A stretch of DNA of 64,000 bases from Flavipsychrobacter stenotrophus. Lineage in GTDB: Bacteria; Bacteroidota; Bacteroidia; Chitinophagales; Chitinophagaceae. The notes under the pieces were generated by a model that saw only the letters and a program-made list of their open reading frames with translations, was not told the origin of the DNA and did no database searches. The stretch lies in the NCBI RefSeq assembly GCF_002954265.1, contig NZ_PPSL01000003.1:248001-312000 (forward strand), given 5' to 3'. Both the position numbers and the translations under genes were made by a program. This document shows, piece after piece, positions 1 through 64,000 of the stretch; position 1 is the first letter of the stretch, and each line of letters opens with the position of its first letter.

Positions 1-1830
1 GTCAATTGTGCAGCCTGCTACACCATCGGTCCCGCTACCCCCATAGTAGGTTGACCATGCAATGTTGCCTGCTGAATCGAACTTGGCAATAAATCCGTCC
101 GTGCCACCTCCATTCGATATCTGAAAAGCTCCCGGGGTAGCTATACCCGTGGTAGAAGTGGTTATTCCCGCCAGGTAAACATTTCGTCGGCTATCAGTTG
201 TGCAGCTATAGCCTCCTGCCTCATTTCCTCCTCCCCCAAAGTAGGTGCCCCAGAGTGGAACACCGGCAGGATCGAACTTAATCAGGCAGGCATCAGATGT
301 GCCACCACCAAATGCAGTTTGATGAGCGCCGGCTGTGCTTATTCCGGTAGTCGACGTTGTATAAAAGGTGATATATAATTTATCAGACGCATCAACTGAA
401 CACATATTTCCATAGTTGCCCGTTTCGGTGCCTGCACCGCCGTAATAGGTAGCCCAGAGGATCGATCCGGAAGGGCTGAATTTAGCCACATACGCATCAG
501 TAAGTCCGTTCAGTATTGTCTGGTAAGCACCGGTTGTTGCAACTCCCGTTGTGGAGTTGGTGGTGCCGGAAATATAAACATTTCCTGTTGCATCAGAAGC
601 GCAGCCCCATAAATATTCTGCACCGGAGCCACCAAAATAAGTTGCCCATAATCGGGTACCCGATGAGCTGAATTTCACCAGGCAGGCATCCGAGGCAGTT
701 CCTGAAAGAGCAGTCTGATATGCACCGGGTGTTGACATACCGGAGGCCGAATTTGTTAGGCAAGCCAAAAATATATTGCCGCTCATATCAACCGCGCAAG
801 AGCCTGCAGTTTCCTGTCCGGCTCCTCCGTAATAGGTTACCCAAAGCGGGTTGCCCAACGCATCGAATTTGGCAAGGACCGCATCGCCTGTTCCCCCTCC
901 AAAAGTGGTCTGAAACCCGCCCGTGGTCGCAATACCTGCAACCGAAGCAGATAGGCCTGACACATAAACATTACCAGACAGATCAACCCTCGTGCTGTTG
1001 AATAAGTCTAAAGCAGAGTTTCCGTAGTAAGTAGACCATGTAACTGCCGGGTCTATCGTAAGCGTTGCTTTTTTTTCAAATGCAGCTATGATAAAACCTA
1101 TAGTACCGTCAGTATTCTTATGGAAGCGGGTTGTGATGGGTTGGCCATCCGCAAAGCTTACCGGTGCCTGCTCCTTAATTGCTCCCAACCTCGTGTGCAT
1201 CAGTAATTCACCGTTCGCCGATATTTCCACGTCATCAGCATCTTTTATTGCGAGCTTTATTTGGTCAGTGTTGCCACCCGGCCTTACTACAAAATCGTAC
1301 TTAAGGCTGTTGCCTTTAGAATATATTACCCAGTCAATATTAGGATAAACATTTTCATAAACAAGCTTTCTGTATGTGCTTACATTGGTTATCCCGTCGG
1401 GGCAATTGGACAGATAAAAATTGTCTTTTCTGCCGGCAATCATTTCCTTACGCACCATCGCATGCGGGTTAGCACCTATTAACTGAACGGTGAGCAGAAA
1501 TGTTTGTGTCTCTGTCTGCACACCGTTGTTATTTATATCACTGACTAAAGGGTCGTACCCTTCAGGGTATTTCGTTTTTGAGAACTGGTAAGCTATCCCG
1601 GTAGCTGTAAGATATACATTGGTGCTCGCGCTATGGGCTGTAAATAATATATCAGGTCTCGGCGCGCCCGCCATATCTGCTACCTGGCCAAGATTTGGGG
1701 TAAATAATAATTCAAATTTGAATTTATCCGTCGCAGCATCGCCCTTTGCATGAGCAGGGACTAAAGTAGAGATAAGGCAAATTCCAACTACACAGATCAC
1801 TTTTGTAAAAAGATAAAAGACTTTGTTCAT
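1..1830 (-). CDS. SBBP-repeat beta-propeller secreted protein with DUF7948-type N-domain (3' end outside window)
   Basis: The frame is open from ATG at 1830 to the window edge (610 codons), so the C-terminus is missing. Residues 1-29 form a signal peptide (hydrophobic core, then PAHA). Residues about 30-265 match the domain that precedes SBBP repeats in many Bacteroidota proteins (DUF7948-type): an NxGQ-like start, an NFYLSN-like segment and an IDWVIYSKGNSLKYDF-like segment. From about residue 262 there are five full blades of roughly 65 residues and the start of a sixth. Each blade carries TYYGG, GNVYxxG, GAYQT and AxxxKF elements. SBBP repeats are known to form beta-propellers. A seventh blade and a T9SS sorting domain probably lie beyond the edge (inference). 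Substrate or partner is unknown; a surface or adhesive role is likely. Confidence 0.85.
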   Translation of the reverse strand, partial: MNKVFYLFTKVICVVGICLISTLVPAHAKGDAATDKFKFELLFTPNLGQVADMAGAPRPDILFTAHSASTNVYLTATGIAYQFSKTKYPEGYDPLVSDINNNGVQTETQTFLLTVQLIGANPHAMVRKEMIAGRKDNFYLSNCPDGITNVSTYRKLVYENVYPNIDWVIYSKGNSLKYDFVVRPGGNTDQIKLAIKDADDVEISANGELLMHTRLGAIKEQAPVSFADGQPITTRFHKNTDGTIGFIIAAFEKKATLTIDPAVTWSTYYGNSALDLFNSTRVDLSGNVYVSGLSASVAGIATTGGFQTTFGGGTGDAVLAKFDALGNPLWVTYYGGAGQETAGSCAVDMSGNIFLACLTNSASGMSTPGAYQTALSGTASDACLVKFSSSGTRLWATYFGGSGAEYLWGCASDATGNVYISGTTNSTTGVATTGAYQTILNGLTDAYVAKFSPSGSILWATYYGGAGTETGNYGNMCSVDASDKLYITFYTTSTTGISTAGAHQTAFGGGTSDACLIKFDPAGVPLWGTYFGGGGNEAGGYSCTTDSRRNVYLAGITTSTTGIATPGAFQISNGGGTDGFIAKFDSAGNIAWSTYYGGSGTDGVAGCTID

Positions 1831-2012
1831 GATAACACACTTTAGGTTTTAATTATGCAATATTAAATAGCAAAATATTGCTGCATGTCGGTTTACCCGT
1901 TATCACCACGCTAAGAAATTGTTTACTCGCGCAGACCGGGCTGAAGAAATAGTATAAACATAACATGCAAACTCTTCACTATTGGCACGGCAGGCTGGGC
2001 CTCATTTTAAAA

Positions 2013-2048
2013 GAAGCAGGTGCCACACATATGTGCGGCACCTGCCGG
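2013..2048 (-). terminator. Rho-independent terminator of the 1111-residue T9SS gene
   Basis: A 9-bp arm GCAGGTGCC (2016-2024) pairs with GGCACCTGC (2037-2045). Read on the minus strand, the hairpin starts 22 bases past the stop at 2067 and is followed by a T-rich stretch. Confidence 0.7.
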
Positions 2049-2066
2049 ATTACAACTTATTCATTA

Positions 2067-5000
2067 CTAGTTCTTTTCGAACTTAACAGTCTTAATAAGA
2101 TTGTTATTGCTGTTGTAGATCTTCACCATGTACACACCTGTTGCCAGTTTGCTTACATTGATGTTTTTAGCGTTTGTCTGCTCGATCAGTGTTTTGCCGT
2201 CCATGCTCAAAACAACAACATTTACATTTTCAGCAGCTGAAATGTTCAATACGTTGGTTGCAGGGTTAGGGAACAATTTGATGTCGCCTGCGGTGTTAGC
2301 GTTAGCAACAGTAGTTGATATTGCATGTTTTGCACCTGTACCATCGCATACCGGACCATCAGCAGAGTTTACTGTGATGGTAGCGTTAGCCGTGTTACCG
2401 CAAGGAGCAGTGTATGCTACGTCAAACACGCCATCTGCCAGGAAGAACAACTGACCTGTAGCAGCATCAACAGTTGCAACAGTTACATCAGAGCTGCTCC
2501 AGCTGCCACCTGCAGGAGTTGCAGCCGCAGTGATACCTGTGCAGAAGATAGGGCTGTAAGATGTTCCGTTCAGATCATAAGCACCTACCAGTTCAGTAAT
2601 AGTGCTTATTGCAGGGCAAGTAACAGTACCGGTTACGTCCAGTGCATTAACCTGGAAAGTACCTGTGCTGCTTACTGATGCAAAAGGATAAACTGCAACC
2701 ATTATGCTTCCTGCATTAGAGAATGAAGCAGCGAAATTAACATCCACTGTACTTACACCACAGCTCTGGATATCAGAAGAGAGATCAGTGCCATTGTCTG
2801 TCCATGTAGTACCACCGTCTGTGCTGTAAGCTATTCTTACCAACTGAGGACCGGTTGCAGAAGACCTTACTGTAGCATGGATACCGGTAACATTGATTGT
2901 AGCGCCTGTAGTAGCCGGAGTAATTGTGTAAACTACGTGAGGGTTTGAAGCTGCATAAGATGTTATAGTATTATTAACAGTAAGACCGCTAAGACCACCT
3001 GAACCGCAAGCTGTAGCAGAACCGAAAGAACCTGCAGCAGAAAGTGCTGAAGTTGTAACCGCTGCTATAGGGGTAACTGTAGTGCTGTTACCACCTGTAC
3101 CTAAGTATGCAGAGATAGATGATGGTTCAACAACCGCTACAGTACTGGTTACTGAGCAACCAAAACCTGCTGTGCTGTACCGTACAACTGTATAACCCGG
3201 AATAAGACCTGTAACAACGCCTGTAGCGGGGTCAACGGTTGCTACTGAGAAATTGCTGCTACTCCATGTGCCACCTGCGGTTGCATCAGTAAGAGTAGCG
3301 CTTGCACCTGCAAAAAGGTATGGTGATGGCGTACCGGTGATAGCAGCAGGAAGACCTACTACTGAGAACGCTGATGTTGTAGAGTTAGCAGAACCAACGC
3401 TTGCACATGTAGTAACAACCCTGTAAGTGATGTTAGTAGGAACAACTGTGTAAACAGGTGATAAATAAGATGTGTTAGAAGCACCTGCTATTGGAGCGAA
3501 ACCCGAACCGTTGTCAGCCTCCCAGCTATAGCTGATACCAGGACCCGCGTCACCAGCAAAAGAAAGTGAAGCATAACCGCTAAGGCACGCAACAGTAACT
3601 GATGGAGTGATAACACCTGCAACAGGAGTAACTGAACATGCTGAGCTTGAAGAAACAACACCGTCAACTTCAAGGGTATTCACCTGGAATGTACCTGTAG
3701 CTGAAGCTGAATGGTAAGGGAACACAGCAACTATAATGCTCCCCGCGCCGCTGATAGCAGCAGAAGGTACCCAATGCCATGTATTGGTATTAGCACCGCA
3801 GCTGCCACTTGTAGACAGTGTGTGAGTAACGCCTTCATCTATCCATGTTGTGCCACCATCTATGCTGTATGCAAGTCTTGCCATATCAGGACCTGTGCCT
3901 GAAGACCTTGACTTAACCCAGAAACCAAAAATGTTCAAAGAATGACCTGCGTTAGCTGTTACGGTATAGGCAACACGCGGACCCGCTGAGCTGTAAGAAG
4001 TAACGCTTGTAGGAATAGTAAGACCACTTAAACCACCTGTTGTGCAAGGTGTAGCAGTAGTAAAGCCTGTTGCAGCCAATGCAGAAACTGTCTCATCAGC
4101 AATACCTGTAACAGTTGTGCTTGTACCACCAGTACCTATATATGTAGCCAAAGTACCCGGGAAAACAACTGAAACGTTTGCTGTAGTTGTTGCATCGCAA
4201 CCTGCAGAAACATCTGTAGCAGTATAGCTGATAGTAGAATTGCCTGCAGAAACACCACCATAATTTCCGGTAACGTTGTCAATTGTAGCAACTGAAGTGT
4301 TGCTGCTATTCCATACACCTACTATGCTTCCGCCTGTAGATGCAGTTGGGTTAGTCAGTGTAGCTGTGCCACCTATGTTCAATACCAGTGAACCTGTAAT
4401 AGCACCTGCGTTAGGTGTAGGATTAACAGTAATAGTACCAACTGACGAAGTGTTAGAAGCACCACCCACTGTGCAGGTAGTAGTAGCTTTGTAATAAGTA
4501 GTAGTAGTAACAGAAGGTGAGCTCACTGCATTATAAGAGGTGTTTGTTGCACCTGTTATGTTACCGTAAGTAATACCATCTGGCGACGACTGCCACTGAT
4601 AGGCGATGTTTGTGCCGGTAGAGAACCCTGTCAATGCCAATGCTACGTTGTTGCCACCGCAGATTGTAGTTGATGAAGGGGTTACTGTACCTGCTGCAAT
4701 AACACCGGGACAAGATACCGGGTTAATGGTAACCGTACCATTAATAGTGATATCGTTGAACTGGATAGTACCACCTGATGAAAGTGGCGCATAAGGAAAC
4801 AATTCAGCTGTAAAGCTGGTAACGCCTGTTGGCAATGCGCCACCGGTAGAAGTGCTCCATGAAAATACTGTAGAACCACTGCCGCAACCAGTGTTATCCG
4901 GAGCTTTGTCAACAAGATCATTAATTACACCACCCGTGGTCACATACGCCATACGCACTTTTGAAAGACCTGAACCAGACCTTCTCAGTTTTGCTGTGTA

Positions 5001-5402
5001 ACCTGTTACATTCAATACATAACCAGGGTTAGCAGTAACCGTGAAGTAAACATGACCATTACTTGAACTGTAAGTAGTCACCCCATTGTTTGTTAATCCG
5101 CTTAGTCCACCGCTGCCGCAAGGGCTGTTGCTGCCTAAGCCGGTTGACGCAAGTGCAGTACCGGTTGAATTAGCCGCATAAGTAACGCTTGTACTTGTAC
5201 CGCCGGTTCCGTGATACGTAGCTATCTGCGCATCAGCTTTGCCACTTAATAATTGCAAAGACAACAAAATAGCACCGCTTAACAGCGCCATTGTCTTTGA
5301 AAAGCGTGACTCTTTCGTGTCGCGCTTTGTTTTCCAGATGCCGGCTTCTCTTTTGAGTGCCGCAGGAAAGCCGCTGAGGCCTCCAAGGTTGATTTGTGAC
5401 AT
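2067..5402 (-). CDS. T9SS type A-sorted secreted protein with three copies of an unassigned module and Ig-like linkers
   Basis: Encodes 1111 residues from ATG 5402. The frame continues upstream only to a TTG at 5429, so ATG 5402 is preferred. A hydrophobic signal segment (about residues 36-58, ending ADAQ) is preceded by an unusual 35-residue basic/polar extension. Three related modules of about 165 residues follow. Each begins with an (A/S)TYxGTGGxST-like motif, contains a CGSGGLSGLT-like segment and a GGTTW segment, and ends near TGTFQVNxLxVxG. BIG2/Ig-like linkers with GGTWSSSNxxVATVD lie between them. The C-terminus (about 1035-1111) is a type A sorting domain with FPNPATN, a SMDGK turn and GVYMVKIY. 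The protein is expected to cross the outer membrane through the T9SS and stay on the surface. I do not recognise the repeated module. Confidence 0.85.
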   Translation of the reverse strand: MSQINLGGLSGFPAALKREAGIWKTKRDTKESRFSKTMALLSGAILLSLQLLSGKADAQIATYHGTGGTSTSVTYAANSTGTALASTGLGSNSPCGSGGLSGLTNNGVTTYSSSNGHVYFTVTANPGYVLNVTGYTAKLRRSGSGLSKVRMAYVTTGGVINDLVDKAPDNTGCGSGSTVFSWSTSTGGALPTGVTSFTAELFPYAPLSSGGTIQFNDITINGTVTINPVSCPGVIAAGTVTPSSTTICGGNNVALALTGFSTGTNIAYQWQSSPDGITYGNITGATNTSYNAVSSPSVTTTTYYKATTTCTVGGASNTSSVGTITVNPTPNAGAITGSLVLNIGGTATLTNPTASTGGSIVGVWNSSNTSVATIDNVTGNYGGVSAGNSTISYTATDVSAGCDATTTANVSVVFPGTLATYIGTGGTSTTVTGIADETVSALAATGFTTATPCTTGGLSGLTIPTSVTSYSSAGPRVAYTVTANAGHSLNIFGFWVKSRSSGTGPDMARLAYSIDGGTTWIDEGVTHTLSTSGSCGANTNTWHWVPSAAISGAGSIIVAVFPYHSASATGTFQVNTLEVDGVVSSSSACSVTPVAGVITPSVTVACLSGYASLSFAGDAGPGISYSWEADNGSGFAPIAGASNTSYLSPVYTVVPTNITYRVVTTCASVGSANSTTSAFSVVGLPAAITGTPSPYLFAGASATLTDATAGGTWSSSNFSVATVDPATGVVTGLIPGYTVVRYSTAGFGCSVTSTVAVVEPSSISAYLGTGGNSTTVTPIAAVTTSALSAAGSFGSATACGSGGLSGLTVNNTITSYAASNPHVVYTITPATTGATINVTGIHATVRSSATGPQLVRIAYSTDGGTTWTDNGTDLSSDIQSCGVSTVDVNFAASFSNAGSIMVAVYPFASVSSTGTFQVNALDVTGTVTCPAISTITELVGAYDLNGTSYSPIFCTGITAAATPAGGSWSSSDVTVATVDAATGQLFFLADGVFDVAYTAPCGNTANATITVNSADGPVCDGTGAKHAISTTVANANTAGDIKLFPNPATNVLNISAAENVNVVVLSMDGKTLIEQTNAKNINVSKLATGVYMVKIYNSNNNLIKTVKFEKN

Positions 5403-5429
5403 AAATAAGTTTTTAACTGTGAGACACAA

Positions 5430-5867
5430 ATTTCAAAAAATCATGTTTTGAATTTGTTATTAACACGATAACTATACTTGATCGTATTGTTACCCACAAA
5501 AACACGGTTATCAAATCATTAATTATAACCAATAGTTAATTAATTTGAAAAAATTCTCTTATTCACATTCCCTCTGATAGCAATAACCCTTATAAATCAA
5601 GCAGAAACACCATATGCATTAATATATACATTAGATTATAATAAAAATTAATGAATTAACGTGCGCACAAAACGAAAGCAATAATTTCATAACCCCGGTG
5701 AGCCGTTTAACCTTTAGATATTATATAATTAATATCGAACACCCGTATATTGTGCTTATCGCAGATACATTTGCACACTAATACCTATTAACACACCATA
5801 ACAACGCTTTATGAACCCATAGTATCAATATAATTAACATTTATTATAATTACATTATTGATATAAT
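5430..5867. other. A+T-rich intergenic region
   Basis: A non-coding stretch between two divergent genes, strongly A+T rich. It must hold both promoters, but I see no clean TAnnTTTG box and no hairpin with a T-run. Nothing else is recognisable. Confidence 0.5.
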
Positions 5868-6455
5868 ATGTCATTTAGCTACGAGGTTAGAAGAAATATT
5901 CAATTGTTACTGTTTGTTATACAAAGTCTTGGGGGAAGGACCACTCCAAATATGGCGTTTATTGTTTTTTATCTCGCAGATCTTCGCTTTCTGGGCATGC
6001 ACGGCAGACTCACTTTCGGCAATTTTTACATGGCAATGAAAAACGGGCCAATTCCATTCAACATTCTTTCTCTTTTAATGGAATTAAATAATCAGGGCGA
6101 AGGCAGCATTGCAATGAAGTTAAAGAACTCCTTTTTTGTAGATGAAGACGGAGGCCTCCGCAATAAGGTAAAATATGACCCGGACTATCTCTCCAATGAG
6201 GAAGTAGAATCATTATTTTTGACCATACAGGCATATAAAAAGATAGACGTAGAAACATTAAGGGCCAAAACAATAGGACTGGCGTGGCAGCAGGCCGACA
6301 CCAACAGCATCATCAGTGTATTAAAGATGGCAGAAGAGATCAATGTCGATAGTGCTTTGATCCAGTCCATTGCCTCGTTATATGACAATGAAAAAACAAA
6401 GACCATTGTTAATGAAGAAAAAATCAAAGCAGCTAAAATTTTCACTGGTGAATAA
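5868..6455 (+). CDS. SocA/Panacea-domain protein (DUF4065-type antitoxin)
   Basis: 195 residues. Residues about 12-70 carry the family signature: a helix, GGRxxPNMAFIVFYLAD (the usual form is GGxxxxxKLxKLLYFAD), then HGRxxFGxxYxAMKNGPIPxNILSLL, which matches the diagnostic Y-x-A-x-K/R-x-G-P-V/I-P block. Panacea-domain proteins are known antitoxins that neutralise diverse toxins, and SocA is also a proteolysis adaptor. The rest of the protein is helical and charged. No recognisable toxin gene is adjacent on either strand; only a 52-codon ORF lies 23 nt downstream. The gene is more A+T rich than the surface-protein genes around it, which suggests acquisition. Function as an antitoxin is inference from the family. 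Confidence 0.72.
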   Translation: MSFSYEVRRNIQLLLFVIQSLGGRTTPNMAFIVFYLADLRFLGMHGRLTFGNFYMAMKNGPIPFNILSLLMELNNQGEGSIAMKLKNSFFVDEDGGLRNKVKYDPDYLSNEEVESLFLTIQAYKKIDVETLRAKTIGLAWQQADTNSIISVLKMAEEINVDSALIQSIASLYDNEKTKTIVNEEKIKAAKIFTGE

Positions 6456-6478
6456 TATAGCGTGTTGATAGAACCGAA

Positions 6479-6637
6479 ATGATGAGAGGCCAAAACACCA
6501 ATGATGAAGGGTCATTAATTACGTCGAATTTTGTTAATTTTAGGAACCGTGCTCTTGCTTTAAAACAGGGCACCGTTCCTGTATTTACCCATTTTTCTTC
6601 TCTGTCAGAGGATTTTCAAGTTCAAAAGACCTCTTAA
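6479..6637 (+). CDS. Small ORF (52 codons) downstream of the Panacea-domain gene; coding status doubtful
   Basis: Begins with two ATG codons at 6479 and 6482, 23 nt after the stop of the Panacea-domain gene, and ends TAA at 6635-6637. The peptide is polar with no membrane segment and resembles no toxin family I know. It overlaps the hairpin at 6542-6580, which argues against it. It is listed because TA partners normally sit here. Confidence 0.2.
   Translation: MMRGQNTNDEGSLITSNFVNFRNRALALKQGTVPVFTHFSSLSEDFQVQKTS
6542..6580 (+). terminator. Imperfect terminator hairpin
   Basis: AGGAACCGTGCTC (6542-6554) pairs with GGGCACCGTTCCT (6568-6580), with one mismatch and one G-T pair. Only a weak T-stretch follows. 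It could end the transcript of the Panacea-domain gene. Confidence 0.4.
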
Positions 6638-6686
6638 CCGCCCTATTTTTCTCTACGGCTGCTCTACGGCGAACCGCTTAAAACGA

Positions 6687-6713
6687 CAAAACCCGCGCTG
6701 GGCACGGGTTTTG
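6687..6713 (-). terminator. Terminator behind tRNA-Asp
   Basis: The inverted repeat CAAAACCCG / CGGGTTTTG with a 9-base loop lies 11 bases past the tRNA 3' end on the minus strand. The arms supply T-tracts in both directions, so it may act both ways. Confidence 0.75.
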
Positions 6714-6724
6714 TATCGAGTATG

Positions 6725-6798
6725 CGGACTGGACGGGACTCGAACCCGCGACCTCCGCCGTGACAGGGCGGCATTCTAACCAACTGAACTACCAATCC
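6725..6798 (-). tRNA. tRNA-Asp (anticodon GTC)
   Basis: A 74-nt cloverleaf. The acceptor stem GGATTGG pairs with CCAGTCC, followed by discriminator G, which is typical of tRNA-Asp. The D-arm contains AGTTCAGTTGGTTAGA. The anticodon loop CTGTCAC sits on a CCGCC/GGCGG stem, and the T-loop is GGGTTCGAGTCCC. CCA is not encoded, so it must be added after transcription. Confidence 0.97.
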
Positions 6799-6963
6799 AA
6801 AGTAGTATATATTACAAGTGTATTAAAGAGCTATCAACTTTTTCCCCTCAACGGGAGTGCAAAGATAAGTACTTTTCCGACTTGAACAAATATTTATTCC
6901 AAAAAGCAGAAAAATTTATTCCCCTTCACTTTATCCCCCAATTATAGGCACCACACGGCCGCA

Positions 6964-8442
6964 ATGCCGTATTTTTATTACATCGCTATGTTTACCCGCA
7001 ATGTCCATATCATTCAGAACACTTTCTTCCTCTCTTTGATGGGTATGGTTTGCTTTGTGATCACCAGACCCTATGATGCACTTGACCCGGTTTTTAAAAA
7101 ACATTATTTAGTGGAAGAGCAGCGTAGTATCGCCTATGTGAAAGATTACATCTCTTTAAAAAAATTCGAGATGAATCAACCGGGGGCATTCGATAAAATT
7201 CTTCCGTACTATACTAGCATGGTTTATGTTGATTCTGCGACTCAACAGCTCTTTACATACATAGACACCATTCACAGACCGATAAAGGCTGATAGTTTGC
7301 AAACCAAAATAGAACGGTATGCATCAGAATTGCTGGCAACAATTCCTCAGGATAGTTCTGCCTTTAGCCCTTACCTATTCGAGATAAGAAATACCCCAAG
7401 CCAAAAGTCCAGGGATGGCAAGTGGCTGAACTGCCTGTTGCGCGGGCAATCCTATTCTAATAAAGAACTGATCATCCTTGCGCTTAGATCGGATATCTAT
7501 GCTGCGGAAAAAATTGTGGTCAGAAGGCTGGTTGAACTTTCTCATGCAAGGTGCCTTCGCTATGACACGGTATTTGTCTTAACTGCTTCACCAAAACAGC
7601 TTTGGAATATTGGAGACAAAGTAACCAACTATCTGGCACCCGCGATTTTGAACAGGTATGATGGACTGGTCAGTTTTCATTGTGATGGGAAACCCATTCC
7701 TGGTAAAAGAGGGATGGCCGTTTGGAACAACACCACAAAAGAGCCCGGCGACTATACCGTTCACGGTTATATCGCCCATAATTCAGAGGAGCGTTTTATC
7801 TGGGATACCCTCCCATGGTCATTCCAATACAGAGTTGTAGCTAAAGGTATATCCCTTGTGCACGGAGCGGGTCAAACCTGCTACCGGCAGGGATCACACC
7901 CTATCACAGTATCCATCCCCGGCTACACGCCTGATAAAATAAGACTCCGCGCTAAGGGGGCTAACTTCATTAACAACGGAAATGGCCATTGGTCCTTTAC
8001 ACTTACAGACAAGCACTGCGACAACATTATTGTTTATGCCGATGCCATCGATAGCCGCGGACATACCAGCACAGTGCATGCGGCAAAGTTTCCGGTGATA
8101 AATATGCCTGCACTCGCCATTGGCATAGATGGCACAACGGCTTCAACGATCAATGCTCCTGACTTATTGCACAGGCACCAACTGACTGTGTTGACGGAAC
8201 AAGGCGAGCCTTCACCCGACCTTGCTGTGGCCGGCTATAAATTGTGCATTATTAATGCCAACAACAAACTACTGGGCGATTATACCATAGCCGGCAATAA
8301 ACTGGATGGCAACTCTTCCGCTATCACGGCTGCATGTAAAGAGCTTTCTGCAGGTGCTCACTTGTACATTACAGATGTACTGGTCAAAGACAATGCCGGT
8401 GAGGTGTTGCCCGCATCTTCGTTGGGTATAGCTGTGCAATAG
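6964..8442 (+). CDS. Orphan GldM/PorM-like protein (T9SS/gliding motor paralogue)
   Basis: 492 residues from ATG 6964 (ATG 6988 is an alternative). One hydrophobic segment lies near the N-terminus (about 19-34), with a periplasmic remainder. Three stretches match the order and spacing of GldM. An early helix region has PYYxxxxxxDSATQQLFTYID. The segment at about 300-325 has YRQGSHPITVSIPGYTPDKI, equivalent to the YxGVDNPISVSVxGVxPxKI block. The final segment (about 450-492) has LSAGAHLYITDVLVK..G and a short beta end, like GldM domain 4. Real GldM spans the inner membrane with GldL and transmits proton-motive energy to the T9SS. Here no gldK, gldL or gldN is adjacent, and the glutamate that GldM carries at the end of its membrane helix is not evident (a P-Y-D segment stands there). 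Length is close to GldM (about 510). Confidence 0.65.
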   Translation: MPYFYYIAMFTRNVHIIQNTFFLSLMGMVCFVITRPYDALDPVFKKHYLVEEQRSIAYVKDYISLKKFEMNQPGAFDKILPYYTSMVYVDSATQQLFTYIDTIHRPIKADSLQTKIERYASELLATIPQDSSAFSPYLFEIRNTPSQKSRDGKWLNCLLRGQSYSNKELIILALRSDIYAAEKIVVRRLVELSHARCLRYDTVFVLTASPKQLWNIGDKVTNYLAPAILNRYDGLVSFHCDGKPIPGKRGMAVWNNTTKEPGDYTVHGYIAHNSEERFIWDTLPWSFQYRVVAKGISLVHGAGQTCYRQGSHPITVSIPGYTPDKIRLRAKGANFINNGNGHWSFTLTDKHCDNIIVYADAIDSRGHTSTVHAAKFPVINMPALAIGIDGTTASTINAPDLLHRHQLTVLTEQGEPSPDLAVAGYKLCIINANNKLLGDYTIAGNKLDGNSSAITAACKELSAGAHLYITDVLVKDNAGEVLPASSLGIAVQ

Positions 8443-8554
8443 TTTCTTTTGCAATCCCCCATGCTTTTATCCCCAGTCTTTCCTGACTACCATCATCACC
8501 CGGGCTGACCGCTGTTGTAAAACCGGCTTCTGGCCCTGTGTAATTTTACAAAAA

Positions 8555-9112
8555 ATGAGTATGAGATATATCCTTTTATTGTTCGTTGCGGTAGTGTCTT
8601 TTAATGTTGCCTCTGCTAAGAAAGTTAAGTTCGTTTCAGAGCAGGCTGCCGTAGGTGTTATACAAAATGTAAGTGCTAAGTATTGGGAAAAGCTGGAGAT
8701 AAAGGACAATAAGGGTGTGGTTGTGAAGGTGTCGCAGCAAGGCTCTAAACTCATTTTTACAGAAACGTCAACATTCGTAAGGCCGGCTACTATAGGCAGG
8801 GAAACGTTTACAGAAACCAAAGTGGTAACGGTAGAGGTAGACCTGGCTAAGGCCGCTGCAACACCTACGGTTAGCACTATCGTATTCATGGAGCAAACTA
8901 AAAATGCCATACATCAGGTATTGGCATGGGACAAAAAAGCGCTCGACAACAGCAATGGCTACATCAGCATGTACACAGTACCACTAGACTATCCTTTGCT
9001 TATAAAGAACAGTGCCGACCTGCAGCAAATGAAGAGTGCCGTAAGATACCTGAGCACAATTTACCTCCCGAAGTCAGTAAAGAGGAAATTCTCAATGAAG
9101 GTGGGCCAGTAG
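8555..9112 (+). CDS. Small secreted protein of unknown function
   Basis: 185 residues. A clear signal peptide (hydrophobic core, then FNVASA, cleavage near residue 21) is followed by a basic mature part rich in beta-forming sequence. I recognise no domain, and no sorting domain is present, so a periplasmic location is expected. ATG 8555 and in-frame ATG 8561 are both possible. A TAATTTTA box lies 6 nt before ATG 8555. The neighbours on the same strand are the GldM-like gene and the PLD-Fn3 gene, but gaps of 112 and 106 bp argue against a tight operon. Confidence 0.75.
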   Translation: MSMRYILLLFVAVVSFNVASAKKVKFVSEQAAVGVIQNVSAKYWEKLEIKDNKGVVVKVSQQGSKLIFTETSTFVRPATIGRETFTETKVVTVEVDLAKAAATPTVSTIVFMEQTKNAIHQVLAWDKKALDNSNGYISMYTVPLDYPLLIKNSADLQQMKSAVRYLSTIYLPKSVKRKFSMKVGQ

Positions 9113-9218
9113 CGCTCGTACATTCGTAAGGGTCTGTTCTTCGGTAGAAAATATATTGTGCTAACTTTATGCCTTGCGGTTACGCAAAGTATTTATCAAT
9201 ATACTACAATCAGAACGG

Positions 9219-11756
9219 ATGCAAACACATACACTTAAAGCAAGGTTGTTCATCACCATTGCTGCACTGCTTTCTATCATCAACATCGGCTATGCACAGA
9301 TCATACCCAACTGCGGCAATAAGATAGCTATCTATTTCAACCAGCCTGTTGATAATAGTGTGTCCACCGGTGTCAACGCAGCTTACCTCAACAATTCATT
9401 TGTCGATACTATTGTTGCCTATATCAACAGGGCCAAGTACTCTATCGATATTGCCCAGTACGACTATAACCAGAGCGGCAGCTATACAAGCATTGCTACT
9501 GCTATCAACAACGCCTACCTCAGCGGTAAGAAAGTGCGCTGGATCTATGACAGCAGCCAGGTAAATACCGGCCTTGCATTGCTTAACCCCGGCATACACA
9601 CCATGGGTAGCCCCACCACTGCGGCCTATGGCATCATGCACCACAAGTTCATTGTTATCGATGCCAACTCTGCTAACCCAAATGATGCTATTGTAAGCAC
9701 CGGTTCAGAAGACTGGGGCGTTACCCAGTTCAACCTTGCGCCTAACAACCTGTTGTTCCTGCAAGACTCTGCCTTGGCTCATGCTTATCTCAACCAGTTC
9801 AACATGATGTGGGGCGATACCGGTGTGATACCCAATACAACCACATCTAAGTATGGCCCTTTCAAAACAGACGTCGGCCAGCATATCTTTCATATAGATG
9901 GTAAGTTGATAGAGCTCTACTTCAGCCCGTCAGACGCTACCAATACGCACATACTGTCTACCATCAACTCTGCCAATACAGATCTGTATTTCGGTGTATT
10001 CACCTTTACCGTTGCTGCCGATGCCAATGCCATTGTTGCCCGCCAGACAGCCGGTGTTTATACAGCAGGCATAGTAGACCAGAACAGTAATACCAGTGCG
10101 GCATACCCTATACTTACATCGGGCCTCGGCACTAACCTAAAGACCTATGTAGGCAGCGGCGCTTTAGTGTATCACAACAAAATGCTCATCGTAGATCCAT
10201 CCAATGCCTGCTCCGATCCTGCAGTACTTACAGGTTCGCACAACTGGTCTACCTCTGCCAATACTAAGAACGATGAGAACACACTCATCATTCATAATGA
10301 TACGGTTGCCAATGTGTATTACCAGTCGTTCAAGGCCAACTTCGCAGCATTGGGCGGCACATTGACCCCCATTGCACCCTGCGCCACTACTACCTGTGCT
10401 ATACCATCGGGCTTATACACAACCGGTGTTACCAGCACTGCTGCATTGCTCAACTGGAGCCCTGTTTCCGGAGCGGTATCTTATGCGGTGCAATATAGAG
10501 TGGTAGGCGCATCTGTGTGGGATACCCTTACTGTTTTTACCGACTCAGTATCTATAACCACACTTACACCTACTACCAATTATGAGTTCCAGGTAGCCAC
10601 CCGTTGTGCATCGGGCAGTAGTGCTTATGCAAGCTCATCTACCTTCACCACACTTGCCGCACCATGCAGCATACCATCGGGTTTAAATACCATGGCCACA
10701 TCTACCACATCTGCTACCATTGGCTGGACACCCGTAAGCGGTTCTTCTGTTTACTACATCAATTACCGACCATCGGGTACTACACCATGGTCGGCCACCA
10801 CATCTTCTATGAACTCCGTAACCATAGCAGGCCTGTTGAGTGGTACTGTTTATGAGTATGAAGTGGCGGCAGACTGCTCCGGTGCTACCGGTACCTACAG
10901 CACTATGGATTCATTTGCTACCACATCTGCATCATGCGCCATACCTACCACACCCACTACTTTCTATATCACCAATACTTCAGCCATATTGGGTTGGACA
11001 GTTGTAGGCTCTGCTGCAGGCTATATCGTTAACTACAGGGTGTTGAGCACTGCCACATGGACCATAGACACCGTTTACACCAATACCGATACACTTACAG
11101 CACTTACAGCCGGCACATTGTATGAGTTTAGAGTAAGCACACTATGCATCGGCATCACCAGTGCATATACAGGCTCATCTATCTTTAGCACACTCAGCAG
11201 CACCTGCCCCGTGCCGGTAGCGCTTACTGCGGCATCAGTATCATCTACTGCAGCCCAGCTCACCTGGTCACCAATTTCAGGGGCTGTTAGCTACAACATC
11301 AGGTATAGGAAAACAGGCACTACAGCATGGCAAAACACAGTATCAGCTGCTGCCTCTGTTATCATCAACTCATTGTCTCCATCTACGTTCTACGAATTCC
11401 AGGTGCAGGCACGTTGCACTGCACCCGATACCAGTGGCTATGCCGGCTCAGTTACCTTTAAGACCAGTGCCACCGCAGGCATTCTCTCTGCATCGCTGGA
11501 ACAAAACACCTTTACCATAGATCCTAACCCTACTGCCAATGGCAACATACATCTCGCCTTCCAGCTGAATGCACAAGATGCAGTAAGCATTGTTGTATAT
11601 GACATTATGGGCCGCGAAGTACAAACACTCATCAACAACGAGATCAAACAACCCGGCAACCTCAACTACGCCATAGCATTAGATGCTCCCGGCGTTTACC
11701 TCATCAAGCTAACCGTTGGGCAGACAAGTGTTGTGAAGAGAGCGGTGAGGTTGTAG
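9219..11756 (+). CDS. Secreted phospholipase D-fold protein with fibronectin type III repeats and T9SS type A sorting domain
   Basis: 845 residues from ATG 9219; the frame also opens at TTG 9174, but the signal peptide (ending GYAQ) starts at the ATG. Two HxKx4D motifs are visible: HHKFIVID (about residues 141-148) followed by a GSEDWG segment, and HNKMLIVD (about 319-326) followed by GSHNWS. Both halves of a PLD active site are therefore intact. From about residue 390 four Fn3-like repeats follow, each with WxPVSGAxxYxVxYR and TxYEFxVxxxC. The C-terminus (about 765-845) is a type A sorting domain with DPNPTANG, a DIMGREV turn and GVYLIKL. PLD-fold enzymes cleave phosphodiester bonds in phospholipids or nucleic acids; which one cannot be told here. 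An extracellular or surface location is expected. Confidence 0.88.
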   Translation: MQTHTLKARLFITIAALLSIINIGYAQIIPNCGNKIAIYFNQPVDNSVSTGVNAAYLNNSFVDTIVAYINRAKYSIDIAQYDYNQSGSYTSIATAINNAYLSGKKVRWIYDSSQVNTGLALLNPGIHTMGSPTTAAYGIMHHKFIVIDANSANPNDAIVSTGSEDWGVTQFNLAPNNLLFLQDSALAHAYLNQFNMMWGDTGVIPNTTTSKYGPFKTDVGQHIFHIDGKLIELYFSPSDATNTHILSTINSANTDLYFGVFTFTVAADANAIVARQTAGVYTAGIVDQNSNTSAAYPILTSGLGTNLKTYVGSGALVYHNKMLIVDPSNACSDPAVLTGSHNWSTSANTKNDENTLIIHNDTVANVYYQSFKANFAALGGTLTPIAPCATTTCAIPSGLYTTGVTSTAALLNWSPVSGAVSYAVQYRVVGASVWDTLTVFTDSVSITTLTPTTNYEFQVATRCASGSSAYASSSTFTTLAAPCSIPSGLNTMATSTTSATIGWTPVSGSSVYYINYRPSGTTPWSATTSSMNSVTIAGLLSGTVYEYEVAADCSGATGTYSTMDSFATTSASCAIPTTPTTFYITNTSAILGWTVVGSAAGYIVNYRVLSTATWTIDTVYTNTDTLTALTAGTLYEFRVSTLCIGITSAYTGSSIFSTLSSTCPVPVALTAASVSSTAAQLTWSPISGAVSYNIRYRKTGTTAWQNTVSAAASVIINSLSPSTFYEFQVQARCTAPDTSGYAGSVTFKTSATAGILSASLEQNTFTIDPNPTANGNIHLAFQLNAQDAVSIVVYDIMGREVQTLINNEIKQPGNLNYAIALDAPGVYLIKLTVGQTSVVKRAVRL

Positions 11757-11850
11757 GGGGGGGATAACGATTACTTAGAACGTGTTGCTATCTTAAACGT
11801 GGTTATTGTTTGTATTTTTTGAAAATAGTTCTTGTCCCTCTACACAAGCT

Positions 11851-11877
11851 AACAGCCCTTGAATTTCAAGGGCTGTT
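11851..11877. terminator. Hairpin between convergent genes
   Basis: A 27-base near-perfect inverted repeat (AACAGCCCTTG / CAAGGGCTGTT) lies between the PLD-Fn3 stop (11756) and the HEPN gene stop (11877). TTTACTTTAG follows on the plus strand, so it best serves the plus-strand gene. Confidence 0.65.
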
Positions 11878-12857
11878 TACTTTAGTTGCTTCACATACAA
11901 TTTTGTATTAATCGCAACCAAATTTGGACACTTTATTCCAACTTCAAATTCATCTGCGTTTGCATTCACAGGATTCGTGTCGATATTGTTTACTCGCAAC
12001 GTTGAAATAGTCTGTACAAAACAATTCTTGTTGTCCAAAAAAAACAATTCCTGATTCAAATATAACTCGGTTCCCGCTTTTATTTTCGCAACAAAGGCTC
12101 CATTCCGAGTAAAACTCTCCGATACAAATCCAATACAACCCACCTTCCCAACTTTTTCTTGATGTTCTAATTTGTTTTTTGTTAAGAAAGAACCAACCGC
12201 AATAATTATTGCCTTTATTAAATCACAACTTCTATTCAAACTGTCACGACCAATGATACTGTCCATGGTTCCATGTGAAGCGTCATTTCTGAGTTGAACA
12301 AATTCATTTACTTCGGATTCCAATAGCTGAAAAACCCTGTTTCCCTCCTCTGGATAAAGCTTATTTATTTCAGGATGATTGGTCAACCAACTTTGTAAAT
12401 TCTTTAATTGGATTCTATTGAATCCGCTTATAAGGACATTTATACGAAAATTTTGCTCGTGCCTAGTAAGAGCATCAGTAACAAATTTATAGGGGTGAAC
12501 TCCCGTATGCGCTTCGTAGTACCACTTTATGATATTTTCATGTGTTAGGTGTCCGTACCTTTCTTGATCTATTCGGCTCAAAATATTCGAAATTCCCAAA
12601 CGATATTCTGTTATAAATGCGGCGTCAAGGTCTGAAAACAAAACACATTCTGACAGAGTATCTAAATAATCCGAAATAGCTGTTGTTATGAAATTCTCAT
12701 ATATTGCATATGCTCTAGTAATACAAGATGAGACTGAAAAAATTTTAATTCTTTTCGAATCATCTTCATTGTTAATTAGCAAAGTTTCATGACAATCCAG
12801 CAGTAGATTAGTTACTGCAAGATCGTTTAAACTCCGTGATTCAAGCGCCGAAAACAT
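11877..12857 (-). CDS. HEPN-type RNase (MAE_28990/MAE_18760-like) with C-terminal translation-factor-like beta-barrel
   Basis: 326 residues. The N-terminal two-thirds is helical. It carries an ITRAYAIYENFI helix (about 47-58) typical of the MAE_28990/MAE_18760 HEPN family and the catalytic R-x4-H motif as RNDASH (R190-H195). HEPN proteins with this motif are metal-independent RNases found in toxin-antitoxin, abortive-infection and CRISPR systems. Residues about 235-326 look different: KVGCIGxxxxSFTRNGAFVAKIKAGTEL... then FEVGIKCP and a final TKLYV. This follows the strand pattern of EF-Tu domain II (KVGxV...VAxVKLxxGxLxVGDxI...DEVGIKVxxxVxxGDxVYKV). ATG 12857 lies one base after the TAA of the DUF262 gene, so the two are probably translationally coupled. 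The pair is A+T-rich relative to the flanking genes. Toxin or effector activity is inference. Confidence 0.75.
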   Translation of the reverse strand: MFSALESRSLNDLAVTNLLLDCHETLLINNEDDSKRIKIFSVSSCITRAYAIYENFITTAISDYLDTLSECVLFSDLDAAFITEYRLGISNILSRIDQERYGHLTHENIIKWYYEAHTGVHPYKFVTDALTRHEQNFRINVLISGFNRIQLKNLQSWLTNHPEINKLYPEEGNRVFQLLESEVNEFVQLRNDASHGTMDSIIGRDSLNRSCDLIKAIIIAVGSFLTKNKLEHQEKVGKVGCIGFVSESFTRNGAFVAKIKAGTELYLNQELFFLDNKNCFVQTISTLRVNNIDTNPVNANADEFEVGIKCPNLVAINTKLYVKQLK

Positions 12858-12858
12858 A

Positions 12859-14037
12859 TTACAATTGTGCTTGTTTAAAGATTTGTCGGAAATAGTCTAT
12901 ACGGTCTATCAAATCCTTTTTTGTCGAAGCTCGACCAGTCATTGCCGAAATTCCTTTTTCTCGAAATAATTGTTTAGTGCCTTCGATAATCTTGTCTTTA
13001 TTTCTTACTAGAATATCGAAATTGTCGGAAAACTCGGCAAGTGAAACCATTACTGCATCATACATGCCTTTCTTTGGTTTGCCATCAAAATTCTTTCCAT
13101 CGAAAGTGGAAAAGGCGTCCTTACCATAGATCGAAACTGCTGTCTCAATAGTGCTTTCGAAAAGAGATCTTAAGAAATCACAATCATCTTTTGTGAAATT
13201 CTTACTTCTTATTATGTATAGGTCTAAAAAACCTTGAATGCCATATCTGAAGTTATCCATATGTCTTAATGCAAAGAACCTAAGTACAACTTCAATATCT
13301 TCCATTTGGGTAAAGAAGGCGGAACTATAAATTGGTAACTTATGGTTTGTAAGTTCTTCTTCCTGATATTTCGGCAGATTCCATATTGTTCTGAATATAT
13401 CCAATCTTGCTAATTCAAACAGCAGATCATTAAAAGGGCCTGTTCCCAATGAATTTCTTATTTCTTGCTTTTCAAGTTTGACACCTCCAGTATTTAATCG
13501 TTCAAAAACCAGCTGCCTTAGGAATATGGCATCCTCATCATTTGGAGCCGATTCTTTTAGCAAAACAATTGTTGAAATTGATCTTCTGTCTAAACCCGCT
13601 CTAATTTTATTTGGCAAGTCTGAATATGTCATACCGTTCAATTCTGGCCAAAGGTCAAGACCCTCAAGTGCAAATTTGTTACTGTAAAAATCGCTTATTG
13701 CTGTAATTCGTTGTTGCCCGTCCATAACCTCATAGGAGTTATAAGCCTTTTCATATAAAAATACTGGGGGGACAGGTATATTGATAATGAAAGATTCGAT
13801 TAGTCGCGATTGCCTCTCCGTATCCCACCTAGATCTTCGTTGATAAAAGGGTCTTATTTCCATGTAATTAGGGCGTTTGAGAGCATCCACAAAATTGGGA
13901 AGCTTCTCTCGATTTGTTTCGGTTACAATTCGATTTTCACCCTTTTCGTACTTCTCATTTATTTCACCAATGGATATTTTAACTCCCCTTTCTTTAGGAG
14001 TGTTTTTCCACATTTCAGTTTCATTTACAGAATACAT
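12859..14037 (-). CDS. DUF262 domain protein (GmrS/ParB-fold)
   Basis: 392 residues from ATG 14037. The DUF262 signatures are clear: PFYQRRSRWD (about 64-72), a run ending PVPPVFLYE, the catalytic-type MDGQQRITAI (about 105-114) and FERLNTGG (178-185). This domain has a ParB/sulfiredoxin-like nucleotide-binding fold. It forms the N-terminal part of GmrSD-type restriction enzymes against modified phage DNA and occurs in several defence systems. The HNH (DUF1524) half of GmrSD is absent: the C-terminus is helical and ends in a basic stretch. The gene is first in a two-gene operon with the HEPN RNase, which begins one base after its stop. DUF262 genes beside HEPN genes are known combinations, which supports a defence or TA role (inference). 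Confidence 0.85.
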   Translation of the reverse strand: MYSVNETEMWKNTPKERGVKISIGEINEKYEKGENRIVTETNREKLPNFVDALKRPNYMEIRPFYQRRSRWDTERQSRLIESFIINIPVPPVFLYEKAYNSYEVMDGQQRITAISDFYSNKFALEGLDLWPELNGMTYSDLPNKIRAGLDRRSISTIVLLKESAPNDEDAIFLRQLVFERLNTGGVKLEKQEIRNSLGTGPFNDLLFELARLDIFRTIWNLPKYQEEELTNHKLPIYSSAFFTQMEDIEVVLRFFALRHMDNFRYGIQGFLDLYIIRSKNFTKDDCDFLRSLFESTIETAVSIYGKDAFSTFDGKNFDGKPKKGMYDAVMVSLAEFSDNFDILVRNKDKIIEGTKQLFREKGISAMTGRASTKKDLIDRIDYFRQIFKQAQL

Positions 14038-14459
14038 AATTTATTTATTTATCATTTTTCATTATTCAGAGTCTATTAATTAGCACGTAACTTGTAACAA
14101 ATCTATAATATATAAAATATTGTTTATTTGTAATTTAAGTTTATTATCTGCATAATGAGTCCAAATATTTTTATCTAGATATTCATTAATGTTAGAGTCA
14201 CACATATATAGCTTTTGGCTCATGGTGAGTGTAAGAGACCAAGTATGTAGTCTTCGAAAAATCGGCATTACTTATTACGCTTGTAAATTCATATTCGCCT
14301 TCCTTTTCACGCCGCTTCCTAGATGGCGATTATAGTTATCATTGAATTTCCATCAGAAATTCTCAAACTACCAAACCATATGTCTATTTAAAATTGTTGT
14401 TGACCACTAAGATTTAGCTAATTACATTGTACATATCAATAGTTTTAGTTTAAAGATAA

Positions 14460-14564
14460 TTATTTTCCTAGACTCTGTACAGTAGTTTCAAACCTCTCCA
14501 AACCATCAACAAAAAAGTTCGACACATCCCCGCCCTTCTCCCTCACATTCAAGAACCCCTTCAC
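14460..14564 (-). pseudogene. C-terminal gene remnant
   Basis: An open frame of 34 codons ending in TAA at 14460-14462. It has a coherent protein-like composition (a VKGFLNVREKGGD-like start and a FFVDGLERFETT-like helix) but no convincing start: a stop lies 12 codons upstream of GTG 14564. I read it as the tail of a lost gene and do not recognise the family. Confidence 0.3.
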
Positions 14565-14600
14565 GTATCTAAGTATAACCCTACACAGCTTTTACCATTC

Positions 14601-14759
14601 ATGAAAAACGAACTGACTGCTCAAAATACCCCCCCCACAGAAAACACCCCTATACAACCCACGCCCACAAAGCCTTTCAGCCGATTGCGCCTTGAGTTTT
14701 GTGAATATCTTTATTTTAAAAATTCAAATCCTCGTATTAATTTGCACCAGCTTTTGTAA
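14601..14759 (+). CDS. Short ORF (52 residues), possible gene remnant
   Basis: ATG 14601 to TAA 14759. The peptide is polar and Pro/Thr-rich at first (QNTPPTENTPIQPTPTKP), then has a basic/aromatic helix. It contains a run of eight C at 14629-14636, a likely slippage site. No ribosome-binding signal or neighbour supports expression, and no family is recognised. Confidence 0.25.
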   Translation: MKNELTAQNTPPTENTPIQPTPTKPFSRLRLEFCEYLYFKNSNPRINLHQLL

Positions 14760-14793
14760 GAACATGGGATCATAGTCCGTCATTCAATCCTTG

Positions 14794-14934
14794 TCCCGCA
14801 GGATTGCGGGAACGTAAATCACAGTTCAGACAAACACAGCTCTTTGATATATAGACTCTATCAAACTATTCCCCACAACCTGTAGGGGCAGAAGATCTTC
14901 TGCCCTGTAGTAATAGACGATGCTCACGGGCATC
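14794..14934. repeat. Cluster of three stem-loops
   Basis: Three inverted repeats within 141 bases: TCCCGCA/TGCGGGA with a 4-base loop (14794-14811); a perfect 20-base palindrome GGGCAGAAGA/TCTTCTGCCC (14886-14905); and GATGC/GCATC with a 6-base loop (14919-14934). None is followed by a T-run. They may belong to a dispersed REP-like element or a structured RNA. Confidence 0.5.
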
Positions 14935-15318
14935 ATGAAAATCTTTTGATCCTTCAAATCCTGTCTGTCCCAACCAAATGTCGGGAGTTCAAACAAACAT
15001 AATTGGCGGAAAAGTGCAGAAAAACTGCGGAAAAGTGCGGAAACTGGTGGTTTTCAAAAACTGCCCAAACCCTTGCCCACAAAGCCATCTATAGGAAACG
15101 CTCAAAATAAAACTGCCGGAAACGTGAAAAAACCGCCAAATAGGTTTTCTAACTAAAAAGGGTCCCGCATGTATTGCGCAACCCTCTCTTATAAAATAGA
15201 TTTTTATTGTTAGACCCATGTAATTGCCCCGTAGGTGGCAAAAGGTTTGTAGCTCCAACCCACCGCTACACACATGCGCGAGGCGTAGGTTCGCGTATAA
15301 CAGCCACTGAGTGGCCAA

Positions 15319-18138
15319 CTACCTTATCAACGTCACATCGCCGGTCTGCACCAGGGTAGCGCCACCGCAGTCGTACTTCAGCACGTAGTAAAATACGCCC
15401 ATGTCCTGTGGTACGCCATTCAGCTTGCCATCCCACTGCGGGTAGTTATTGGTTGTTTCAAATACTGTTTGTCCCCAGCGGTTATTGATCCTGAACGTGT
15501 GGAACCTGTGGTGACTAGGCAATGGTGTTGTGGTACTGGTGATATCACGTCCCTGCTCTTCAAATATTGGTCGGAACAGATCGTTGTTACCATCACCATT
15601 AGGTGTAAATGCCGACGGGAACGATACGCGGCAGCATGCATCAGCATTTATGCGCTGCACCGAAGTCGCCTTACAGCCAAACGGATCAGTTACCGTTAGC
15701 GTCACATCAGATACCAGCGTTTCTACCTGGCCCCATATAGATGGTCCTCCCTGGTTGTAGAAAGAATGTGCCGGTGTCCACTCGTAAGTATTGGCATAGT
15801 TAAATGTACGTGCGGCAAAGAAGATACTATCTTCCAGGCACGGCGGATTTTTGAAAGAGGTAAGCTGGAACTGGGCATCAGGCAAAACATGCACCTTCAC
15901 AGTATCAAAAGTAGGATCAGAAGGGCAACCACCTGCCACAGCATAAGACTGTACAGATATAACGTGTACACCCGGAGTAGTCCATGAAATAAGGTATGGA
16001 CCACCGCCGTTAGAGTTATGAGCTACAATAGAGAGGTTGGGAGATACGTCCATTCTTACACCATCAACTGTCCAGTTGTAAGTAAAAGCATCATCAGAAT
16101 GATCTACCAATGCCAGGTCTATGGTATCGCCCAGGCAGGCATCGTTCGGGGTGAACGGCACCGCATCGGGCGGAGTGGTAACAACCAGGGTGAGCGTGTC
16201 ATAGCCAACACAGCCGGTTACGGTATTGGTCACTTGTAGCAGTATGCTCCTTGTACCCGCGGCAGTAGCCACCACAGATATAGCAGAAGATGTAGTTGTG
16301 CTTCCCGCTGTCAGGGTAAGATCAGCCGGTATCGTCCACTGGTAAGTTACGGCGAAAGGATATGCGCCGTCAGCATAGGCTACGGTCTGTCCCTTGCACG
16401 CGGCAATTGGTCCGGTAATAGCTACAATAGGTAACGGGTTGATGGTAACGGTAACCGGTGTGCGGATACTTTCACAACCGCCTACGGTCTGCGTTACATA
16501 ATAGGTAGTTGGTGCAGCAATAGTTGTAAGAGGTGTCGGTGCTAGTAATGTGCCCGATCCGCCGGTTGGTATTGTATACCAAAGCAGACCTGTGCCGGTA
16601 GCGGTAAGACTACCCGCTGTTGCACCCAGGCAATACTGCGGTGCGGTAGCAACAGGTGGTGCCGGCCTTGCGGTAACGGTAACTGTTGTAGTTGAGTAGC
16701 ATCCGCCACCCATTGAGTAAGTAATGTTGCTGGTGCCGCCGCTTATGCCCGATACTACACCGGTAGCATTAACTGCAGCTACTGCTGGTGTGCTGCTGCT
16801 CCATATACCGCCTGTGGTAATGTTGGCCAGGTTGGTTGTCGATCCCTGGCATACGGTGGTTACACCGGTAATCGGTGCCAGGTTAACAACAGAGAAAGTT
16901 CCTGTTACTACGCAACCGGCTACTGATGTGTAGGTTACGGGTACTGTACCAACAGTGCTGCCTGTAGCCACACCTGCCGATGTGATCGTTGCGATAGCAG
17001 GGTTACCACCGCTCCATGTGCCACCCGCAGGTGTAGCGGTCATGGCCAGTGTAGCATCTATGCACGCACTTGTAGCGCCGGTAATGGTTGGTATAGGATG
17101 AACGGTAGTTGTAACAACCGAAAAACAGCCTGCACCGGTGGTATAGGTAAGATCTGCCGTTCCTGCGCTTACACCTGTTGCTACACCCGTAGACGGGTCA
17201 ACTGTGGCAACGGCATTATTCGACGAGCTCCAGGTTCCTCCGGCAGGAGATGCGGTAACTGTTATAGTTGATCCCGCACATACTGCGGCAGTACTAACAA
17301 CGGTATGAGAAGATATACTTCCCTGCTTCAGAAATACTTCTGAATCATAGACCGAGTTTCCGGCATCTGCTATGGCTATCTTCAGGTGGTAAGTGTTGCA
17401 AGGGATCACATCATGCAATGCGGTCATTACTTTTGTAAAGCCCTTCATTGTAAGGAATGTTCCACCGGTATTGTCATTAAAATAGGCAGTAAACGGTGAG
17501 CCGGGTCCCATTGAGGTACAATTGGCGAGTGTATAGGTAGGGCCGGGAACACCGCTGTTCACCGTGTTAACGGTTACCGGTATTGTGGTGCCGGGTATCA
17601 GGGCCATATTAGCGGTACCTGTTATGCCCGGGCCGGAGATAAAGAAGGCAAATGCATCGTTATACGGACCGCAGGTAGAGTTGTTATATTCTTCAGATCC
17701 GAAAATGTAGTCAAACTTGATCGTATCACCGGTAGGAATAATGTCAAATTCCAGTACACAGGCATCAAAGGTAGTGGCACCGGCCAGTGTCGCCAGATCC
17801 GGATCACCCGCAAAACCCATATTGTTACTGGCCAATGTGGCAGCTGTACCAACTGCCGAAGCTACTCTACCGGTAGATAGAACAATACCTGTTGGGATGC
17901 CCCAGGGTGTGCCGGCAGTGCCGATAGTTGTAGCGGCAGCTGCATTAAAAGTTCCGTTAGAGAGCGTATTGCAAGTAAGTACAGGGCTGGATATAGTAAC
18001 GCCCGGTCCACCCAATGCCGCCGAAAGGGCGGTAGCGGTAGAGGATGGTGTAACCGTCATTTGAGCGAAGCCACTAAAACCCGACAAACACAGTAACGAG
18101 GCACAAATAGAAGACTTAACGTTCTTAAAAAAAGACAT
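15319..18138 (-). CDS. Choice-of-anchor L domain adhesin with T9SS type B sorting domain
   Basis: 939 residues. A signal peptide ending SGFAQ is followed by a choice-of-anchor L domain (about 27-275): a TGIVLSTGRV segment, DACVLEFDIIPTGDTIKFDYIFGSEEY and NDAFAFFISGPGI are the family's hallmark blocks. BIG2/Ig-like repeats with GGTWSSSNxAVATVxxxTGVxTG fill about 275-500. PKD- or Ig-like domains follow to about 835. The C-terminus has the type B pattern: SAFTPNGDGNNDLF, FRINNRWGQTVFET, WDGKLNG and MGVFYYVLKY, ending in VTLIR. Such proteins are exported by the T9SS and often serve gliding or adhesion. ATG 18138 is supported by a TACATTTG box 16 bases upstream. Confidence 0.9.
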   Translation of the reverse strand: MSFFKNVKSSICASLLCLSGFSGFAQMTVTPSSTATALSAALGGPGVTISSPVLTCNTLSNGTFNAAAATTIGTAGTPWGIPTGIVLSTGRVASAVGTAATLASNNMGFAGDPDLATLAGATTFDACVLEFDIIPTGDTIKFDYIFGSEEYNNSTCGPYNDAFAFFISGPGITGTANMALIPGTTIPVTVNTVNSGVPGPTYTLANCTSMGPGSPFTAYFNDNTGGTFLTMKGFTKVMTALHDVIPCNTYHLKIAIADAGNSVYDSEVFLKQGSISSHTVVSTAAVCAGSTITVTASPAGGTWSSSNNAVATVDPSTGVATGVSAGTADLTYTTGAGCFSVVTTTVHPIPTITGATSACIDATLAMTATPAGGTWSGGNPAIATITSAGVATGSTVGTVPVTYTSVAGCVVTGTFSVVNLAPITGVTTVCQGSTTNLANITTGGIWSSSTPAVAAVNATGVVSGISGGTSNITYSMGGGCYSTTTVTVTARPAPPVATAPQYCLGATAGSLTATGTGLLWYTIPTGGSGTLLAPTPLTTIAAPTTYYVTQTVGGCESIRTPVTVTINPLPIVAITGPIAACKGQTVAYADGAYPFAVTYQWTIPADLTLTAGSTTTSSAISVVATAAGTRSILLQVTNTVTGCVGYDTLTLVVTTPPDAVPFTPNDACLGDTIDLALVDHSDDAFTYNWTVDGVRMDVSPNLSIVAHNSNGGGPYLISWTTPGVHVISVQSYAVAGGCPSDPTFDTVKVHVLPDAQFQLTSFKNPPCLEDSIFFAARTFNYANTYEWTPAHSFYNQGGPSIWGQVETLVSDVTLTVTDPFGCKATSVQRINADACCRVSFPSAFTPNGDGNNDLFRPIFEEQGRDITSTTTPLPSHHRFHTFRINNRWGQTVFETTNNYPQWDGKLNGVPQDMGVFYYVLKYDCGGATLVQTGDVTLIR

Positions 18139-18466
18139 ATGTAAAAAATATTTGCAAATGTACTATAAGTAGAATTAATTCAGGTCGCATTCGCCACTAA
18201 AGTGTGTTAATTATTCATTAATGAGATTAGTTAATAGCTATTTACATATCAATATTTACAGTCATTGTTACCATAACGCTTTGTATTTCAGCTAACTGGA
18301 GGAAAAGAGCACAGTGATAAACCGAGGTTTTTCCCATAACTAAGAGGATTCATGAAATAATAACGGTGAAATAGAGAATAACAGGGCGTATAGTTACGTT
18401 AGCAGAAAGGAAAGCCATATCTTTAATTACATAGTACAGCGGGCAGGTGGCTCAAAATAAAAGAGA
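18139..18466. other. Intergenic region between divergent genes
   Basis: 328 bases. Apart from the minus-strand -7 box at 18155-18162 I see nothing: no ORF, no strong hairpin, and no clear promoter for the patatin gene. Confidence 0.5.
18155..18162 (-). promoter_or_regulatory. -7 box TACATTTG of the choice-of-anchor L gene
   Basis: Exact match to the Bacteroidota -7 consensus TAnnTTTG, 16 bases before ATG 18138. No clear -33 TTTG is visible. Confidence 0.55.
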
Positions 18467-20719
18467 TTGAATTACAGGACCATACCACATAAATTCAAAC
18501 ATGCTTTCAGAAGCGTATATTACTTTCTGCCGGTGCAGTTGGTATTACTGCATTTCCGTAAGTATCAGTTGTTGCTCAGTTTCTGGCTTATAGTTACACT
18601 TACGGTATCGGGCCATTTTGCAGCACATTTTGGTGCATCATCGCTGTTGCTGGCCCCCGAGTATCTGGGCCAGATCAACTTTATGAGTATGTTTCTGCTG
18701 GGTAGCGCCATGTGCGTATTTATGATGACGTGGCACATCACCACCTTTATCATACACAGCAAGCGAATGCCTTATATGGGGGCTACCCGCCATGCATTCC
18801 TCGTATATTGTATCAATAATGCCATCATACCTATAGTATTTCTTGTATTCTATTCTATCACCAGTATTCGCTTTCAGTACATCAATGAGCATGCCCACCT
18901 GGCAGATATTTTGAAACTGCAAAGTGGTTTTTACCTTGGTTTTATAACCTTGGTGCTGGTTTCCTTTGCCTATTTCTTCAGGGTGAGCAGAGACTTTTTT
19001 AAATCGCTCCTGTCGTCAATTACCAAACCTTCGCGTATAAGAAGAGTAATACCGTATGATACGCTCGACTATGAAATAGACATCATACCGGCGCACTCTT
19101 ACATCACAGGGCACATGCGTATTGCCAAAAGCTCGGATCTGGAGCCGTACCATCCGCGGGTGCTGAACACCATTATGAGCCGCCATCACCGTAATGTAAT
19201 ATTCGCGGCTTTCTTCTCTTATGTAGCCTTGCTGATCATGGGTATTTACATGGATCAACCACTGCTGAGAATTCCTGCGGGTGCCGGGTTTATGCTACTG
19301 TTCTCCATTATCATGGGTTTTGTTGGGGCCTTCAAGTACTTTATGAAAAGCTGGGAGGCCATTGGTTGGATAGCTTTTGTTCTTGTCTTATCGGTAATGG
19401 TGAAATATAAGATCTTTGACCTGAGGAGTATAGCCTATGGCCTTAATTACAAAACAGAGATAGACAAACGACCGCAATACAATTACAGTAAGCTCCGCAG
19501 CCTGTTTACCCCTAAAAGGTTTGCCGACGACAAGAAAACAGAGGAAGGCAGGCTGGATAAATGGAAGGCACTATCCGCACCGGGCGATTCTAATGCTATA
19601 GTGGTCATTACAACCAGTGGTGGTGGTTCGCGTTCAGCCTACTGGACATTTCATGCACTGCAGTATATAGACAGTATGAGTCATGGTGAGCTGTTCAAAC
19701 ATACGGTACTGGTTACCGGTGCCTCGGGCGGAATGATAGGCGCTACCTACTGGCGCAGCATTCACGACGCGCACGACAGGGGCCTGCTCAAAGACCCGTA
19801 TGCCGCCAGGTACCAGGAGAACATGGGGAAAGACCTGTTGAACTCCATTATTTTCTCGTTGGCAAGTGTGGATCTGATATCGCCATTTAATAAAATATCT
19901 ATAGCCGGTTATTCCTACACCCGCGACAGGGGTTACGCGCTGGAGCAGGAATTGGTAGCCAATACCGATGGCCTGCTCGACAAAAGCCTGGCCTATTTTG
20001 GTCCGCGGGAAGCGGCGGGGCAGATTCCGCAGGTACTCATTAACAGTACCATCATCAATGATGGCCGTAAACTAATGATGGGCAACCTGCCGATCGGTTA
20101 CCTCACGCAGCCCGAATATTCGCTCAATGACCCCACTCCGCCTATTGATGCTGTGGACTATGGTGCGTTTTTCGCCGGGAAGAACCCAACCAATATGCGC
20201 ATCACCTCTGCATTGCGCATGAATGCTACCTTCCCATTTGTGCTGCCGGTGGTTCGCCTGCCCAGTCAGCCGTATATGAATATTATGGATGCTGGCCTAA
20301 GAGATAACTTTGGGATAGAAGTGGCCAGCAGATATCTGTATGTGATGCGTGACTGGATAAACAAAAACATGAGCAAGGCAATATTCCTGGAGATACGCGA
20401 CAGCAGGGAGTATGATGTTTGTGAGCCATCAAGTGAATCTTCATTTGGCAATATGGTCACCGATCCGTTTTTTGTTATCCAGAACAAATGGGAGGCGTTC
20501 CAGTCTTACAAGCACAGTTTTCTTAAAGACTACACACCTTATTTTATGAACGATAAGTTGCACTATATTACCCTTTGCTATGTACCAAAAGAGAATAAAA
20601 CATCTGCAGCCCTGAACTTCCACCTTACATCTAAAGAAAAGGAAGATCTTGACTGGTCTATTTATAACAAAGAAAACCAGGCAGCTGTGGATACCCTACT
20701 AAAATTACTCAAAAAATAA
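18467..20719 (+). CDS. Membrane-anchored patatin-like phospholipase
   Basis: 750 residues from TTG 18467. An in-frame TAA lies 6 bases upstream and the first ATG would remove the first membrane helix, so a TTG start is the best reading (AAAAGAGA precedes it). Six or seven hydrophobic helices occupy about 35-315. The catalytic domain follows: an SGGGSRSA glycine-rich oxyanion loop (384-391), the nucleophile elbow GASGG (S420), an ALRMNATFPFVLP segment typical of patatins, and the dyad motif as MDAGLRDNFG (D608). All catalytic elements are intact. Patatins hydrolyse acyl ester bonds of membrane lipids. The long polytopic N-terminus would hold the enzyme in the inner membrane with the catalytic domain on one face (topology inferred). 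Monocistronic; regulation not visible. Confidence 0.85.
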   Translation: MNYRTIPHKFKHAFRSVYYFLPVQLVLLHFRKYQLLLSFWLIVTLTVSGHFAAHFGASSLLLAPEYLGQINFMSMFLLGSAMCVFMMTWHITTFIIHSKRMPYMGATRHAFLVYCINNAIIPIVFLVFYSITSIRFQYINEHAHLADILKLQSGFYLGFITLVLVSFAYFFRVSRDFFKSLLSSITKPSRIRRVIPYDTLDYEIDIIPAHSYITGHMRIAKSSDLEPYHPRVLNTIMSRHHRNVIFAAFFSYVALLIMGIYMDQPLLRIPAGAGFMLLFSIIMGFVGAFKYFMKSWEAIGWIAFVLVLSVMVKYKIFDLRSIAYGLNYKTEIDKRPQYNYSKLRSLFTPKRFADDKKTEEGRLDKWKALSAPGDSNAIVVITTSGGGSRSAYWTFHALQYIDSMSHGELFKHTVLVTGASGGMIGATYWRSIHDAHDRGLLKDPYAARYQENMGKDLLNSIIFSLASVDLISPFNKISIAGYSYTRDRGYALEQELVANTDGLLDKSLAYFGPREAAGQIPQVLINSTIINDGRKLMMGNLPIGYLTQPEYSLNDPTPPIDAVDYGAFFAGKNPTNMRITSALRMNATFPFVLPVVRLPSQPYMNIMDAGLRDNFGIEVASRYLYVMRDWINKNMSKAIFLEIRDSREYDVCEPSSESSFGNMVTDPFFVIQNKWEAFQSYKHSFLKDYTPYFMNDKLHYITLCYVPKENKTSAALNFHLTSKEKEDLDWSIYNKENQAAVDTLLKLLKK

Positions 20720-20872
20720 GGCATGGAAAGCGGCCTAAAAAGGTATCGAAAATGCCTAAAAGTCCACTCACTATTGGCTTAGCGACGTGATAATGAATGG
20801 TTAATAACAAACAGACAACACCAAATAGCATATAAAGCTCTATTTTTACAGTCCTTAATCAAAATTTTGTAT

Positions 20873-23038
20873 ATGAAGAATATACTACTAGTCGCCATAG
20901 CCATTTGCCTTTTTATTACGCCATCGTGTAAGAAAAAGGCTAATAATAATGGAAACGGCAAGGTATATAACAGTGTGAATGATATTACTGTTCCCAGCGG
21001 TTTTAACTGGGAGAACTCACATACCATTCCTGTTTACATAAGCATTACAGACCCCAGATTCTCTACTGCCCACCATACCATTTCTATCTATGATGGCGAT
21101 CCGTTTGCGGGTGGTAAGCTTATGGCAAGAGGATCTGCCAGTACAGCAAATGCATTTAGCGTGAACCTATACCTTCCGAAGATGATGAGCGAGGTATATG
21201 TACTGAAAAGCTCTCCCGATCATTCCATGATCCTGCAAAAGGTAACGTTGGGCAGTTCATTGACCATGTCCATAGGTGCTACAGATCCCAACTTTGATGC
21301 TAAACCGGCAGGACACAGAGATCTTACTCCGCTTGATGATTGTAACACTGGTTGCACCAATACTATTACAACGAATACATCCAACCTTAACGTAAGTGAA
21401 GGCGAGGTGATCTGCATTACTGGTAGCAACATTACAGTAGGTTTCTCTAATGTAACAGGTGGCACTATACGCGTTTGCGGTACCAATGTAACCCTGCAGA
21501 ACCTGAATATGGGTGGTTATACTAATCTGCTGGTACTTGCTGGCGGCAGCATTAATGTATCGGGTCTTAACTACAACAATGCATCTGTGCGTATCATCAA
21601 CTACGGTACTATTACAGGTCTGTTTACGGTTGGTGGCTACCTTGACAATTATGGCACATTCAACTGCACAGGCGACCTTAATTTCAACAGCACTGCACAG
21701 ACATTCAACAATAATGGTATCATCAATGTATCGGGCAACTTCAATAACAGCTCTGCTTTAGTAGCTACCAACAATGCTACACTCAATGTGTCGGGCAACT
21801 TCAATCATAACAGTGGTACTGCTGCCTTTATGAACTATTGCGCGATGAACATTAATGGCAACATGAACTTAAACTCGTTGGTAAAGAATCACAGCTTTAT
21901 AAAAGTGGCGGGCACAACTACAATAAACAGTGGCGGCGAACTGACCATGCATAATGGTGCGATGTTCAAGACCAATAACTTCATTCTTGATAATTCTCAT
22001 GTAACCGGTTATGGTAGTACATCACTGTTAAAGATAACCGGCACTGTAAATATTATGAATACCGGTGCCCTTCTTACGGGTATGCTGCAAGTGTGTGCAC
22101 CAACTGCCGTGCCTGCTGCAAGACTTAGTGCAGGTGCTGCCAATGATTGCAGCCTGTATATACCGGTTACTAGCTGTTACATGGAAGGCAATGGTGGCGT
22201 TTCTGTTCCCGATGGTGATGGCGATGGCGTAGCAGATGCCAATGATGAATATCCTACTGATGCTACAAAAGCTTATAACAACTATTACCCATCTTCTACA
22301 GGCGGCAGTACGGTTGCCTTTGAAGACAACTGGCCATCAAAGGGCGATTATGATCTGAATGACGTAGTAGTAGGTTATCGCTACCAGGTTGTGACCAATG
22401 CCGGCAACAACGTGGTGAAGGTGATAGGTAATTATACACTGCTTGCCACTGGTGGTGAGTTGGGTAATGGTTTTGGTGTGCAGTTCCCGGTAAATGCGGC
22501 TAACGTAAGTAACGTAACCGGTGCTACACTTGAAGCCGGACAGACAAAGGCCGTAGTTATTCTGTTCAGTGATATGCGTACGCAAATGACCAACTGGAAC
22601 ACCTATTATGGAGCAACTGCTTCTCCAACCGTTAACTATACCGTTAGCTTTGATGCAGCAGGTAGTACTTCAATAAGCAGCTTTGGTCTTAACCCTTACA
22701 ATCCATTTATTTGGAACTATGGGCTGGGCAATAACCGCGGCCGCGAAATACACCTTGCAGGCCATGCACCAACAGATCTTGGCTACACCAGCTATTTTGG
22801 TACTGCCGATGATAATTCATCAGCCGCCGCTAACAGGTATTTTGTAACCACTACAGGTTTGCCATACGCTATCGACGTACCTGTAAATCCATTCAACTAC
22901 CCTGTAGAGATGAAGGATATTACACAGGCGTATCTGCATATAGGGCAGTGGGCAGAGTCGGGTGGTACAAGTTATGCCGACTGGTATAGCAACACTGCTG
23001 CCGACTACCGCAACACCAGCAATTTATACAATCATTGA
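20873..23038 (+). CDS. LruC-domain lipoprotein
   Basis: 721 residues from ATG 20873 (the frame also opens at TTG 20867). A short signal peptide ends in a lipobox-like TPSC with a following Lys cluster, so the mature protein should be lipidated. Residues about 165-400 are Asn/Ser/Thr/Gly-rich, with repeats such as NVSGNFN and NNNGIINVSG that suggest a beta-solenoid. Before the last part stands an aspartate ladder, DGDGDGVADANDEYP (about 445-460), as in thrombospondin-3-type calcium repeats. The LruC domain (about 475-720) starts at VAFEDNWPSKGDYDLNDVVVGY, its diagnostic block. LruC-domain proteins are known surface or outer-membrane lipoproteins of unknown role. A strong terminator follows. 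Confidence 0.88.
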   Translation: MKNILLVAIAICLFITPSCKKKANNNGNGKVYNSVNDITVPSGFNWENSHTIPVYISITDPRFSTAHHTISIYDGDPFAGGKLMARGSASTANAFSVNLYLPKMMSEVYVLKSSPDHSMILQKVTLGSSLTMSIGATDPNFDAKPAGHRDLTPLDDCNTGCTNTITTNTSNLNVSEGEVICITGSNITVGFSNVTGGTIRVCGTNVTLQNLNMGGYTNLLVLAGGSINVSGLNYNNASVRIINYGTITGLFTVGGYLDNYGTFNCTGDLNFNSTAQTFNNNGIINVSGNFNNSSALVATNNATLNVSGNFNHNSGTAAFMNYCAMNINGNMNLNSLVKNHSFIKVAGTTTINSGGELTMHNGAMFKTNNFILDNSHVTGYGSTSLLKITGTVNIMNTGALLTGMLQVCAPTAVPAARLSAGAANDCSLYIPVTSCYMEGNGGVSVPDGDGDGVADANDEYPTDATKAYNNYYPSSTGGSTVAFEDNWPSKGDYDLNDVVVGYRYQVVTNAGNNVVKVIGNYTLLATGGELGNGFGVQFPVNAANVSNVTGATLEAGQTKAVVILFSDMRTQMTNWNTYYGATASPTVNYTVSFDAAGSTSISSFGLNPYNPFIWNYGLGNNRGREIHLAGHAPTDLGYTSYFGTADDNSSAAANRYFVTTTGLPYAIDVPVNPFNYPVEMKDITQAYLHIGQWAESGGTSYADWYSNTAADYRNTSNLYNH

Positions 23039-23061
23039 TCATCAAGTATTTTGTTTAGTAG

Positions 23062-23090
23062 CAGGCCTCCATTCTTGGAGGCCTGTTTTG
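23062..23090 (+). terminator. Rho-independent terminator of the LruC gene
   Basis: CAGGCCTCC / GGAGGCCTG, a 9-bp perfect stem with a 6-base loop, then TTTTGTTTG, 24 bases past the stop codon. Confidence 0.92.
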
Positions 23091-23145
23091 TTTGTAGTTG
23101 AAGATCAGTATCTCTACGAGTTAAAGTCATAAATAATATTTGCAC

Positions 23146-23153
23146 TATATTTG
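23146..23153 (+). promoter_or_regulatory. -7 box TATATTTG of the beta-helix adhesin gene
   Basis: Exact TAnnTTTG match, 23 bases before ATG 23177. No convincing -33 element. Confidence 0.6.
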
Positions 23154-23176
23154 CCACAAATTAAAAGTAAAATCCT

Positions 23177-26100
23177 ATGTTGAACCGCGTCCTTTCGTGG
23201 GTGAAGCCTGCACTGTTTCTCGTTGCACTTGCATCCTTAAATGCCGTAAATGCTCAGACCATCTACTATGTAAACGCCGCTACCGGCGACGATATCAACC
23301 CCGGTACTAGTTGGGGTGCTCCTTACCGCAATCTCACAAAGGCACTGGCACAGGCCAACGTGAGTACTGCCGCAGCTGTAGAAATATGGGTAGCCGCGGG
23401 TACCTACACACCTATAGATGGATTGAGCACGGTACTTGTAGATACCCGCGACACTAGCTTTACTTTCTATCGAGGTGATGGTGTAGGCCGTTCTTTAAAG
23501 GTATATGGTGGTTTCACAGGTGGAGAAACAGCGCCGGGACAAAGAGACACCCTTCACCCAAGCTATCTGGATGGTGACCTGGGTGGTGGCAATAGTTACC
23601 ATGTAGGCGTAATAGCAGGTCAGTCGGCCCTCAGCGATAGTATAGTTATTGATGGGTTCAGAATAAGGAACGGTGGCGCTGCGGGGCTGGGGAGTAAAAT
23701 ATTTAATAGTGCATTTATAGACCGTTACAGCGGAGGTGGTCTGACCATTTATGCCAATCCCGATGACAATAAGATACTCATCAGGAATTGCAGGATGGAA
23801 AATAACTGGGCAGCCTATGTATATGCAAGCAGCTCGTATTCCGTATTCGGACATGGAGCCGGTATGCTCGTAAGGGCATCGAACGTTGTACTGGAGCGAT
23901 GCCGGTTTACCAACAATACCATTAACGGCCTTGGTGGTTCGGGCGGTGCAGCGATGTACATTGCCTACGGAAATGTTACACTGAAGAGTGTGGACGTTAC
24001 CGGAAACCAGGTTACCGGCGGCGGCGGATCGGTGAATGTGGAGGGTGGCGCATTATGGGTGCTGAACAGCACATTAAATATATTGAACAGCAGTTTTTTA
24101 AGCAATAGAAGTAAGGGCGGTTTTGGATCCGGTTCGGCGAATGGCGGTGCCATACGAACGGAGAATTCAGTATGTAACTTTACCAACACTACTTTTACGA
24201 ACAATGTAGCAATAGGCGGTGATGGAGGCAGTACCGTTACTTCGGGGCTAAGCTATGGTGGTGCTATTTATAATCAGACCACTAATCTTACCCTAACATC
24301 CTGCACCTTTACCAACGACACGAGTGCTTGTGGTAATAATGTTTATGTAAATAATCTAAGCCAGGCATTGGGCGGCGCGATCTACACCGAAAGTTATCCG
24401 GGCGACTCCCTGCTGACGGTAGTTAACAGTACTTTTAGCGGAAACGTTGCGATAGGTGGCGGTAGTAACTATGTGAGAGGTGGTGCTATATGCATGAACA
24501 CGAAGGCGAAAATTACTGGCAGCCACTTTAATAATAATTTTTGCAGCGCTAATGGTTATTATGGTACCGCAGAGGCGGGTGCAATATTTAGCGGGGACAG
24601 GGTATTAACTATTAATCGCACCATTTTTACCGGCAATGCCTCACTAGGTGGCATGGCGGCAAATGGCGGCGCAATTACTGCCCAACGTACCGAACTGGCG
24701 ATAGATAGTTGCCGATTTGACAGTAATAATACAAGACGTGGAGGCGCCATCTGTATACAGGATAATTATTTAAAATTGACTAACAGCACGTTCACCGCAA
24801 ATACAGCAATTTATGGCGGCTGTCTCTATTTCACTATCCTCTCTCCTGTGGGTCTTACCTATACACCACACAACTTTGCAGGTAATAATACCTTCTCTGC
24901 CAACGTAGCTGATAGTGCGGGTGGTGCTATGTATATGGATATGACAGTGGGCGGCATGGATACCATGGCCAATAACTTATTTGTTGGGAATAAGACCGCT
25001 GTGGCCAACACCGACGGCGGTGCGTTGTGTCTTAGTTCTTCAACTCACTTTATTGTCAACAATACCTTTTATAAAGACAGCGCGATGCGTGATGGTGGTG
25101 CCATTAAAACAATAGGTAGTGCAGGCGTGTATAAAATGGCCAATAACATTTTCTATGGTAATATTGGTGGCACTGCTACGCAGGATACCTGCTTACGCAG
25201 CCTGGGAGGATTTTACGGTTCCTTCAGTAACTCATATAGTGGAGCAGATCCACTGTTTATAAATGCGCTTGATCCTGTTGGTGCAGATGCTATCTGGGCG
25301 ACTGCTGATGACGGCCTGAGATTGCAGAATTGCAGTCCGGCTATTAATACGGGTAATACAAGCCTTGTTTCTTTCCTCACCACCTCCGACTTATTGGGCA
25401 ATATGAGAGTGTCGGGTAGTGCGGTGGATAAGGGAGCTTATGAAAATATACTAACACAGGCGGTTACAGGTCCTGATTCTATGTGTGTAGGGAGCACTGT
25501 AACCTTTACTGATGCTACGACCGGTGGCACCTGGGGTACATCAAATGCCGCGGTAGCTACAGTAACAGCTACCGGCAGCGTTACTGCTCTTAGCGCGGGT
25601 CTGGCAAGGATCAGGTATATAGTTAATCATGGTTGCCTTACAGATACTGCTTACAGGATCGTTACTGTTCAGAGCGGTGCTCCTGCTATTGGGGCGGCAA
25701 CGGACCACGTATGTTATGGCAACATCATTACCCTTACCAACAGTGTGGCAGGTGGTGTATGGTCTATTGGCGGTACTGCTGCTCTTGTTTCAGCTACGGG
25801 TGTGGTTACGGGCATAGCGGCAGGTACATCAGTAGTTACTTATACCATATTCAATGCTTGTGGCTACACCAGCGCAACCATTCCCATATATGTGGAAACA
25901 AATTCTGTTTCCATTTCCGGCACTGATACTGTTTGCGTAGGTGGTGTCACATCTCTTTCTGTTCCTATAACAGGTGGTACATGGTCTGTGGTTTCGGGTT
26001 CAGGTGCTGCTACTATAGATGCCTCCGGCCACCTCACAGGGTTACAGCAGGGAGCAGAGTTGGTGCAGTATACAGGAACTAATTCCTGCGGACCAATTTC

Positions 26101-27067
26101 CGCATATTACACGGTAAATGTTCAGCGGACCGCTGATCAAATAGTGGCGCCTTCTGCTGTTTGCACAGGCAGTAGTATATCATTGTCTGATTCAACAACA
26201 GGTGGCACCTGGACCACCGGCAGCACGTCTGTTATAACCGTAACAGGTGCTTCTGCAACAGGTATAGCGGTTGGCACCGGCATCGTTACTTACTCTGTTA
26301 CCAACGCATGTGGTACAACATCAGACACGATGTTGATAACAGTGCAACAACCCGCCGGAGCAATATCGGGTGCTGGCAGTATATGTGTAGGTGGCAGCGC
26401 TTCGCTTACGGATGCTGTGGCGGGTGGTACATGGTCTGTTGCCCCTGCGACTGTAGCCAGTATAAATGCGGCGGGTGTGATAACGGGATTGCTGCAAGGG
26501 AATGTGATAGTTACTTATAGCCTTCTTAATGCGTGTGGCACAACGTCAAGCGGATTTAATGTGGGCGTAAATGCGCCTGCCGCTGCAATAGCAGGTACTG
26601 ACTCTGTTTGTCCGGGATCTGTTGTCGCACTTACAGATGCAACAACCGGCGGAACCTGGAGCAGCAGCAATACTACTATAGCAACAGTGAGTGGTGGTAC
26701 GGTTGGTGGTGTGAACAGCGGCACTGCTACAATAACCTATGCAGTGACCAATGCATGTGGTAGTACTTCTGCAACGTTGGTGGTTACGGTTTTGTCATCA
26801 CCTTCGTGCAATACCGGTTTGGGACAGGTGACGCCGGGGAATACTGTACAGATATATCCTAACCCGGCTACAGATGCCGTTCGCATTGATTGCAGCTACG
26901 CGATATCAGCAAGACTGTACAATGTAGACGGACGAATTGTGCGTACGCTATCAGGTGCAGGTGTTATGAATATCAATGAACTGCCCGATGGCTTATATCT
27001 GCTGGAAGTATTGAATGCAGCTAACGAACGCGTAGCAATAGAAAGAATAGTGAAGGCATCGAAATAG
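23177..27067 (+). CDS. Parallel beta-helix (choice-of-anchor Q) adhesin with Ig-like repeats and T9SS type A sorting domain
   Basis: 1296 residues. A signal peptide ending VNAQ is followed by IYYVNAATGDDxNPGTSWGxPYRNLTKAL, the usual opening of right-handed beta-helix surface proteins. Residues about 28-700 hold many coils with GGGLxI, GGAIYxxN and NSTFxxNxA patterns (polymorphic-outer-membrane-protein-like). A choice-of-anchor Q end (SPAINTGN ... GNMRVSGSAVDKGAYE) lies at about 718-758. Five to six BIG2-like repeats with GGTWSxxxxxVATV follow to about 1215. The type A sorting domain (about 1225-1296) has IYPNPATD, a NVDGR turn and DGLYLLEVL. Expected on the cell surface after T9SS export; ligand unknown. 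Flanked by terminators on both sides, so monocistronic. Confidence 0.9.
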   Translation: MLNRVLSWVKPALFLVALASLNAVNAQTIYYVNAATGDDINPGTSWGAPYRNLTKALAQANVSTAAAVEIWVAAGTYTPIDGLSTVLVDTRDTSFTFYRGDGVGRSLKVYGGFTGGETAPGQRDTLHPSYLDGDLGGGNSYHVGVIAGQSALSDSIVIDGFRIRNGGAAGLGSKIFNSAFIDRYSGGGLTIYANPDDNKILIRNCRMENNWAAYVYASSSYSVFGHGAGMLVRASNVVLERCRFTNNTINGLGGSGGAAMYIAYGNVTLKSVDVTGNQVTGGGGSVNVEGGALWVLNSTLNILNSSFLSNRSKGGFGSGSANGGAIRTENSVCNFTNTTFTNNVAIGGDGGSTVTSGLSYGGAIYNQTTNLTLTSCTFTNDTSACGNNVYVNNLSQALGGAIYTESYPGDSLLTVVNSTFSGNVAIGGGSNYVRGGAICMNTKAKITGSHFNNNFCSANGYYGTAEAGAIFSGDRVLTINRTIFTGNASLGGMAANGGAITAQRTELAIDSCRFDSNNTRRGGAICIQDNYLKLTNSTFTANTAIYGGCLYFTILSPVGLTYTPHNFAGNNTFSANVADSAGGAMYMDMTVGGMDTMANNLFVGNKTAVANTDGGALCLSSSTHFIVNNTFYKDSAMRDGGAIKTIGSAGVYKMANNIFYGNIGGTATQDTCLRSLGGFYGSFSNSYSGADPLFINALDPVGADAIWATADDGLRLQNCSPAINTGNTSLVSFLTTSDLLGNMRVSGSAVDKGAYENILTQAVTGPDSMCVGSTVTFTDATTGGTWGTSNAAVATVTATGSVTALSAGLARIRYIVNHGCLTDTAYRIVTVQSGAPAIGAATDHVCYGNIITLTNSVAGGVWSIGGTAALVSATGVVTGIAAGTSVVTYTIFNACGYTSATIPIYVETNSVSISGTDTVCVGGVTSLSVPITGGTWSVVSGSGAATIDASGHLTGLQQGAELVQYTGTNSCGPISAYYTVNVQRTADQIVAPSAVCTGSSISLSDSTTGGTWTTGSTSVITVTGASATGIAVGTGIVTYSVTNACGTTSDTMLITVQQPAGAISGAGSICVGGSASLTDAVAGGTWSVAPATVASINAAGVITGLLQGNVIVTYSLLNACGTTSSGFNVGVNAPAAAIAGTDSVCPGSVVALTDATTGGTWSSSNTTIATVSGGTVGGVNSGTATITYAVTNACGSTSATLVVTVLSSPSCNTGLGQVTPGNTVQIYPNPATDAVRIDCSYAISARLYNVDGRIVRTLSGAGVMNINELPDGLYLLEVLNAANERVAIERIVKASK

Positions 27068-27092
27068 TCTTCGTCTTTTAATAATACTTTAG

Positions 27093-27127
27093 AATCCCGG
27101 TTGCTTAAAGTAGCCGGGATTTTTTAT
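27093..27127 (+). terminator. Rho-independent terminator of the beta-helix adhesin gene
   Basis: ATCCCGG (27094-27100) pairs with CCGGGAT (27114-27120), followed by TTTTTATTG. The internal GCTT/AAAG part of the loop can add pairs. Confidence 0.9.
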
Positions 27128-27162
27128 TGTGTAAGGAGTAATTTGTAACTAATAGATAAATA

Positions 27163-27441
27163 CTATTGACTGCTTTTTAAGTCTTCATATGCAGGGTGGC
27201 GCTCTATGAACTTGTTTACGTATCCGCAATAGACAATTATCTTCAGGTTGGCGGTCCGAGCAGCATCCAGTGTGTGCTTTACGAGCGTAGCTCCTATTCC
27301 CTTTCCGCGGTCTTTTGCGGGCACAAGCGTGCGCATGAGCACCATATTGCCCTTTAGCCAGCGGTATTCAAGTGTGGCTATTTCGCCGTCGGGCAGGGCT
27401 ATTTCGTATTGAAATTGTCGTTTGTTGTTGGTGATCTCCAT
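27163..27441 (-). CDS. Small GNAT-family N-acetyltransferase (COG2388/YjdJ type)
   Basis: 92 residues, the usual size of this compact GNAT branch. It has a LEYRWLKGNMVLMRTLVP strand pair, the acetyl-CoA P-loop as RGKGIGATLV (about 45-54), and the C-terminal KIIVYCGYVNKFIERHPAYEDL, which corresponds to the conserved C-x-Y/F-V...HPEY block. These enzymes transfer acetyl groups from acetyl-CoA; the acceptor is unknown. ATG 27441 lies 7 bases past the stop of the DUF5723 gene, so the two are co-transcribed. Confidence 0.88.
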   Translation of the reverse strand: MEITNNKRQFQYEIALPDGEIATLEYRWLKGNMVLMRTLVPAKDRGKGIGATLVKHTLDAARTANLKIIVYCGYVNKFIERHPAYEDLKSSQ

Positions 27442-27448
27442 GGGGGTA

Positions 27449-28822
27449 CTAGCTCTTGTGTTTTCTGTAAATAGGTATCATGCCACCGGCGTAGAAATTG
27501 TAGCCATACTGGGTGCCACTAAAGGTAGCCATCATATCATCGCTACCAATAAAGAAGCCTGCAAAACGCAGACCCAGGCCAAAACGCATTGTTTTGCTGA
27601 GGGTATTGTAAGTGATAGGTAAGCCTACAGATATCAACCGGGTATCGAACCGGGGTATTATTGAGAACTGGCTATAGTACTTGCTGCCGAAGTTGGCATC
27701 TTTGGCCATATTGGCAATGAGCGTGCCCGATGCATAGAACTTTTTATAGAGGTGCATATCGGCACTGATGACCATAGCGGTAGGCAAATACACCTTGGTG
27801 CTCTGTGTGCCGGTGTCTACATAAAAGCCTTTTGTGCCGGCGTAGTTCCTCAGGTCCTGGTAGTTTTTTACGTTCTCCGATAGCTCAGATCCCTTTATAT
27901 AGCCATTGCCCGATACGTTGACGAATGAGCTGGTTTTGTAGGTAATAGCGCCAATGTCGGTTATTGCAGCAGAGAGTAAAATGGTATAGTCGGCTGCTTC
28001 TTTGCCTGTTTTGTAGCTAACTACAGCACCAAGGTCTGCACCAAAACCACTGCCACCCGAAGGGCCACCGAAGATCTTAGAGGCCGATACGCCGTTATTA
28101 AAGCCCTCGGACAGTGACTGTATGTTACTGGCGTATTGTATGTCTGTATTGCTGGCTCGGAAAGAGTCGCTGCCGGAGGTATAACTTACATCCAGATTCT
28201 TCCCTTTAATGCCCAGGTAGCCTATTCCCGCCAGGTATCTTACTGTTGCGCCCACTTTTAACTGTATGGGACCTGTTGTGAGTACCGCTGCTCCGTACGA
28301 AAGGCCGTATTCACTCCATACATGTGCTGTCCAGTTGAAGTTTTGTGCGTTGAAGGCTACTGCTGTTGTGTTTACCGATGAGGGATTATTTACAGAAGTG
28401 TATAAGGCGCGGTCGAAATTGTTGAACTCATTAAAGGCCCTTACCCTGGTGGTAAATGCCACGGTATGTGTTGAGTTGATGCGGTACAATACGCTTGGTC
28501 CGCGTAGTTCTACAGAAGGTACCATCATACTGAATTTGCCGGTGCCACTGTTGATCTTGAAGATATTGGTACCGCCGGAGTCATTACCGGTAGTCTTCCC
28601 TATATCGCCTACCGAACTAATGGTGCCCAGGTTATTATCAATACCTATGTTGGCTGAAAACAGGTTAACACTCAGTTTTTCAGAGCATCCGCCCAGATTC
28701 GCCGGGTTGAGGTACATGCTATTGATTGTGTTGTAATTACCTGACGATACCCCTAGGAAACGTTGCCCATGGGCAGTAACAGCAATACTTAAGATAGAAA
28801 CAGAGAGTAGTATTTTTTTCAT
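27449..28822 (-). CDS. DUF5723 outer-membrane beta-barrel protein
   Basis: 457 residues. A signal peptide ends TAHGQ. The N-terminal mature part reads VSSGNYNTINSMYLNPANLGG, then NLFSANIGIDNNLG, matching the start of DUF5723 proteins (S/GNY...LNPA...NLFS). The rest alternates in strand-sized blocks with Gly and aromatic residues, as expected for a barrel. These proteins are common in Bacteroidota outer membranes and their cargo is unknown. The upstream region carries a 33-base hairpin, and the GNAT gene follows at 7 bases. Confidence 0.82.
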   Translation of the reverse strand: MKKILLSVSILSIAVTAHGQRFLGVSSGNYNTINSMYLNPANLGGCSEKLSVNLFSANIGIDNNLGTISSVGDIGKTTGNDSGGTNIFKINSGTGKFSMMVPSVELRGPSVLYRINSTHTVAFTTRVRAFNEFNNFDRALYTSVNNPSSVNTTAVAFNAQNFNWTAHVWSEYGLSYGAAVLTTGPIQLKVGATVRYLAGIGYLGIKGKNLDVSYTSGSDSFRASNTDIQYASNIQSLSEGFNNGVSASKIFGGPSGGSGFGADLGAVVSYKTGKEAADYTILLSAAITDIGAITYKTSSFVNVSGNGYIKGSELSENVKNYQDLRNYAGTKGFYVDTGTQSTKVYLPTAMVISADMHLYKKFYASGTLIANMAKDANFGSKYYSQFSIIPRFDTRLISVGLPITYNTLSKTMRFGLGLRFAGFFIGSDDMMATFSGTQYGYNFYAGGMIPIYRKHKS

Positions 28823-28876
28823 AAGATGCTGATTTGGTATGTAGTATAAAGATAACGAATGAATTGCAGTAACCCA

Positions 28877-28909
28877 AGATGTGGCACACCTTTAAGGAGT
28901 GCCACATCT
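28877..28909. repeat. Perfect 11-bp inverted repeat upstream of the DUF5723 gene
   Basis: AGATGTGGCAC (28877-28887) pairs with GTGCCACATCT (28899-28909) around an 11-base loop. No T-run follows on either strand. It sits between the terminator of the TPR gene and the start at 28822. Confidence 0.6.
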
Positions 28910-28922
28910 CTCAGCGCCTCAA

Positions 28923-28962
28923 CAAAAAATCCCTTGCTTCTGATGGTTCAAAAACAAGGGAT
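28923..28962 (-). terminator. Rho-independent terminator of the TPR gene
   Basis: On the minus strand, ATCCCTTG...CAAGGGAT with an 18-base loop is followed directly by TTTTTTG, 21 bases past the stop at 28983. Confidence 0.85.
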
Positions 28963-28982
28963 AGTATAAAAATGTATCGGTA

Positions 28983-30398
28983 TTATTTCTTTTTGTAACG
29001 GGCTATCAGCTCGGTAACTGAAGCACGAAGGAGGTATTCGGGGTTGAGGTCTGTGAAGAGCTTGATCTTTTTAGGGGCTTCTTTTAGTCCTTTTTCCAGT
29101 TGTAGCATGGCTTCTTTCACCTTACCCATTTCGAACAGGGTGGCAGCATGGTAGTAGCTGAAGTCACCCTTTTCGCCGCAATGGTCGCGGGCTACTTCCA
29201 GCTGGGTGATCACCTCATCGTAATACTTGGTAAGGAACAAGCCACGGATCAGCGCCATCCATGTAGATTTATTGCCCGGCTTCAGGCGTACTGCATTCAG
29301 GTAGCAGACAAGGGCTTCGCTTTTTACATCCATTTCCATAAGGCAGTTGCCTATGGCCATGCAGTAGGTGGCGTTCTCCTTATCGAGGTGCAGGGCTACG
29401 GAGAATGATTTTACAGCCTTATCCCATTGTTTTTCACGGGCATAGGTTTCGCCGATCTTGTAGAAGATCGAATCATCCTGCGGACTGAGCTGCGATGCCT
29501 GCCTGTAGTAGTGGCGGGCGCGGGTGTAATCTTTTCTCTTTTCCCAGCAATAGCCCATTGCTTCAAAGATCACATCTTCCGGCCTGGCTATTTCTATATG
29601 TTTGGAAAGCGATTCCAGTGCTCTGTCGTAGTTCTTCAGGCGCATGTAGGCGTCGGCCATATTGCGGTAGGCGAATTCGAATTTTTCATCGATAGCCACG
29701 CAATATTCGTAGGCATCTATACACTTTTCATACATCTTCAGTCCCTGATATGCGGCACCGAGGTTGAACCAGGCGAGGGCATTATAGGGGTCATCGTCTG
29801 TAAGCTGGGTGTGCATGGTAATGCTCTCCTCCAGGCGGCCTGTAAACTCGGCCCAGAAGCAGATCTTCTGCAGGGCTTCTTCATTGCGGCGGTCTATTTT
29901 CACAACACGTTTCAGTGTGTCATAAACAGCGTCGAACTCTTCGCCCTCGTCATAAACATCTGATAGTTCGAGCAGTATCTCTACTTTATCGCGTCCGCTG
30001 AAATTTTCGGCTTGGGTTTCCAGCCATAGGGCTGCCCTGTCGAATTTCAGCTGTGCGAGTAGGATATCAGCTCTCAGTAGTACGGCATCAAGGTTATTGT
30101 TGTCGTATTGCTCCATTTCGTCCAGCGCTTTGAGTGCCTGGCCGTATTTCTGTGACTGGGTAAGGATCTCTGCCTTAAGCAGTAGGATAGATGCAGAGAA
30201 GGGGTAGTATGTGCGGGCAATATCGCAGGCCAGCAGTGCCTCATCTTCTTTACTATTCTGAAAAAAATATTCTATAACGCTCTCAAACTCTTCCTCGTCA
30301 AGTATGCTTATTGAATTGCCTTTTTTTACTTCTTCGTACTTATCTAAAATATCCTCTATTGAACCCCAGTCGTCGTCATTATAGTCGTCATCAAACAT
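28983..30398 (-). CDS. Cytoplasmic TPR-repeat protein
   Basis: 471 residues with no signal peptide or membrane segment. The N-terminus is strongly acidic (FDDDYNDDDWGS). About ten to eleven tetratricopeptide repeats follow from residue 45 to 455, with canonical W-x2-LG/A-x2-Y spacing (for example AWFNLGAAYQGLKMYEKCIDAY and AYRNMADAYMRLKNYDRAL). TPR arrays are protein-interaction scaffolds. I recognise this as a Bacteroidota-type TPR protein without an assigned partner. TAACTTTA, close to the -7 consensus, lies 18 bases before ATG 30398. Transcribed alone, with its own terminator. Confidence 0.88.
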   Translation of the reverse strand: MFDDDYNDDDWGSIEDILDKYEEVKKGNSISILDEEEFESVIEYFFQNSKEDEALLACDIARTYYPFSASILLLKAEILTQSQKYGQALKALDEMEQYDNNNLDAVLLRADILLAQLKFDRAALWLETQAENFSGRDKVEILLELSDVYDEGEEFDAVYDTLKRVVKIDRRNEEALQKICFWAEFTGRLEESITMHTQLTDDDPYNALAWFNLGAAYQGLKMYEKCIDAYEYCVAIDEKFEFAYRNMADAYMRLKNYDRALESLSKHIEIARPEDVIFEAMGYCWEKRKDYTRARHYYRQASQLSPQDDSIFYKIGETYAREKQWDKAVKSFSVALHLDKENATYCMAIGNCLMEMDVKSEALVCYLNAVRLKPGNKSTWMALIRGLFLTKYYDEVITQLEVARDHCGEKGDFSYYHAATLFEMGKVKEAMLQLEKGLKEAPKKIKLFTDLNPEYLLRASVTELIARYKKK

Positions 30399-30647
30399 AA
30401 TTCATGAGATTTGTAGTAAAGTTAATGAAAAATGTATGCCAAAGATAGCTGTCAGTGTTACCTAAATGTCAAAATGCACAGGATATTAACAGTGTAAAAG
30501 GTGCTTTAATACGATGAAAATCAATTTATTTTCGTTTTACAATGTGGATATGGCCACAGTAATATCTGGCTACAGCTCATTAACAAACAGTTATTTACAA
30601 TAGATGCATAAACTGTATGTTTTTAATTTTAAGTTTTTACCTTTTAC

Positions 30648-31436
30648 TTAAATAGAGCCGGTTCTTCCGCCATCAACAGGAATAGAAGTGCCGTTGACAT
30701 ACGCGGCAGCCGGGCTGGCCAGAAATGCCACTACGGCAGCTATTTCCTCAGGTTTGCCAAAACGGCGGGCAGGTATCTCGTCTATCATCTCCTGTTCTAC
30801 CTCGTGTTTGTCCTTTCCGGTCTTGGCAGATTTGTTATTGAGGATGGTATCGAGGCGCTCTGTAGATGTGGCGCCGGGGAGTACATTGTTTACGGTTATG
30901 CCGAATTCGCCCAGCTCATTGGACATTGTTTTTGCCCATGAAGCTACTGCGCCGCGGATGGTATTGGACACGCCCAGGCCCTTCAACGGGATTTTAACGG
31001 ATGTAGAGATGATATTGATGATACGGCCATAGCCAGCCTTCTTCATTCCAGCGGTTACCAGATTGGATATGATCTGGTTGCAGATAAGGTGCTGTTGGAA
31101 AGCCATGAGGAAATCTTCAGGCTTCGCAGCGGTTATAGGTCCGCCTGCAGGGCCGCCGGTATTGTTGATGAGTATGTGTACGTCGTTGTTGGCTACGAAC
31201 CCTTCTACGGCGGTTTTTACAGTATTTACGTCAGAGTAGTCGGCCACAAGGTAGCCGTGTTGTTGGCCTGCTTTGGTGTCGAGGGTCTGCACGGCCAGTT
31301 TTAGCTTTTCTTCATTACGGGAAACGAGTATGCAACGTGCGCCCATGGCTGCCATAGCCTGTGCCGAAGCCAATCCGATACCTTGTGTGCTGCCGCCAAC
31401 GAGGGCGGTTTTTCCTGTGAGATCCTGTGAAAGCAT
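30648..31436 (-). CDS. Atypical short-chain dehydrogenase/reductase (BKR-like SDR)
   Basis: 262 residues from ATG 31436. The frame extends upstream, but the SDR fold begins at LTGKTALVGGSTQGIG, and a TATCTTTA box 4 bases before the ATG fixes the start. The dinucleotide site is GGSTQGIG (TGxxxGxG with the T replaced). NNTGG stands for NNAG. In the active-site helix the normal YxxxK is replaced: the segment reads GLGVSNTIRGAVASWAK, with no Tyr and with Arg for Lys. The end SPAAAYVNGTSIPVDGG is typical. An SDR subgroup resembling beta-ketoacyl-ACP reductase but lacking the classical tetrad is known, and this fits it. Catalysis by the usual mechanism is doubtful. Substrate unknown. Confidence 0.85.
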   Translation of the reverse strand: MLSQDLTGKTALVGGSTQGIGLASAQAMAAMGARCILVSRNEEKLKLAVQTLDTKAGQQHGYLVADYSDVNTVKTAVEGFVANNDVHILINNTGGPAGGPITAAKPEDFLMAFQQHLICNQIISNLVTAGMKKAGYGRIINIISTSVKIPLKGLGVSNTIRGAVASWAKTMSNELGEFGITVNNVLPGATSTERLDTILNNKSAKTGKDKHEVEQEMIDEIPARRFGKPEEIAAVVAFLASPAAAYVNGTSIPVDGGRTGSI

Positions 31437-31698
31437 GGGGTAAAGATAAAGAGGAAAAGTGAAGGCGTGATGCAGGTTCACGCAAAGAGCGCGAAGATGA
31501 GGCGCAAAGATGCGCAAAGGACAGAGGATAGGAGTAGGAGAACGCAAAGAGTTGCAGTTGTTTTGTTACACAGTTATGTCGCCCCTGCAGGGCTTTGTGT
31601 TTTTGGGTGTTCTCGTTCGATGGGTTAAAACCCATCGCTATTGATGTCGCTCTTTCAGGGCTTGCTTATTTTGGATAACTATGTTGGCTATTAATAGA
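31437..31698. repeat. Intergenic region with CGCAAAG motifs and palindromes
   Basis: 31480-31550 repeats GCGCAAAG/ACGCAAAG-like words at least four times. 31583-31592 is CCCTGCAGGG. 31618-31637 is an inverted repeat CGATGGGTT/AACCCATCG with a 2-base loop. Such combinations are typical of dispersed intergenic repeats in Bacteroidota genomes. No gene is seen. Confidence 0.5.
31441..31448 (-). promoter_or_regulatory. -7-like box TATCTTTA four bases before the SDR start
   Basis: TATCTTTA matches TAnnTTTG except for the last base and ends 4 bases before ATG 31436. If used, the transcript would start at or next to the ATG. Confidence 0.4.
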
Positions 31699-32130
31699 CT
31701 ATAATTCGAAGTTGATACTTTGCGTGTAGTAGACCTTTACGGGTGTGCCATTAAGCAGGCCTGGTGTCCATGGGGGCATTGTTTTCAGTACTCTTATGGC
31801 TTCCTCTTCGCAGCCGTAACCTATGCTGCGTTTGGCCTTAAATTCTCCCAGTGTGCCATCTTCATTGACCGCAAATTGTATGGTTACTTTTCCATGTATC
31901 TTATTTTTTCTGGCGCTATCGGGGTAAACTATGTTTTGAGCGAGAAACCCACGAATGTCGGCAGAAGGAACCGGCATTTTTTCAGAATAGACCGGTTTAT
32001 TGATCGAATCCGCTGTTTTGGTTTCAACCGGGGTTATTGGCAATACGCCTGGTTGCGTACTTGGGGCGGTGGCTTGAGCCATTGCACAGGTAGATAGAGC
32101 TAACGACAGGATAAGCAGCGCGTATTTCAT
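31699..32130 (-). CDS. Secreted TonB C-terminal-domain protein, copy 3
   Basis: 143 residues. A signal peptide ends CAMAQ. The TonB_C domain (about 60-143) has NIVYPDSARKNKIHGKVTIQFAVNEDGTL, the GYGCEEEAIRVLKTMPPWTPG helix-loop and a final strand VKVYYTQSINFEL. Full-length TonB has an N-terminal anchor and couples ExbBD to outer-membrane receptors. Here there is a cleavable signal and only a short linker. Last of three tandem paralogues on the same strand. Confidence 0.88.
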   Translation of the reverse strand: MKYALLILSLALSTCAMAQATAPSTQPGVLPITPVETKTADSINKPVYSEKMPVPSADIRGFLAQNIVYPDSARKNKIHGKVTIQFAVNEDGTLGEFKAKRSIGYGCEEEAIRVLKTMPPWTPGLLNGTPVKVYYTQSINFEL

Positions 32131-32173
32131 AAAAACTATTTGTGGCCGGTTGGTTTTTCTATAGCGACAGATT

Positions 32174-32602
32174 TTATTGCAATTTAAAGGTAATAGGTTG
32201 TGTATAAAGCACTTTAACAGCTTTCCCGTTTTGCTTAGCTTGCTTCCAAAGGGGCATGCTTTTCAGTACCCTTATGGCTTCCTGATCGCAGCCGTAGCCA
32301 AGGCCGCGAACTACTTTAAAGTCGCTTAGCGAGCCATCTTCGTTTACTACAAACTGAATGGCTACACGGCCTTGTATGTTTCTCCTTCTGGCGCTGTCGG
32401 GATAGACTATGTTTTTGGCCAGAAATTCAAGAATGTCTACCGAAGGGCCAGGCATTTCCTCTACAAACGAATAGACGGTTTTGCCGTTGGAGTCCGGCGA
32501 TTTAGGGCCGGCCTGGGTAATTGATACGCCGCCGGGTGGGGTGGTTTGTGCAGATGCAACCGACGAGATGGTCAGGGTAGCGACTAAGAATAAATATTTC
32601 AT
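32174..32602 (-). CDS. Secreted TonB C-terminal-domain protein, copy 2
   Basis: 142 residues from ATG 32602 (a TTG at 32632 only extends the frame). A signal peptide ending ASAQ is followed by a short linker and a TonB_C domain with NIVYPDSARRRNIQGRVAIQFVVNEDGSL and YGCDQEAIRVLKSMPLWKQ. The W of the PPW motif is kept, but one Pro is Leu. Very similar to copy 3 (shared YPDSAR and EEAIRVLK blocks), so a tandem duplication. A TATCTTTG box lies 27 bases upstream of the ATG, so it can be transcribed separately from copy 1. Confidence 0.88.
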   Translation of the reverse strand: MKYLFLVATLTISSVASAQTTPPGGVSITQAGPKSPDSNGKTVYSFVEEMPGPSVDILEFLAKNIVYPDSARRRNIQGRVAIQFVVNEDGSLSDFKVVRGLGYGCDQEAIRVLKSMPLWKQAKQNGKAVKVLYTQPITFKLQ

Positions 32603-32629
32603 ATATACCAAGGGTTTTGTGATCGGGGG

Positions 32630-32637
32630 CAAAGATA
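32630..32637 (-). promoter_or_regulatory. -7 box TATCTTTG of TonB-domain copy 2
   Basis: Exact TAnnTTTG match, 27 bases before ATG 32602. It overlaps the upstream in-frame TTG, which supports the ATG as the true start. Confidence 0.5.
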
Positions 32638-32656
32638 GTCCTACCTGATTTACTTT

Positions 32657-33133
32657 TTACTCTAGTCTGAATGTAAGGGGTTGCGTAAACATGACCTTGA
32701 CTGGTTTTCCGCCTTGCTTACCCGGCTTCCAGGGCGGCATGCTTTTGAACAGTCTGATGGCTTCTTCGTCGCAACCGTAGCCTATGCCGCGGGCAACCGA
32801 TATATCGCTGATCGTACCATCTTCGTTTACCACAAATCTTACTATAACCCGGCCCTGTATGCCGGCTTTTTGTGCGCTGTCAGGGTAGCGGAGGTTTTTA
32901 GCAATGTAATCAGCGATATCTACAGTGGAAGCAGGCATTTGCTCTACATATTGGTAAATGGCCGGCGGAGGTGGAGGTGTATTTGGTGCTCCGGCTATGC
33001 CGGGTTCGATTCCGGTAGCTTGCTGTGGGGCAGGCTGGGGCTTCTCCACAGGCTTTACAGGTTGTTTCTTTTTAGTTTGTGCTGTAGCGCCCGTAGTAAT
33101 GGCAATGGAGAGGATAAATACCAGGAATTTCAT
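32657..33133 (-). CDS. Secreted TonB C-terminal-domain protein, copy 1
   Basis: 158 residues from ATG 33133. An in-frame ATG at 33175 would place 14 residues before the signal peptide and is less likely. A signal peptide ending ATAQ is followed by a basic, Pro-rich linker (KKKQPVKPVEKPQPAPQQ), as in classical TonB spacers, then TonB_C with NLRYPDSAQKAGIQGRVIVRFVVNEDGTI and GCDEEAIRLFKSMPPWKPG. It has the longest linker of the three copies. No exbB, exbD or receptor gene is adjacent. Possible roles are a periplasmic decoy or partner of outer-membrane proteins (inference). Confidence 0.88.
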   Translation of the reverse strand: MKFLVFILSIAITTGATAQTKKKQPVKPVEKPQPAPQQATGIEPGIAGAPNTPPPPPAIYQYVEQMPASTVDIADYIAKNLRYPDSAQKAGIQGRVIVRFVVNEDGTISDISVARGIGYGCDEEAIRLFKSMPPWKPGKQGGKPVKVMFTQPLTFRLE

Positions 33134-33198
33134 TTGCGTGGTTTTTATAAAGATACGGATTTGGAGATATTCCATAATAAGAGGTCTTTATAGCATTG

Positions 33199-34692
33199 TT
33201 ATTCTGCCACATCTACGTACACCGTATAGCCTACCATTCCTGCGCGAATTGTGATGTTTACATTGCCTGGTTTCAGTGCGGTAAGAATTCCATTGGCATC
33301 AACTGCGCATATTGTGTTGTCGGTGGAACAATATTGAAGCGCCACCCCTGGAACCACCTGATTGATTGCATTGTGCGCCTCAGCATTCAAAGCCATAGTG
33401 TTTGTCCCTGATAAATGCAGAGCCAGCGACATATAACCGGTATAAATACTCACCACCCCAGGGGGGGTGGCTACGCTATCAAATTCGCACTCTCTAATAT
33501 AGATGTGTGCAATAGCCGGAGGAATAGTTGCTGATGCGGTTTTCGCAAATAATGTTACCTGGGAATTGAAAAGGGCGAGGTAGCTTACCGAAACCAGTCC
33601 GCTGACATCTACAGTGGCGTTGTGAGTGCTGGTGTCGGGTATAGCCCAAGTAACCGGGTAGCCGGGTATCAGATTGGGGGATTTAGTTACGCGGTTTACA
33701 GCATACACGCCAGCTGTAAATTGTTTGCTTCGTGAAGTGTAAATTTCCACATACGACGTGTTGACATTCAGCATGTTAATGACAGTATCGGGTAGCACAT
33801 TAACTTCAGCTTCGCCATACACGTTTCTGGCCATTGCATAGATCATAGTTCTACCATTGGCTAGTGCAGTCACTTGCCCGGAGGCTTCAACCGTGGCAAT
33901 TTCCGGGTGCTGAACTGACCAGGTGAATGGTGCGGTCACTTCGTTGTTTTTGCCCTTGAGTGCATTGGCTGTAAATGTAGCCGTCTCTCCGATAAATAAT
34001 TGCTTGCCTGTGGGGTTGAGTTGCACCCTTGTGACAGGCACAACAGTATCTGTAGGGTTAGAAACATATACGGGTACGTTTACGAAGTCCTGCGCGTAAA
34101 AGGAGTCTGTGGTGATGGTAATAAAGCAAAAGCCTGCTTTGTGGAAGCTTATTTCTCCTGTAATGCTGACAGAGGCTACAGATTCGTCTGAAGTACGATA
34201 ACCAATATTGGCAGTTCCGCCACCAAGATATGCGGTTTGTAGCTGTAAATTGCCCGCGCTTAAGGCTCGTGATATAACAGATGGCGTGACTATCAGACTT
34301 TTGCGTTCGTACACGAGCAATGGTGCGCTGGCAACAAGATTGTTGGATCCGGCTTTCACATACGCATAGATCAAAGCAAAAGTTGAGTTCCGTGCCAGAG
34401 GGGTAACGGTAAAATTAGTTGTAGCTGTACTGCTTGAAAAGTCACCTACGTAATCGAATGCCCACATAGCCCATTTGACGCTGTCTGGCACGATGACATT
34501 TCCATTCCTGTCAATAATGACAGCAGAGTAGGAAATTATTTTACCTGGTTCAGTAGCTACCGCGCCCGGTTGAATTGTTAAATATGCCCCTTTGGCAGTA
34601 CTGATAGTGGTTGTAGTACTAGTGCCTCTTCTGCAGCTTAAGTTTGCAATAATAAGTGCAAGCACTGCCAGGATGTAAGTAAATTGCTTCAT
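33199..34692 (-). CDS. Lipoprotein with BIG2/Ig-like domains
   Basis: 497 residues. A short signal peptide ends in a lipobox-like NLSC (Cys at about 20), followed by RR and a Thr-rich linker. Several bacterial Ig-like (BIG2) domains are visible. The clearest is at about 225-310 (VQLNPTGKQLFIGETATFTANA ... PEIATVEASGQVTALANGRTMIYA). Another at the C-terminus has CAVDANGILTALKPGNVNITI. BIG2 domains are structural or adhesive modules on surface proteins. No enzyme motif is seen. It is on the same strand as the TonB-domain genes, 65 bp upstream of copy 1, but no shared regulation is evident. Confidence 0.8.
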   Translation of the reverse strand: MKQFTYILAVLALIIANLSCRRGTSTTTTISTAKGAYLTIQPGAVATEPGKIISYSAVIIDRNGNVIVPDSVKWAMWAFDYVGDFSSSTATTNFTVTPLARNSTFALIYAYVKAGSNNLVASAPLLVYERKSLIVTPSVISRALSAGNLQLQTAYLGGGTANIGYRTSDESVASVSITGEISFHKAGFCFITITTDSFYAQDFVNVPVYVSNPTDTVVPVTRVQLNPTGKQLFIGETATFTANALKGKNNEVTAPFTWSVQHPEIATVEASGQVTALANGRTMIYAMARNVYGEAEVNVLPDTVINMLNVNTSYVEIYTSRSKQFTAGVYAVNRVTKSPNLIPGYPVTWAIPDTSTHNATVDVSGLVSVSYLALFNSQVTLFAKTASATIPPAIAHIYIRECEFDSVATPPGVVSIYTGYMSLALHLSGTNTMALNAEAHNAINQVVPGVALQYCSTDNTICAVDANGILTALKPGNVNITIRAGMVGYTVYVDVAE

Positions 34693-34841
34693 AGCTTAGG
34701 TGATATTGGCTGCAAGATAATGAAACAACCCACTAAATAGCTTATGTTAATGTATTAGTGAAATACAGAATGAGATCCGTGTATGAGTTCAAGTATTGTT
34801 GCCTTGTGATTTGCTGTTTTTTCTTTAACAGGTATATGTAG

Positions 34842-34849
34842 TAAATTTG
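34842..34849 (+). promoter_or_regulatory. -7 box TAAATTTG of the GT2 gene
   Basis: Exact TAnnTTTG match ending 6 bases before ATG 34856. It overlaps an in-frame TTG at 34847, which therefore cannot be the start if the box is used. It implies a leaderless or nearly leaderless mRNA. Confidence 0.5.
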
Positions 34850-34855
34850 CGCCAC

Positions 34856-35779
34856 ATGAATTATCCTTATAAGGTATCTGCTGTTATCTGTTCTTATAAC
34901 CGGGCAAGGTTTGTTATCAAAGCTGTTGAGAGTATTTTCAACCAGGGGTATGATAACAAACAGCTGGAGGTGATAGTTGTGGATAACAACAGCACCGATG
35001 GCACAAAGGAACTGCTGGAACAGTATAAGCAGGAGCATCCGCAGTATAATTTTAGTTATTATATAGAAACTAATCAGGGTGTTGCTTTTGCGCGCAACCG
35101 TTGTGCCAGAGAGGCAAAGGGGGAAATAGTGGCTTACCTGGATGATGATTCGGAAGCACAGCCGGGCTGGTTGGAGGGGATAGCTACATTTTTTGACCAG
35201 CACCCTGATGTTTATTCGATAGGGGGTAAGATCACACCACGCTTTCTTACCGGTGTGCCCGACTGGTATTCGCGCTATTTCAATGGCTTGGTGGGTTCAT
35301 TTGATCAGGGGCCTGCGGTAAAGCAACTTACGGGTGAGCGCTATCCTTGCGGTGCCAATATGGCCTTCAGGAAAGAAGTGTTTGACAAGGTGGGCTATTT
35401 TAATACATTGCTAGGCAGAAGTGGCACAGGGCTACTGGCCAATGAGGAGAAAGATATCTATAAGCGTATACTGGCCGCAGATTGCAAGGTGTACTACCTG
35501 CCGGGTATGAGCGTGCTACATGCGGTAGAGGCCAATAAGTTTGACAAAAATTATGTGCGTCGCCACAGTAAGGGGATAGGTGGGGGAGAGCGCCTGAGGT
35601 TGCAGGGGCAAAACGGCGCACAGATAAAAAAGTTTGTAGAGTATGTGGCCAAGTGGGGATACGCTATTGTCTATGGTTTTGGGTTTCTTATAAGGGGGCA
35701 GTGGAGTAAATTTCACATGCTGGAGCGTTTCAGATGGTGGGTAATAGCCGGTTTTATTGATCCTAACGGTGCGAGGTAA
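34856..35779 (+). CDS. Glycosyltransferase family 2
   Basis: 307 residues from ATG 34856. A GT-A fold: SAVICSYNRARFVIKAVESI at the N-terminus, VIVVDNNSTDGT (about 40-51), NQGVAFARN and the metal-binding YLDDDSE (DxD-like, about 97-103). A later NEEKDIYKRI holds the catalytic-base region. It transfers a sugar from a nucleotide donor, probably for cell-surface glycans or glycolipids (inference). No transmembrane helix is certain; the C-terminal part has a hydrophobic stretch (WGYAIVYGFGFLIRG). The AraC-type gene follows after 68 bp with its own -7 box. Confidence 0.9.
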   Translation: MNYPYKVSAVICSYNRARFVIKAVESIFNQGYDNKQLEVIVVDNNSTDGTKELLEQYKQEHPQYNFSYYIETNQGVAFARNRCAREAKGEIVAYLDDDSEAQPGWLEGIATFFDQHPDVYSIGGKITPRFLTGVPDWYSRYFNGLVGSFDQGPAVKQLTGERYPCGANMAFRKEVFDKVGYFNTLLGRSGTGLLANEEKDIYKRILAADCKVYYLPGMSVLHAVEANKFDKNYVRRHSKGIGGGERLRLQGQNGAQIKKFVEYVAKWGYAIVYGFGFLIRGQWSKFHMLERFRWWVIAGFIDPNGAR

Positions 35780-35835
35780 TATAGATTTAATTCTAGATTT
35801 TACTTTCGGCTGATAGTTGCCACGCCAAAGCCGCT

Positions 35836-35843
35836 TATTTTTG
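35836..35843 (+). promoter_or_regulatory. -7 box TATTTTTG four bases before the AraC-type GTG
   Basis: Exact TAnnTTTG match. The next four bases are TATA and then GTG 35848, so the transcript would start at the start codon. An internal TTG codon (residue 15) is the alternative start. Confidence 0.45.
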
Positions 35844-35847
35844 TATA

Positions 35848-36708
35848 GTGGGTAAAGTAGCTGATACAAGAGAGCGGCAACATGGGCCGTTGGATAACTT
35901 TCTGGGTGCGGATGCCCGGAAGGGTATTGCTGAGCAGATAAAGATCAATGAGCATATACACGCTACATGGGTAGATGTTGCATTTCCTGAAGACGACCAG
36001 CCAGAAGAGCATGGCAACTTGTATGTATACCCGATAGACGATACCAAGTTTTCGTTACAGCTGTGCTACCTTACCTACAGCGACACCACCACAGAGAGTG
36101 CTGTTGCTTATTCCATTCAATTTTTCCCATCTTTTTTTGATCAATTTCCTGAAGAAGCGCTTGCAGGGAATACCTATTTTTCAACTAAGAAAACAGCTGT
36201 ACTTCAGTTTTCAATAGAGGGTAGCTCTGCTACTTTGCTCAATGAGCTGAGGTTGGCCGAACCAAGAGACGCTTTTACCGGCTTGCTATTGCGCAGCCGC
36301 CAGGCGGCCGGTCTGCTGGATGCCGCGTTAAGGCACATAAGTAAACCTGTAACTGTTGCCGAAGTGCCTGCCTGCCGTTTTCTGGCATATGATAGTGAGC
36401 GCGAGAAGATATTGGAAGCCTGTACTATAATAGAGCGTAACGATGGCAGGCCACCTACTATAAGGGAGCTTTCTAGAATGGTGGCTATGAATGAATGCTA
36501 TCTGAAAAAGGGGTTTAAAGCGCTAACAGGAAAGACGATACACGAGTACCAACAGGAGATAAGAATAAACAAGGCTAAAGATATGTTGAAGGTGCGGGGT
36601 ATATCTGTAACCGACGTGGCGTTAACACTTGGCTATAGCAGCATATCGCATTTCAGTACGGCATTTAAGCGGGTGACGGGACTAAAGCCTTGCGAATTGT
36701 TGTCGTAG
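35848..36708 (+). CDS. AraC-family transcriptional regulator
   Basis: 286 residues from GTG 35848. The C-terminal 100 residues form the double helix-turn-helix: PPTIRELSRMVAMNECYLKKGFKALTG, then IRINKAKDMLKVRGISVTDVALTLGYSSISHFSTAFKRVTGLKPCELL, the canonical AraC signature. The N-terminal part (about 1-180) is an effector-sensing domain I cannot assign; it has an IHATWVDVAFPEDDQPE segment and no cysteine cluster. It lies 68 bp downstream of the GT2 gene. Targets unknown. Confidence 0.9.
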   Translation: MGKVADTRERQHGPLDNFLGADARKGIAEQIKINEHIHATWVDVAFPEDDQPEEHGNLYVYPIDDTKFSLQLCYLTYSDTTTESAVAYSIQFFPSFFDQFPEEALAGNTYFSTKKTAVLQFSIEGSSATLLNELRLAEPRDAFTGLLLRSRQAAGLLDAALRHISKPVTVAEVPACRFLAYDSEREKILEACTIIERNDGRPPTIRELSRMVAMNECYLKKGFKALTGKTIHEYQQEIRINKAKDMLKVRGISVTDVALTLGYSSISHFSTAFKRVTGLKPCELLS

Positions 36709-37388
36709 GGTGGTTATTTATGGGGGAGAAAAAGGGTGAGAATATTCGTTTTCTGTTAAAAGTTGCAAAGAAGAGATCTCGTGCTAAGCAGCTAAAATAA
36801 GCGCCCAACAACCAGCATGTTGTGATACAAAATGATGGCAGAGCAGCTGTGAAAAGGAGCCTCAAAAATATTAACTGTCAATTAATTACATTAATACAGA
36901 TACTAAATAGCGTGTATTTATAATCGACTGGATGTCAGGTGGTATAAATAAGATGAATTGGAGGTTAAATTTTGGTGATCAAATAAAAAAAGCTACTAAG
37001 ATGCAGTTCATTTACTTTATCCGATAAAATACTTTTCCACAATTTGGCTTTTTATGTGAATTAGTGCTGAAAACCTTCATAATAGGGCGTTTGAACGGAA
37101 TGAGCATTTGATTTTTTGTTAAATTTTTTGTGAAATTTTGCACTTATAGTGATTTTAAATCAACTAATTAACAGTCTATTAACTACTCAATAACAAGCGT
37201 TGAACGAGTATAAGCTTTTTAGAATGAAACCTTTTCGCTATGTTTGTCACGTTAATACTATATTTTGACAGGTGGGTCTATGATCCGCGGTGAGATCAAT
37301 TGCTGTAAAAGGTAAAATTTTTATTAAAAATTGAATTGTTGATATTGACTTTTGGCTTTGTGAGTAACTGGTACATTAAATTGTAAAC
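36709..37388. other. 680-base intergenic region
   Basis: A+T rich with no ORF of note and no strong hairpin. Just before the giant T9SS gene a TTTG (37358-37361) precedes TAAATTGT (37377-37384), a weak -33/-7 candidate. Nothing else is seen. Confidence 0.5.
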
Positions 37389-40300
37389 ATGATTAAAAAA
37401 TACTCTGCGTTTATGAGCAAAAATTACCCATTCCTTCGGTTAAAGCATTTGACCAGGTCATTTGCTTTTGTGCTAGCGATGATATTTGTGATGAAAGGAA
37501 CAACCTCAAGGGCCGCCGCACCTGTTTTTGCTCGTCATGTCATAGATACGACCGTTTGCTCATCGGTGTCCTCTTTTAGCATTGACAATCTACTGCATTT
37601 CACAGATGCTGATGGCACAGATAACATAACTGTAGCTACCGGTCCGTTCCTTGTTTCAGGAGCAGGAGCAACGGGTTCAGTTTCTGCGACAACTACTGTG
37701 CCGTCTGGTACTGGTACGTTATCTCCCTCAGGAACTACATTTGGTGGTTATGGTGCGGGTGCATATGGTATAAGGTCATTCAAAATAATGATTGATGATG
37801 GTACCTCTACCGATACGGTTCGTATCAATGTTCACCTGGTACACTCAATGGTTCCAAGTATTACAGGAACATACAGTTCGGTGCATGTTGGAGAACAGAT
37901 ATCATTTACCGGTACTGATTTCACGAGCAGCTTTGATGCATATGGCGCTTATACTACTGCATGGACACTTTCTCCGGGTTCAAATGCAACTGTTAATGCC
38001 TCAGGTGTAGTAACAGGAACTTTCCCCGGAAATGAAACATTATCATATACAGTTTCTAATGGTGCCTGTGCTGACGGTGTTGCTACAACGCCGATTACCG
38101 TACTTACGAATGTTGCGCCAACATTGGGTAGCATTAGTGGCGTGTCTAGTTTGATACCTGGTAGGCCATTTGTGATCAACGGGTCTAACTTTAATACCAC
38201 AGCAGGTAACTATACTGTTTACTTTGGTGCAGTGAAGGCAGGTACGGTAACCGCAACAACTTCTACGCTTACTGTTAATGTGCCGAACGGTGCAACTAAT
38301 GCACCAATATATGTTTTGGATAATAATTCGAGACTTTCTTCTTTCATTATGCCGTCGCCAAAGCCGGTATTTGACAGCACTTCATTTATTAAAGCTACTT
38401 ACACAAATACTTACGCTCCTAACGTTCAATATAACATTTTCAATGCAAACACCGCTGGCGGTGGCGCATACTCGGTAGAATATGGTGATATTGACGGTGA
38501 TGGTAAGCCCGATCTTGTTGTTGTTTCAACCGGTTTGGATTCTGTACTTGTGTACAGAAATAATTCTATTTACGGAAGGGTAAACCAACTATCTTACGCG
38601 GCGCCTAAAACTTTCAAAACTTCTGCGGCACCAATAAGCTGCAGACTTGCGGATATGGACGGTGATGGTAAGCTGGATATTATTACAGCTGGTGCAGGTG
38701 CGGCACAGGTTTCTGTATTGAGAAATACATCTACATCTGGTAGCTTATCTTTCGCTACAAGGTTCGATCTGGCATGTGCAGGTATTTTGCCCGATGAAAT
38801 TGCTATCGCTGACTTTAACAGAGATGGCCGACCGGACATTGCTGCTATTATGACCGGTGTAAGAGATACCGCTACTGTGCGTGGCTTTACACCCAATGAT
38901 GATCAGAAACATGGTCGTTTGATCATGTTCAAAAATAATTATAATTATGCACCTACTGTAGATCTGGGTGTAACGTCATTTGATACCGCGGTTACTGTAT
39001 TTATGTATGATACTTTCTCTGCGCCTATCAGCCTGGCAGCAGGAGATATGAATGCAGATGGTGCAGCGGACATCGTAGTGTCTGACCACCATAAAAGGCA
39101 ATTGAATTTATTCAGAAATATTTCTATACCGGGTGGAGCAATATTATTTTCTGCACCTAATATGATATCAACAGCGGCGGGTAATCCAACAGGTACACGT
39201 GCTGCACACAACTCAAATGTAACTCCAGGCAACTCAACTGCACTTCCTAGCCCTGGCGACTATAATTATGCAGTCCGCTTGACAGGATATCCTGAGCAGG
39301 TGAAAATAGGCGATCTTGATAATGATGGTAAGGTAGACTTAGTTGTTGCAGTAACAGATTCGGATCTGTTAACATCTAACCAATATAACAAAATAGTAGT
39401 ATTTCATAATACAAGTTCTAGCTCTAATTTGACGTTTGATCCACAGGATACAAGTTTAAATACGAGTGCTACGTTGGGCACGGGTATCACACCGGTTGCA
39501 CTTACGCTTGCGGATATAAATGGAGATGGTAAATTGGATATTATTAACAGCAATGCTGCAAGTGGTTCTATTTCCATTCATAAAAACGCAGGCGGCGCAA
39601 CAACCTATTCTTTTGGCACACCAGTAGTTAAAGGTCTAGGTGGTGCAGTAGGACCAGTTTGCCCGGCTGTTGGCGATATAGATGGTAATAACATACCGGA
39701 TATCGCGGTGGTAAGCCGTGGTACAGCACCTAACTCAAGATTGACAATTCTTCGTTTATATCCACAGCCAGATACTTTTGCTATAGTAGCAGATAGTATT
39801 ATGTGTAATTTATCAACACAGTTCGTTCATACGCATCATGGTACTAATGACAGTACAATTACATTCTGGAGAGTAACCAACCATGGTCATATTACCCTGA
39901 GTGGAAATGCGGATACTTCAGTTACTGTCAACTCTGCTACCCCAGGTACAGATACAGTATCCTATTATATTGTTCAGCTTGCAGATACGAATGTGATCTC
40001 CAAAGCAATACGTGTAACAGTTGCAGGTACACCTCCGCACAGTACTATAACAGGTGCGAATTCCCTTTGTGCAGGCACTAATGATACTTTGAATTTGAGT
40101 GGTGTCGCAGGTGGAACATGGACAAGCCAATTCCCTGCAGTTGCTACAGTATCCGCAACTGGAGTTGTTCACGGCCTGTCAGCAGGTGTTGATACAATTA
40201 GGTATGTATTGATCACCGGTTGCGGTAATGACACTGCATATTTCCCAATTGCTGTAACAGGTTTATCATTTGCGCCACCAATTTCCGGCCTTACAAGAGT

Positions 40301-43300
40301 TTGTACAGGCGCATCTAATACTATCTCTTTAAGTGTATCTCCAACAGCACCGGCTGGTAATACTTACCGCTGGAGGTCTACCAACCCTGCTGTATCTTCA
40401 ATAGATGCAGTAACAGGAATTGTAACCGGTAACACGCCTGGACAGGATACTATGTTCTATGTGATCACTAACTCATGTAGCTCAGACAGTACATTCAAAT
40501 TAGATACAGTTTCTGCTAACCCTACTAATGGTAGCATTTCAGGTGCGTCACCAATGTGTATAGGCCAGACTGTTACCTTTACAGATGTCACCTCTACCGG
40601 TTCAACCAGCACTGCATGGAGTAGTTCTTCACCAGTTGCAACTGTAAATGCCGCTACAGGTGCGGTAACCGCAGTAAGTGCGGGTGCAGCTACCATCAGC
40701 TTTGCAATTAATGGTTGTCAGACCATATATGATACGCTCCATGTAGATGTGCAGCCTGCACAGACAGCAAGCCCGATCTCTGGTCCTCACAGGATCTGTA
40801 TTGGTAGCCCGTTGTCTTTGACAGCTGCGGCTCCGTCAACAGGTTCATTCGCATGGCATACTACTAACCCTGCTATCGCTACGGTTAATGGCTCAGGTAT
40901 GGTTACGGGTGTAACGAATGGCAATGTTGATATACATTATGTTATTACCAACGCGTGCGGATCTGACAGTACTTCATATACCGATACAATAGGTACAAAT
41001 CCTGTTTCAGGTGTCATTACCGGCTCTGTTGGTAGCAACATGTGTAACGGTACTGCTCAGACATTAACAAGCAGCACATCAAATATTTATTATTCTACGT
41101 GGACTACTTCAGCACCAACTGTGGTATCGGTTGCGCCATCTGGTTCTGTAACTGCAGTTGCCAACGCACTAAGTGCGGGTGTGAACACAACGATAACTGC
41201 AACATTGTATGGTTGTTCATTAACACCGCTTACCAACACGTTTACAATTAATGTTCAGGATCCTCAGGTTGCCTCACCGATCTCAGGTCCACACAGGATC
41301 TGTATTGGTAGTCCGTTGTCTTTGACAGCAGCAGCTCCTGCAACAGGGTCATTCACATGGCATACTACTAACCCTGCTATTGCTACTGTAACAGGTAGTG
41401 GTATGGTTACAGGTGTAGCGAATGGTAATGTTGATATTCATTACGTAGTTACCAATGCATGTGGATCTGACAGTACTTCATACACAGATACAATTGGTAC
41501 AACACCAAGTGCAGGCTCTATCTCCGGTAATACCAACATGTGTAATGGCACATCGCAGACATTGACAGATAGCAGAACCGGTATATATTATACTACATGG
41601 AGCAGTGCAGCCCCGGCGGTTGTTGCCATAAGCGGTACTACCGCTACTACTGCGGGTGTTAGTGCAATAGCTACAGGTGCGAATACAACAATTACGGCAA
41701 CCATGTATGGTTGCGCACAGACACCGATCACCGATCTGTTCACGATCAACGTAAATGCTGCACCGTCAGTAGGTACGATCACAGGTCCTACACGTCAGTG
41801 TATAGGTGCTGGTGCTTCTGTAACACTTACACACTCAGGTCCGATAAGCGGTATCTGGACAAGGTTCAGCGCAGCTACAACTAACTTAACCGGTGCGAAC
41901 CCTACTACGGTAAACGTGGTTGGTCTTGCCGCCGGTGTAGATACTATCTATTATACAGTATCTGCTGCGGGTTGCCCGGATAGTGTAGCTAAACATATAG
42001 ATACAGTTCAGGCTAACGTAGTTGTTGGTCCTATAACAGGCCCTGCAGGTGCAGGCTTTGATACCGTATGTATCGGTGGTACGCTTGTATTCAATGATAC
42101 ATCTACTATGGGTACATGGTCTAGTGTGAATACGTCGATAGCTACTGTTTTGCCTGCAACAGGTCCTGCAATCATCAATGGTGTTGCCGGTGGTACTACT
42201 ACTATCAGCTACACTGTGAATAGCGGTTGCGGTGCACCAATTGCATCTACAAGAGTAATTACCGTTAGAAATGCTGCGACAGCTGGTTTCATAACAGGTA
42301 ATACACCATTATGTACAGGTGTTCCATTTGGCTTTACAACATCAGGTGATGCCAATGGTACATGGTTCTCAACAAATACATCAGTGGCCAACGTTGATCC
42401 AACCGGTCTTGTAGTTGGTTCATTAGGTACTCCTGCTCCGGGTGCAAATCCGTCGGCACAAGCTACAATTAAGTATGCTGTAGCTAACGTATGTAATACG
42501 GATACAGCTTCATATGCAATAAATATCAGGGTAACACCAAATGCCTCAGCTATCACTACTACCGGTGGTGGTAACCCTGCAGGTTTGGATTCACTTTGTA
42601 TAACTTCTACCCTGCAGCAGACAGCGACTCCAAATGTTACTTCAGCTCCTGCTGCCGGTTTGACAATAGTATGGTCTTTCTCAAATGCTAATGCAACTAT
42701 CACAGGTACCGGTGCTGTTCCAACAACAATAACAGGTGCTGCTGCGGGATTGGATACACTTACTTTCAGAGTATCTAACAGCTGCGGATTTGATACAGCG
42801 AGAAGAGTAATAAAAATAAAGGCTCCATTGCCTGCAGGTACAATTGTTGCACCTAGCACAGTTTGTTACCCTTCGCCTGATTTCCAGATGTATGATACAT
42901 TGGCCAATGGTGATACAACCTATAACGGTACATGGTCTGTACTTACCGGTGGAACGTCAATCTTTACTACACCAACAGGTATGGCAACGGCTTTCCCGGA
43001 TTTCACATCCACTACCATTATTTTTACAGTACCAAGTTTCTGCGGATCTGTTCAGGCAACTAAGGTAATAACAGTAGTGCCTGGCCCGGCGGCCGGTGTT
43101 ACTACCGGTAATCCTGCGCTTTGTGTGGGTACAACCGATACACTGTCAAATACTAACTTCCCATTTGGTGATTATTGGACAACGAGCGATGTGACTATCG
43201 CAACTGTTGATGCATCGGGTGTGGTTACAGGTAATGCAGCCGGTTCTGTTGATATCTATTATGTAGATACAAGTGCGTGTGGTTCTGATACTGCTTCATT

Positions 43301-44882
43301 CACAGTAAACGTGGGTGGCTTGTCTCCAACAGGTTATATCTACGGACAAGATACTTCATGTATACCGGGTACTGCACAGCTGTATGATACAGTTGCTGCG
43401 GCAGCAGGTGGTGTATGGTCTATAGTTTCTGGTAGCACTGTTGCAAGTATCAATCCCGCTACAGGTTTGGTAACAGCGTTAGGTTCTGGTGCGGCTGTAA
43501 TAGCCTACACTACAACCAATGGTTGCGGACCAAATGATACAACATTCACATTCAGGGTATTTGATGCGCCTCACCTGGTGAGTCCGTTGACGGCTACTAC
43601 CTGTGATAGTGTTGTGTTTACATATCCGGCGGTCCCAGATTCACTCGGTTCAACATTTGCATGGACAAGGGATACAATAACCGGTCTTGCAAATATTGCG
43701 AATGCAGGTGTTGGCAGTTCTACAGAGTATCTTGATGATACAGTTAATACTATTGTTACTACGTCATATGTTTACACATCAACATTGCACGGATGTAGCG
43801 CTAATGATACAGTGAAGGTTTCTGTTACGCCTACACCACACCTCATCAGCCCATTGTTTGATACGGTTTGTAGCGGTGCTCCATTTACTTACATCGATAT
43901 AGAGTCTACTACACCTGCAAATGCGACCTGGATTCGCCCTGTAGCTGTAAATATTTCTAATCCGACTAATAACGGTGTACACAGCATCAATGAAACGCTG
44001 ATCTATACCGGTCCGGCAACAGCAGGTGGAACTGTATTGTATAACTACACTATTGGTTATCCTGGTTGTCCTACCCACGTAGAAACGGTGACAGTGTCAG
44101 TTAACCCTACACCTGCTGTGCCTTTGATCACAACACACTCACCTTCTGAAGTATGTTCTATGACAATGGATCAGAACTTTGGTTCTGCAACTCCTCCACC
44201 AGCCGGTGTTAATTACACATGGTTTGCTACAGGAGCACAGGTTTGGGCTACAGGCAGCACACGTCAGTACTCATTGGTTAACTTTACCGCTCCGGGTAGT
44301 GCGGTTGTTTACTTACTTGCAACTATCCCTGGTCTGAATTGCCCTGCAAAGGATTCGTTCCCTGTGAACGTAACCACTGCGGTGTCTGATAAGCCGGAAG
44401 TGATCTATTTCAATGGCGACTTCGTTTGTCTGTCATATGATCAGGATACATACCAGTGGGGTTATGACAACAGGTCTACATTGGATTCTGAACTGTTTGC
44501 AGGTGAAACTAACCAGAACTACAGAGAAGAAACACCAGACTTTACCGGTAAATACTACTTCGTAATTACTACACATAACGGTTGTATGCAGAAGACTTAC
44601 TACAATGCACCAACAGGTGTTACCAATGTAACCGGTAGCATGGGTGTGATGAAAGTATTCCCTAATCCTGCGGATCAATTCGTAAATGTGGAAATAAATA
44701 ATACACCAGGTGGTAAATACAAAGTAGAAGTTGTAAATTTGCTGGGTCAAACGCTGAATGCACAAGACCTTGTTAACAACAAAACAACAATTGGTGTAGC
44801 AGATCTGGCTTCAGGAGTATACTTTATCAATTGCTACCACGATGGTGTGAAGTTTGCTTCAGCGAAATTTGTTAAGAACTAA
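37389..44882 (+). CDS. Giant T9SS-secreted FG-GAP/Ig-like repeat protein (2497 residues)
   Basis: The signal segment (about 24-44) follows a basic N-region. A cadherin-like opening is followed by an IPT/TIG domain (about 238-325: PTLGSISGVSSLIPGRPFVINGSNFN). Residues about 360-790 hold seven FG-GAP/VCBS blades with calcium-binding D-x-D/N-x-D-G loops: DIDGDGKPD, DMDGDGKLD, DFNRDGRPD, DMNADGAAD, DLDNDGKVD, DINGDGKLD and DIDGNNIPD. They should form one integrin-alpha-like propeller. About fifteen BIG2/Ig-like repeats of 75-90 residues follow, two of which are near-identical tandem copies. The type A sorting domain (about 2417-2497) has VFPNPADQF, NLLGQ and GVYFINCY. It is probably a long surface stalk with a binding head. 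An outer-membrane barrel gene follows after 30 bp, probably in one operon. Confidence 0.93.
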   Translation: MIKKYSAFMSKNYPFLRLKHLTRSFAFVLAMIFVMKGTTSRAAAPVFARHVIDTTVCSSVSSFSIDNLLHFTDADGTDNITVATGPFLVSGAGATGSVSATTTVPSGTGTLSPSGTTFGGYGAGAYGIRSFKIMIDDGTSTDTVRINVHLVHSMVPSITGTYSSVHVGEQISFTGTDFTSSFDAYGAYTTAWTLSPGSNATVNASGVVTGTFPGNETLSYTVSNGACADGVATTPITVLTNVAPTLGSISGVSSLIPGRPFVINGSNFNTTAGNYTVYFGAVKAGTVTATTSTLTVNVPNGATNAPIYVLDNNSRLSSFIMPSPKPVFDSTSFIKATYTNTYAPNVQYNIFNANTAGGGAYSVEYGDIDGDGKPDLVVVSTGLDSVLVYRNNSIYGRVNQLSYAAPKTFKTSAAPISCRLADMDGDGKLDIITAGAGAAQVSVLRNTSTSGSLSFATRFDLACAGILPDEIAIADFNRDGRPDIAAIMTGVRDTATVRGFTPNDDQKHGRLIMFKNNYNYAPTVDLGVTSFDTAVTVFMYDTFSAPISLAAGDMNADGAADIVVSDHHKRQLNLFRNISIPGGAILFSAPNMISTAAGNPTGTRAAHNSNVTPGNSTALPSPGDYNYAVRLTGYPEQVKIGDLDNDGKVDLVVAVTDSDLLTSNQYNKIVVFHNTSSSSNLTFDPQDTSLNTSATLGTGITPVALTLADINGDGKLDIINSNAASGSISIHKNAGGATTYSFGTPVVKGLGGAVGPVCPAVGDIDGNNIPDIAVVSRGTAPNSRLTILRLYPQPDTFAIVADSIMCNLSTQFVHTHHGTNDSTITFWRVTNHGHITLSGNADTSVTVNSATPGTDTVSYYIVQLADTNVISKAIRVTVAGTPPHSTITGANSLCAGTNDTLNLSGVAGGTWTSQFPAVATVSATGVVHGLSAGVDTIRYVLITGCGNDTAYFPIAVTGLSFAPPISGLTRVCTGASNTISLSVSPTAPAGNTYRWRSTNPAVSSIDAVTGIVTGNTPGQDTMFYVITNSCSSDSTFKLDTVSANPTNGSISGASPMCIGQTVTFTDVTSTGSTSTAWSSSSPVATVNAATGAVTAVSAGAATISFAINGCQTIYDTLHVDVQPAQTASPISGPHRICIGSPLSLTAAAPSTGSFAWHTTNPAIATVNGSGMVTGVTNGNVDIHYVITNACGSDSTSYTDTIGTNPVSGVITGSVGSNMCNGTAQTLTSSTSNIYYSTWTTSAPTVVSVAPSGSVTAVANALSAGVNTTITATLYGCSLTPLTNTFTINVQDPQVASPISGPHRICIGSPLSLTAAAPATGSFTWHTTNPAIATVTGSGMVTGVANGNVDIHYVVTNACGSDSTSYTDTIGTTPSAGSISGNTNMCNGTSQTLTDSRTGIYYTTWSSAAPAVVAISGTTATTAGVSAIATGANTTITATMYGCAQTPITDLFTINVNAAPSVGTITGPTRQCIGAGASVTLTHSGPISGIWTRFSAATTNLTGANPTTVNVVGLAAGVDTIYYTVSAAGCPDSVAKHIDTVQANVVVGPITGPAGAGFDTVCIGGTLVFNDTSTMGTWSSVNTSIATVLPATGPAIINGVAGGTTTISYTVNSGCGAPIASTRVITVRNAATAGFITGNTPLCTGVPFGFTTSGDANGTWFSTNTSVANVDPTGLVVGSLGTPAPGANPSAQATIKYAVANVCNTDTASYAINIRVTPNASAITTTGGGNPAGLDSLCITSTLQQTATPNVTSAPAAGLTIVWSFSNANATITGTGAVPTTITGAAAGLDTLTFRVSNSCGFDTARRVIKIKAPLPAGTIVAPSTVCYPSPDFQMYDTLANGDTTYNGTWSVLTGGTSIFTTPTGMATAFPDFTSTTIIFTVPSFCGSVQATKVITVVPGPAAGVTTGNPALCVGTTDTLSNTNFPFGDYWTTSDVTIATVDASGVVTGNAAGSVDIYYVDTSACGSDTASFTVNVGGLSPTGYIYGQDTSCIPGTAQLYDTVAAAAGGVWSIVSGSTVASINPATGLVTALGSGAAVIAYTTTNGCGPNDTTFTFRVFDAPHLVSPLTATTCDSVVFTYPAVPDSLGSTFAWTRDTITGLANIANAGVGSSTEYLDDTVNTIVTTSYVYTSTLHGCSANDTVKVSVTPTPHLISPLFDTVCSGAPFTYIDIESTTPANATWIRPVAVNISNPTNNGVHSINETLIYTGPATAGGTVLYNYTIGYPGCPTHVETVTVSVNPTPAVPLITTHSPSEVCSMTMDQNFGSATPPPAGVNYTWFATGAQVWATGSTRQYSLVNFTAPGSAVVYLLATIPGLNCPAKDSFPVNVTTAVSDKPEVIYFNGDFVCLSYDQDTYQWGYDNRSTLDSELFAGETNQNYREETPDFTGKYYFVITTHNGCMQKTYYNAPTGVTNVTGSMGVMKVFPNPADQFVNVEINNTPGGKYKVEVVNLLGQTLNAQDLVNNKTTIGVADLASGVYFINCYHDGVKFASAKFVKN
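40773..41763 (+). repeat. Tandem 504-bp duplication inside the giant T9SS gene
   Basis: Unit 1 is 40773-41276 and unit 2 is 41277-41763. Both encode a pair of Ig-like domains starting PISGPHRICIGSPLSLTAA. The first 240 bases are nearly identical, with mostly third-position differences; the second halves have diverged. The offset is exactly 504 bases (168 codons), so the frame is kept. Confidence 0.85.
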
Positions 44883-44912
44883 AAAATAAACTCAGCCTTT
44901 TAAAGCTATATT

Positions 44913-45968
44913 TTGATGAAAAAGTTAATTCTTCTGTTTGTTGCGGCTGGCGCGGGTTTCACAGCAATGGCACAGGTACGTGGCGGAGATAATTTCTACG
45001 CTGCCAAGTGTGTTGTAGATCTGAATTTCCCTGTAGGTGTACTCATGCAGTCTCCTACCAACTCCATGGATGCTAATTTCCTGAATGCAATAAATACCAA
45101 TTTTGGTAAGGTTAAAATGAGCACAGGTACATCGTATGGTGTTGATGCAAATTTTGGCTACTTTGTTGGACATAGGCGCAGGTTTGGTATTGGTGCAGGT
45201 ATTATGTACCAGTCTCAGTCATCAAATGCGACTATAGATAATTATCATGTTGAATATCAGGCGACTGATAGCAAGGATAACATCTACAGGCAGTTGGTAA
45301 CGGCAACTCATCCAATAAAGGAAGAATTGACGATCACTAACATCAATATACCGGTTGTCCTTAAGTTCAAGCAAAGATTGAATACTCGTATTGGTATTTC
45401 GGTTGACGCAGGCATTTTGTACAATGTGCAGATTCAGAACAAGTGGAAAACAGATGCTGAGTTTAATTACGAAGCTATCTATCAGTTCTCTCGTAACGCA
45501 GCCGGACAGACTGTTACAGTTTATGATAACGCATCTGTACCTAATGTAAACGACTGGTTGATCACTAAGGATCAGTATACTAAGCACAACAGCATAGGCA
45601 CTATTCCGGGTGTATTTGATAGTCTTCGTGCACGTGGTTACAACGTTGCTTTGGGTGTTAAGCCAACTAATAAATCTGGTACAGTTAATTATACTACCGG
45701 TTCTATTGGTTTCATACTGCGTCCTACAGTTAATGTGCGTATGACTAACCGTATTCACCTGAACCTCGGTGCATATGCTACATACCAGACATTCAAGAAT
45801 ACTACTGCAAGTAACTATCGCCTGGTAGATAACATGGGCACTACTTACAGTTCTATGTTGAACACTGTTTCTTCAACTGATAACATGTCTTTCGGTCTTA
45901 ATCTTGGCGTACGCTACTTCCTGGGTACACCAAAAGATGCACAGTTCGACGGTAAGTTTGATAACTAA
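44913..45968 (+). CDS. Outer-membrane beta-barrel protein encoded with the giant T9SS protein
   Basis: 351 residues (two ATG codons at the start, 44913 and 44916). A signal peptide ends TAMAQ. The mature part has long alternating strands with GIGAGIMYQ, NINIPVVLKFKQRLNTRIGISVDAGILYN and a terminal FGLNLGVRYFLG, typical of OmpW/OMP_b-brl-like porin-family barrels. There is no OmpA domain. The start lies 30 bases after the giant gene's stop with no terminator between, and a strong terminator follows. It may anchor or assist the giant protein in the outer membrane; similar pairs accompany large T9SS adhesins (inference). Confidence 0.85.
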   Translation: MMKKLILLFVAAGAGFTAMAQVRGGDNFYAAKCVVDLNFPVGVLMQSPTNSMDANFLNAINTNFGKVKMSTGTSYGVDANFGYFVGHRRRFGIGAGIMYQSQSSNATIDNYHVEYQATDSKDNIYRQLVTATHPIKEELTITNINIPVVLKFKQRLNTRIGISVDAGILYNVQIQNKWKTDAEFNYEAIYQFSRNAAGQTVTVYDNASVPNVNDWLITKDQYTKHNSIGTIPGVFDSLRARGYNVALGVKPTNKSGTVNYTTGSIGFILRPTVNVRMTNRIHLNLGAYATYQTFKNTTASNYRLVDNMGTTYSSMLNTVSSTDNMSFGLNLGVRYFLGTPKDAQFDGKFDN

Positions 45969-45989
45969 TCATTAGTTACATATAATTGA

Positions 45990-46018
45990 GAGGCTACCCA
46001 TGGGTAGCCTCTTTTATT
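45990..46018 (+). terminator. Rho-independent terminator of the giant T9SS-barrel operon
   Basis: A 22-base perfect palindrome, GAGGCTACCCA / TGGGTAGCCTC, followed by TTTTATTTG. Confidence 0.93.
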
Positions 46019-46083
46019 TGTAGTAGCCTCGGGGAATCCGGTCTGTTGGGATATATAATTGAGTGTAGGGATGTTTAATTTTC

Positions 46084-46112
46084 TTTGGTAAGCTATTAAA
46101 AGTTTATTTTTG
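46084..46112 (+). promoter_or_regulatory. Promoter of the GT4 gene (-33 TTTG, -7 TATTTTTG)
   Basis: TTTG at 46084-46087 and TATTTTTG at 46105-46112 are separated by 17 bases. The box ends 10 bases before ATG 46123. Confidence 0.6.
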
Positions 46113-46122
46113 CCACATTGGT

Positions 46123-47253
46123 ATGCGAATAGGTGTAAATACAAGGTTATTATTAAAGGGTAAGCTCGAGGGAATTGGCTGGTTTACGTTCCAGACATTA
46201 CAGAAGATCGTGTTGGGTCATCCGGAACATGAATTTGTTTTCTTCTTTGACCGAGAGTACGATCAATCTTTCATTTTTGCATCTAATGTTACTCCTGTTG
46301 TAGTACATCCGCAGGCCAGGCATCCTATCTTATTTTATCTTTGGTTCGAGTGGAGCATCCCGATGATGCTGAGGAAACATAAGATCGATCTTTTTCTTTC
46401 ACCTGATAGTTACTTGTCATTAAGTACTAAGGTACCAACGTGCCTGGTAATACATGATCTGGCGTTTGAACATTATCCGGAACACTATGTGCTGAGCCAT
46501 AGGTTGTACTGGACGCACTATTCTCCATTGTTTGCAAAGAAGGCTAAGCGAATTGCCACGGTTTCTGCATTTTCTAAGGATGATATAAGCAAGCGATACG
46601 GCATAAGCAAGGATAATATAGACGTGGTGTATAACGGGGCTCATGATGAATACCGGCCATTGACCTTTGAAGAGAAGACAGCCGTAAAGGCTCAATATGC
46701 CGATGGGTGTGAGTATTTTGTTTTTGCAGGCGCCATTCATCCGCGCAAGAATATAGTCAATCTGCTTAAGGCATTTGTAATGTTTAAGAAGCACCAGCGT
46801 ACTAATATGAAGCTGGTGATCGTGGGCCGGCCGGCGTGGAAGTATGATGAAGTTGAGGAGTTGAAGAATACCATGCCCTATAAGGAAGACGTGAAGTGGG
46901 TAGGGTATATGAATATTGATGAGCTGTCGAGGGTTATGGGTGGTGCCTATGCACTGGTATATGCGTCTTTGTTCGAAGGATTTGGCATTCCTATATTGGA
47001 GGCCATGCAATGCGATGTGCCCGGCATAGTGAGCAATACTTCTTCAATGCCGGAAGTAGCGGGTGATGCGGCACTATTGGTCGATCCTACAGATCCTGCA
47101 GACATAGCTGAAAAGATGCACATACTGTATAAGGATGAGGCACTCAGAGCTAAATTGATAGCTAACGCGAGAGTGCAAGTGCAGAAATTCAGCTGGGAAG
47201 CCTCGGCGGACAAGTTATGGAAATGTATGATGAAATGTGTAGATAAGCAATAA
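46123..47253 (+). CDS. Glycosyltransferase family 4 (GT-B fold)
   Basis: 376 residues. The N-terminus RIGVNTRLLLKGKLEGIGWFT has the G-x-G donor/acceptor loop. VSAFSKDDISKRYGI, then VYNGAHDEY, are standard GT4 blocks. GAIHPRKNIVNLLKAF begins the second Rossmann half. FEGFGIPILEAMQCDVPGIVSN is the EX7E motif region that binds the nucleotide sugar, followed by GDAALLVDPTDP. It transfers a hexose from a nucleotide or lipid donor to a growing surface glycan; the exact sugar is unknown. Own promoter and terminator, so monocistronic. Confidence 0.93.
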   Translation: MRIGVNTRLLLKGKLEGIGWFTFQTLQKIVLGHPEHEFVFFFDREYDQSFIFASNVTPVVVHPQARHPILFYLWFEWSIPMMLRKHKIDLFLSPDSYLSLSTKVPTCLVIHDLAFEHYPEHYVLSHRLYWTHYSPLFAKKAKRIATVSAFSKDDISKRYGISKDNIDVVYNGAHDEYRPLTFEEKTAVKAQYADGCEYFVFAGAIHPRKNIVNLLKAFVMFKKHQRTNMKLVIVGRPAWKYDEVEELKNTMPYKEDVKWVGYMNIDELSRVMGGAYALVYASLFEGFGIPILEAMQCDVPGIVSNTSSMPEVAGDAALLVDPTDPADIAEKMHILYKDEALRAKLIANARVQVQKFSWEASADKLWKCMMKCVDKQ

Positions 47254-47292
47254 GTGCATTGCGGGTGTCTATGGTCGCTCGATAATAGTAAT

Positions 47293-47328
47293 AGAAAAGC
47301 CGGAAGAACTTTCTTCCGGCTTTTCTAT
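47293..47328. terminator. Bidirectional terminator between convergent genes
   Basis: AGAAAAGCCGGAAGAA / TTCTTCCGGCTTTTCT, a 16-bp stem with a 2-base loop whose own ends give A-runs and T-runs on both strands. It serves the GT4 gene (stop 47253) and the lectin gene (stop 47350). Confidence 0.93.
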
Positions 47329-47349
47329 TATCAGATCTTCAGGTGAGTA

Positions 47350-50300
47350 TTATCTTAGTAGCGTTACATTACCACGCATGTTTTTGATCTTGCCGGTTAG
47401 TGATGATACAGCCTGTATGTCGTAGACATATACGCCAAACGGTTGTGGTTCTCCTTTATAAGTGCCATCCCAGCCGCTACCGATCGTCTTTGTTTCGAAC
47501 ACCATTACTCCCCAACGGTTGAAAATACGGAAGTAGTTGAGTTTAGCAACACCATCAAGCATTATCTTAAATTCGTTGTTAGCACCAGTGCCAGGGGTAA
47601 AGGCGTTAGGAATACCATAGACGTTATCATCATTAACATGGAAGTTAATAGAGTCTTTGGCAACACAACCGTTTTCTGTGACCGCTGTAACTACATACAT
47701 CGTACTCACATCAGGCGTAGCCGTAGGGTCTGACACTAACGGATTATCTAAACCTTCCGGAGGGAACCAGGTGAAAGTGGAGCCATTGGTTATTGGTGAG
47801 ATATGATAAGATTCGCCGGGGTACAGTGTTACTGAGTCTCCGCTGTTGAGGCTTACCAGTGCCGCAGGGAATACGGTTACTGAGGCAAAGGCTGTATCGG
47901 TACAATTATACATATTGGTAGCAATGACCTGGTAGTCTATGTCTGATACAGGGTGAGCTGTAGTAACGAGACCTGTAGTAGCACTCAGGAACGAAGTAGG
48001 TAGCCAGCGAACCGTTGATAGCGGATTGTCGACAGAAGAGTGATATACGATTGTGCCGTGCGGGCAGATAGATGTATCGGTAGGAGTAACAGATACAGAA
48101 GGTTTTGGGTTAACTACCACCTGTATAGAATCTATTGGACTTACACAGCCATCAACTGTCTGGTTAAGGAAATAGAAATAAACACCCGGCACATTGGTAG
48201 GAGGTATAGGTGGCGTAGATGTGCCAACCCCACCTGCACTGCTAGGGAACCATAACACATTTGATGCATTAACTGCCTGTAAAGGCGGCGCATAGTCGAA
48301 CTGGCAGAAAGTAAGCCAGGTGATCCATGGGGCTAGTGGTGTCTGTTTAATGATCACTGTGGTTGAACCTGTATTAGTACAACCTCCGGCATCGCTTGTG
48401 GTCACATAATATACGCCCGAATATTCTATAATTGCCGGGAAGCGGGTGGGCGTAGCCCCTAATAGTGGTGTTGATATGTAAGGCCCTGTCCAGACAAAAG
48501 TATTGCTGGGTACGGATGACGCAAAGAGTTTAAGTGTATCTCCCGAGCAGACCGGACTATTGCTGGTTACGGTTAGAGATGGTGTTGTAGTTATAATTAC
48601 ATTGGTGGTTACAGATGCTGAGCAAGTGCCCATGTATGCGGTAACGGTGTACAGACCTCCTGCTGATGCCGGTGTATTGGTCATTCCCGTATTCTGTGAG
48701 GTGGATGTAAAACCTCCGGGGCCTGTCCACAAATAAGTAGATACGCTGTCATCAGTAGCGAAAAGTCGTAACGTATCTCCCTCGCATATAGCAGAGTTGT
48801 TGGTAGCTACAGGGACGGACGGTGTGGAAAGGATATTTACGTTAAAGCTAACAGTGTCTGAGCTACAGTTATTAAGTATCTCATAAACAGTGTATATACC
48901 GGTTGCGGCGGTTGTTACGCTTAGAATAGATGGGTTTTGAACTAATGATGTAAATCCATTAGGCCCCGTCCAGTGGAATACGCCCACGTAGGGTGTAAAC
49001 GTAGCAGTAAGATTAAGCAACTGTCCGGCGCATATAGGGGCATTACTACCCACTATAGGGTTGTATGGTGTTTGCTTAATAAGCACATTGGTGGCCACAC
49101 TATCCTTACACAAGCCAAGTGTAACGGTAACAGTGTAGTTGCCCGACATATTCGTCTGCGCGTTCAAAATAGTAGGGTTTTGCATGGTAGAAGTGAACAA
49201 TGCAGGGCCGTGCCAGTAATAGGTTACTGTGCTGGTGTCAGTTGCGTACAGGTGAAGTACGCTATCTGAACAAATTGGTCCATTGTTCCATGCTAGCGGC
49301 GCACCAGGCATAGGGTCTACCACGAAATTATTATAAGCAACAGTGGTGCTGCAGCTACCGTTGGTTGCATATACAGAGTACAGCCCTGATGCGGCGGTAG
49401 TAGCATTAGGTATGGTTGGGTGTGTGATTGTAGAGGTGAAGCCATTAGGCCCGCTCCAATGGTATACTGCCCCGGGCGTAAGGGTTGCCGGATCTATTTG
49501 CAGATCTATGGTTCCACCCGCGCAAATACGCGTTTGCGGGAGGACATATGGTATGGTAGGCATTGTACTGACTACTACATTCAAAGTATTGGTTGCCGAG
49601 CAAGCTCCACTGGTTGCCGTAAGCGTATAAATACCTGAATTGGTGGCGGTGACAGCTGTGAACGTTGGGTTTTGCGTCGTAGAGCTTAATCCACCCGGGC
49701 CGCTCCAGGCCCATGTTACACCGCTGAGGGTATCTGTAGCAAACAGTTGTAAATTATCACCACTACAAAGAGGGCCGTTGCTGCTTAGAATAGGTACGGT
49801 AACGTGTATGACGTGAACATGTGTGGAAGCTGTATCGGTACAGCCATCAAGTGTTGCTATAACTGTATAGAACCCGGTGTCTACTTCGGAGGCTGGGGCG
49901 ATTGTAGGGTTTTGAAGTACAGAGGTAAAAACGTTAGGTCCGCTCCAGCTGAACGTTTGCCCCGTAGTGGTAGGGCCGCTGGTAAGGCTGATAGTGCCAC
50001 CAACGCAAACAGGAGAATTGCTGCCGGCTGTAATTACCGGGTTTAGTTTTATTGAGAAATGCGTTGATTCTGTATCAGGTACACCACCGTAGGTCTTGAT
50101 GACAAAGTAGTCGCCAGAGTCGAGGTAGCTGACATTGGGTCTGATGGGGTTTTGCATTGTGCTGGTAAAGCCATTAGGGCCATACCATGAATAGGTAGCG
50201 CCTGTAGAATCGCCAAGCGCAGTAAGTTTGAGTGTATCTCCCTGGCAAACAGGACCATTATTTAATGGGGTAAGACAATCATTCACAATAATAGAAACCC

Positions 50301-51006
50301 TCTTTATGCTTTGCGTGCTTACAACGGCACCTGTACTGGCGCTAAAGCCAAAATAACCTGTAATGCTTAATGGGTAAGGAGTTACGGTAGAAATAGACGG
50401 AACAGCGCCGTAATTGAGGTAGACTCTTATGTTGCCCAGGAAGTAAGTAACTTTTACGTGATGCCAGTTACCATCTGTAATGAAGTTCTGATTGGTAAGA
50501 ACTGGTGCTAATTGGCCAGTTGCAGAGCCTTCTGTGTAGCTGGCGGTTGAACCGTTATAGCCAAGCAGGGTAATCAGTGGATTATCTGCACCTGCGGCGC
50601 TGTTGTTGTTGTACGTGTCAAAGATCAATACCATCCCGTTGGGGTTGGCTGGAAGGCCAATTGAAGAACCGGTAGAAGCTGTAGAAGGAGTAGTGGTCAA
50701 AAACCAGAAAGCCAGTCCATCTGCAACACCGCCACCGCTGGAAACTACTTTAAAATCGAACTCGGCAACCCATTGGCACCAGCCAGTCATATTTATGGCT
50801 GTATTGTAGTAACAATAGGATGCTGTACCTGTGGTGGTGTTGGTGAGGCGCATAGTACTATCAACTACAGCAGCCGGCCCGGCAGGAGAGCTGCCAAAGT
50901 TCCAGCCGGTGGTAACCAGCGGATATCCCGACAGCGAAATGTTGATCTGGCTAAAGCCCGAAAATGAGCTGATAACAAGAAATATGAGTAAAAATATTTT
51001 TTTCAT
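47350..51006 (-). CDS. L-type lectin-domain adhesin with Ig-like repeats and T9SS type B sorting domain
   Basis: 1218 residues. The signal peptide ends SGFSQ. The N-terminal domain (about 20-245) has the legume/L-type lectin plan: AEFDFKV, DGLAFWF, NGMVLIFDTYNN with the metal-site Asp-Asn pattern, NWHHVKVTYFLGNIRVYLNYG, and a closing TGYFGFSASTG. About nine to ten Ig-like repeats of 80-85 residues follow to about 1110, each with PVCxGDTLxLxA ... YxWxGPNGFTSTxQNPxI ... SGxYTVxxTxxxC. The type B sorting domain lies at about 1125-1218 (NAFTPGTGANNEF, FRIFNRWGVMVFET, GWDGTYKGEPQPFGVYVYDI, ending VTLLR). A secreted or surface glycan-binding protein is the likely role. Confidence 0.92.
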   Translation of the reverse strand: MKKIFLLIFLVISSFSGFSQINISLSGYPLVTTGWNFGSSPAGPAAVVDSTMRLTNTTTGTASYCYYNTAINMTGWCQWVAEFDFKVVSSGGGVADGLAFWFLTTTPSTASTGSSIGLPANPNGMVLIFDTYNNNSAAGADNPLITLLGYNGSTASYTEGSATGQLAPVLTNQNFITDGNWHHVKVTYFLGNIRVYLNYGAVPSISTVTPYPLSITGYFGFSASTGAVVSTQSIKRVSIIVNDCLTPLNNGPVCQGDTLKLTALGDSTGATYSWYGPNGFTSTMQNPIRPNVSYLDSGDYFVIKTYGGVPDTESTHFSIKLNPVITAGSNSPVCVGGTISLTSGPTTTGQTFSWSGPNVFTSVLQNPTIAPASEVDTGFYTVIATLDGCTDTASTHVHVIHVTVPILSSNGPLCSGDNLQLFATDTLSGVTWAWSGPGGLSSTTQNPTFTAVTATNSGIYTLTATSGACSATNTLNVVVSTMPTIPYVLPQTRICAGGTIDLQIDPATLTPGAVYHWSGPNGFTSTITHPTIPNATTAASGLYSVYATNGSCSTTVAYNNFVVDPMPGAPLAWNNGPICSDSVLHLYATDTSTVTYYWHGPALFTSTMQNPTILNAQTNMSGNYTVTVTLGLCKDSVATNVLIKQTPYNPIVGSNAPICAGQLLNLTATFTPYVGVFHWTGPNGFTSLVQNPSILSVTTAATGIYTVYEILNNCSSDTVSFNVNILSTPSVPVATNNSAICEGDTLRLFATDDSVSTYLWTGPGGFTSTSQNTGMTNTPASAGGLYTVTAYMGTCSASVTTNVIITTTPSLTVTSNSPVCSGDTLKLFASSVPSNTFVWTGPYISTPLLGATPTRFPAIIEYSGVYYVTTSDAGGCTNTGSTTVIIKQTPLAPWITWLTFCQFDYAPPLQAVNASNVLWFPSSAGGVGTSTPPIPPTNVPGVYFYFLNQTVDGCVSPIDSIQVVVNPKPSVSVTPTDTSICPHGTIVYHSSVDNPLSTVRWLPTSFLSATTGLVTTAHPVSDIDYQVIATNMYNCTDTAFASVTVFPAALVSLNSGDSVTLYPGESYHISPITNGSTFTWFPPEGLDNPLVSDPTATPDVSTMYVVTAVTENGCVAKDSINFHVNDDNVYGIPNAFTPGTGANNEFKIMLDGVAKLNYFRIFNRWGVMVFETKTIGSGWDGTYKGEPQPFGVYVYDIQAVSSLTGKIKNMRGNVTLLR

Positions 51007-51304
51007 TTTTGTATATATTATTGCCGATAAGGGATCAAGGTTTCATATCTCGTAAAAATAATGAACATTAGTGGTATTTTCTAGTATATAGCACAAAAAC
51101 TACATTAGTTAAAAAACGCAACAATGCCTGTTTAACAAGGGTTATATCAATAATTAATAAAAATAAATTTATTTAATAGAAATTATTCTACATTAAATAA
51201 TGCCAAATGCAGCCGCAAAGCCCACAGATGAGACTATTTCATTTATAGACAGCAGATTATGTGGAAAGGATGGGTATAACTGGTTTTAAGACCAGAGCAT
51301 GACA
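51007..51304. other. A+T-rich intergenic region
   Basis: About 300 bases between the lectin start and the ArfB stop, both on the minus strand. No ORF and no clean -7 box or hairpin are recognisable. Confidence 0.5.
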
Positions 51305-51703
51305 TTATTCATTCCAATCGCTCTTTCTCTGGCTCTTTTTGATGGATTCTTTTTTCTTGCTATCCAGCCTTTTTTCTTTTGCGGCTCTAGATGGTTTGGA
51401 CGGTTTCCTCTTCTTTGGTTCAATAAGGCTGGCGGCTACCAGCTCTTCCATTTTTTGCTGGGCAATGGTCTTGTTTTCCAGCTGAGATCTGGTCTCGCTG
51501 CTTTTTACCCGCAGGTAGCCATCTTTATTGATACGCCTGTAGAGTTTTGCGGCAATGCGTTCTTTTTCCTGGTCTGTAAATAACACAGACTTGCTTACCA
51601 GCCACCACACCTCGGCCATAGTTTCTACCTTGTTTACATTCTGGCCACCACTGCCACCGCTACGGGCTGTTTTGAAAAATATTTCAGTGCTAAGGTCTTT
51701 CAC
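51305..51703 (-). CDS. arfB: Alternative ribosome-rescue factor ArfB (YaeJ-type peptidyl-tRNA hydrolase)
   Basis: 132 residues from GTG 51703. The frame is open to ATG 51775, but family proteins begin at (M)KDLSTEIFFKT, and a TACCTTTG box ends 4 bases before the GTG. The catalytic loop is RSGGSGGQNVNKVET (GGQ at 19-21), which hydrolyses peptidyl-tRNA on stalled ribosomes. A basic Lys-rich tail (about 95-132) is present, as required to sense the empty mRNA channel. Length is as usual. Divergent from the ferredoxin-reductase gene. With start 51703 the two coding regions are 52 bp apart; with 51775 they would overlap. Confidence 0.92.
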   Translation of the reverse strand: MKDLSTEIFFKTARSGGSGGQNVNKVETMAEVWWLVSKSVLFTDQEKERIAAKLYRRINKDGYLRVKSSETRSQLENKTIAQQKMEELVAASLIEPKKRKPSKPSRAAKEKRLDSKKKESIKKSQRKSDWNE

Positions 51704-51707
51704 ACTG

Positions 51708-51715
51708 CAAAGGTA
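51708..51715 (-). promoter_or_regulatory. -7 box TACCTTTG four bases before the ArfB GTG
   Basis: Exact TAnnTTTG match; CAGT and then GTG 51703 follow. It decides the start codon and implies a leaderless mRNA. Confidence 0.55.
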
Positions 51716-51755
51716 AATATATGCGGGTAGATTCATTATTTTTATCACTTCATCT

Positions 51756-52808
51756 ATGTCATCTTCTGCTAACATTTACCAACAGGTTATTATCAAATCA
51801 ATAAAGCAGGAAACTGCGGGTGTAAAAACATTTACACTCAGTTATGCAAATGGCGGGAACATACCCTATGTGGCAGGGCAGTTCATAACATTAGTATTTC
51901 AACATCACAACAAAGAAGAAAGACGTTCGTATTCTATATCCTCTTCTCCTGCGCTGCGTGAGCCATTGTCGTTCACTGTTAAGCGATTGGACAATGGTGC
52001 CTATTCCCGCTTGTTGCATGATAAGGCAGAAGTTGGGGATGTGCTCCTGACAACGGACGTTGCCGGACTGTTTACATTGCCGCTGAAAATAAATGTTGCT
52101 GCGCAATACTTCTTCTTTGCCGCTGGTATTGGCATTACACCTATCATCTCGCTGATCAAAACGCTGCTGATACAGAAGCCGGATATTGAAGCTGTCTTGG
52201 TATATAGTAACCGCACGGCAGACGATGTGGTATTCTTTAATGAACTGAACGAACTTGCGGCCAGGAATGGCGGCAAATTCAGGATAGAGTACCTGTACAG
52301 CACAGCATTCAATCTTTCGAGAGCAAGGCTGAATAAGGCTTTGGTGCGGCAGTTGCTCAATGAATACGGTAAGGTGGAGCGTGAAAATATGTACTGTTAT
52401 GTATGTGGCCCATTTGATTATATGCGTATGGTCATCTACGCGCTGGAGGAAAGCCGTGTAAAAGATGAACAGATAAGAAAAGAGAATTTTAACGTGAATG
52501 AGCGACCTGCTATGATAGTTGAGCCGCCTGACAAAGGCCAGCATAGGGTGACGATCATTCATAACAATTCATCTCTGACCATCAATTGCCAATACCCTGA
52601 TACGATACTAAAAGCAGCAAAGAAGAGTGGTATTGCATTGCCATATAGCTGCGAAACAGGGCGGTGTGGAAGCTGCGCTGCGCGCTGCATTGAAGGAAAT
52701 GTATGGCATTCTTATAATGAGGTGCTGATGGATATGGACCTGCGGCATGGCAGTATCCTTACCTGCACAGGCTATCCTGTTGGCGGAGATATTACAATAG
52801 AAGTTTAG
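51756..52808 (+). CDS. Ferredoxin-NADP reductase-like flavoprotein with C-terminal 2Fe-2S domain (PaaE type)
   Basis: 350 residues. The FAD domain has GQFITLVF and the RRSYSISSSP flavin motif (RxYS), about residues 50-62. The NAD(P) domain has FFAAGIGITPIISLIKTLL (about 107-126) and a YVCGPFDYM motif. The C-terminal plant-type ferredoxin domain has C299-x4-C304-x2-C307 and C337, all four cluster ligands. This order (FNR, then 2Fe-2S) is that of PaaE/HmpX-like reductases that pass electrons from NADPH to an oxygenase or desaturase. No oxygenase is adjacent, so the partner is unknown. Its stop codon overlaps that of the convergent membrane-protein gene. Confidence 0.92.
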   Translation: MSSSANIYQQVIIKSIKQETAGVKTFTLSYANGGNIPYVAGQFITLVFQHHNKEERRSYSISSSPALREPLSFTVKRLDNGAYSRLLHDKAEVGDVLLTTDVAGLFTLPLKINVAAQYFFFAAGIGITPIISLIKTLLIQKPDIEAVLVYSNRTADDVVFFNELNELAARNGGKFRIEYLYSTAFNLSRARLNKALVRQLLNEYGKVERENMYCYVCGPFDYMRMVIYALEESRVKDEQIRKENFNVNERPAMIVEPPDKGQHRVTIIHNNSSLTINCQYPDTILKAAKKSGIALPYSCETGRCGSCAARCIEGNVWHSYNEVLMDMDLRHGSILTCTGYPVGGDITIEV

Positions 52809-54496
52809 TGCTGTTCTACACCCGTCTTGGTCATATCTACTGTGTGCCATTGGTTGCCTACCTGAAACAATAGCAGGTAACCAGAAGCCGGCTTCTTAAG
52901 CATTAGCTCATACATGTGCCCGGGGTCCTTCATGTTGATTGTATAGTCGCTATTGCTGTAGCCGTGGCCACCCTGCATGGCATACCACCACCACGTTCCC
53001 CATTGATTGAGCGTAACCTGTATGGTACTGTCATTGAGTACGGTGACATGTGCCCCATCATCGGGGGTGAGCATATTGTAGGCCATCGCATCATACACCT
53101 GTCCTTTTATCTTTTCAGCAGGAAGCAGATCATCATGCATCATTCTAAATTCGCTTTCCTGCTCTGCACCTATCATTGCCGCGCCCTGCATATTCTGTGG
53201 CAGGTTGAGCAATACAATGGTCTTGTCTGAAGTGTATGGAAAGCTATGCAATAATGAACTGATCACACGTTCAGACTTCATCCAATACCGCGATAATTGT
53301 ATGGCAATTCTAAGGTTGATCAATGCATATACAGCAACAATGCCAATGCGGATAGCTGATAAGGATATATAACTAACAAGCAGTGCCAGCAGCATATACA
53401 CAAATGCATTAGCAAAGTAAGTGTAGCGGTCGTAAATGATGAGCATGATGTCGCCAAACCAAAGCGGGACAAGCAATGCAAGGGTTATCAACAACCACAT
53501 AAATAACAAACTTGCAACGCGCCCCTTGCCTTGCATAGAGCGGAAACGCAATACGATAAATGAACACAGAATGATGACAAGTGCATAGAATGCAATGACA
53601 CCAGGAGTCGAGTCTAACCAACCATAAACGATATGCTTATTGGTGTTGGAAAAGAAGCGGCCCATGAGCAACGTGTGAAACAAATGCTTGGCGGGCTTGC
53701 CCAGGCCCTCTTGCAGCGCAGTACTCACAGCACCCTTCCCTATATGGGCTACCCATGTGCCATAGTACATTCTGAAGAGGCACAAGTGAAGCACGAATAA
53801 CAACGCTTGTGGCAGAGTAATGAACTTTAGAACTTTAGTAAAAGCCTGTTTGCGGAAGGCATCATTGAGTCTGTAAAAAATACCCATGCAAAGCACCAAC
53901 CATGGCGTGATATAGAAGATCTCCAGCGAGAATGTAGATAGTAGGAACGTGATCCCTGCAAGCCATGCATACCTTTTCTTTTCTGTGTGAATGTAACTAT
54001 GTGTCCAGTTGAGAATAAGCAGGATCAAAAGCATCCCCTGCAGGTAATGGAATGAAGGCTCCCAAACAATTACTTCAGCAGCATAAGGACTAATGCAAAA
54101 GAGTAAGGTGCCTGCAAGGGTAATGACAGATGCACTTGCTACGCCTGAGTCTTTCAATAGCCTAACACAAACTCTGTAGAGCAGGCTGCAATTAGCAGCA
54201 TGCAGTGTTATGAACAGTAAGTGCCACGGCCAGGGGTGCGTGCCTGCTATCTGGTGGAATAACCATGTATTGAGCTGCGTAAATTGATAAAGACTCTGCA
54301 CCTGGAAGTGGGTTCTATTAAGATTGTCCCAGAATCCGTACTTCAAAGTCTGGTTTAGCCAGCCGGTATAATCTGCTACAAATCCGGCCTTAGCAGCCGG
54401 GAAGTACAGCACAAACAGCACTACCCACACGGCACCGAAAACCAGGTCGGTACTGATGGGTTTGGATAGTTGTTGTCTGAATTTTTGTAGTTGCAC
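52805..54496 (-). CDS. Polytopic membrane protein, GT-C-like, with soluble C-terminal domain
   Basis: 563 residues from GTG 54496. The open frame reaches TTG 54547, but a TATATTTG promoter box lies inside that extension, so the GTG is preferred. About 9-11 hydrophobic helices span residues about 15-415. An acidic motif in the first periplasmic loop (FVADYTGWLNQ) and HPWPWHLLFITLHAANCSLLY resemble the layout of Bacteroidota GT-C glycosyltransferase-like proteins; the assignment is tentative. Residues about 430-563 are soluble. The stretch from TPDDGAHVT (about 477) to the end resembles the C-terminal extension of the adjacent MgtE. The stop TAA overlaps the TAG of the convergent gene (shared bases 52805-52808). 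Confidence 0.7.
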   Translation of the reverse strand: MQLQKFRQQLSKPISTDLVFGAVWVVLFVLYFPAAKAGFVADYTGWLNQTLKYGFWDNLNRTHFQVQSLYQFTQLNTWLFHQIAGTHPWPWHLLFITLHAANCSLLYRVCVRLLKDSGVASASVITLAGTLLFCISPYAAEVIVWEPSFHYLQGMLLILLILNWTHSYIHTEKKRYAWLAGITFLLSTFSLEIFYITPWLVLCMGIFYRLNDAFRKQAFTKVLKFITLPQALLFVLHLCLFRMYYGTWVAHIGKGAVSTALQEGLGKPAKHLFHTLLMGRFFSNTNKHIVYGWLDSTPGVIAFYALVIILCSFIVLRFRSMQGKGRVASLLFMWLLITLALLVPLWFGDIMLIIYDRYTYFANAFVYMLLALLVSYISLSAIRIGIVAVYALINLRIAIQLSRYWMKSERVISSLLHSFPYTSDKTIVLLNLPQNMQGAAMIGAEQESEFRMMHDDLLPAEKIKGQVYDAMAYNMLTPDDGAHVTVLNDSTIQVTLNQWGTWWWYAMQGGHGYSNSDYTINMKDPGHMYELMLKKPASGYLLLFQVGNQWHTVDMTKTGVEQH

Positions 54497-54515
54497 TATA
54501 GTAATGGATGTGGGG

Positions 54516-54523
54516 CAAATATA
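54516..54523 (-). promoter_or_regulatory. -7 box TATATTTG of the GT-C-like gene
   Basis: Exact TAnnTTTG match, 19 bases before GTG 54496, with ATTG 21 bases upstream as a -33 element. It fixes the start downstream of the apparent TTG. Confidence 0.6.
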
Positions 54524-54608
54524 AACACTCGGAAGAGAATTGAGCAATTGTTTCGCAAGCGTGGCACCATCATTCTTTGAGTCGAAGCGAGATGATTTGA
54601 TGAGTGTT

Positions 54609-56336
54609 CTATTTCACTTTCGCTTCCAATGTTTTCCCTTGTCCCGCCGAAGGGTACATCACCAGGTATTTGTGGGCAGTTTGTTTCAGCTTTACGTCGT
54701 AATAAGTCCACCCTGCTACCAGATCAAGTGTATAGTCGTCGTCCTGGTAATGTCCCGCAGTTTTCATGTTGCGCACCAGGGCTCCCATTTTACTATTCAG
54801 GGGCACGCGTACTGTATTGGCGTTAATAAAGTACGGCTGCGTGTCCGGGGTATTCGCTTCCGGCATGGCCAGATTAATAATGGTCATATTGCCATTATGA
54901 ATAGTTGCTAAAGGTGCTTTATCGTTACTGCCCAGTATGGTACCACGTAGAATAATTGCCGCAAAACTAAAGTAAATGATCAGTCCTGTAACGTCTACCA
55001 ATGTAGCCACAAATGGTGCGGAAGATGTTGCAGGATCAAGACCAAGGCGCTTCAGTATCATAGGTATCATAGAGCCGCTAAGCGTTCCCCAAAGTACTAT
55101 GCCTACCAATGATAAGGAAACAGTAAGTGCAGTAAGATACCAGTAGTTGCCTGTGCCGGGTGCGCCCCATGCGCCTTTTATGCCGTAGTTGCTCCAGTGT
55201 AGTTGCTGCCATATGGCTATGCGGATAAATCCGATAACACCCAGTATAAGCCCAAGGGTAAGCCCGGACATGATCTCGCGGCGCATAACGTACCACCACT
55301 TGCGGGTAGTAAATTCATTGAGCGCCATAGCACGGATGATTAGCGTTGCCGCCTGTGATCCGCTGTTACCACCACTGGAAATAATCAATGGTACGAACAG
55401 AGATAATACTATAGCCGCATCCAGCTCGTCCTGGAAGTGCCCCATGGCTGTAGCAGTAAGCATCTCACTGAGGAACAGGATGATGAGCCACACGGCACGC
55501 TTGCGGATAAGGGTAAAGAATGGTGTTTTTACATACGGCAGGTCTAACGATTCGAGACCACCGAACTGCTGCATGTCTTTAGTGTCCTTTTCTTCGGCCA
55601 CGTCCATTACATCATCAATGGTTACCACACCCATCACAATGTTATTACTGTTGGTAACGGGTATGGCCACACGGTCGTACTCCTTAAACTTCTGGATGGC
55701 ATTGTCTATACTATCCTGTATATCCAGCTTCACATAAAAGCCATCCATAATGTCGGCAATGGTCTTAGAGCCTTCATTCAATACCAGTCTGCGGATAGGG
55801 ATCTCATCTATGAGTTTACCATCATTATCTACAACAAAGATCACGTTGGCGGCAGGGGTATCTGTGTAGAAGCGGCGTATGTGTTCACGCGCCTGGCCTA
55901 TGGTCCACTCCTTACGCACTGTGGTGAATTTGGTATTGATCAGCCTGGCCACACTCTTTTCGGGGTAACCAAGAAGATCGTAAGTAGCCAGTCGATTCTT
56001 GTCATCCAACAGGTTCAGGTACTCAGTAACCTCTATGCCGTCCAGTTCGTCAAAAAACGAGACCCGGTCGTTGGACGTAAGATTATTAAGGAGATTAGAG
56101 ATCTGCGGGCGCGGCATGTCTTCGGTCACATCGCGCTGCAGTACATGGTTAAGGTGCGGGAATATCTTTATTTCTACATCTTCGGGAAGGGCAAGAAAGG
56201 TATGAACGGCATAGTCATGCGGGAGGGTCTCTAAGATCTTAGATACCTCAGCAGCGTAATCCTCGTCCTTGCTGTGTGCCAGCAGGTCGCTGAAATCGCC
56301 CTCCAGAATTTTCTCCCTCAGGTCCTGAACCAGCAT
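54609..56336 (-). CDS. mgtE: Magnesium transporter MgtE with a C-terminal extension
   Basis: 575 residues; MgtE is usually about 450. The N-terminal superhelical domain covers about 1-130 (PHLNHVLQRDVTED..., FFDELDGIE). Two CBS domains cover about 135-260 (VIFVVDNDGKLIDEIPIRRLVL, VAIPVTNSNNIVMGVVTIDDVMDV). Five membrane helices span about 285-465 with the selectivity region PLIISSGGNSGSQAATLIIRAMAL. MgtE is a homodimeric Mg2+ channel gated by Mg2+ in its cytosolic domains. About 110 extra residues follow the last helix. From TPDTQPYF (residue 496) onward they resemble the C-terminus of the neighbouring membrane protein. A -7 box lies 82 bases upstream, giving a leader of about 75 nt. Confidence 0.93.
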   Translation of the reverse strand: MLVQDLREKILEGDFSDLLAHSKDEDYAAEVSKILETLPHDYAVHTFLALPEDVEIKIFPHLNHVLQRDVTEDMPRPQISNLLNNLTSNDRVSFFDELDGIEVTEYLNLLDDKNRLATYDLLGYPEKSVARLINTKFTTVRKEWTIGQAREHIRRFYTDTPAANVIFVVDNDGKLIDEIPIRRLVLNEGSKTIADIMDGFYVKLDIQDSIDNAIQKFKEYDRVAIPVTNSNNIVMGVVTIDDVMDVAEEKDTKDMQQFGGLESLDLPYVKTPFFTLIRKRAVWLIILFLSEMLTATAMGHFQDELDAAIVLSLFVPLIISSGGNSGSQAATLIIRAMALNEFTTRKWWYVMRREIMSGLTLGLILGVIGFIRIAIWQQLHWSNYGIKGAWGAPGTGNYWYLTALTVSLSLVGIVLWGTLSGSMIPMILKRLGLDPATSSAPFVATLVDVTGLIIYFSFAAIILRGTILGSNDKAPLATIHNGNMTIINLAMPEANTPDTQPYFINANTVRVPLNSKMGALVRNMKTAGHYQDDDYTLDLVAGWTYYDVKLKQTAHKYLVMYPSAGQGKTLEAKVK

Positions 56337-56418
56337 TATCAGCTATCATTTTATTGATTTGAAAACAGATATTTCCTCTTGCGACAGCCCTCTAGGTGGG
56401 CATTCTCCTGAGCGAGTG

Positions 56419-56426
56419 CAAAATTA
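56419..56426 (-). promoter_or_regulatory. -7 box TAATTTTG of mgtE
   Basis: Exact TAnnTTTG match, 82 bases before ATG 56336. The long leader contains no obvious terminator hairpin. Confidence 0.45.
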
Positions 56427-56507
56427 CCGTTATTTCTGTAGGATGGAAATTTTATTTGTGTGAAGGTTTGGTGCTGCACTAGGTACAATCATTTATTTCA
56501 TTTTTTG

Positions 56508-56515
56508 TAATTTTG
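56508..56515 (+). promoter_or_regulatory. -7 box TAATTTTG of the polyvalent-type kinase gene
   Basis: Exact TAnnTTTG match ending 10 bases before ATG 56526. Confidence 0.5.
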
Positions 56516-56525
56516 AATCACATAC

Positions 56526-57155
56526 ATGAAATATGAATTACAAAATCTCATTCAAGGAAAGGGCGGTACTGGCAAAGGAGATCTTATCCAACAAATCGCC
56601 GCTAACCTTAGAACAGGCAAAGGAGCAGGTACAGGAAATGAAAAAGAAGAGTACACAAAACAACAAGAAGAAAAGAGCCTGATCGCTTATATTGATGAAA
56701 AAGCGCTTTGGTATACAGGAATTATTAGTGAATATACCCAGATAGGCGAGGGCGCAGAGCAAAAGGTCTACTACGATGCACGAAAAGGGACTGTTATAAA
56801 AACAAACGACTCGATTTTCTACAAATACTGGGAAGATTATTTTCACAGCCTTATTGTACATAACTATTTATTTAGCGATACAGCCTACAAGTTTTTAGGC
56901 TTCAGATTGGTTGACGAAAACTTATTTGCTGTTGTAGAGCAATCGCATATTATTAAGACTGAAGATGTTGATCTGAATGATGTGCAGGATTTTCTTGAAA
57001 CTAATGGTTTCAGGAACACCAGAAGAAACGATTACTATAACGATGACTTAGGTATTATTCTAGAAGATCTTCATGATGAAAACGTAATTAGTTCCTCCAA
57101 CATGCTATTCTTTGTGGATACAGTATTTTATCTTACTGATAAATTTTACGAATAG
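56526..57155 (+). CDS. Putative polyvalent-protein-type protein kinase
   Basis: 209 residues. GEGAEQKVYYDARKGTVIKTND (about 74-95) holds the nucleotide-binding strands and Lys (K92). DYFHSLIVHNYLFSDTAYKFLGF and DVQDFLETNGFRNTRRNDYYN are hallmark blocks of the kinase family first described in polyvalent proteins of phages and conjugative elements. LGIILEDLHDENV (H183, D184, N186) is the catalytic loop and FFVDTV (D198) the metal-binding Asp, so the enzyme looks intact. The first 50 residues are low in order, with Gly/Lys repeats. Here the kinase stands alone rather than inside a polyvalent protein. It is A+T rich, suggesting transfer. The target is unknown; a host- or phage-directed role is inference. 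Confidence 0.75.
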   Translation: MKYELQNLIQGKGGTGKGDLIQQIAANLRTGKGAGTGNEKEEYTKQQEEKSLIAYIDEKALWYTGIISEYTQIGEGAEQKVYYDARKGTVIKTNDSIFYKYWEDYFHSLIVHNYLFSDTAYKFLGFRLVDENLFAVVEQSHIIKTEDVDLNDVQDFLETNGFRNTRRNDYYNDDLGIILEDLHDENVISSSNMLFFVDTVFYLTDKFYE

Positions 57156-57166
57156 TAGGTCACTTC

Positions 57167-59005
57167 TCAGCCCAACATCCCTTCCAACATTTCCTTTTTG
57201 ATCATCACAAACACTTTTCTCCCACCTGGGGTGTACTCTGGTTGGGTGCAGGCGAAGAGTTCGTCTATCAATGCGCGCTGGCCTTCGGCCTGCATAATGG
57301 CGTGTTTGTTGCGGCTGAGGCGGCGGGCCATATGGGCGAGCAGCAGTTCGGTGCGCTTGCTCACAGCATCCGGGGCTTCGTGTTTCAGGTGTTCTATTAC
57401 CTCATCTATCACATTCTTTTCCTCTCCGGTAGGCATGCCGCTTGGAAGGCCTTGCACTACAAAGGTGTGCTGACCAAATGGTGCAATATCAAACCCTATA
57501 CGGGCAAGATCGGGGAGTACCTCATTGAGTAAAAGTGCATCTTGCGGTGGCAGTTCGTAAGACGAAGGGAACAATACCTGCTGCGATGGCGCGGCCTGAT
57601 CATTCCACTGTTCCAGAAGTCGCTCGTACCAAATGCGTTCCTGTGCTCTGCGAATGTGTATCAACATCAATCCGCTTTTTACAGTTGTTACCAGCATATC
57701 GCCATGTACCAGCAGCATATTACTGGTGTCCTCAGCTTCGTTGTTGCCGGCATACATGCTGCCTTGAGATGGAATAGTGTGTGATTGTTGTTCGCCGGGA
57801 GCGGAAGGCATGGGTGTCTGCGCTATTTCGTACAGGCTCTTCCATGCCTTTAAACTGTCTTTGCGCTCTACCACATGGGCCTGGTGGCTGTCCGTAAATA
57901 CATTATATAAATAGCCCTTCTGGGTTTCTTCTCTCTTAATTTCAGTTGCAGGTATCTGTACCGCAGACATCTGCTGTATCTCGGAGTTCAATGAGAAGTC
58001 GAGCGACGGAGCAATATTATACCTGGCCAATGCATGCTTTACGGCAGCATTGAGGTAGGCATACATCATCTGGTCGTCTTCAAACTTTACTTCCTGCTTG
58101 GTAGGGTGTACGTTCACATCTACACGGGCAGGATCGACTTCAAGGAACAATACATAGAATGGGAAAGATTCTTTTTCTATCAAGCCTTCATAAGCCTTTA
58201 CTACCGCATGGTGCAGGTATGCATTGCGTATAAACCGGTTGTTGATGAAGAAGAACTGCATGCCACGGGTGCGGGTAGCAGCATCAGGCTTGCCTATAAA
58301 GCCTTGTATGTTTAGTAGTTCGGTATTTTCTTCTACGGGGACCAACTTCTTTTCGTAAGTATTGCCCAGCAGACCTACTACACGTTGTTTGAGGCTGCCA
58401 ATGGTAAGGTGAAACTGTTCTGTGCCATTATTGATCAAACGGAAACCTATGCCGGGGTAGGCCAGTGCCACACGGGTAAACTCATCGAGTATATGGCGGA
58501 ATTCCGTGGAAGGACTCTTCAAAAAATGCCTGCGGGCAGGTACATTGAAGAACAGGTTCTTTACGCTTATGTTCGTACCCACATTCATGGCACAGGCTTC
58601 CTGCAGCTTTACTTCTGTGCCCTCTATCAATATACGGCTTCCCACTTCACTGCCCGCTTGTCTGGTCTTCAGTTCAACCTGCGTTACCGCCGCTATTGAT
58701 GCCAGCGCCTCGCCTCTGAAACCCATTGTGCGGATCTTGAACAGATCATCTATGCTGCGGATCTTGGAGGTGGCATGGCGCTCAAAGCTCATGCGGGCAT
58801 CGGTAGGGCTCATACCCTTGCCGTTATCAATAACTTGTATCAGTTCCTTACCCGAATCTTTGATGATCAGCTGTATCTCCGTTGCACCTGCATCTATGGC
58901 ATTCTCCAGCAATTCCTTCACTGCCGATGCCGGGCGCTGTATCACCTCACCCGCTGCTATCTGGTTGGCTATATGATCTGATAATAACTGGATAATATCC
59001 GGCAC
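57167..59005 (-). CDS. mutL: DNA mismatch repair protein MutL
   Basis: 612 residues from GTG 59005. The frame is open to TTG 59071, but MutL begins (M)PDIIQLLxDxIANQIAAGEVIQRP, and a TACCTTTG box lies between the two. GHKL ATPase motifs: ELLENAIDAG, DNGKGM, RHATSKI and GFRGEALASI. MutL couples MutS mismatch recognition to downstream repair. In the C-terminal dimerisation domain the endonuclease motif DQHA-x2-E-x4-E is degenerate: LIHIRRAQERIWYE keeps the Glu residues but lacks the Asp and His. No CPHGRP-type motif is seen near the end, so DNA nicking by this protein is doubtful. Convergent with the kinase gene, 11 bp apart. Confidence 0.95.
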   Translation of the reverse strand: MPDIIQLLSDHIANQIAAGEVIQRPASAVKELLENAIDAGATEIQLIIKDSGKELIQVIDNGKGMSPTDARMSFERHATSKIRSIDDLFKIRTMGFRGEALASIAAVTQVELKTRQAGSEVGSRILIEGTEVKLQEACAMNVGTNISVKNLFFNVPARRHFLKSPSTEFRHILDEFTRVALAYPGIGFRLINNGTEQFHLTIGSLKQRVVGLLGNTYEKKLVPVEENTELLNIQGFIGKPDAATRTRGMQFFFINNRFIRNAYLHHAVVKAYEGLIEKESFPFYVLFLEVDPARVDVNVHPTKQEVKFEDDQMMYAYLNAAVKHALARYNIAPSLDFSLNSEIQQMSAVQIPATEIKREETQKGYLYNVFTDSHQAHVVERKDSLKAWKSLYEIAQTPMPSAPGEQQSHTIPSQGSMYAGNNEAEDTSNMLLVHGDMLVTTVKSGLMLIHIRRAQERIWYERLLEQWNDQAAPSQQVLFPSSYELPPQDALLLNEVLPDLARIGFDIAPFGQHTFVVQGLPSGMPTGEEKNVIDEVIEHLKHEAPDAVSKRTELLLAHMARRLSRNKHAIMQAEGQRALIDELFACTQPEYTPGGRKVFVMIKKEMLEGMLG

Positions 59006-59028
59006 GGTACTACTGATTTTTTGTGGCG

Positions 59029-59036
59029 CAAAGGTA
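59029..59036 (-). promoter_or_regulatory. -7 box TACCTTTG of mutL
   Basis: Exact TAnnTTTG match, 23 bases before GTG 59005. It excludes the upstream TTG as start. Confidence 0.55.
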
Positions 59037-59114
59037 AGAATTATTAATGGCTGAATGGCGTGATGAAGCAATGGCCCTGTGTAAGTTTAGATGAGGGTGA
59101 AATTGGCAAACACC

Positions 59115-59744
59115 TTACTTCAAACTCTTAAACACCGTTTCCTCAATGGTCATACCTTTTTCCAGGTATATGGTTTGTATGCCAAGTTCTTTGGCGGTGG
59201 CTATATGTTGGGGGCTGTCGTCAATGAACAGCGTATGCTCGGGTTTGAAGCTGCATTCCTCCAGTATCCTTTCAAATATCTCTCTGTTGGGCTTGCGCAT
59301 GCCTACGCGGTGAGAGAAGTACACGCGATCGAAGAATACCCCTATGTTAGGTATACCCCTGTCGCTCATCAGTATTTTATTGAAGCTTTCTTCGTGTATC
59401 TCGTTGGTGTTACTTAGCAAGACGAGGTCGTAGTACAGCCTTAATTGCTGCAATAACTGCAACCGTCTTACAGGGAAATCCAGCAACATAGCATTCCATG
59501 CATGGAGGATCTGTTCTCGGGTTAGGAGCACTGATGATATTTTTTGCAGGGCTTCCACAAATTCATCTGTGCCTATTTTGCCAATTTCCAGGTGGTCAAA
59601 AAGTTCAGTTTGCCCCAGTTGTGCGTACAGTTCACCAAAATTGGTAATGCCGGCATCAACAAAAACCTGTTCGGTAAGGTTATAGTCAATATTGAGCAAT
59701 ACCCCGCCCAGGTCGAAAATGATGTGTTTGATGCCCTTGATCAC
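59115..59744 (-). CDS. HAD-superfamily phosphatase (YihX-like)
   Basis: 209 residues from GTG 59744. HAD motif I is IIFDLGGVLLNID (D11; the second Asp of DxD is replaced by Gly, as in E. coli YihX, which is an active alpha-glucose-1-phosphatase). Motif II is LLSNTNE, motif III GMRKPN and motif IV FIDDSPQHI. The helical cap between I and II is of the C1 type. The substrate is probably a sugar phosphate or similar small phosphoester (inference). It follows dapA by 41 bp with no terminator between, so it is probably the third gene of an accA-dapA-HAD transcript. Confidence 0.9.
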   Translation of the reverse strand: MIKGIKHIIFDLGGVLLNIDYNLTEQVFVDAGITNFGELYAQLGQTELFDHLEIGKIGTDEFVEALQKISSVLLTREQILHAWNAMLLDFPVRRLQLLQQLRLYYDLVLLSNTNEIHEESFNKILMSDRGIPNIGVFFDRVYFSHRVGMRKPNREIFERILEECSFKPEHTLFIDDSPQHIATAKELGIQTIYLEKGMTIEETVFKSLK

Positions 59745-59785
59745 GGTAATAGTTGGTTATTTTATATTCTGCTGACGCCTTGTGT

Positions 59786-60673
59786 CTACAGATGAGCTGT
59801 TGTTTTCATGAATGCTTCCAGCTTTTCGCCGGTTCCTTCACTTACAGGTACAAGCGGCAGTCGCAGCACGTTTTCACAAATGCCTGCTTTGCTAAGCGCG
59901 AACTTTACACCAGCCGGATTACCTTCAAGAAATAACAAGTCTATTCCGGTCAATAGTTTATAGTGTATTTTCCTTGCCCTGTCAAACTTATTGATCATGG
60001 TAAGGTTTACCATTTCTGTAAAGTCTGCCGCGCAGCAGTTAGCTACTACCGATATAACACCATCCATACCCAGTGCCATTTGCGCCAGTACAAGATTGTC
60101 GTCTCCTGAGAGAATGAGGAAATGTTCGGGTGCATTTTGTATCAGTTCCATGCACTGCACCATATTGCCCGATGCCTCTTTAATGCCAATGATGTTCTTA
60201 CATTCATTAGCCAGACGGATAACAGTTGCCGGCAACATATTAGCGCCGGCACGGCCCGGAACATTATATAGAATAATAGGCTTGTTAGTAGCGTTGGCAA
60301 TAGCCTTAAAGTGCTGGAAAATACCTTCTTGTGTAGGTTTATTGTAATAAGGAACTACGCTGAGTATAGCGGCTACATTGCGCAGGTCGGCTGTTTCCAG
60401 CTGGTTAATTATTTCCTGTGTATTGCTGCCGCCTATGCCGCAAACCACGGGTACACGGTCATCGGCATACCTGATAATAGCAGCCAGTATTTCTTGTTTT
60501 TCAGCTGTCGAGAGCGTTGGCGTTTCCGCCGTAGTGCCCAGGGCAACCAGAAAATCAACCCCCCCTTTAATGACACTGTTCACAAGATTTTCCAATGCTG
60601 GAAAGTCTACACTCCCATCTTTCTGGAATGGCGTTACCAATGCAACCCCTGTTCCCTTGAGTTTTTTAGTCAT
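59786..60673 (-). CDS. dapA: 4-hydroxy-tetrahydrodipicolinate synthase
   Basis: 295 residues, the standard length. It condenses pyruvate with aspartate semialdehyde in the diaminopimelate/lysine pathway, in the cytosol. Active-site residues are all visible: T47-T48 in ALGTTAE, Y136 in ILYNVPGR with R141, and the Schiff-base lysine K165 in IGIKEASG. The substrate-entry tyrosine is in VVPYYNKPTQEG. It lies 43 bp downstream of accA on the same strand. Confidence 0.97.
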   Translation of the reverse strand: MTKKLKGTGVALVTPFQKDGSVDFPALENLVNSVIKGGVDFLVALGTTAETPTLSTAEKQEILAAIIRYADDRVPVVCGIGGSNTQEIINQLETADLRNVAAILSVVPYYNKPTQEGIFQHFKAIANATNKPIILYNVPGRAGANMLPATVIRLANECKNIIGIKEASGNMVQCMELIQNAPEHFLILSGDDNLVLAQMALGMDGVISVVANCCAADFTEMVNLTMINKFDRARKIHYKLLTGIDLLFLEGNPAGVKFALSKAGICENVLRLPLVPVSEGTGEKLEAFMKTTAHL

Positions 60674-60716
60674 TTTACGATGTTTTTAAGATAGGGTGCA
60701 GAGTAGCTGCGGGTTA

Positions 60717-61670
60717 TTATACTTCGTCAAAGAAGCCCATTTTCGAGAACTTTTCTATCCTGCCGTTGATCCTTTCGTCAGGTGTAAGTTTCGAGAGCTC
60801 ATTGATCGATTCAATAAGGTATTCTTTAAGTGTTTCTGCCATCAGTTCCGGGTTGGCATGCGCGCCACCCAGTGGTTCAGGCACTACATCATCTACAAGG
60901 CCGAAACCGCTCATGTCTATAGATGTAAGTTTCAGTTGTTCTGCTGCTTTTTCTTTGAAATTCCAGCTGCGCCAGAGTATCGAAGAGCAAGATTCAGGTG
61001 AGATAACGGTATACCACGTGTTTTCCAGCATGGTCACTTTATCACCTACACCTATACCCAACGCACCGCCCGATGCACCTTCGCCAATGATGATGCAGAT
61101 AACGGGCACCTTCATATTCACCATCTCAAACAGATTGCGGGCAATAGCTTCTGCCTGTCCGCGCTCTTCTGCTTCAAGACCGGGAAATGCACCCGGGGTA
61201 TCTATAAAAGTAATGATGGGGCGGTTGAATTTTTCAGCCAGCTTCATCAGTCTGAGTGCCTTGCGGTAGCCTTCGGGGTTAGCCATACCAAAATTGCGCA
61301 TCTGCCTCATCTTGGTATTGATACCTTTCTGCTGGCCCATTACCATTACGGGGTGTCCGTTAAGCTCAGCCATGCCGGCTACCATTGCTTTATCATCCTT
61401 CACCTGGCGATCGCCATAAAGCTCAGTGAAGTTGGTAAATATCTTCTCTATATAATATAAAGTATAAGGCCTTTCTGGGTGGCGACTTACCTGTACACGC
61501 TGCCATGGTGTAAGGTTGCTATATATATCAGTACGGGCCTTCTCTACAGCCGTCTCCATTTCCTTGATACTACCGGAAACATCTACCTGGTTCTTAACAG
61601 AAAGTTCTTTTAGCTTACTTATCTGAGTATATAGGTCTTCAATTGGCTTTTCGAAATCAAGGAATTGCAT
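60717..61670 (-). CDS. accA: Acetyl-CoA carboxylase carboxyltransferase subunit alpha
   Basis: 317 residues, typical length. It forms the carboxyltransferase with AccD and transfers the carboxyl group from biotin to acetyl-CoA, giving malonyl-CoA for fatty-acid synthesis. Family blocks: [19 protein letters not shown] at the start, [71 protein letters not shown] and the oxyanion loop [17 protein letters not shown], then EXCSSILWR. First gene of a probable accA-dapA-HAD operon with a TACTTTTG box 18 bases upstream. Confidence 0.97.
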
Positions 61671-61688
61671 AAATAAATATTAGTAGTG

Positions 61689-61696
61689 CAAAAGTA
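61689..61696 (-). promoter_or_regulatory. -7 box TACTTTTG of accA
   Basis: Exact TAnnTTTG match, 18 bases before ATG 61670. Confidence 0.55.
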
Positions 61697-62041
61697 AAGG
61701 TTTCTTGGGAACGTTGATGAAATTAACTACACTAAGTTAGGCAGTTATTTTTCTTTTATGCCAGGTGCAAAATTTGAGAACGGCGTAGCCCCAATTGAGG
61801 CCAAAATTCATTGACCGCTCAATAATAGTAGACTATTTATCCCTAAAGCATTTGGGATTGTAACGCAGCAGGAATGATAAAGAGCAACTTAATGGGTGTA
61901 ATTAATTTTATTATCGTTCCCCTATAAAGGTGTGAATAGTATTATTTACTATAATTTAGAATAGAGATATTTTGCTGAGTTATAAATGCAATAAAATAGA
62001 ACCTGCTTCATCTGCCTGACTGTTAAGCGGGCTTGCTACAT

Positions 62042-62049
62042 TAACTTTG
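62042..62049 (+). promoter_or_regulatory. -7 box TAACTTTG of the 301-residue barrel gene
   Basis: Exact TAnnTTTG match, 17 bases before ATG 62067. Confidence 0.55.
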
Positions 62050-62066
62050 CCTTACAAATATAGAAT

Positions 62067-62972
62067 ATGAAGAAACTATTATTACTATGTACAGCTACTT
62101 TGGCATTGCAATCTATTAGCTATGCACAACAATTGTATACCCGTATTGGCTTGGGTTATGCAATACCACAGGCGGGGCAAACTATGGATGGTACTGCAAC
62201 TCCCTATAATGGATCAGCGGTAAATTCATCTCCGGCAGGCAACACAACGTATAGTTTGAAAAATATGTCTTTTGGGGCTGGTGTTCATGGCGATCTGGGA
62301 TTCGGGTACATGTTCAATAAACATGTTGGTATTGATGTGTCGCTCGATTTCCTTCTTTCTGCCAAACAATATACAGGTACAATAGGCAATGTATTGGTAG
62401 ATAGTGTGCCATCTAACGTTAACATGAACCAAAAGGGAAAATGTACTTTATTTATCCCTGCATTGGTGTTACAGTCTGATGGGGAGAAGATGAATCTTTA
62501 TACAAGAGTAGGTATCGCGTTGCCTTTGCGTAGCCGAGTTACGTGGGATGAGGTGTACGTAAACCTACCGGGAACAGGAGCGACAGAAGTTGTTGACTTT
62601 ACCTGGGAAATTAAAAACAAACTATCGTTGGGGTTGACCGCAGCTGTAGGCGCAAAATTCGCGGTAAATAATAAAATGAAATTTTGGTGTGAAATGGGCT
62701 TCCTCTCTTTTGCTCCATATGCCAAAGAGGCTAATCTTACAGAGGTAAGTGTAAACGGGCAAGGAGGCTATTTAAACCAGATATCTTCGGCCCAGCGGGT
62801 GATTACGTATAGCACCGCGTTTACCGGCAGAACAAATGACTTTTTTCACCAACCGGCCTATTCGCAGCCATTCAGTAACTTTTCTATTAATGCAGGTCTG
62901 AGTTTCGATCTCCAAAATAATGGCAGGGGCAGGCAGAGAGGCAAGAATGATGTGAAGTCGAGAAGAAGATAG
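62067..62972 (+). CDS. Outer-membrane beta-barrel protein
   Basis: 301 residues. A signal peptide ends ISYAQ. The mature part has barrel-like strands: LYTRIGLGYAIPQAG, FGAGVHGDLGFGYMFNKHVGIDVSLDFLLSAK, LYTRVGIALPL, LGLTAAVGAKFAVNNKMKFWCEMGFLSF and INAGLSFDL near the end. The last residues are strongly basic (GRGRQRGKNDVKSRRR), which is unusual after a barrel's last strand. No plug or OmpA domain. Transport function unknown. Ends at a strong terminator. Confidence 0.85.
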   Translation: MKKLLLLCTATLALQSISYAQQLYTRIGLGYAIPQAGQTMDGTATPYNGSAVNSSPAGNTTYSLKNMSFGAGVHGDLGFGYMFNKHVGIDVSLDFLLSAKQYTGTIGNVLVDSVPSNVNMNQKGKCTLFIPALVLQSDGEKMNLYTRVGIALPLRSRVTWDEVYVNLPGTGATEVVDFTWEIKNKLSLGLTAAVGAKFAVNNKMKFWCEMGFLSFAPYAKEANLTEVSVNGQGGYLNQISSAQRVITYSTAFTGRTNDFFHQPAYSQPFSNFSINAGLSFDLQNNGRGRQRGKNDVKSRRR

Positions 62973-62996
62973 AATTGCAGATTTTCCGACAAAGCA

Positions 62997-63040
62997 GAGG
63001 GCGCTGATAATTTTATCAGCGCCCTCTTATATTTTAATTA
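62997..63040. terminator. Bidirectional terminator between convergent genes
   Basis: GAGGGCGCTGATAA / TTATCAGCGCCCTC, a 14-bp perfect stem with a 2-base loop, followed by a T/A-rich stretch. It lies between the barrel stop (62972) and the DUF4293 stop (63050). Confidence 0.92.
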
Positions 63041-63049
63041 TTTTCTATC

Positions 63050-63475
63050 TTATCGTAGTCTGTCCATTGATTTTACCAGCTTGTCATCTTTGCGAATACC
63101 GGCCATAGCCAGTATGATAAATATAAATGCAACAACCGGAAGCGCGGCACCTATCCAATAAGTACCATCTATAGCATTAGCCGGAACGAGGTTACCCACT
63201 TTTGCCAACATCATACTCAAGAATGTAGTAATGCTCAACAGAGATACCCCGCACATAGCCATTTGTTGCTTGCGCTTACGGAACATGAATATAGCAACAA
63301 GGGGCAGCAGAGTGATAACTATAGCTACAAGAAATGCCGGAAAAAAAGTATTCAGCCTGAGCTCATGCCATACTGTATCGCCGGCCTCGTGCCACCTGTA
63401 AAAAGGGACGATGAACAATAGCGCATTGAGCAAAGCGGCAATGAATAAAAACAGAGATTGTTTACGTTGTATCAT
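63050..63475 (-). CDS. DUF4293 membrane protein
   Basis: 141 residues from ATG 63475 (the frame also opens at TTG 63481). It begins MIQRKQSLFLFIAALLNALLF and ends KSMDRLR, both conserved in DUF4293. Four transmembrane helices lie at about 8-27, 45-65, 75-95 and 107-127. A Bacteroidota-specific inner-membrane family of unknown function. It lies 28 bp after serS on the same strand, so probably co-transcribed. Confidence 0.88.
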   Translation of the reverse strand: MIQRKQSLFLFIAALLNALLFIVPFYRWHEAGDTVWHELRLNTFFPAFLVAIVITLLPLVAIFMFRKRKQQMAMCGVSLLSITTFLSMMLAKVGNLVPANAIDGTYWIGAALPVVAFIFIILAMAGIRKDDKLVKSMDRLR

Positions 63476-63503
63476 ATACAATGATTGAAATAAGTTAAGT
63501 GGA

Positions 63504-64000
63504 TTAGCTGATCATGTCTTTGCCGAAGTAAGGTTGTAGCGCCGTAGGTATTTTTATACCCTCAGCTGTCTGGTTATTCTCTAAAAGACATGCCATGATA
63601 CGTGGCAAGGCCAGTGAGCTGCCATTTAAAGTATGCACCAACTGTGTTTTGCCATCAGCGCCCTTATAACGGATCTTCATACGGTTGGCCTGGAATACTT
63701 CAAAGTTAGATACAGAACTCACTTCCAGCCAGCGTTCCTGCGCGGCACTATATACCTCAAAATCGTACGTAAGTGCAGAAGTAAAGCTCATATCGCCACC
63801 ACAAAGACGGAGAATGCGATAAGGCAATTCCAGGCTTTGCAGCAATTTTTCAACGTGATTTACCATGCCTTCCAGCAGGTCATAGCTTTCGTTAGGGCGC
63901 GATAGCTGCACTATCTCCACTTTGTCAAACTGGTGTACACGGTTCAGTCCGCGTACATCCTTACCATAAGAACCAGCTTCGCGGCGGAAGCACGGAGAAT
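63504..64000 (-). CDS. serS: Seryl-tRNA synthetase, C-terminal part (5' end outside window)
   Basis: 165 complete codons up to the stop at 63504; the frame continues past the window edge, so the N-terminal coiled-coil arm is missing. Class II motif 2 is visible as [23 protein letters not shown], then KVEIV. Motif 3 is [20 protein letters not shown], where the usual GTA is [24 protein letters not shown] is the SerRS-specific SSNFxDFQARR-like block. It charges tRNA-Ser with serine in the cytosol. DUF4293 follows. Confidence 0.96.

Follow-up and report, generated by a model that had tools for sequence, protein, structure and literature searches.

The 64,000-nucleotide stretch of the Flavipsychrobacter stenotrophus genome analysed here (the window) carries the gene of an MgtE-type protein beside that of an unrelated polytopic membrane protein, and a preliminary description had claimed that the two proteins end in the same domain. 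This raises the questions of whether the two C-terminal regions are homologous, which protein had the domain first, and whether its presence on both reflects domain transfer or a functional link, such as a common partner. The features concerned are as follows.

54609-56336, minus strand: MgtE open reading frame, 575 aa
54945-56336, minus strand: MgtE core, residues 1-464, with MgtE_N, the CBS pair and the five-helix MgtE pore (Pfam MgtE_N, CBS and MgtE, and TIGR00400, above cut-offs)
54843-54944, minus strand: MgtE junction or linker, residues 465-498, past the last membrane helix (alignments of 10 genus members)
54612-54842, minus strand: shared domain of MgtE, residues 499-575 (about 77 residues, beta-rich; BLASTP, genome and profile searches, hhalign, model)
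54516-54523, minus strand: TATATTTG in the mgtE-GT-C spacer, fitting the -7 promoter consensus of the Bacteroidota, TAnnTTTG (sequence)
52805-54496, minus strand: neighbouring GT-C-fold membrane protein, likely GTG start (structure model; no Pfam or NCBIfam family)
52808-53098, minus strand: C-terminal domain of the GT-C protein, homologous to the MgtE tail (BLASTP, hhalign, profile search)

The -7 consensus is that published for the Bacteroidota (PMC9723704), and the TATATTTG box was also found between the two genes in most of the mgtE-GT-C loci read. Because the mechanical start of the neighbour frame, a TTG at 54547 (52805-54547, minus strand), is located upstream of this box, translation likely starts at the GTG at 54496 instead. 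Near mgtE, a search for a Mg2+ riboswitch gave no Rfam match. Elsewhere in the window, positions 47350-51006 encode a large protein with repeated Ig/PKD-like units and a gliding/T9SS-type C-terminus, whose position is conserved in close congeners.

An MgtE with an additional C-terminal domain

The window protein is, by its sequence, a member of the MgtE magnesium channel family, with Mg2+ transport as its predicted activity. It scored 314.2 bits with the TIGR00400 equivalog model (cut-off 232.75), its MgtE_N, CBS and MgtE pore domains all exceeded the Pfam cut-offs, and it is the sole MgtE of its genome. Both pore motifs described for the family, PX6GN and P(D/A)X4PX6D (PMC9276622), are present in the translation, as PLIISSGGN and PATSSAPFVATLVD. 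Thus, the protein shares with known MgtE proteins of TIGR00400 the whole core, comprising the N domain, the CBS pair, the five-helix pore and both pore motifs, but differs from them in continuing past the last helix for about 110 residues, part of which form a folded domain.

The claim that a normal MgtE has no such domain agrees with our data, in that the family model stops at residue 463 of the window protein and, of the 37 tail-less relatives included in the MgtE tree, 34 terminate no more than about 20 residues from the last-helix DVTG motif and three bear a short unrelated C-terminal extension. Among the matches listed in the phylum sample, the window had the longest MgtE open frame. Our literature search, which covered few subscription papers, found no report of an MgtE with an extra C-terminal domain. 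In the MgtE topology, a cytosolic N-terminal part precedes the five helices and the TM1-TM2 loop is extracytoplasmic (PMC7231995), so that the C-terminus is expected to be outside.

The neighbour as a GT-C-fold protein

The neighbouring protein matched no family in Pfam or NCBIfam. A model built from 20 sequences (pTM 0.81) gave a VIA Z of 20.2 to yeast STT3 (8agb_A) over 323 residues (rmsd 5.0) and of 15.8 to ArnT (5f15), and the VIA entries listed at Z > 11 were GT-C enzymes or GT-C-fold subunits. In addition, D42 (alignment A4, in FVxDxxxWL), located in the first external loop, between the first two helices, was invariant in the 20 sequences, and the soluble C-terminal region bears a near-invariant motif, NQWGTWWW. 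As modelled, the neighbour is a divergent protein of the GT-C glycosyltransferase fold, for which glycosyl transfer, and catalysis by D42, are putative. It resembles the GT-C glycosyltransferases STT3/PglB, ArnT and PMT in its multi-helix GT-C fold, invariant external-loop Asp and soluble C-terminal domain, but differs from them in lacking Pfam/NCBIfam membership and in its C-terminal domain, which forms a small separate family with no significant match among solved structures. In GT-C enzymes such as PglB and ArnT the C-terminal domains are periplasmic; together with the MgtE topology given above, this means that the C-termini of both window proteins should be on the periplasmic side.

Homology of the two tails

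The alignment of the two tails noticed earlier held up in a two-sequence BLASTP, which gave 27% identity over 78 residues (E 2e-7). With the window MgtE tail as query, a search of 149 whole family genomes retrieved, apart from one congener's MgtE tail, nothing but C-termini of the GT-C family. When all 10 genus tails of MgtE were aligned and the resulting MgtE-only profile was searched in six frames over the 11 whole genus genomes, it found, down to E 0.1, only MgtE tails and GT-C C-termini: the ten MgtE tails themselves scored E 1e-41 to 1e-54, whereas the GT-C C-termini lay between E 2e-8 and 4e-16 (window neighbour, E 1.4e-10), except for a fragment of 36 residues at E 0.004. Comparison of the MgtE-tail and GT-C-tail profiles by hhalign, for which 6 of the 10 MgtE rows were taken, was likewise significant (score 88.8, E 2.6e-15), the best of 200 column shuffles scoring 28.5 and a reversed profile 11.9. 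The outcome that would have spoken against the preliminary description, a profile comparison in which the tails fail to match significantly, thus did not arise.

A resemblance arising by chance or convergence between short beta-rich segments might be suspected from the mere 27% identity of the window pair, but across whole genomes the MgtE-tail profile picked out GT-C C-termini specifically, and the profile-profile score was three times that of the best shuffle; these two results make it vanishingly improbable, and it was rejected. The homology of the MgtE tail and the GT-C C-terminal domain therefore holds at the sequence level, on somewhat different motifs from those initially proposed. Recurrent in both families are N-x-(S/T)-T-(V/I)-x-V-x-L, G-x(1-3)-Y, DY, Y-(D/E)-x-x-(L/I) and the last strands. 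The MgtE tails do not conserve TPD, G-x5-M, A-x2-YL or the N that closes the first motif; of these, TPD, G-x5-M and A-x2-YL are accidents of the window pair.

Separate structure models of the two tails had a matching strand order. Modelled alone from MgtE rows only, the MgtE tail was beta-rich (mean pLDDT 79, pTM 0.74), and its strand series agreed with that of the model from GT-C rows only: TVRVP/STIQVTL, DYTLDL/DYTINMK, YYDVKL/YELMLK, YLVMYPS/YLLLFQV and KTLEA/WHTV. At the position of the poorly modelled WWW loop of the GT-C domain, the MgtE tail model has a short helix. The preceding linker (465-498) showed a weak global alignment with the GT-C strand VYDAMAYNM, and in the structure model it starts at low pLDDT, with two strands after. 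Against solved structures, the best resemblances of the MgtE tail model were to immunoglobulin-like beta-sandwiches (T-cell receptor V domains), but the scores were weak (Z at most 3.8; Foldseek E 0.5 or worse, none below 0.001), as for a common arrangement rather than a relationship. The structure searches thus found no known fold for the tail with confidence, from which novelty of the fold does not follow.

Distribution and direction of transfer

The domain was carried by 58 of 396 family genomes and 65 of 299 order genomes, and was practically absent outside the order in a phylum sample of 395 genomes. Outside the genus, the carriers were GT-C proteins of about 540-600 aa or pieces thereof, the full-length ones being mostly judged by frame length. 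Of the carriers of odd length, L177, L178, L179 and L181 were fragments or pieces at contig edges that matched the GT-C profile, and in L175 the frame of a GT-C protein was extended at its N-terminus. A weak match in L155/L176 (E 5e-6) was to a TPR/SH3-like protein with no GT-C match and was treated as chance. Promiscuity of the domain was considered and dismissed, no other kinds of carrier having been seen among the odd-length frames read.

MgtE with the tail was found in one genus only, in all 10 of its MgtE-bearing genomes; no mgtE was detected in the eleventh genus genome (74% complete). In the MgtE-core tree, the ten fusions formed one clade (support 100/100) among relatives that end just after the last helix, those named being Chitinophagaceae assemblies labelled Flavipsychrobacter or Taibaiella. 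As far as the core sequences can tell, the tree shows that the fusion arose once, at the base of one genus. Since the domain is common in the GT-C family of the order and occurs on MgtE in one genus only, the sequences give a clear direction of transfer, from GT-C protein to MgtE; transfer from MgtE to the GT-C protein was ruled out by this distribution. A tree could not name the source GT-C copy of the tail, the stem being too long.

Gene order and origin of the fusion

In 14 loci with a tail-less MgtE, the GT-C gene is next downstream in the same orientation (L048, L049, L127, L129, L132-L135, L139-L142, L146 and L151). For example, in the distant pair L048 and L049, an MgtE of 459 aa ends a few bases before the GT-C frame. 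Judged from these gene orders, the adjacency is shown to be older than the fusion and, as tail-less relatives already have the mgtE-GT-C order, fusion between old neighbours is the simplest account. The GT-C gene still neighbours mgtE in 8 of the 10 fusion genomes. In the congener G090, an unrelated protein of 572 aa with a T9SS-like C-terminus is encoded between the two genes (L077 5665-7380, equal to L038 7665-9380). The suggestion of domain transfer is thus strongly supported for neighbouring genes, with a direction and a pre-existing gene adjacency.

A local rearrangement may have placed the GT-C domain in frame at the end of mgtE, either by tandem duplication of the GT-C gene followed by internal deletion or by partial duplication of the GT-C 3' end. 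Duplication with internal deletion is likely because tandem GT-C copies exist elsewhere (four in L041 and three in L185). No mgtE-GT-C-GT-C intermediate was found, and we infer the exact rearrangement. The joining would have been eased by both C-termini being on the periplasmic side.

Three further loci, L117, L118 and L149, have an unrelated MgtE extension of about 45 residues and are sister to the fusion clade (89/72, moderate support). In L117 and L149, this extension arises by read-through of the spacer and terminates in HEYIC, the residues encoded by the TATATTTG box; in tail-less relatives such as L129 and L133 this box follows the mgtE stop codon. The lineage has therefore lengthened the C-terminus of MgtE by two separate routes, fusion with the GT-C tail and, in the sister clade, read-through. 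A domain remnant in the sister-clade extension was looked for and rejected, there being no similarity and no remnant ahead of the next gene. At L117 1840-1945 and L149 7420-7520, the mgtE frame overlaps the box, as a coding extension over a putative promoter.

Conservation and possible role of the tail

All ten MgtE tails are intact and share 12 invariant columns, and the others are 34-64% identical in amino acids to that of the window. In the closest pair, the tail has a dN of 0.25 and the core one of 0.01, and synonymous sites are saturated (pS 0.86); saturation even in this pair rules out a dN/dS estimate for the tail. The MgtE tails lie on a long tree stem relative to the GT-C tails, that of G152 being very diverged, the most so of all. 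Of 30 alignable near-invariant GT-C positions, 22 were changed in the MgtE tails and eight were kept by the MgtE majority; NQWGTWWW, the most conserved motif of the GT-C tails, is lost, and the MgtE tails have an invariant R-V-P of their own. Intactness in ten genomes and 12 invariant columns despite synonymous saturation argue for some selection, and retention under weak to moderate selection is the best reading.

Probably, the MgtE tail was copied from the periplasmic beta-domain at the C-terminus of the GT-C protein and has become an MgtE-specific periplasmic appendage. It may no longer perform the task it has in the GT-C protein; most likely, at moderate confidence, it would now serve as a cap or as a dimer or envelope contact, affecting stability or access to the outer channel mouth. 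The invariant R-V-P and the loss of NQWGTWWW are points for such a new role. The rapid change of the tail relative to the core and its long stem count against it, as they fit weakly constrained baggage too.

Indeed, a serious rival holds that the tail, a tolerated by-product of an accidental fusion with little or no function, has been kept because the MgtE C-terminus is permissive and losing the tail brings no benefit. It is compatible with the fast evolution of the tail, with the strongly diverged tail of G152 and with the different 45-residue extension of the sister clade, which implies that the C-terminus tolerates additions. Nevertheless, we regard it as unlikely, because a neutral frame would be broken or randomised, whereas ten tails have stayed intact, with their invariant columns and 34-64% identity to the window's tail, across saturated synonymous divergence.

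The other possibility raised initially was a functional link, such as a common partner. In such a reading, the two proteins would bind one partner or each other through the domain, coupling Mg uptake to an envelope glycan pathway. The same domain is present on both proteins, on the same side of the membrane, and the genes are adjacent in most fusion genomes (in one of the eight with the T9SS-type gene between), but this arrangement is older than the fusion and common in its absence. Moreover, the near-invariant GT-C motif is lost and most near-invariant positions are changed in the MgtE tails, and the tail is kept both in G150, whose GT-C gene lies elsewhere, and in G152 (rated 100% complete), in which no GT-C gene of the family was detectable. 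A functional link is thus unsupported by our data and very improbable. G152 (L076 5016-6728), the sole complete congener without the GT-C gene, is at the same time the genome whose MgtE tail is most diverged; this single case may point to a dependence between the two. The best reading is that the tail represents a structural scaffold reused for an MgtE-specific periplasmic role, not a link to the neighbour.

Known regulation of MgtE is cytosolic, by Mg2+ and ATP. That MgtE might also be gated or positioned from outside, through binding of a glycan, lipid or protein by the tail, is a speculative and rather unlikely reading.

Significance

The channel and the superfamily are both known and the domain is uncatalogued; their combination gives the known channel a new architecture, with a putative role. 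This is a clean example in which a polytopic membrane protein has acquired a folded domain from the product of the adjacent gene, and relatives still show the gene order that preceded the fusion. Topology was preserved in the fusion, and in the sister lineage the same channel was lengthened by spacer read-through. The analysis also brings to light a GT-C family of the order Chitinophagales that has its own C-terminal domain, often occurs in tandem copies and has no Pfam/NCBIfam entry. If the domain is functional, it would provide an outside-facing control point on MgtE, a channel whose known regulation is cytosolic.
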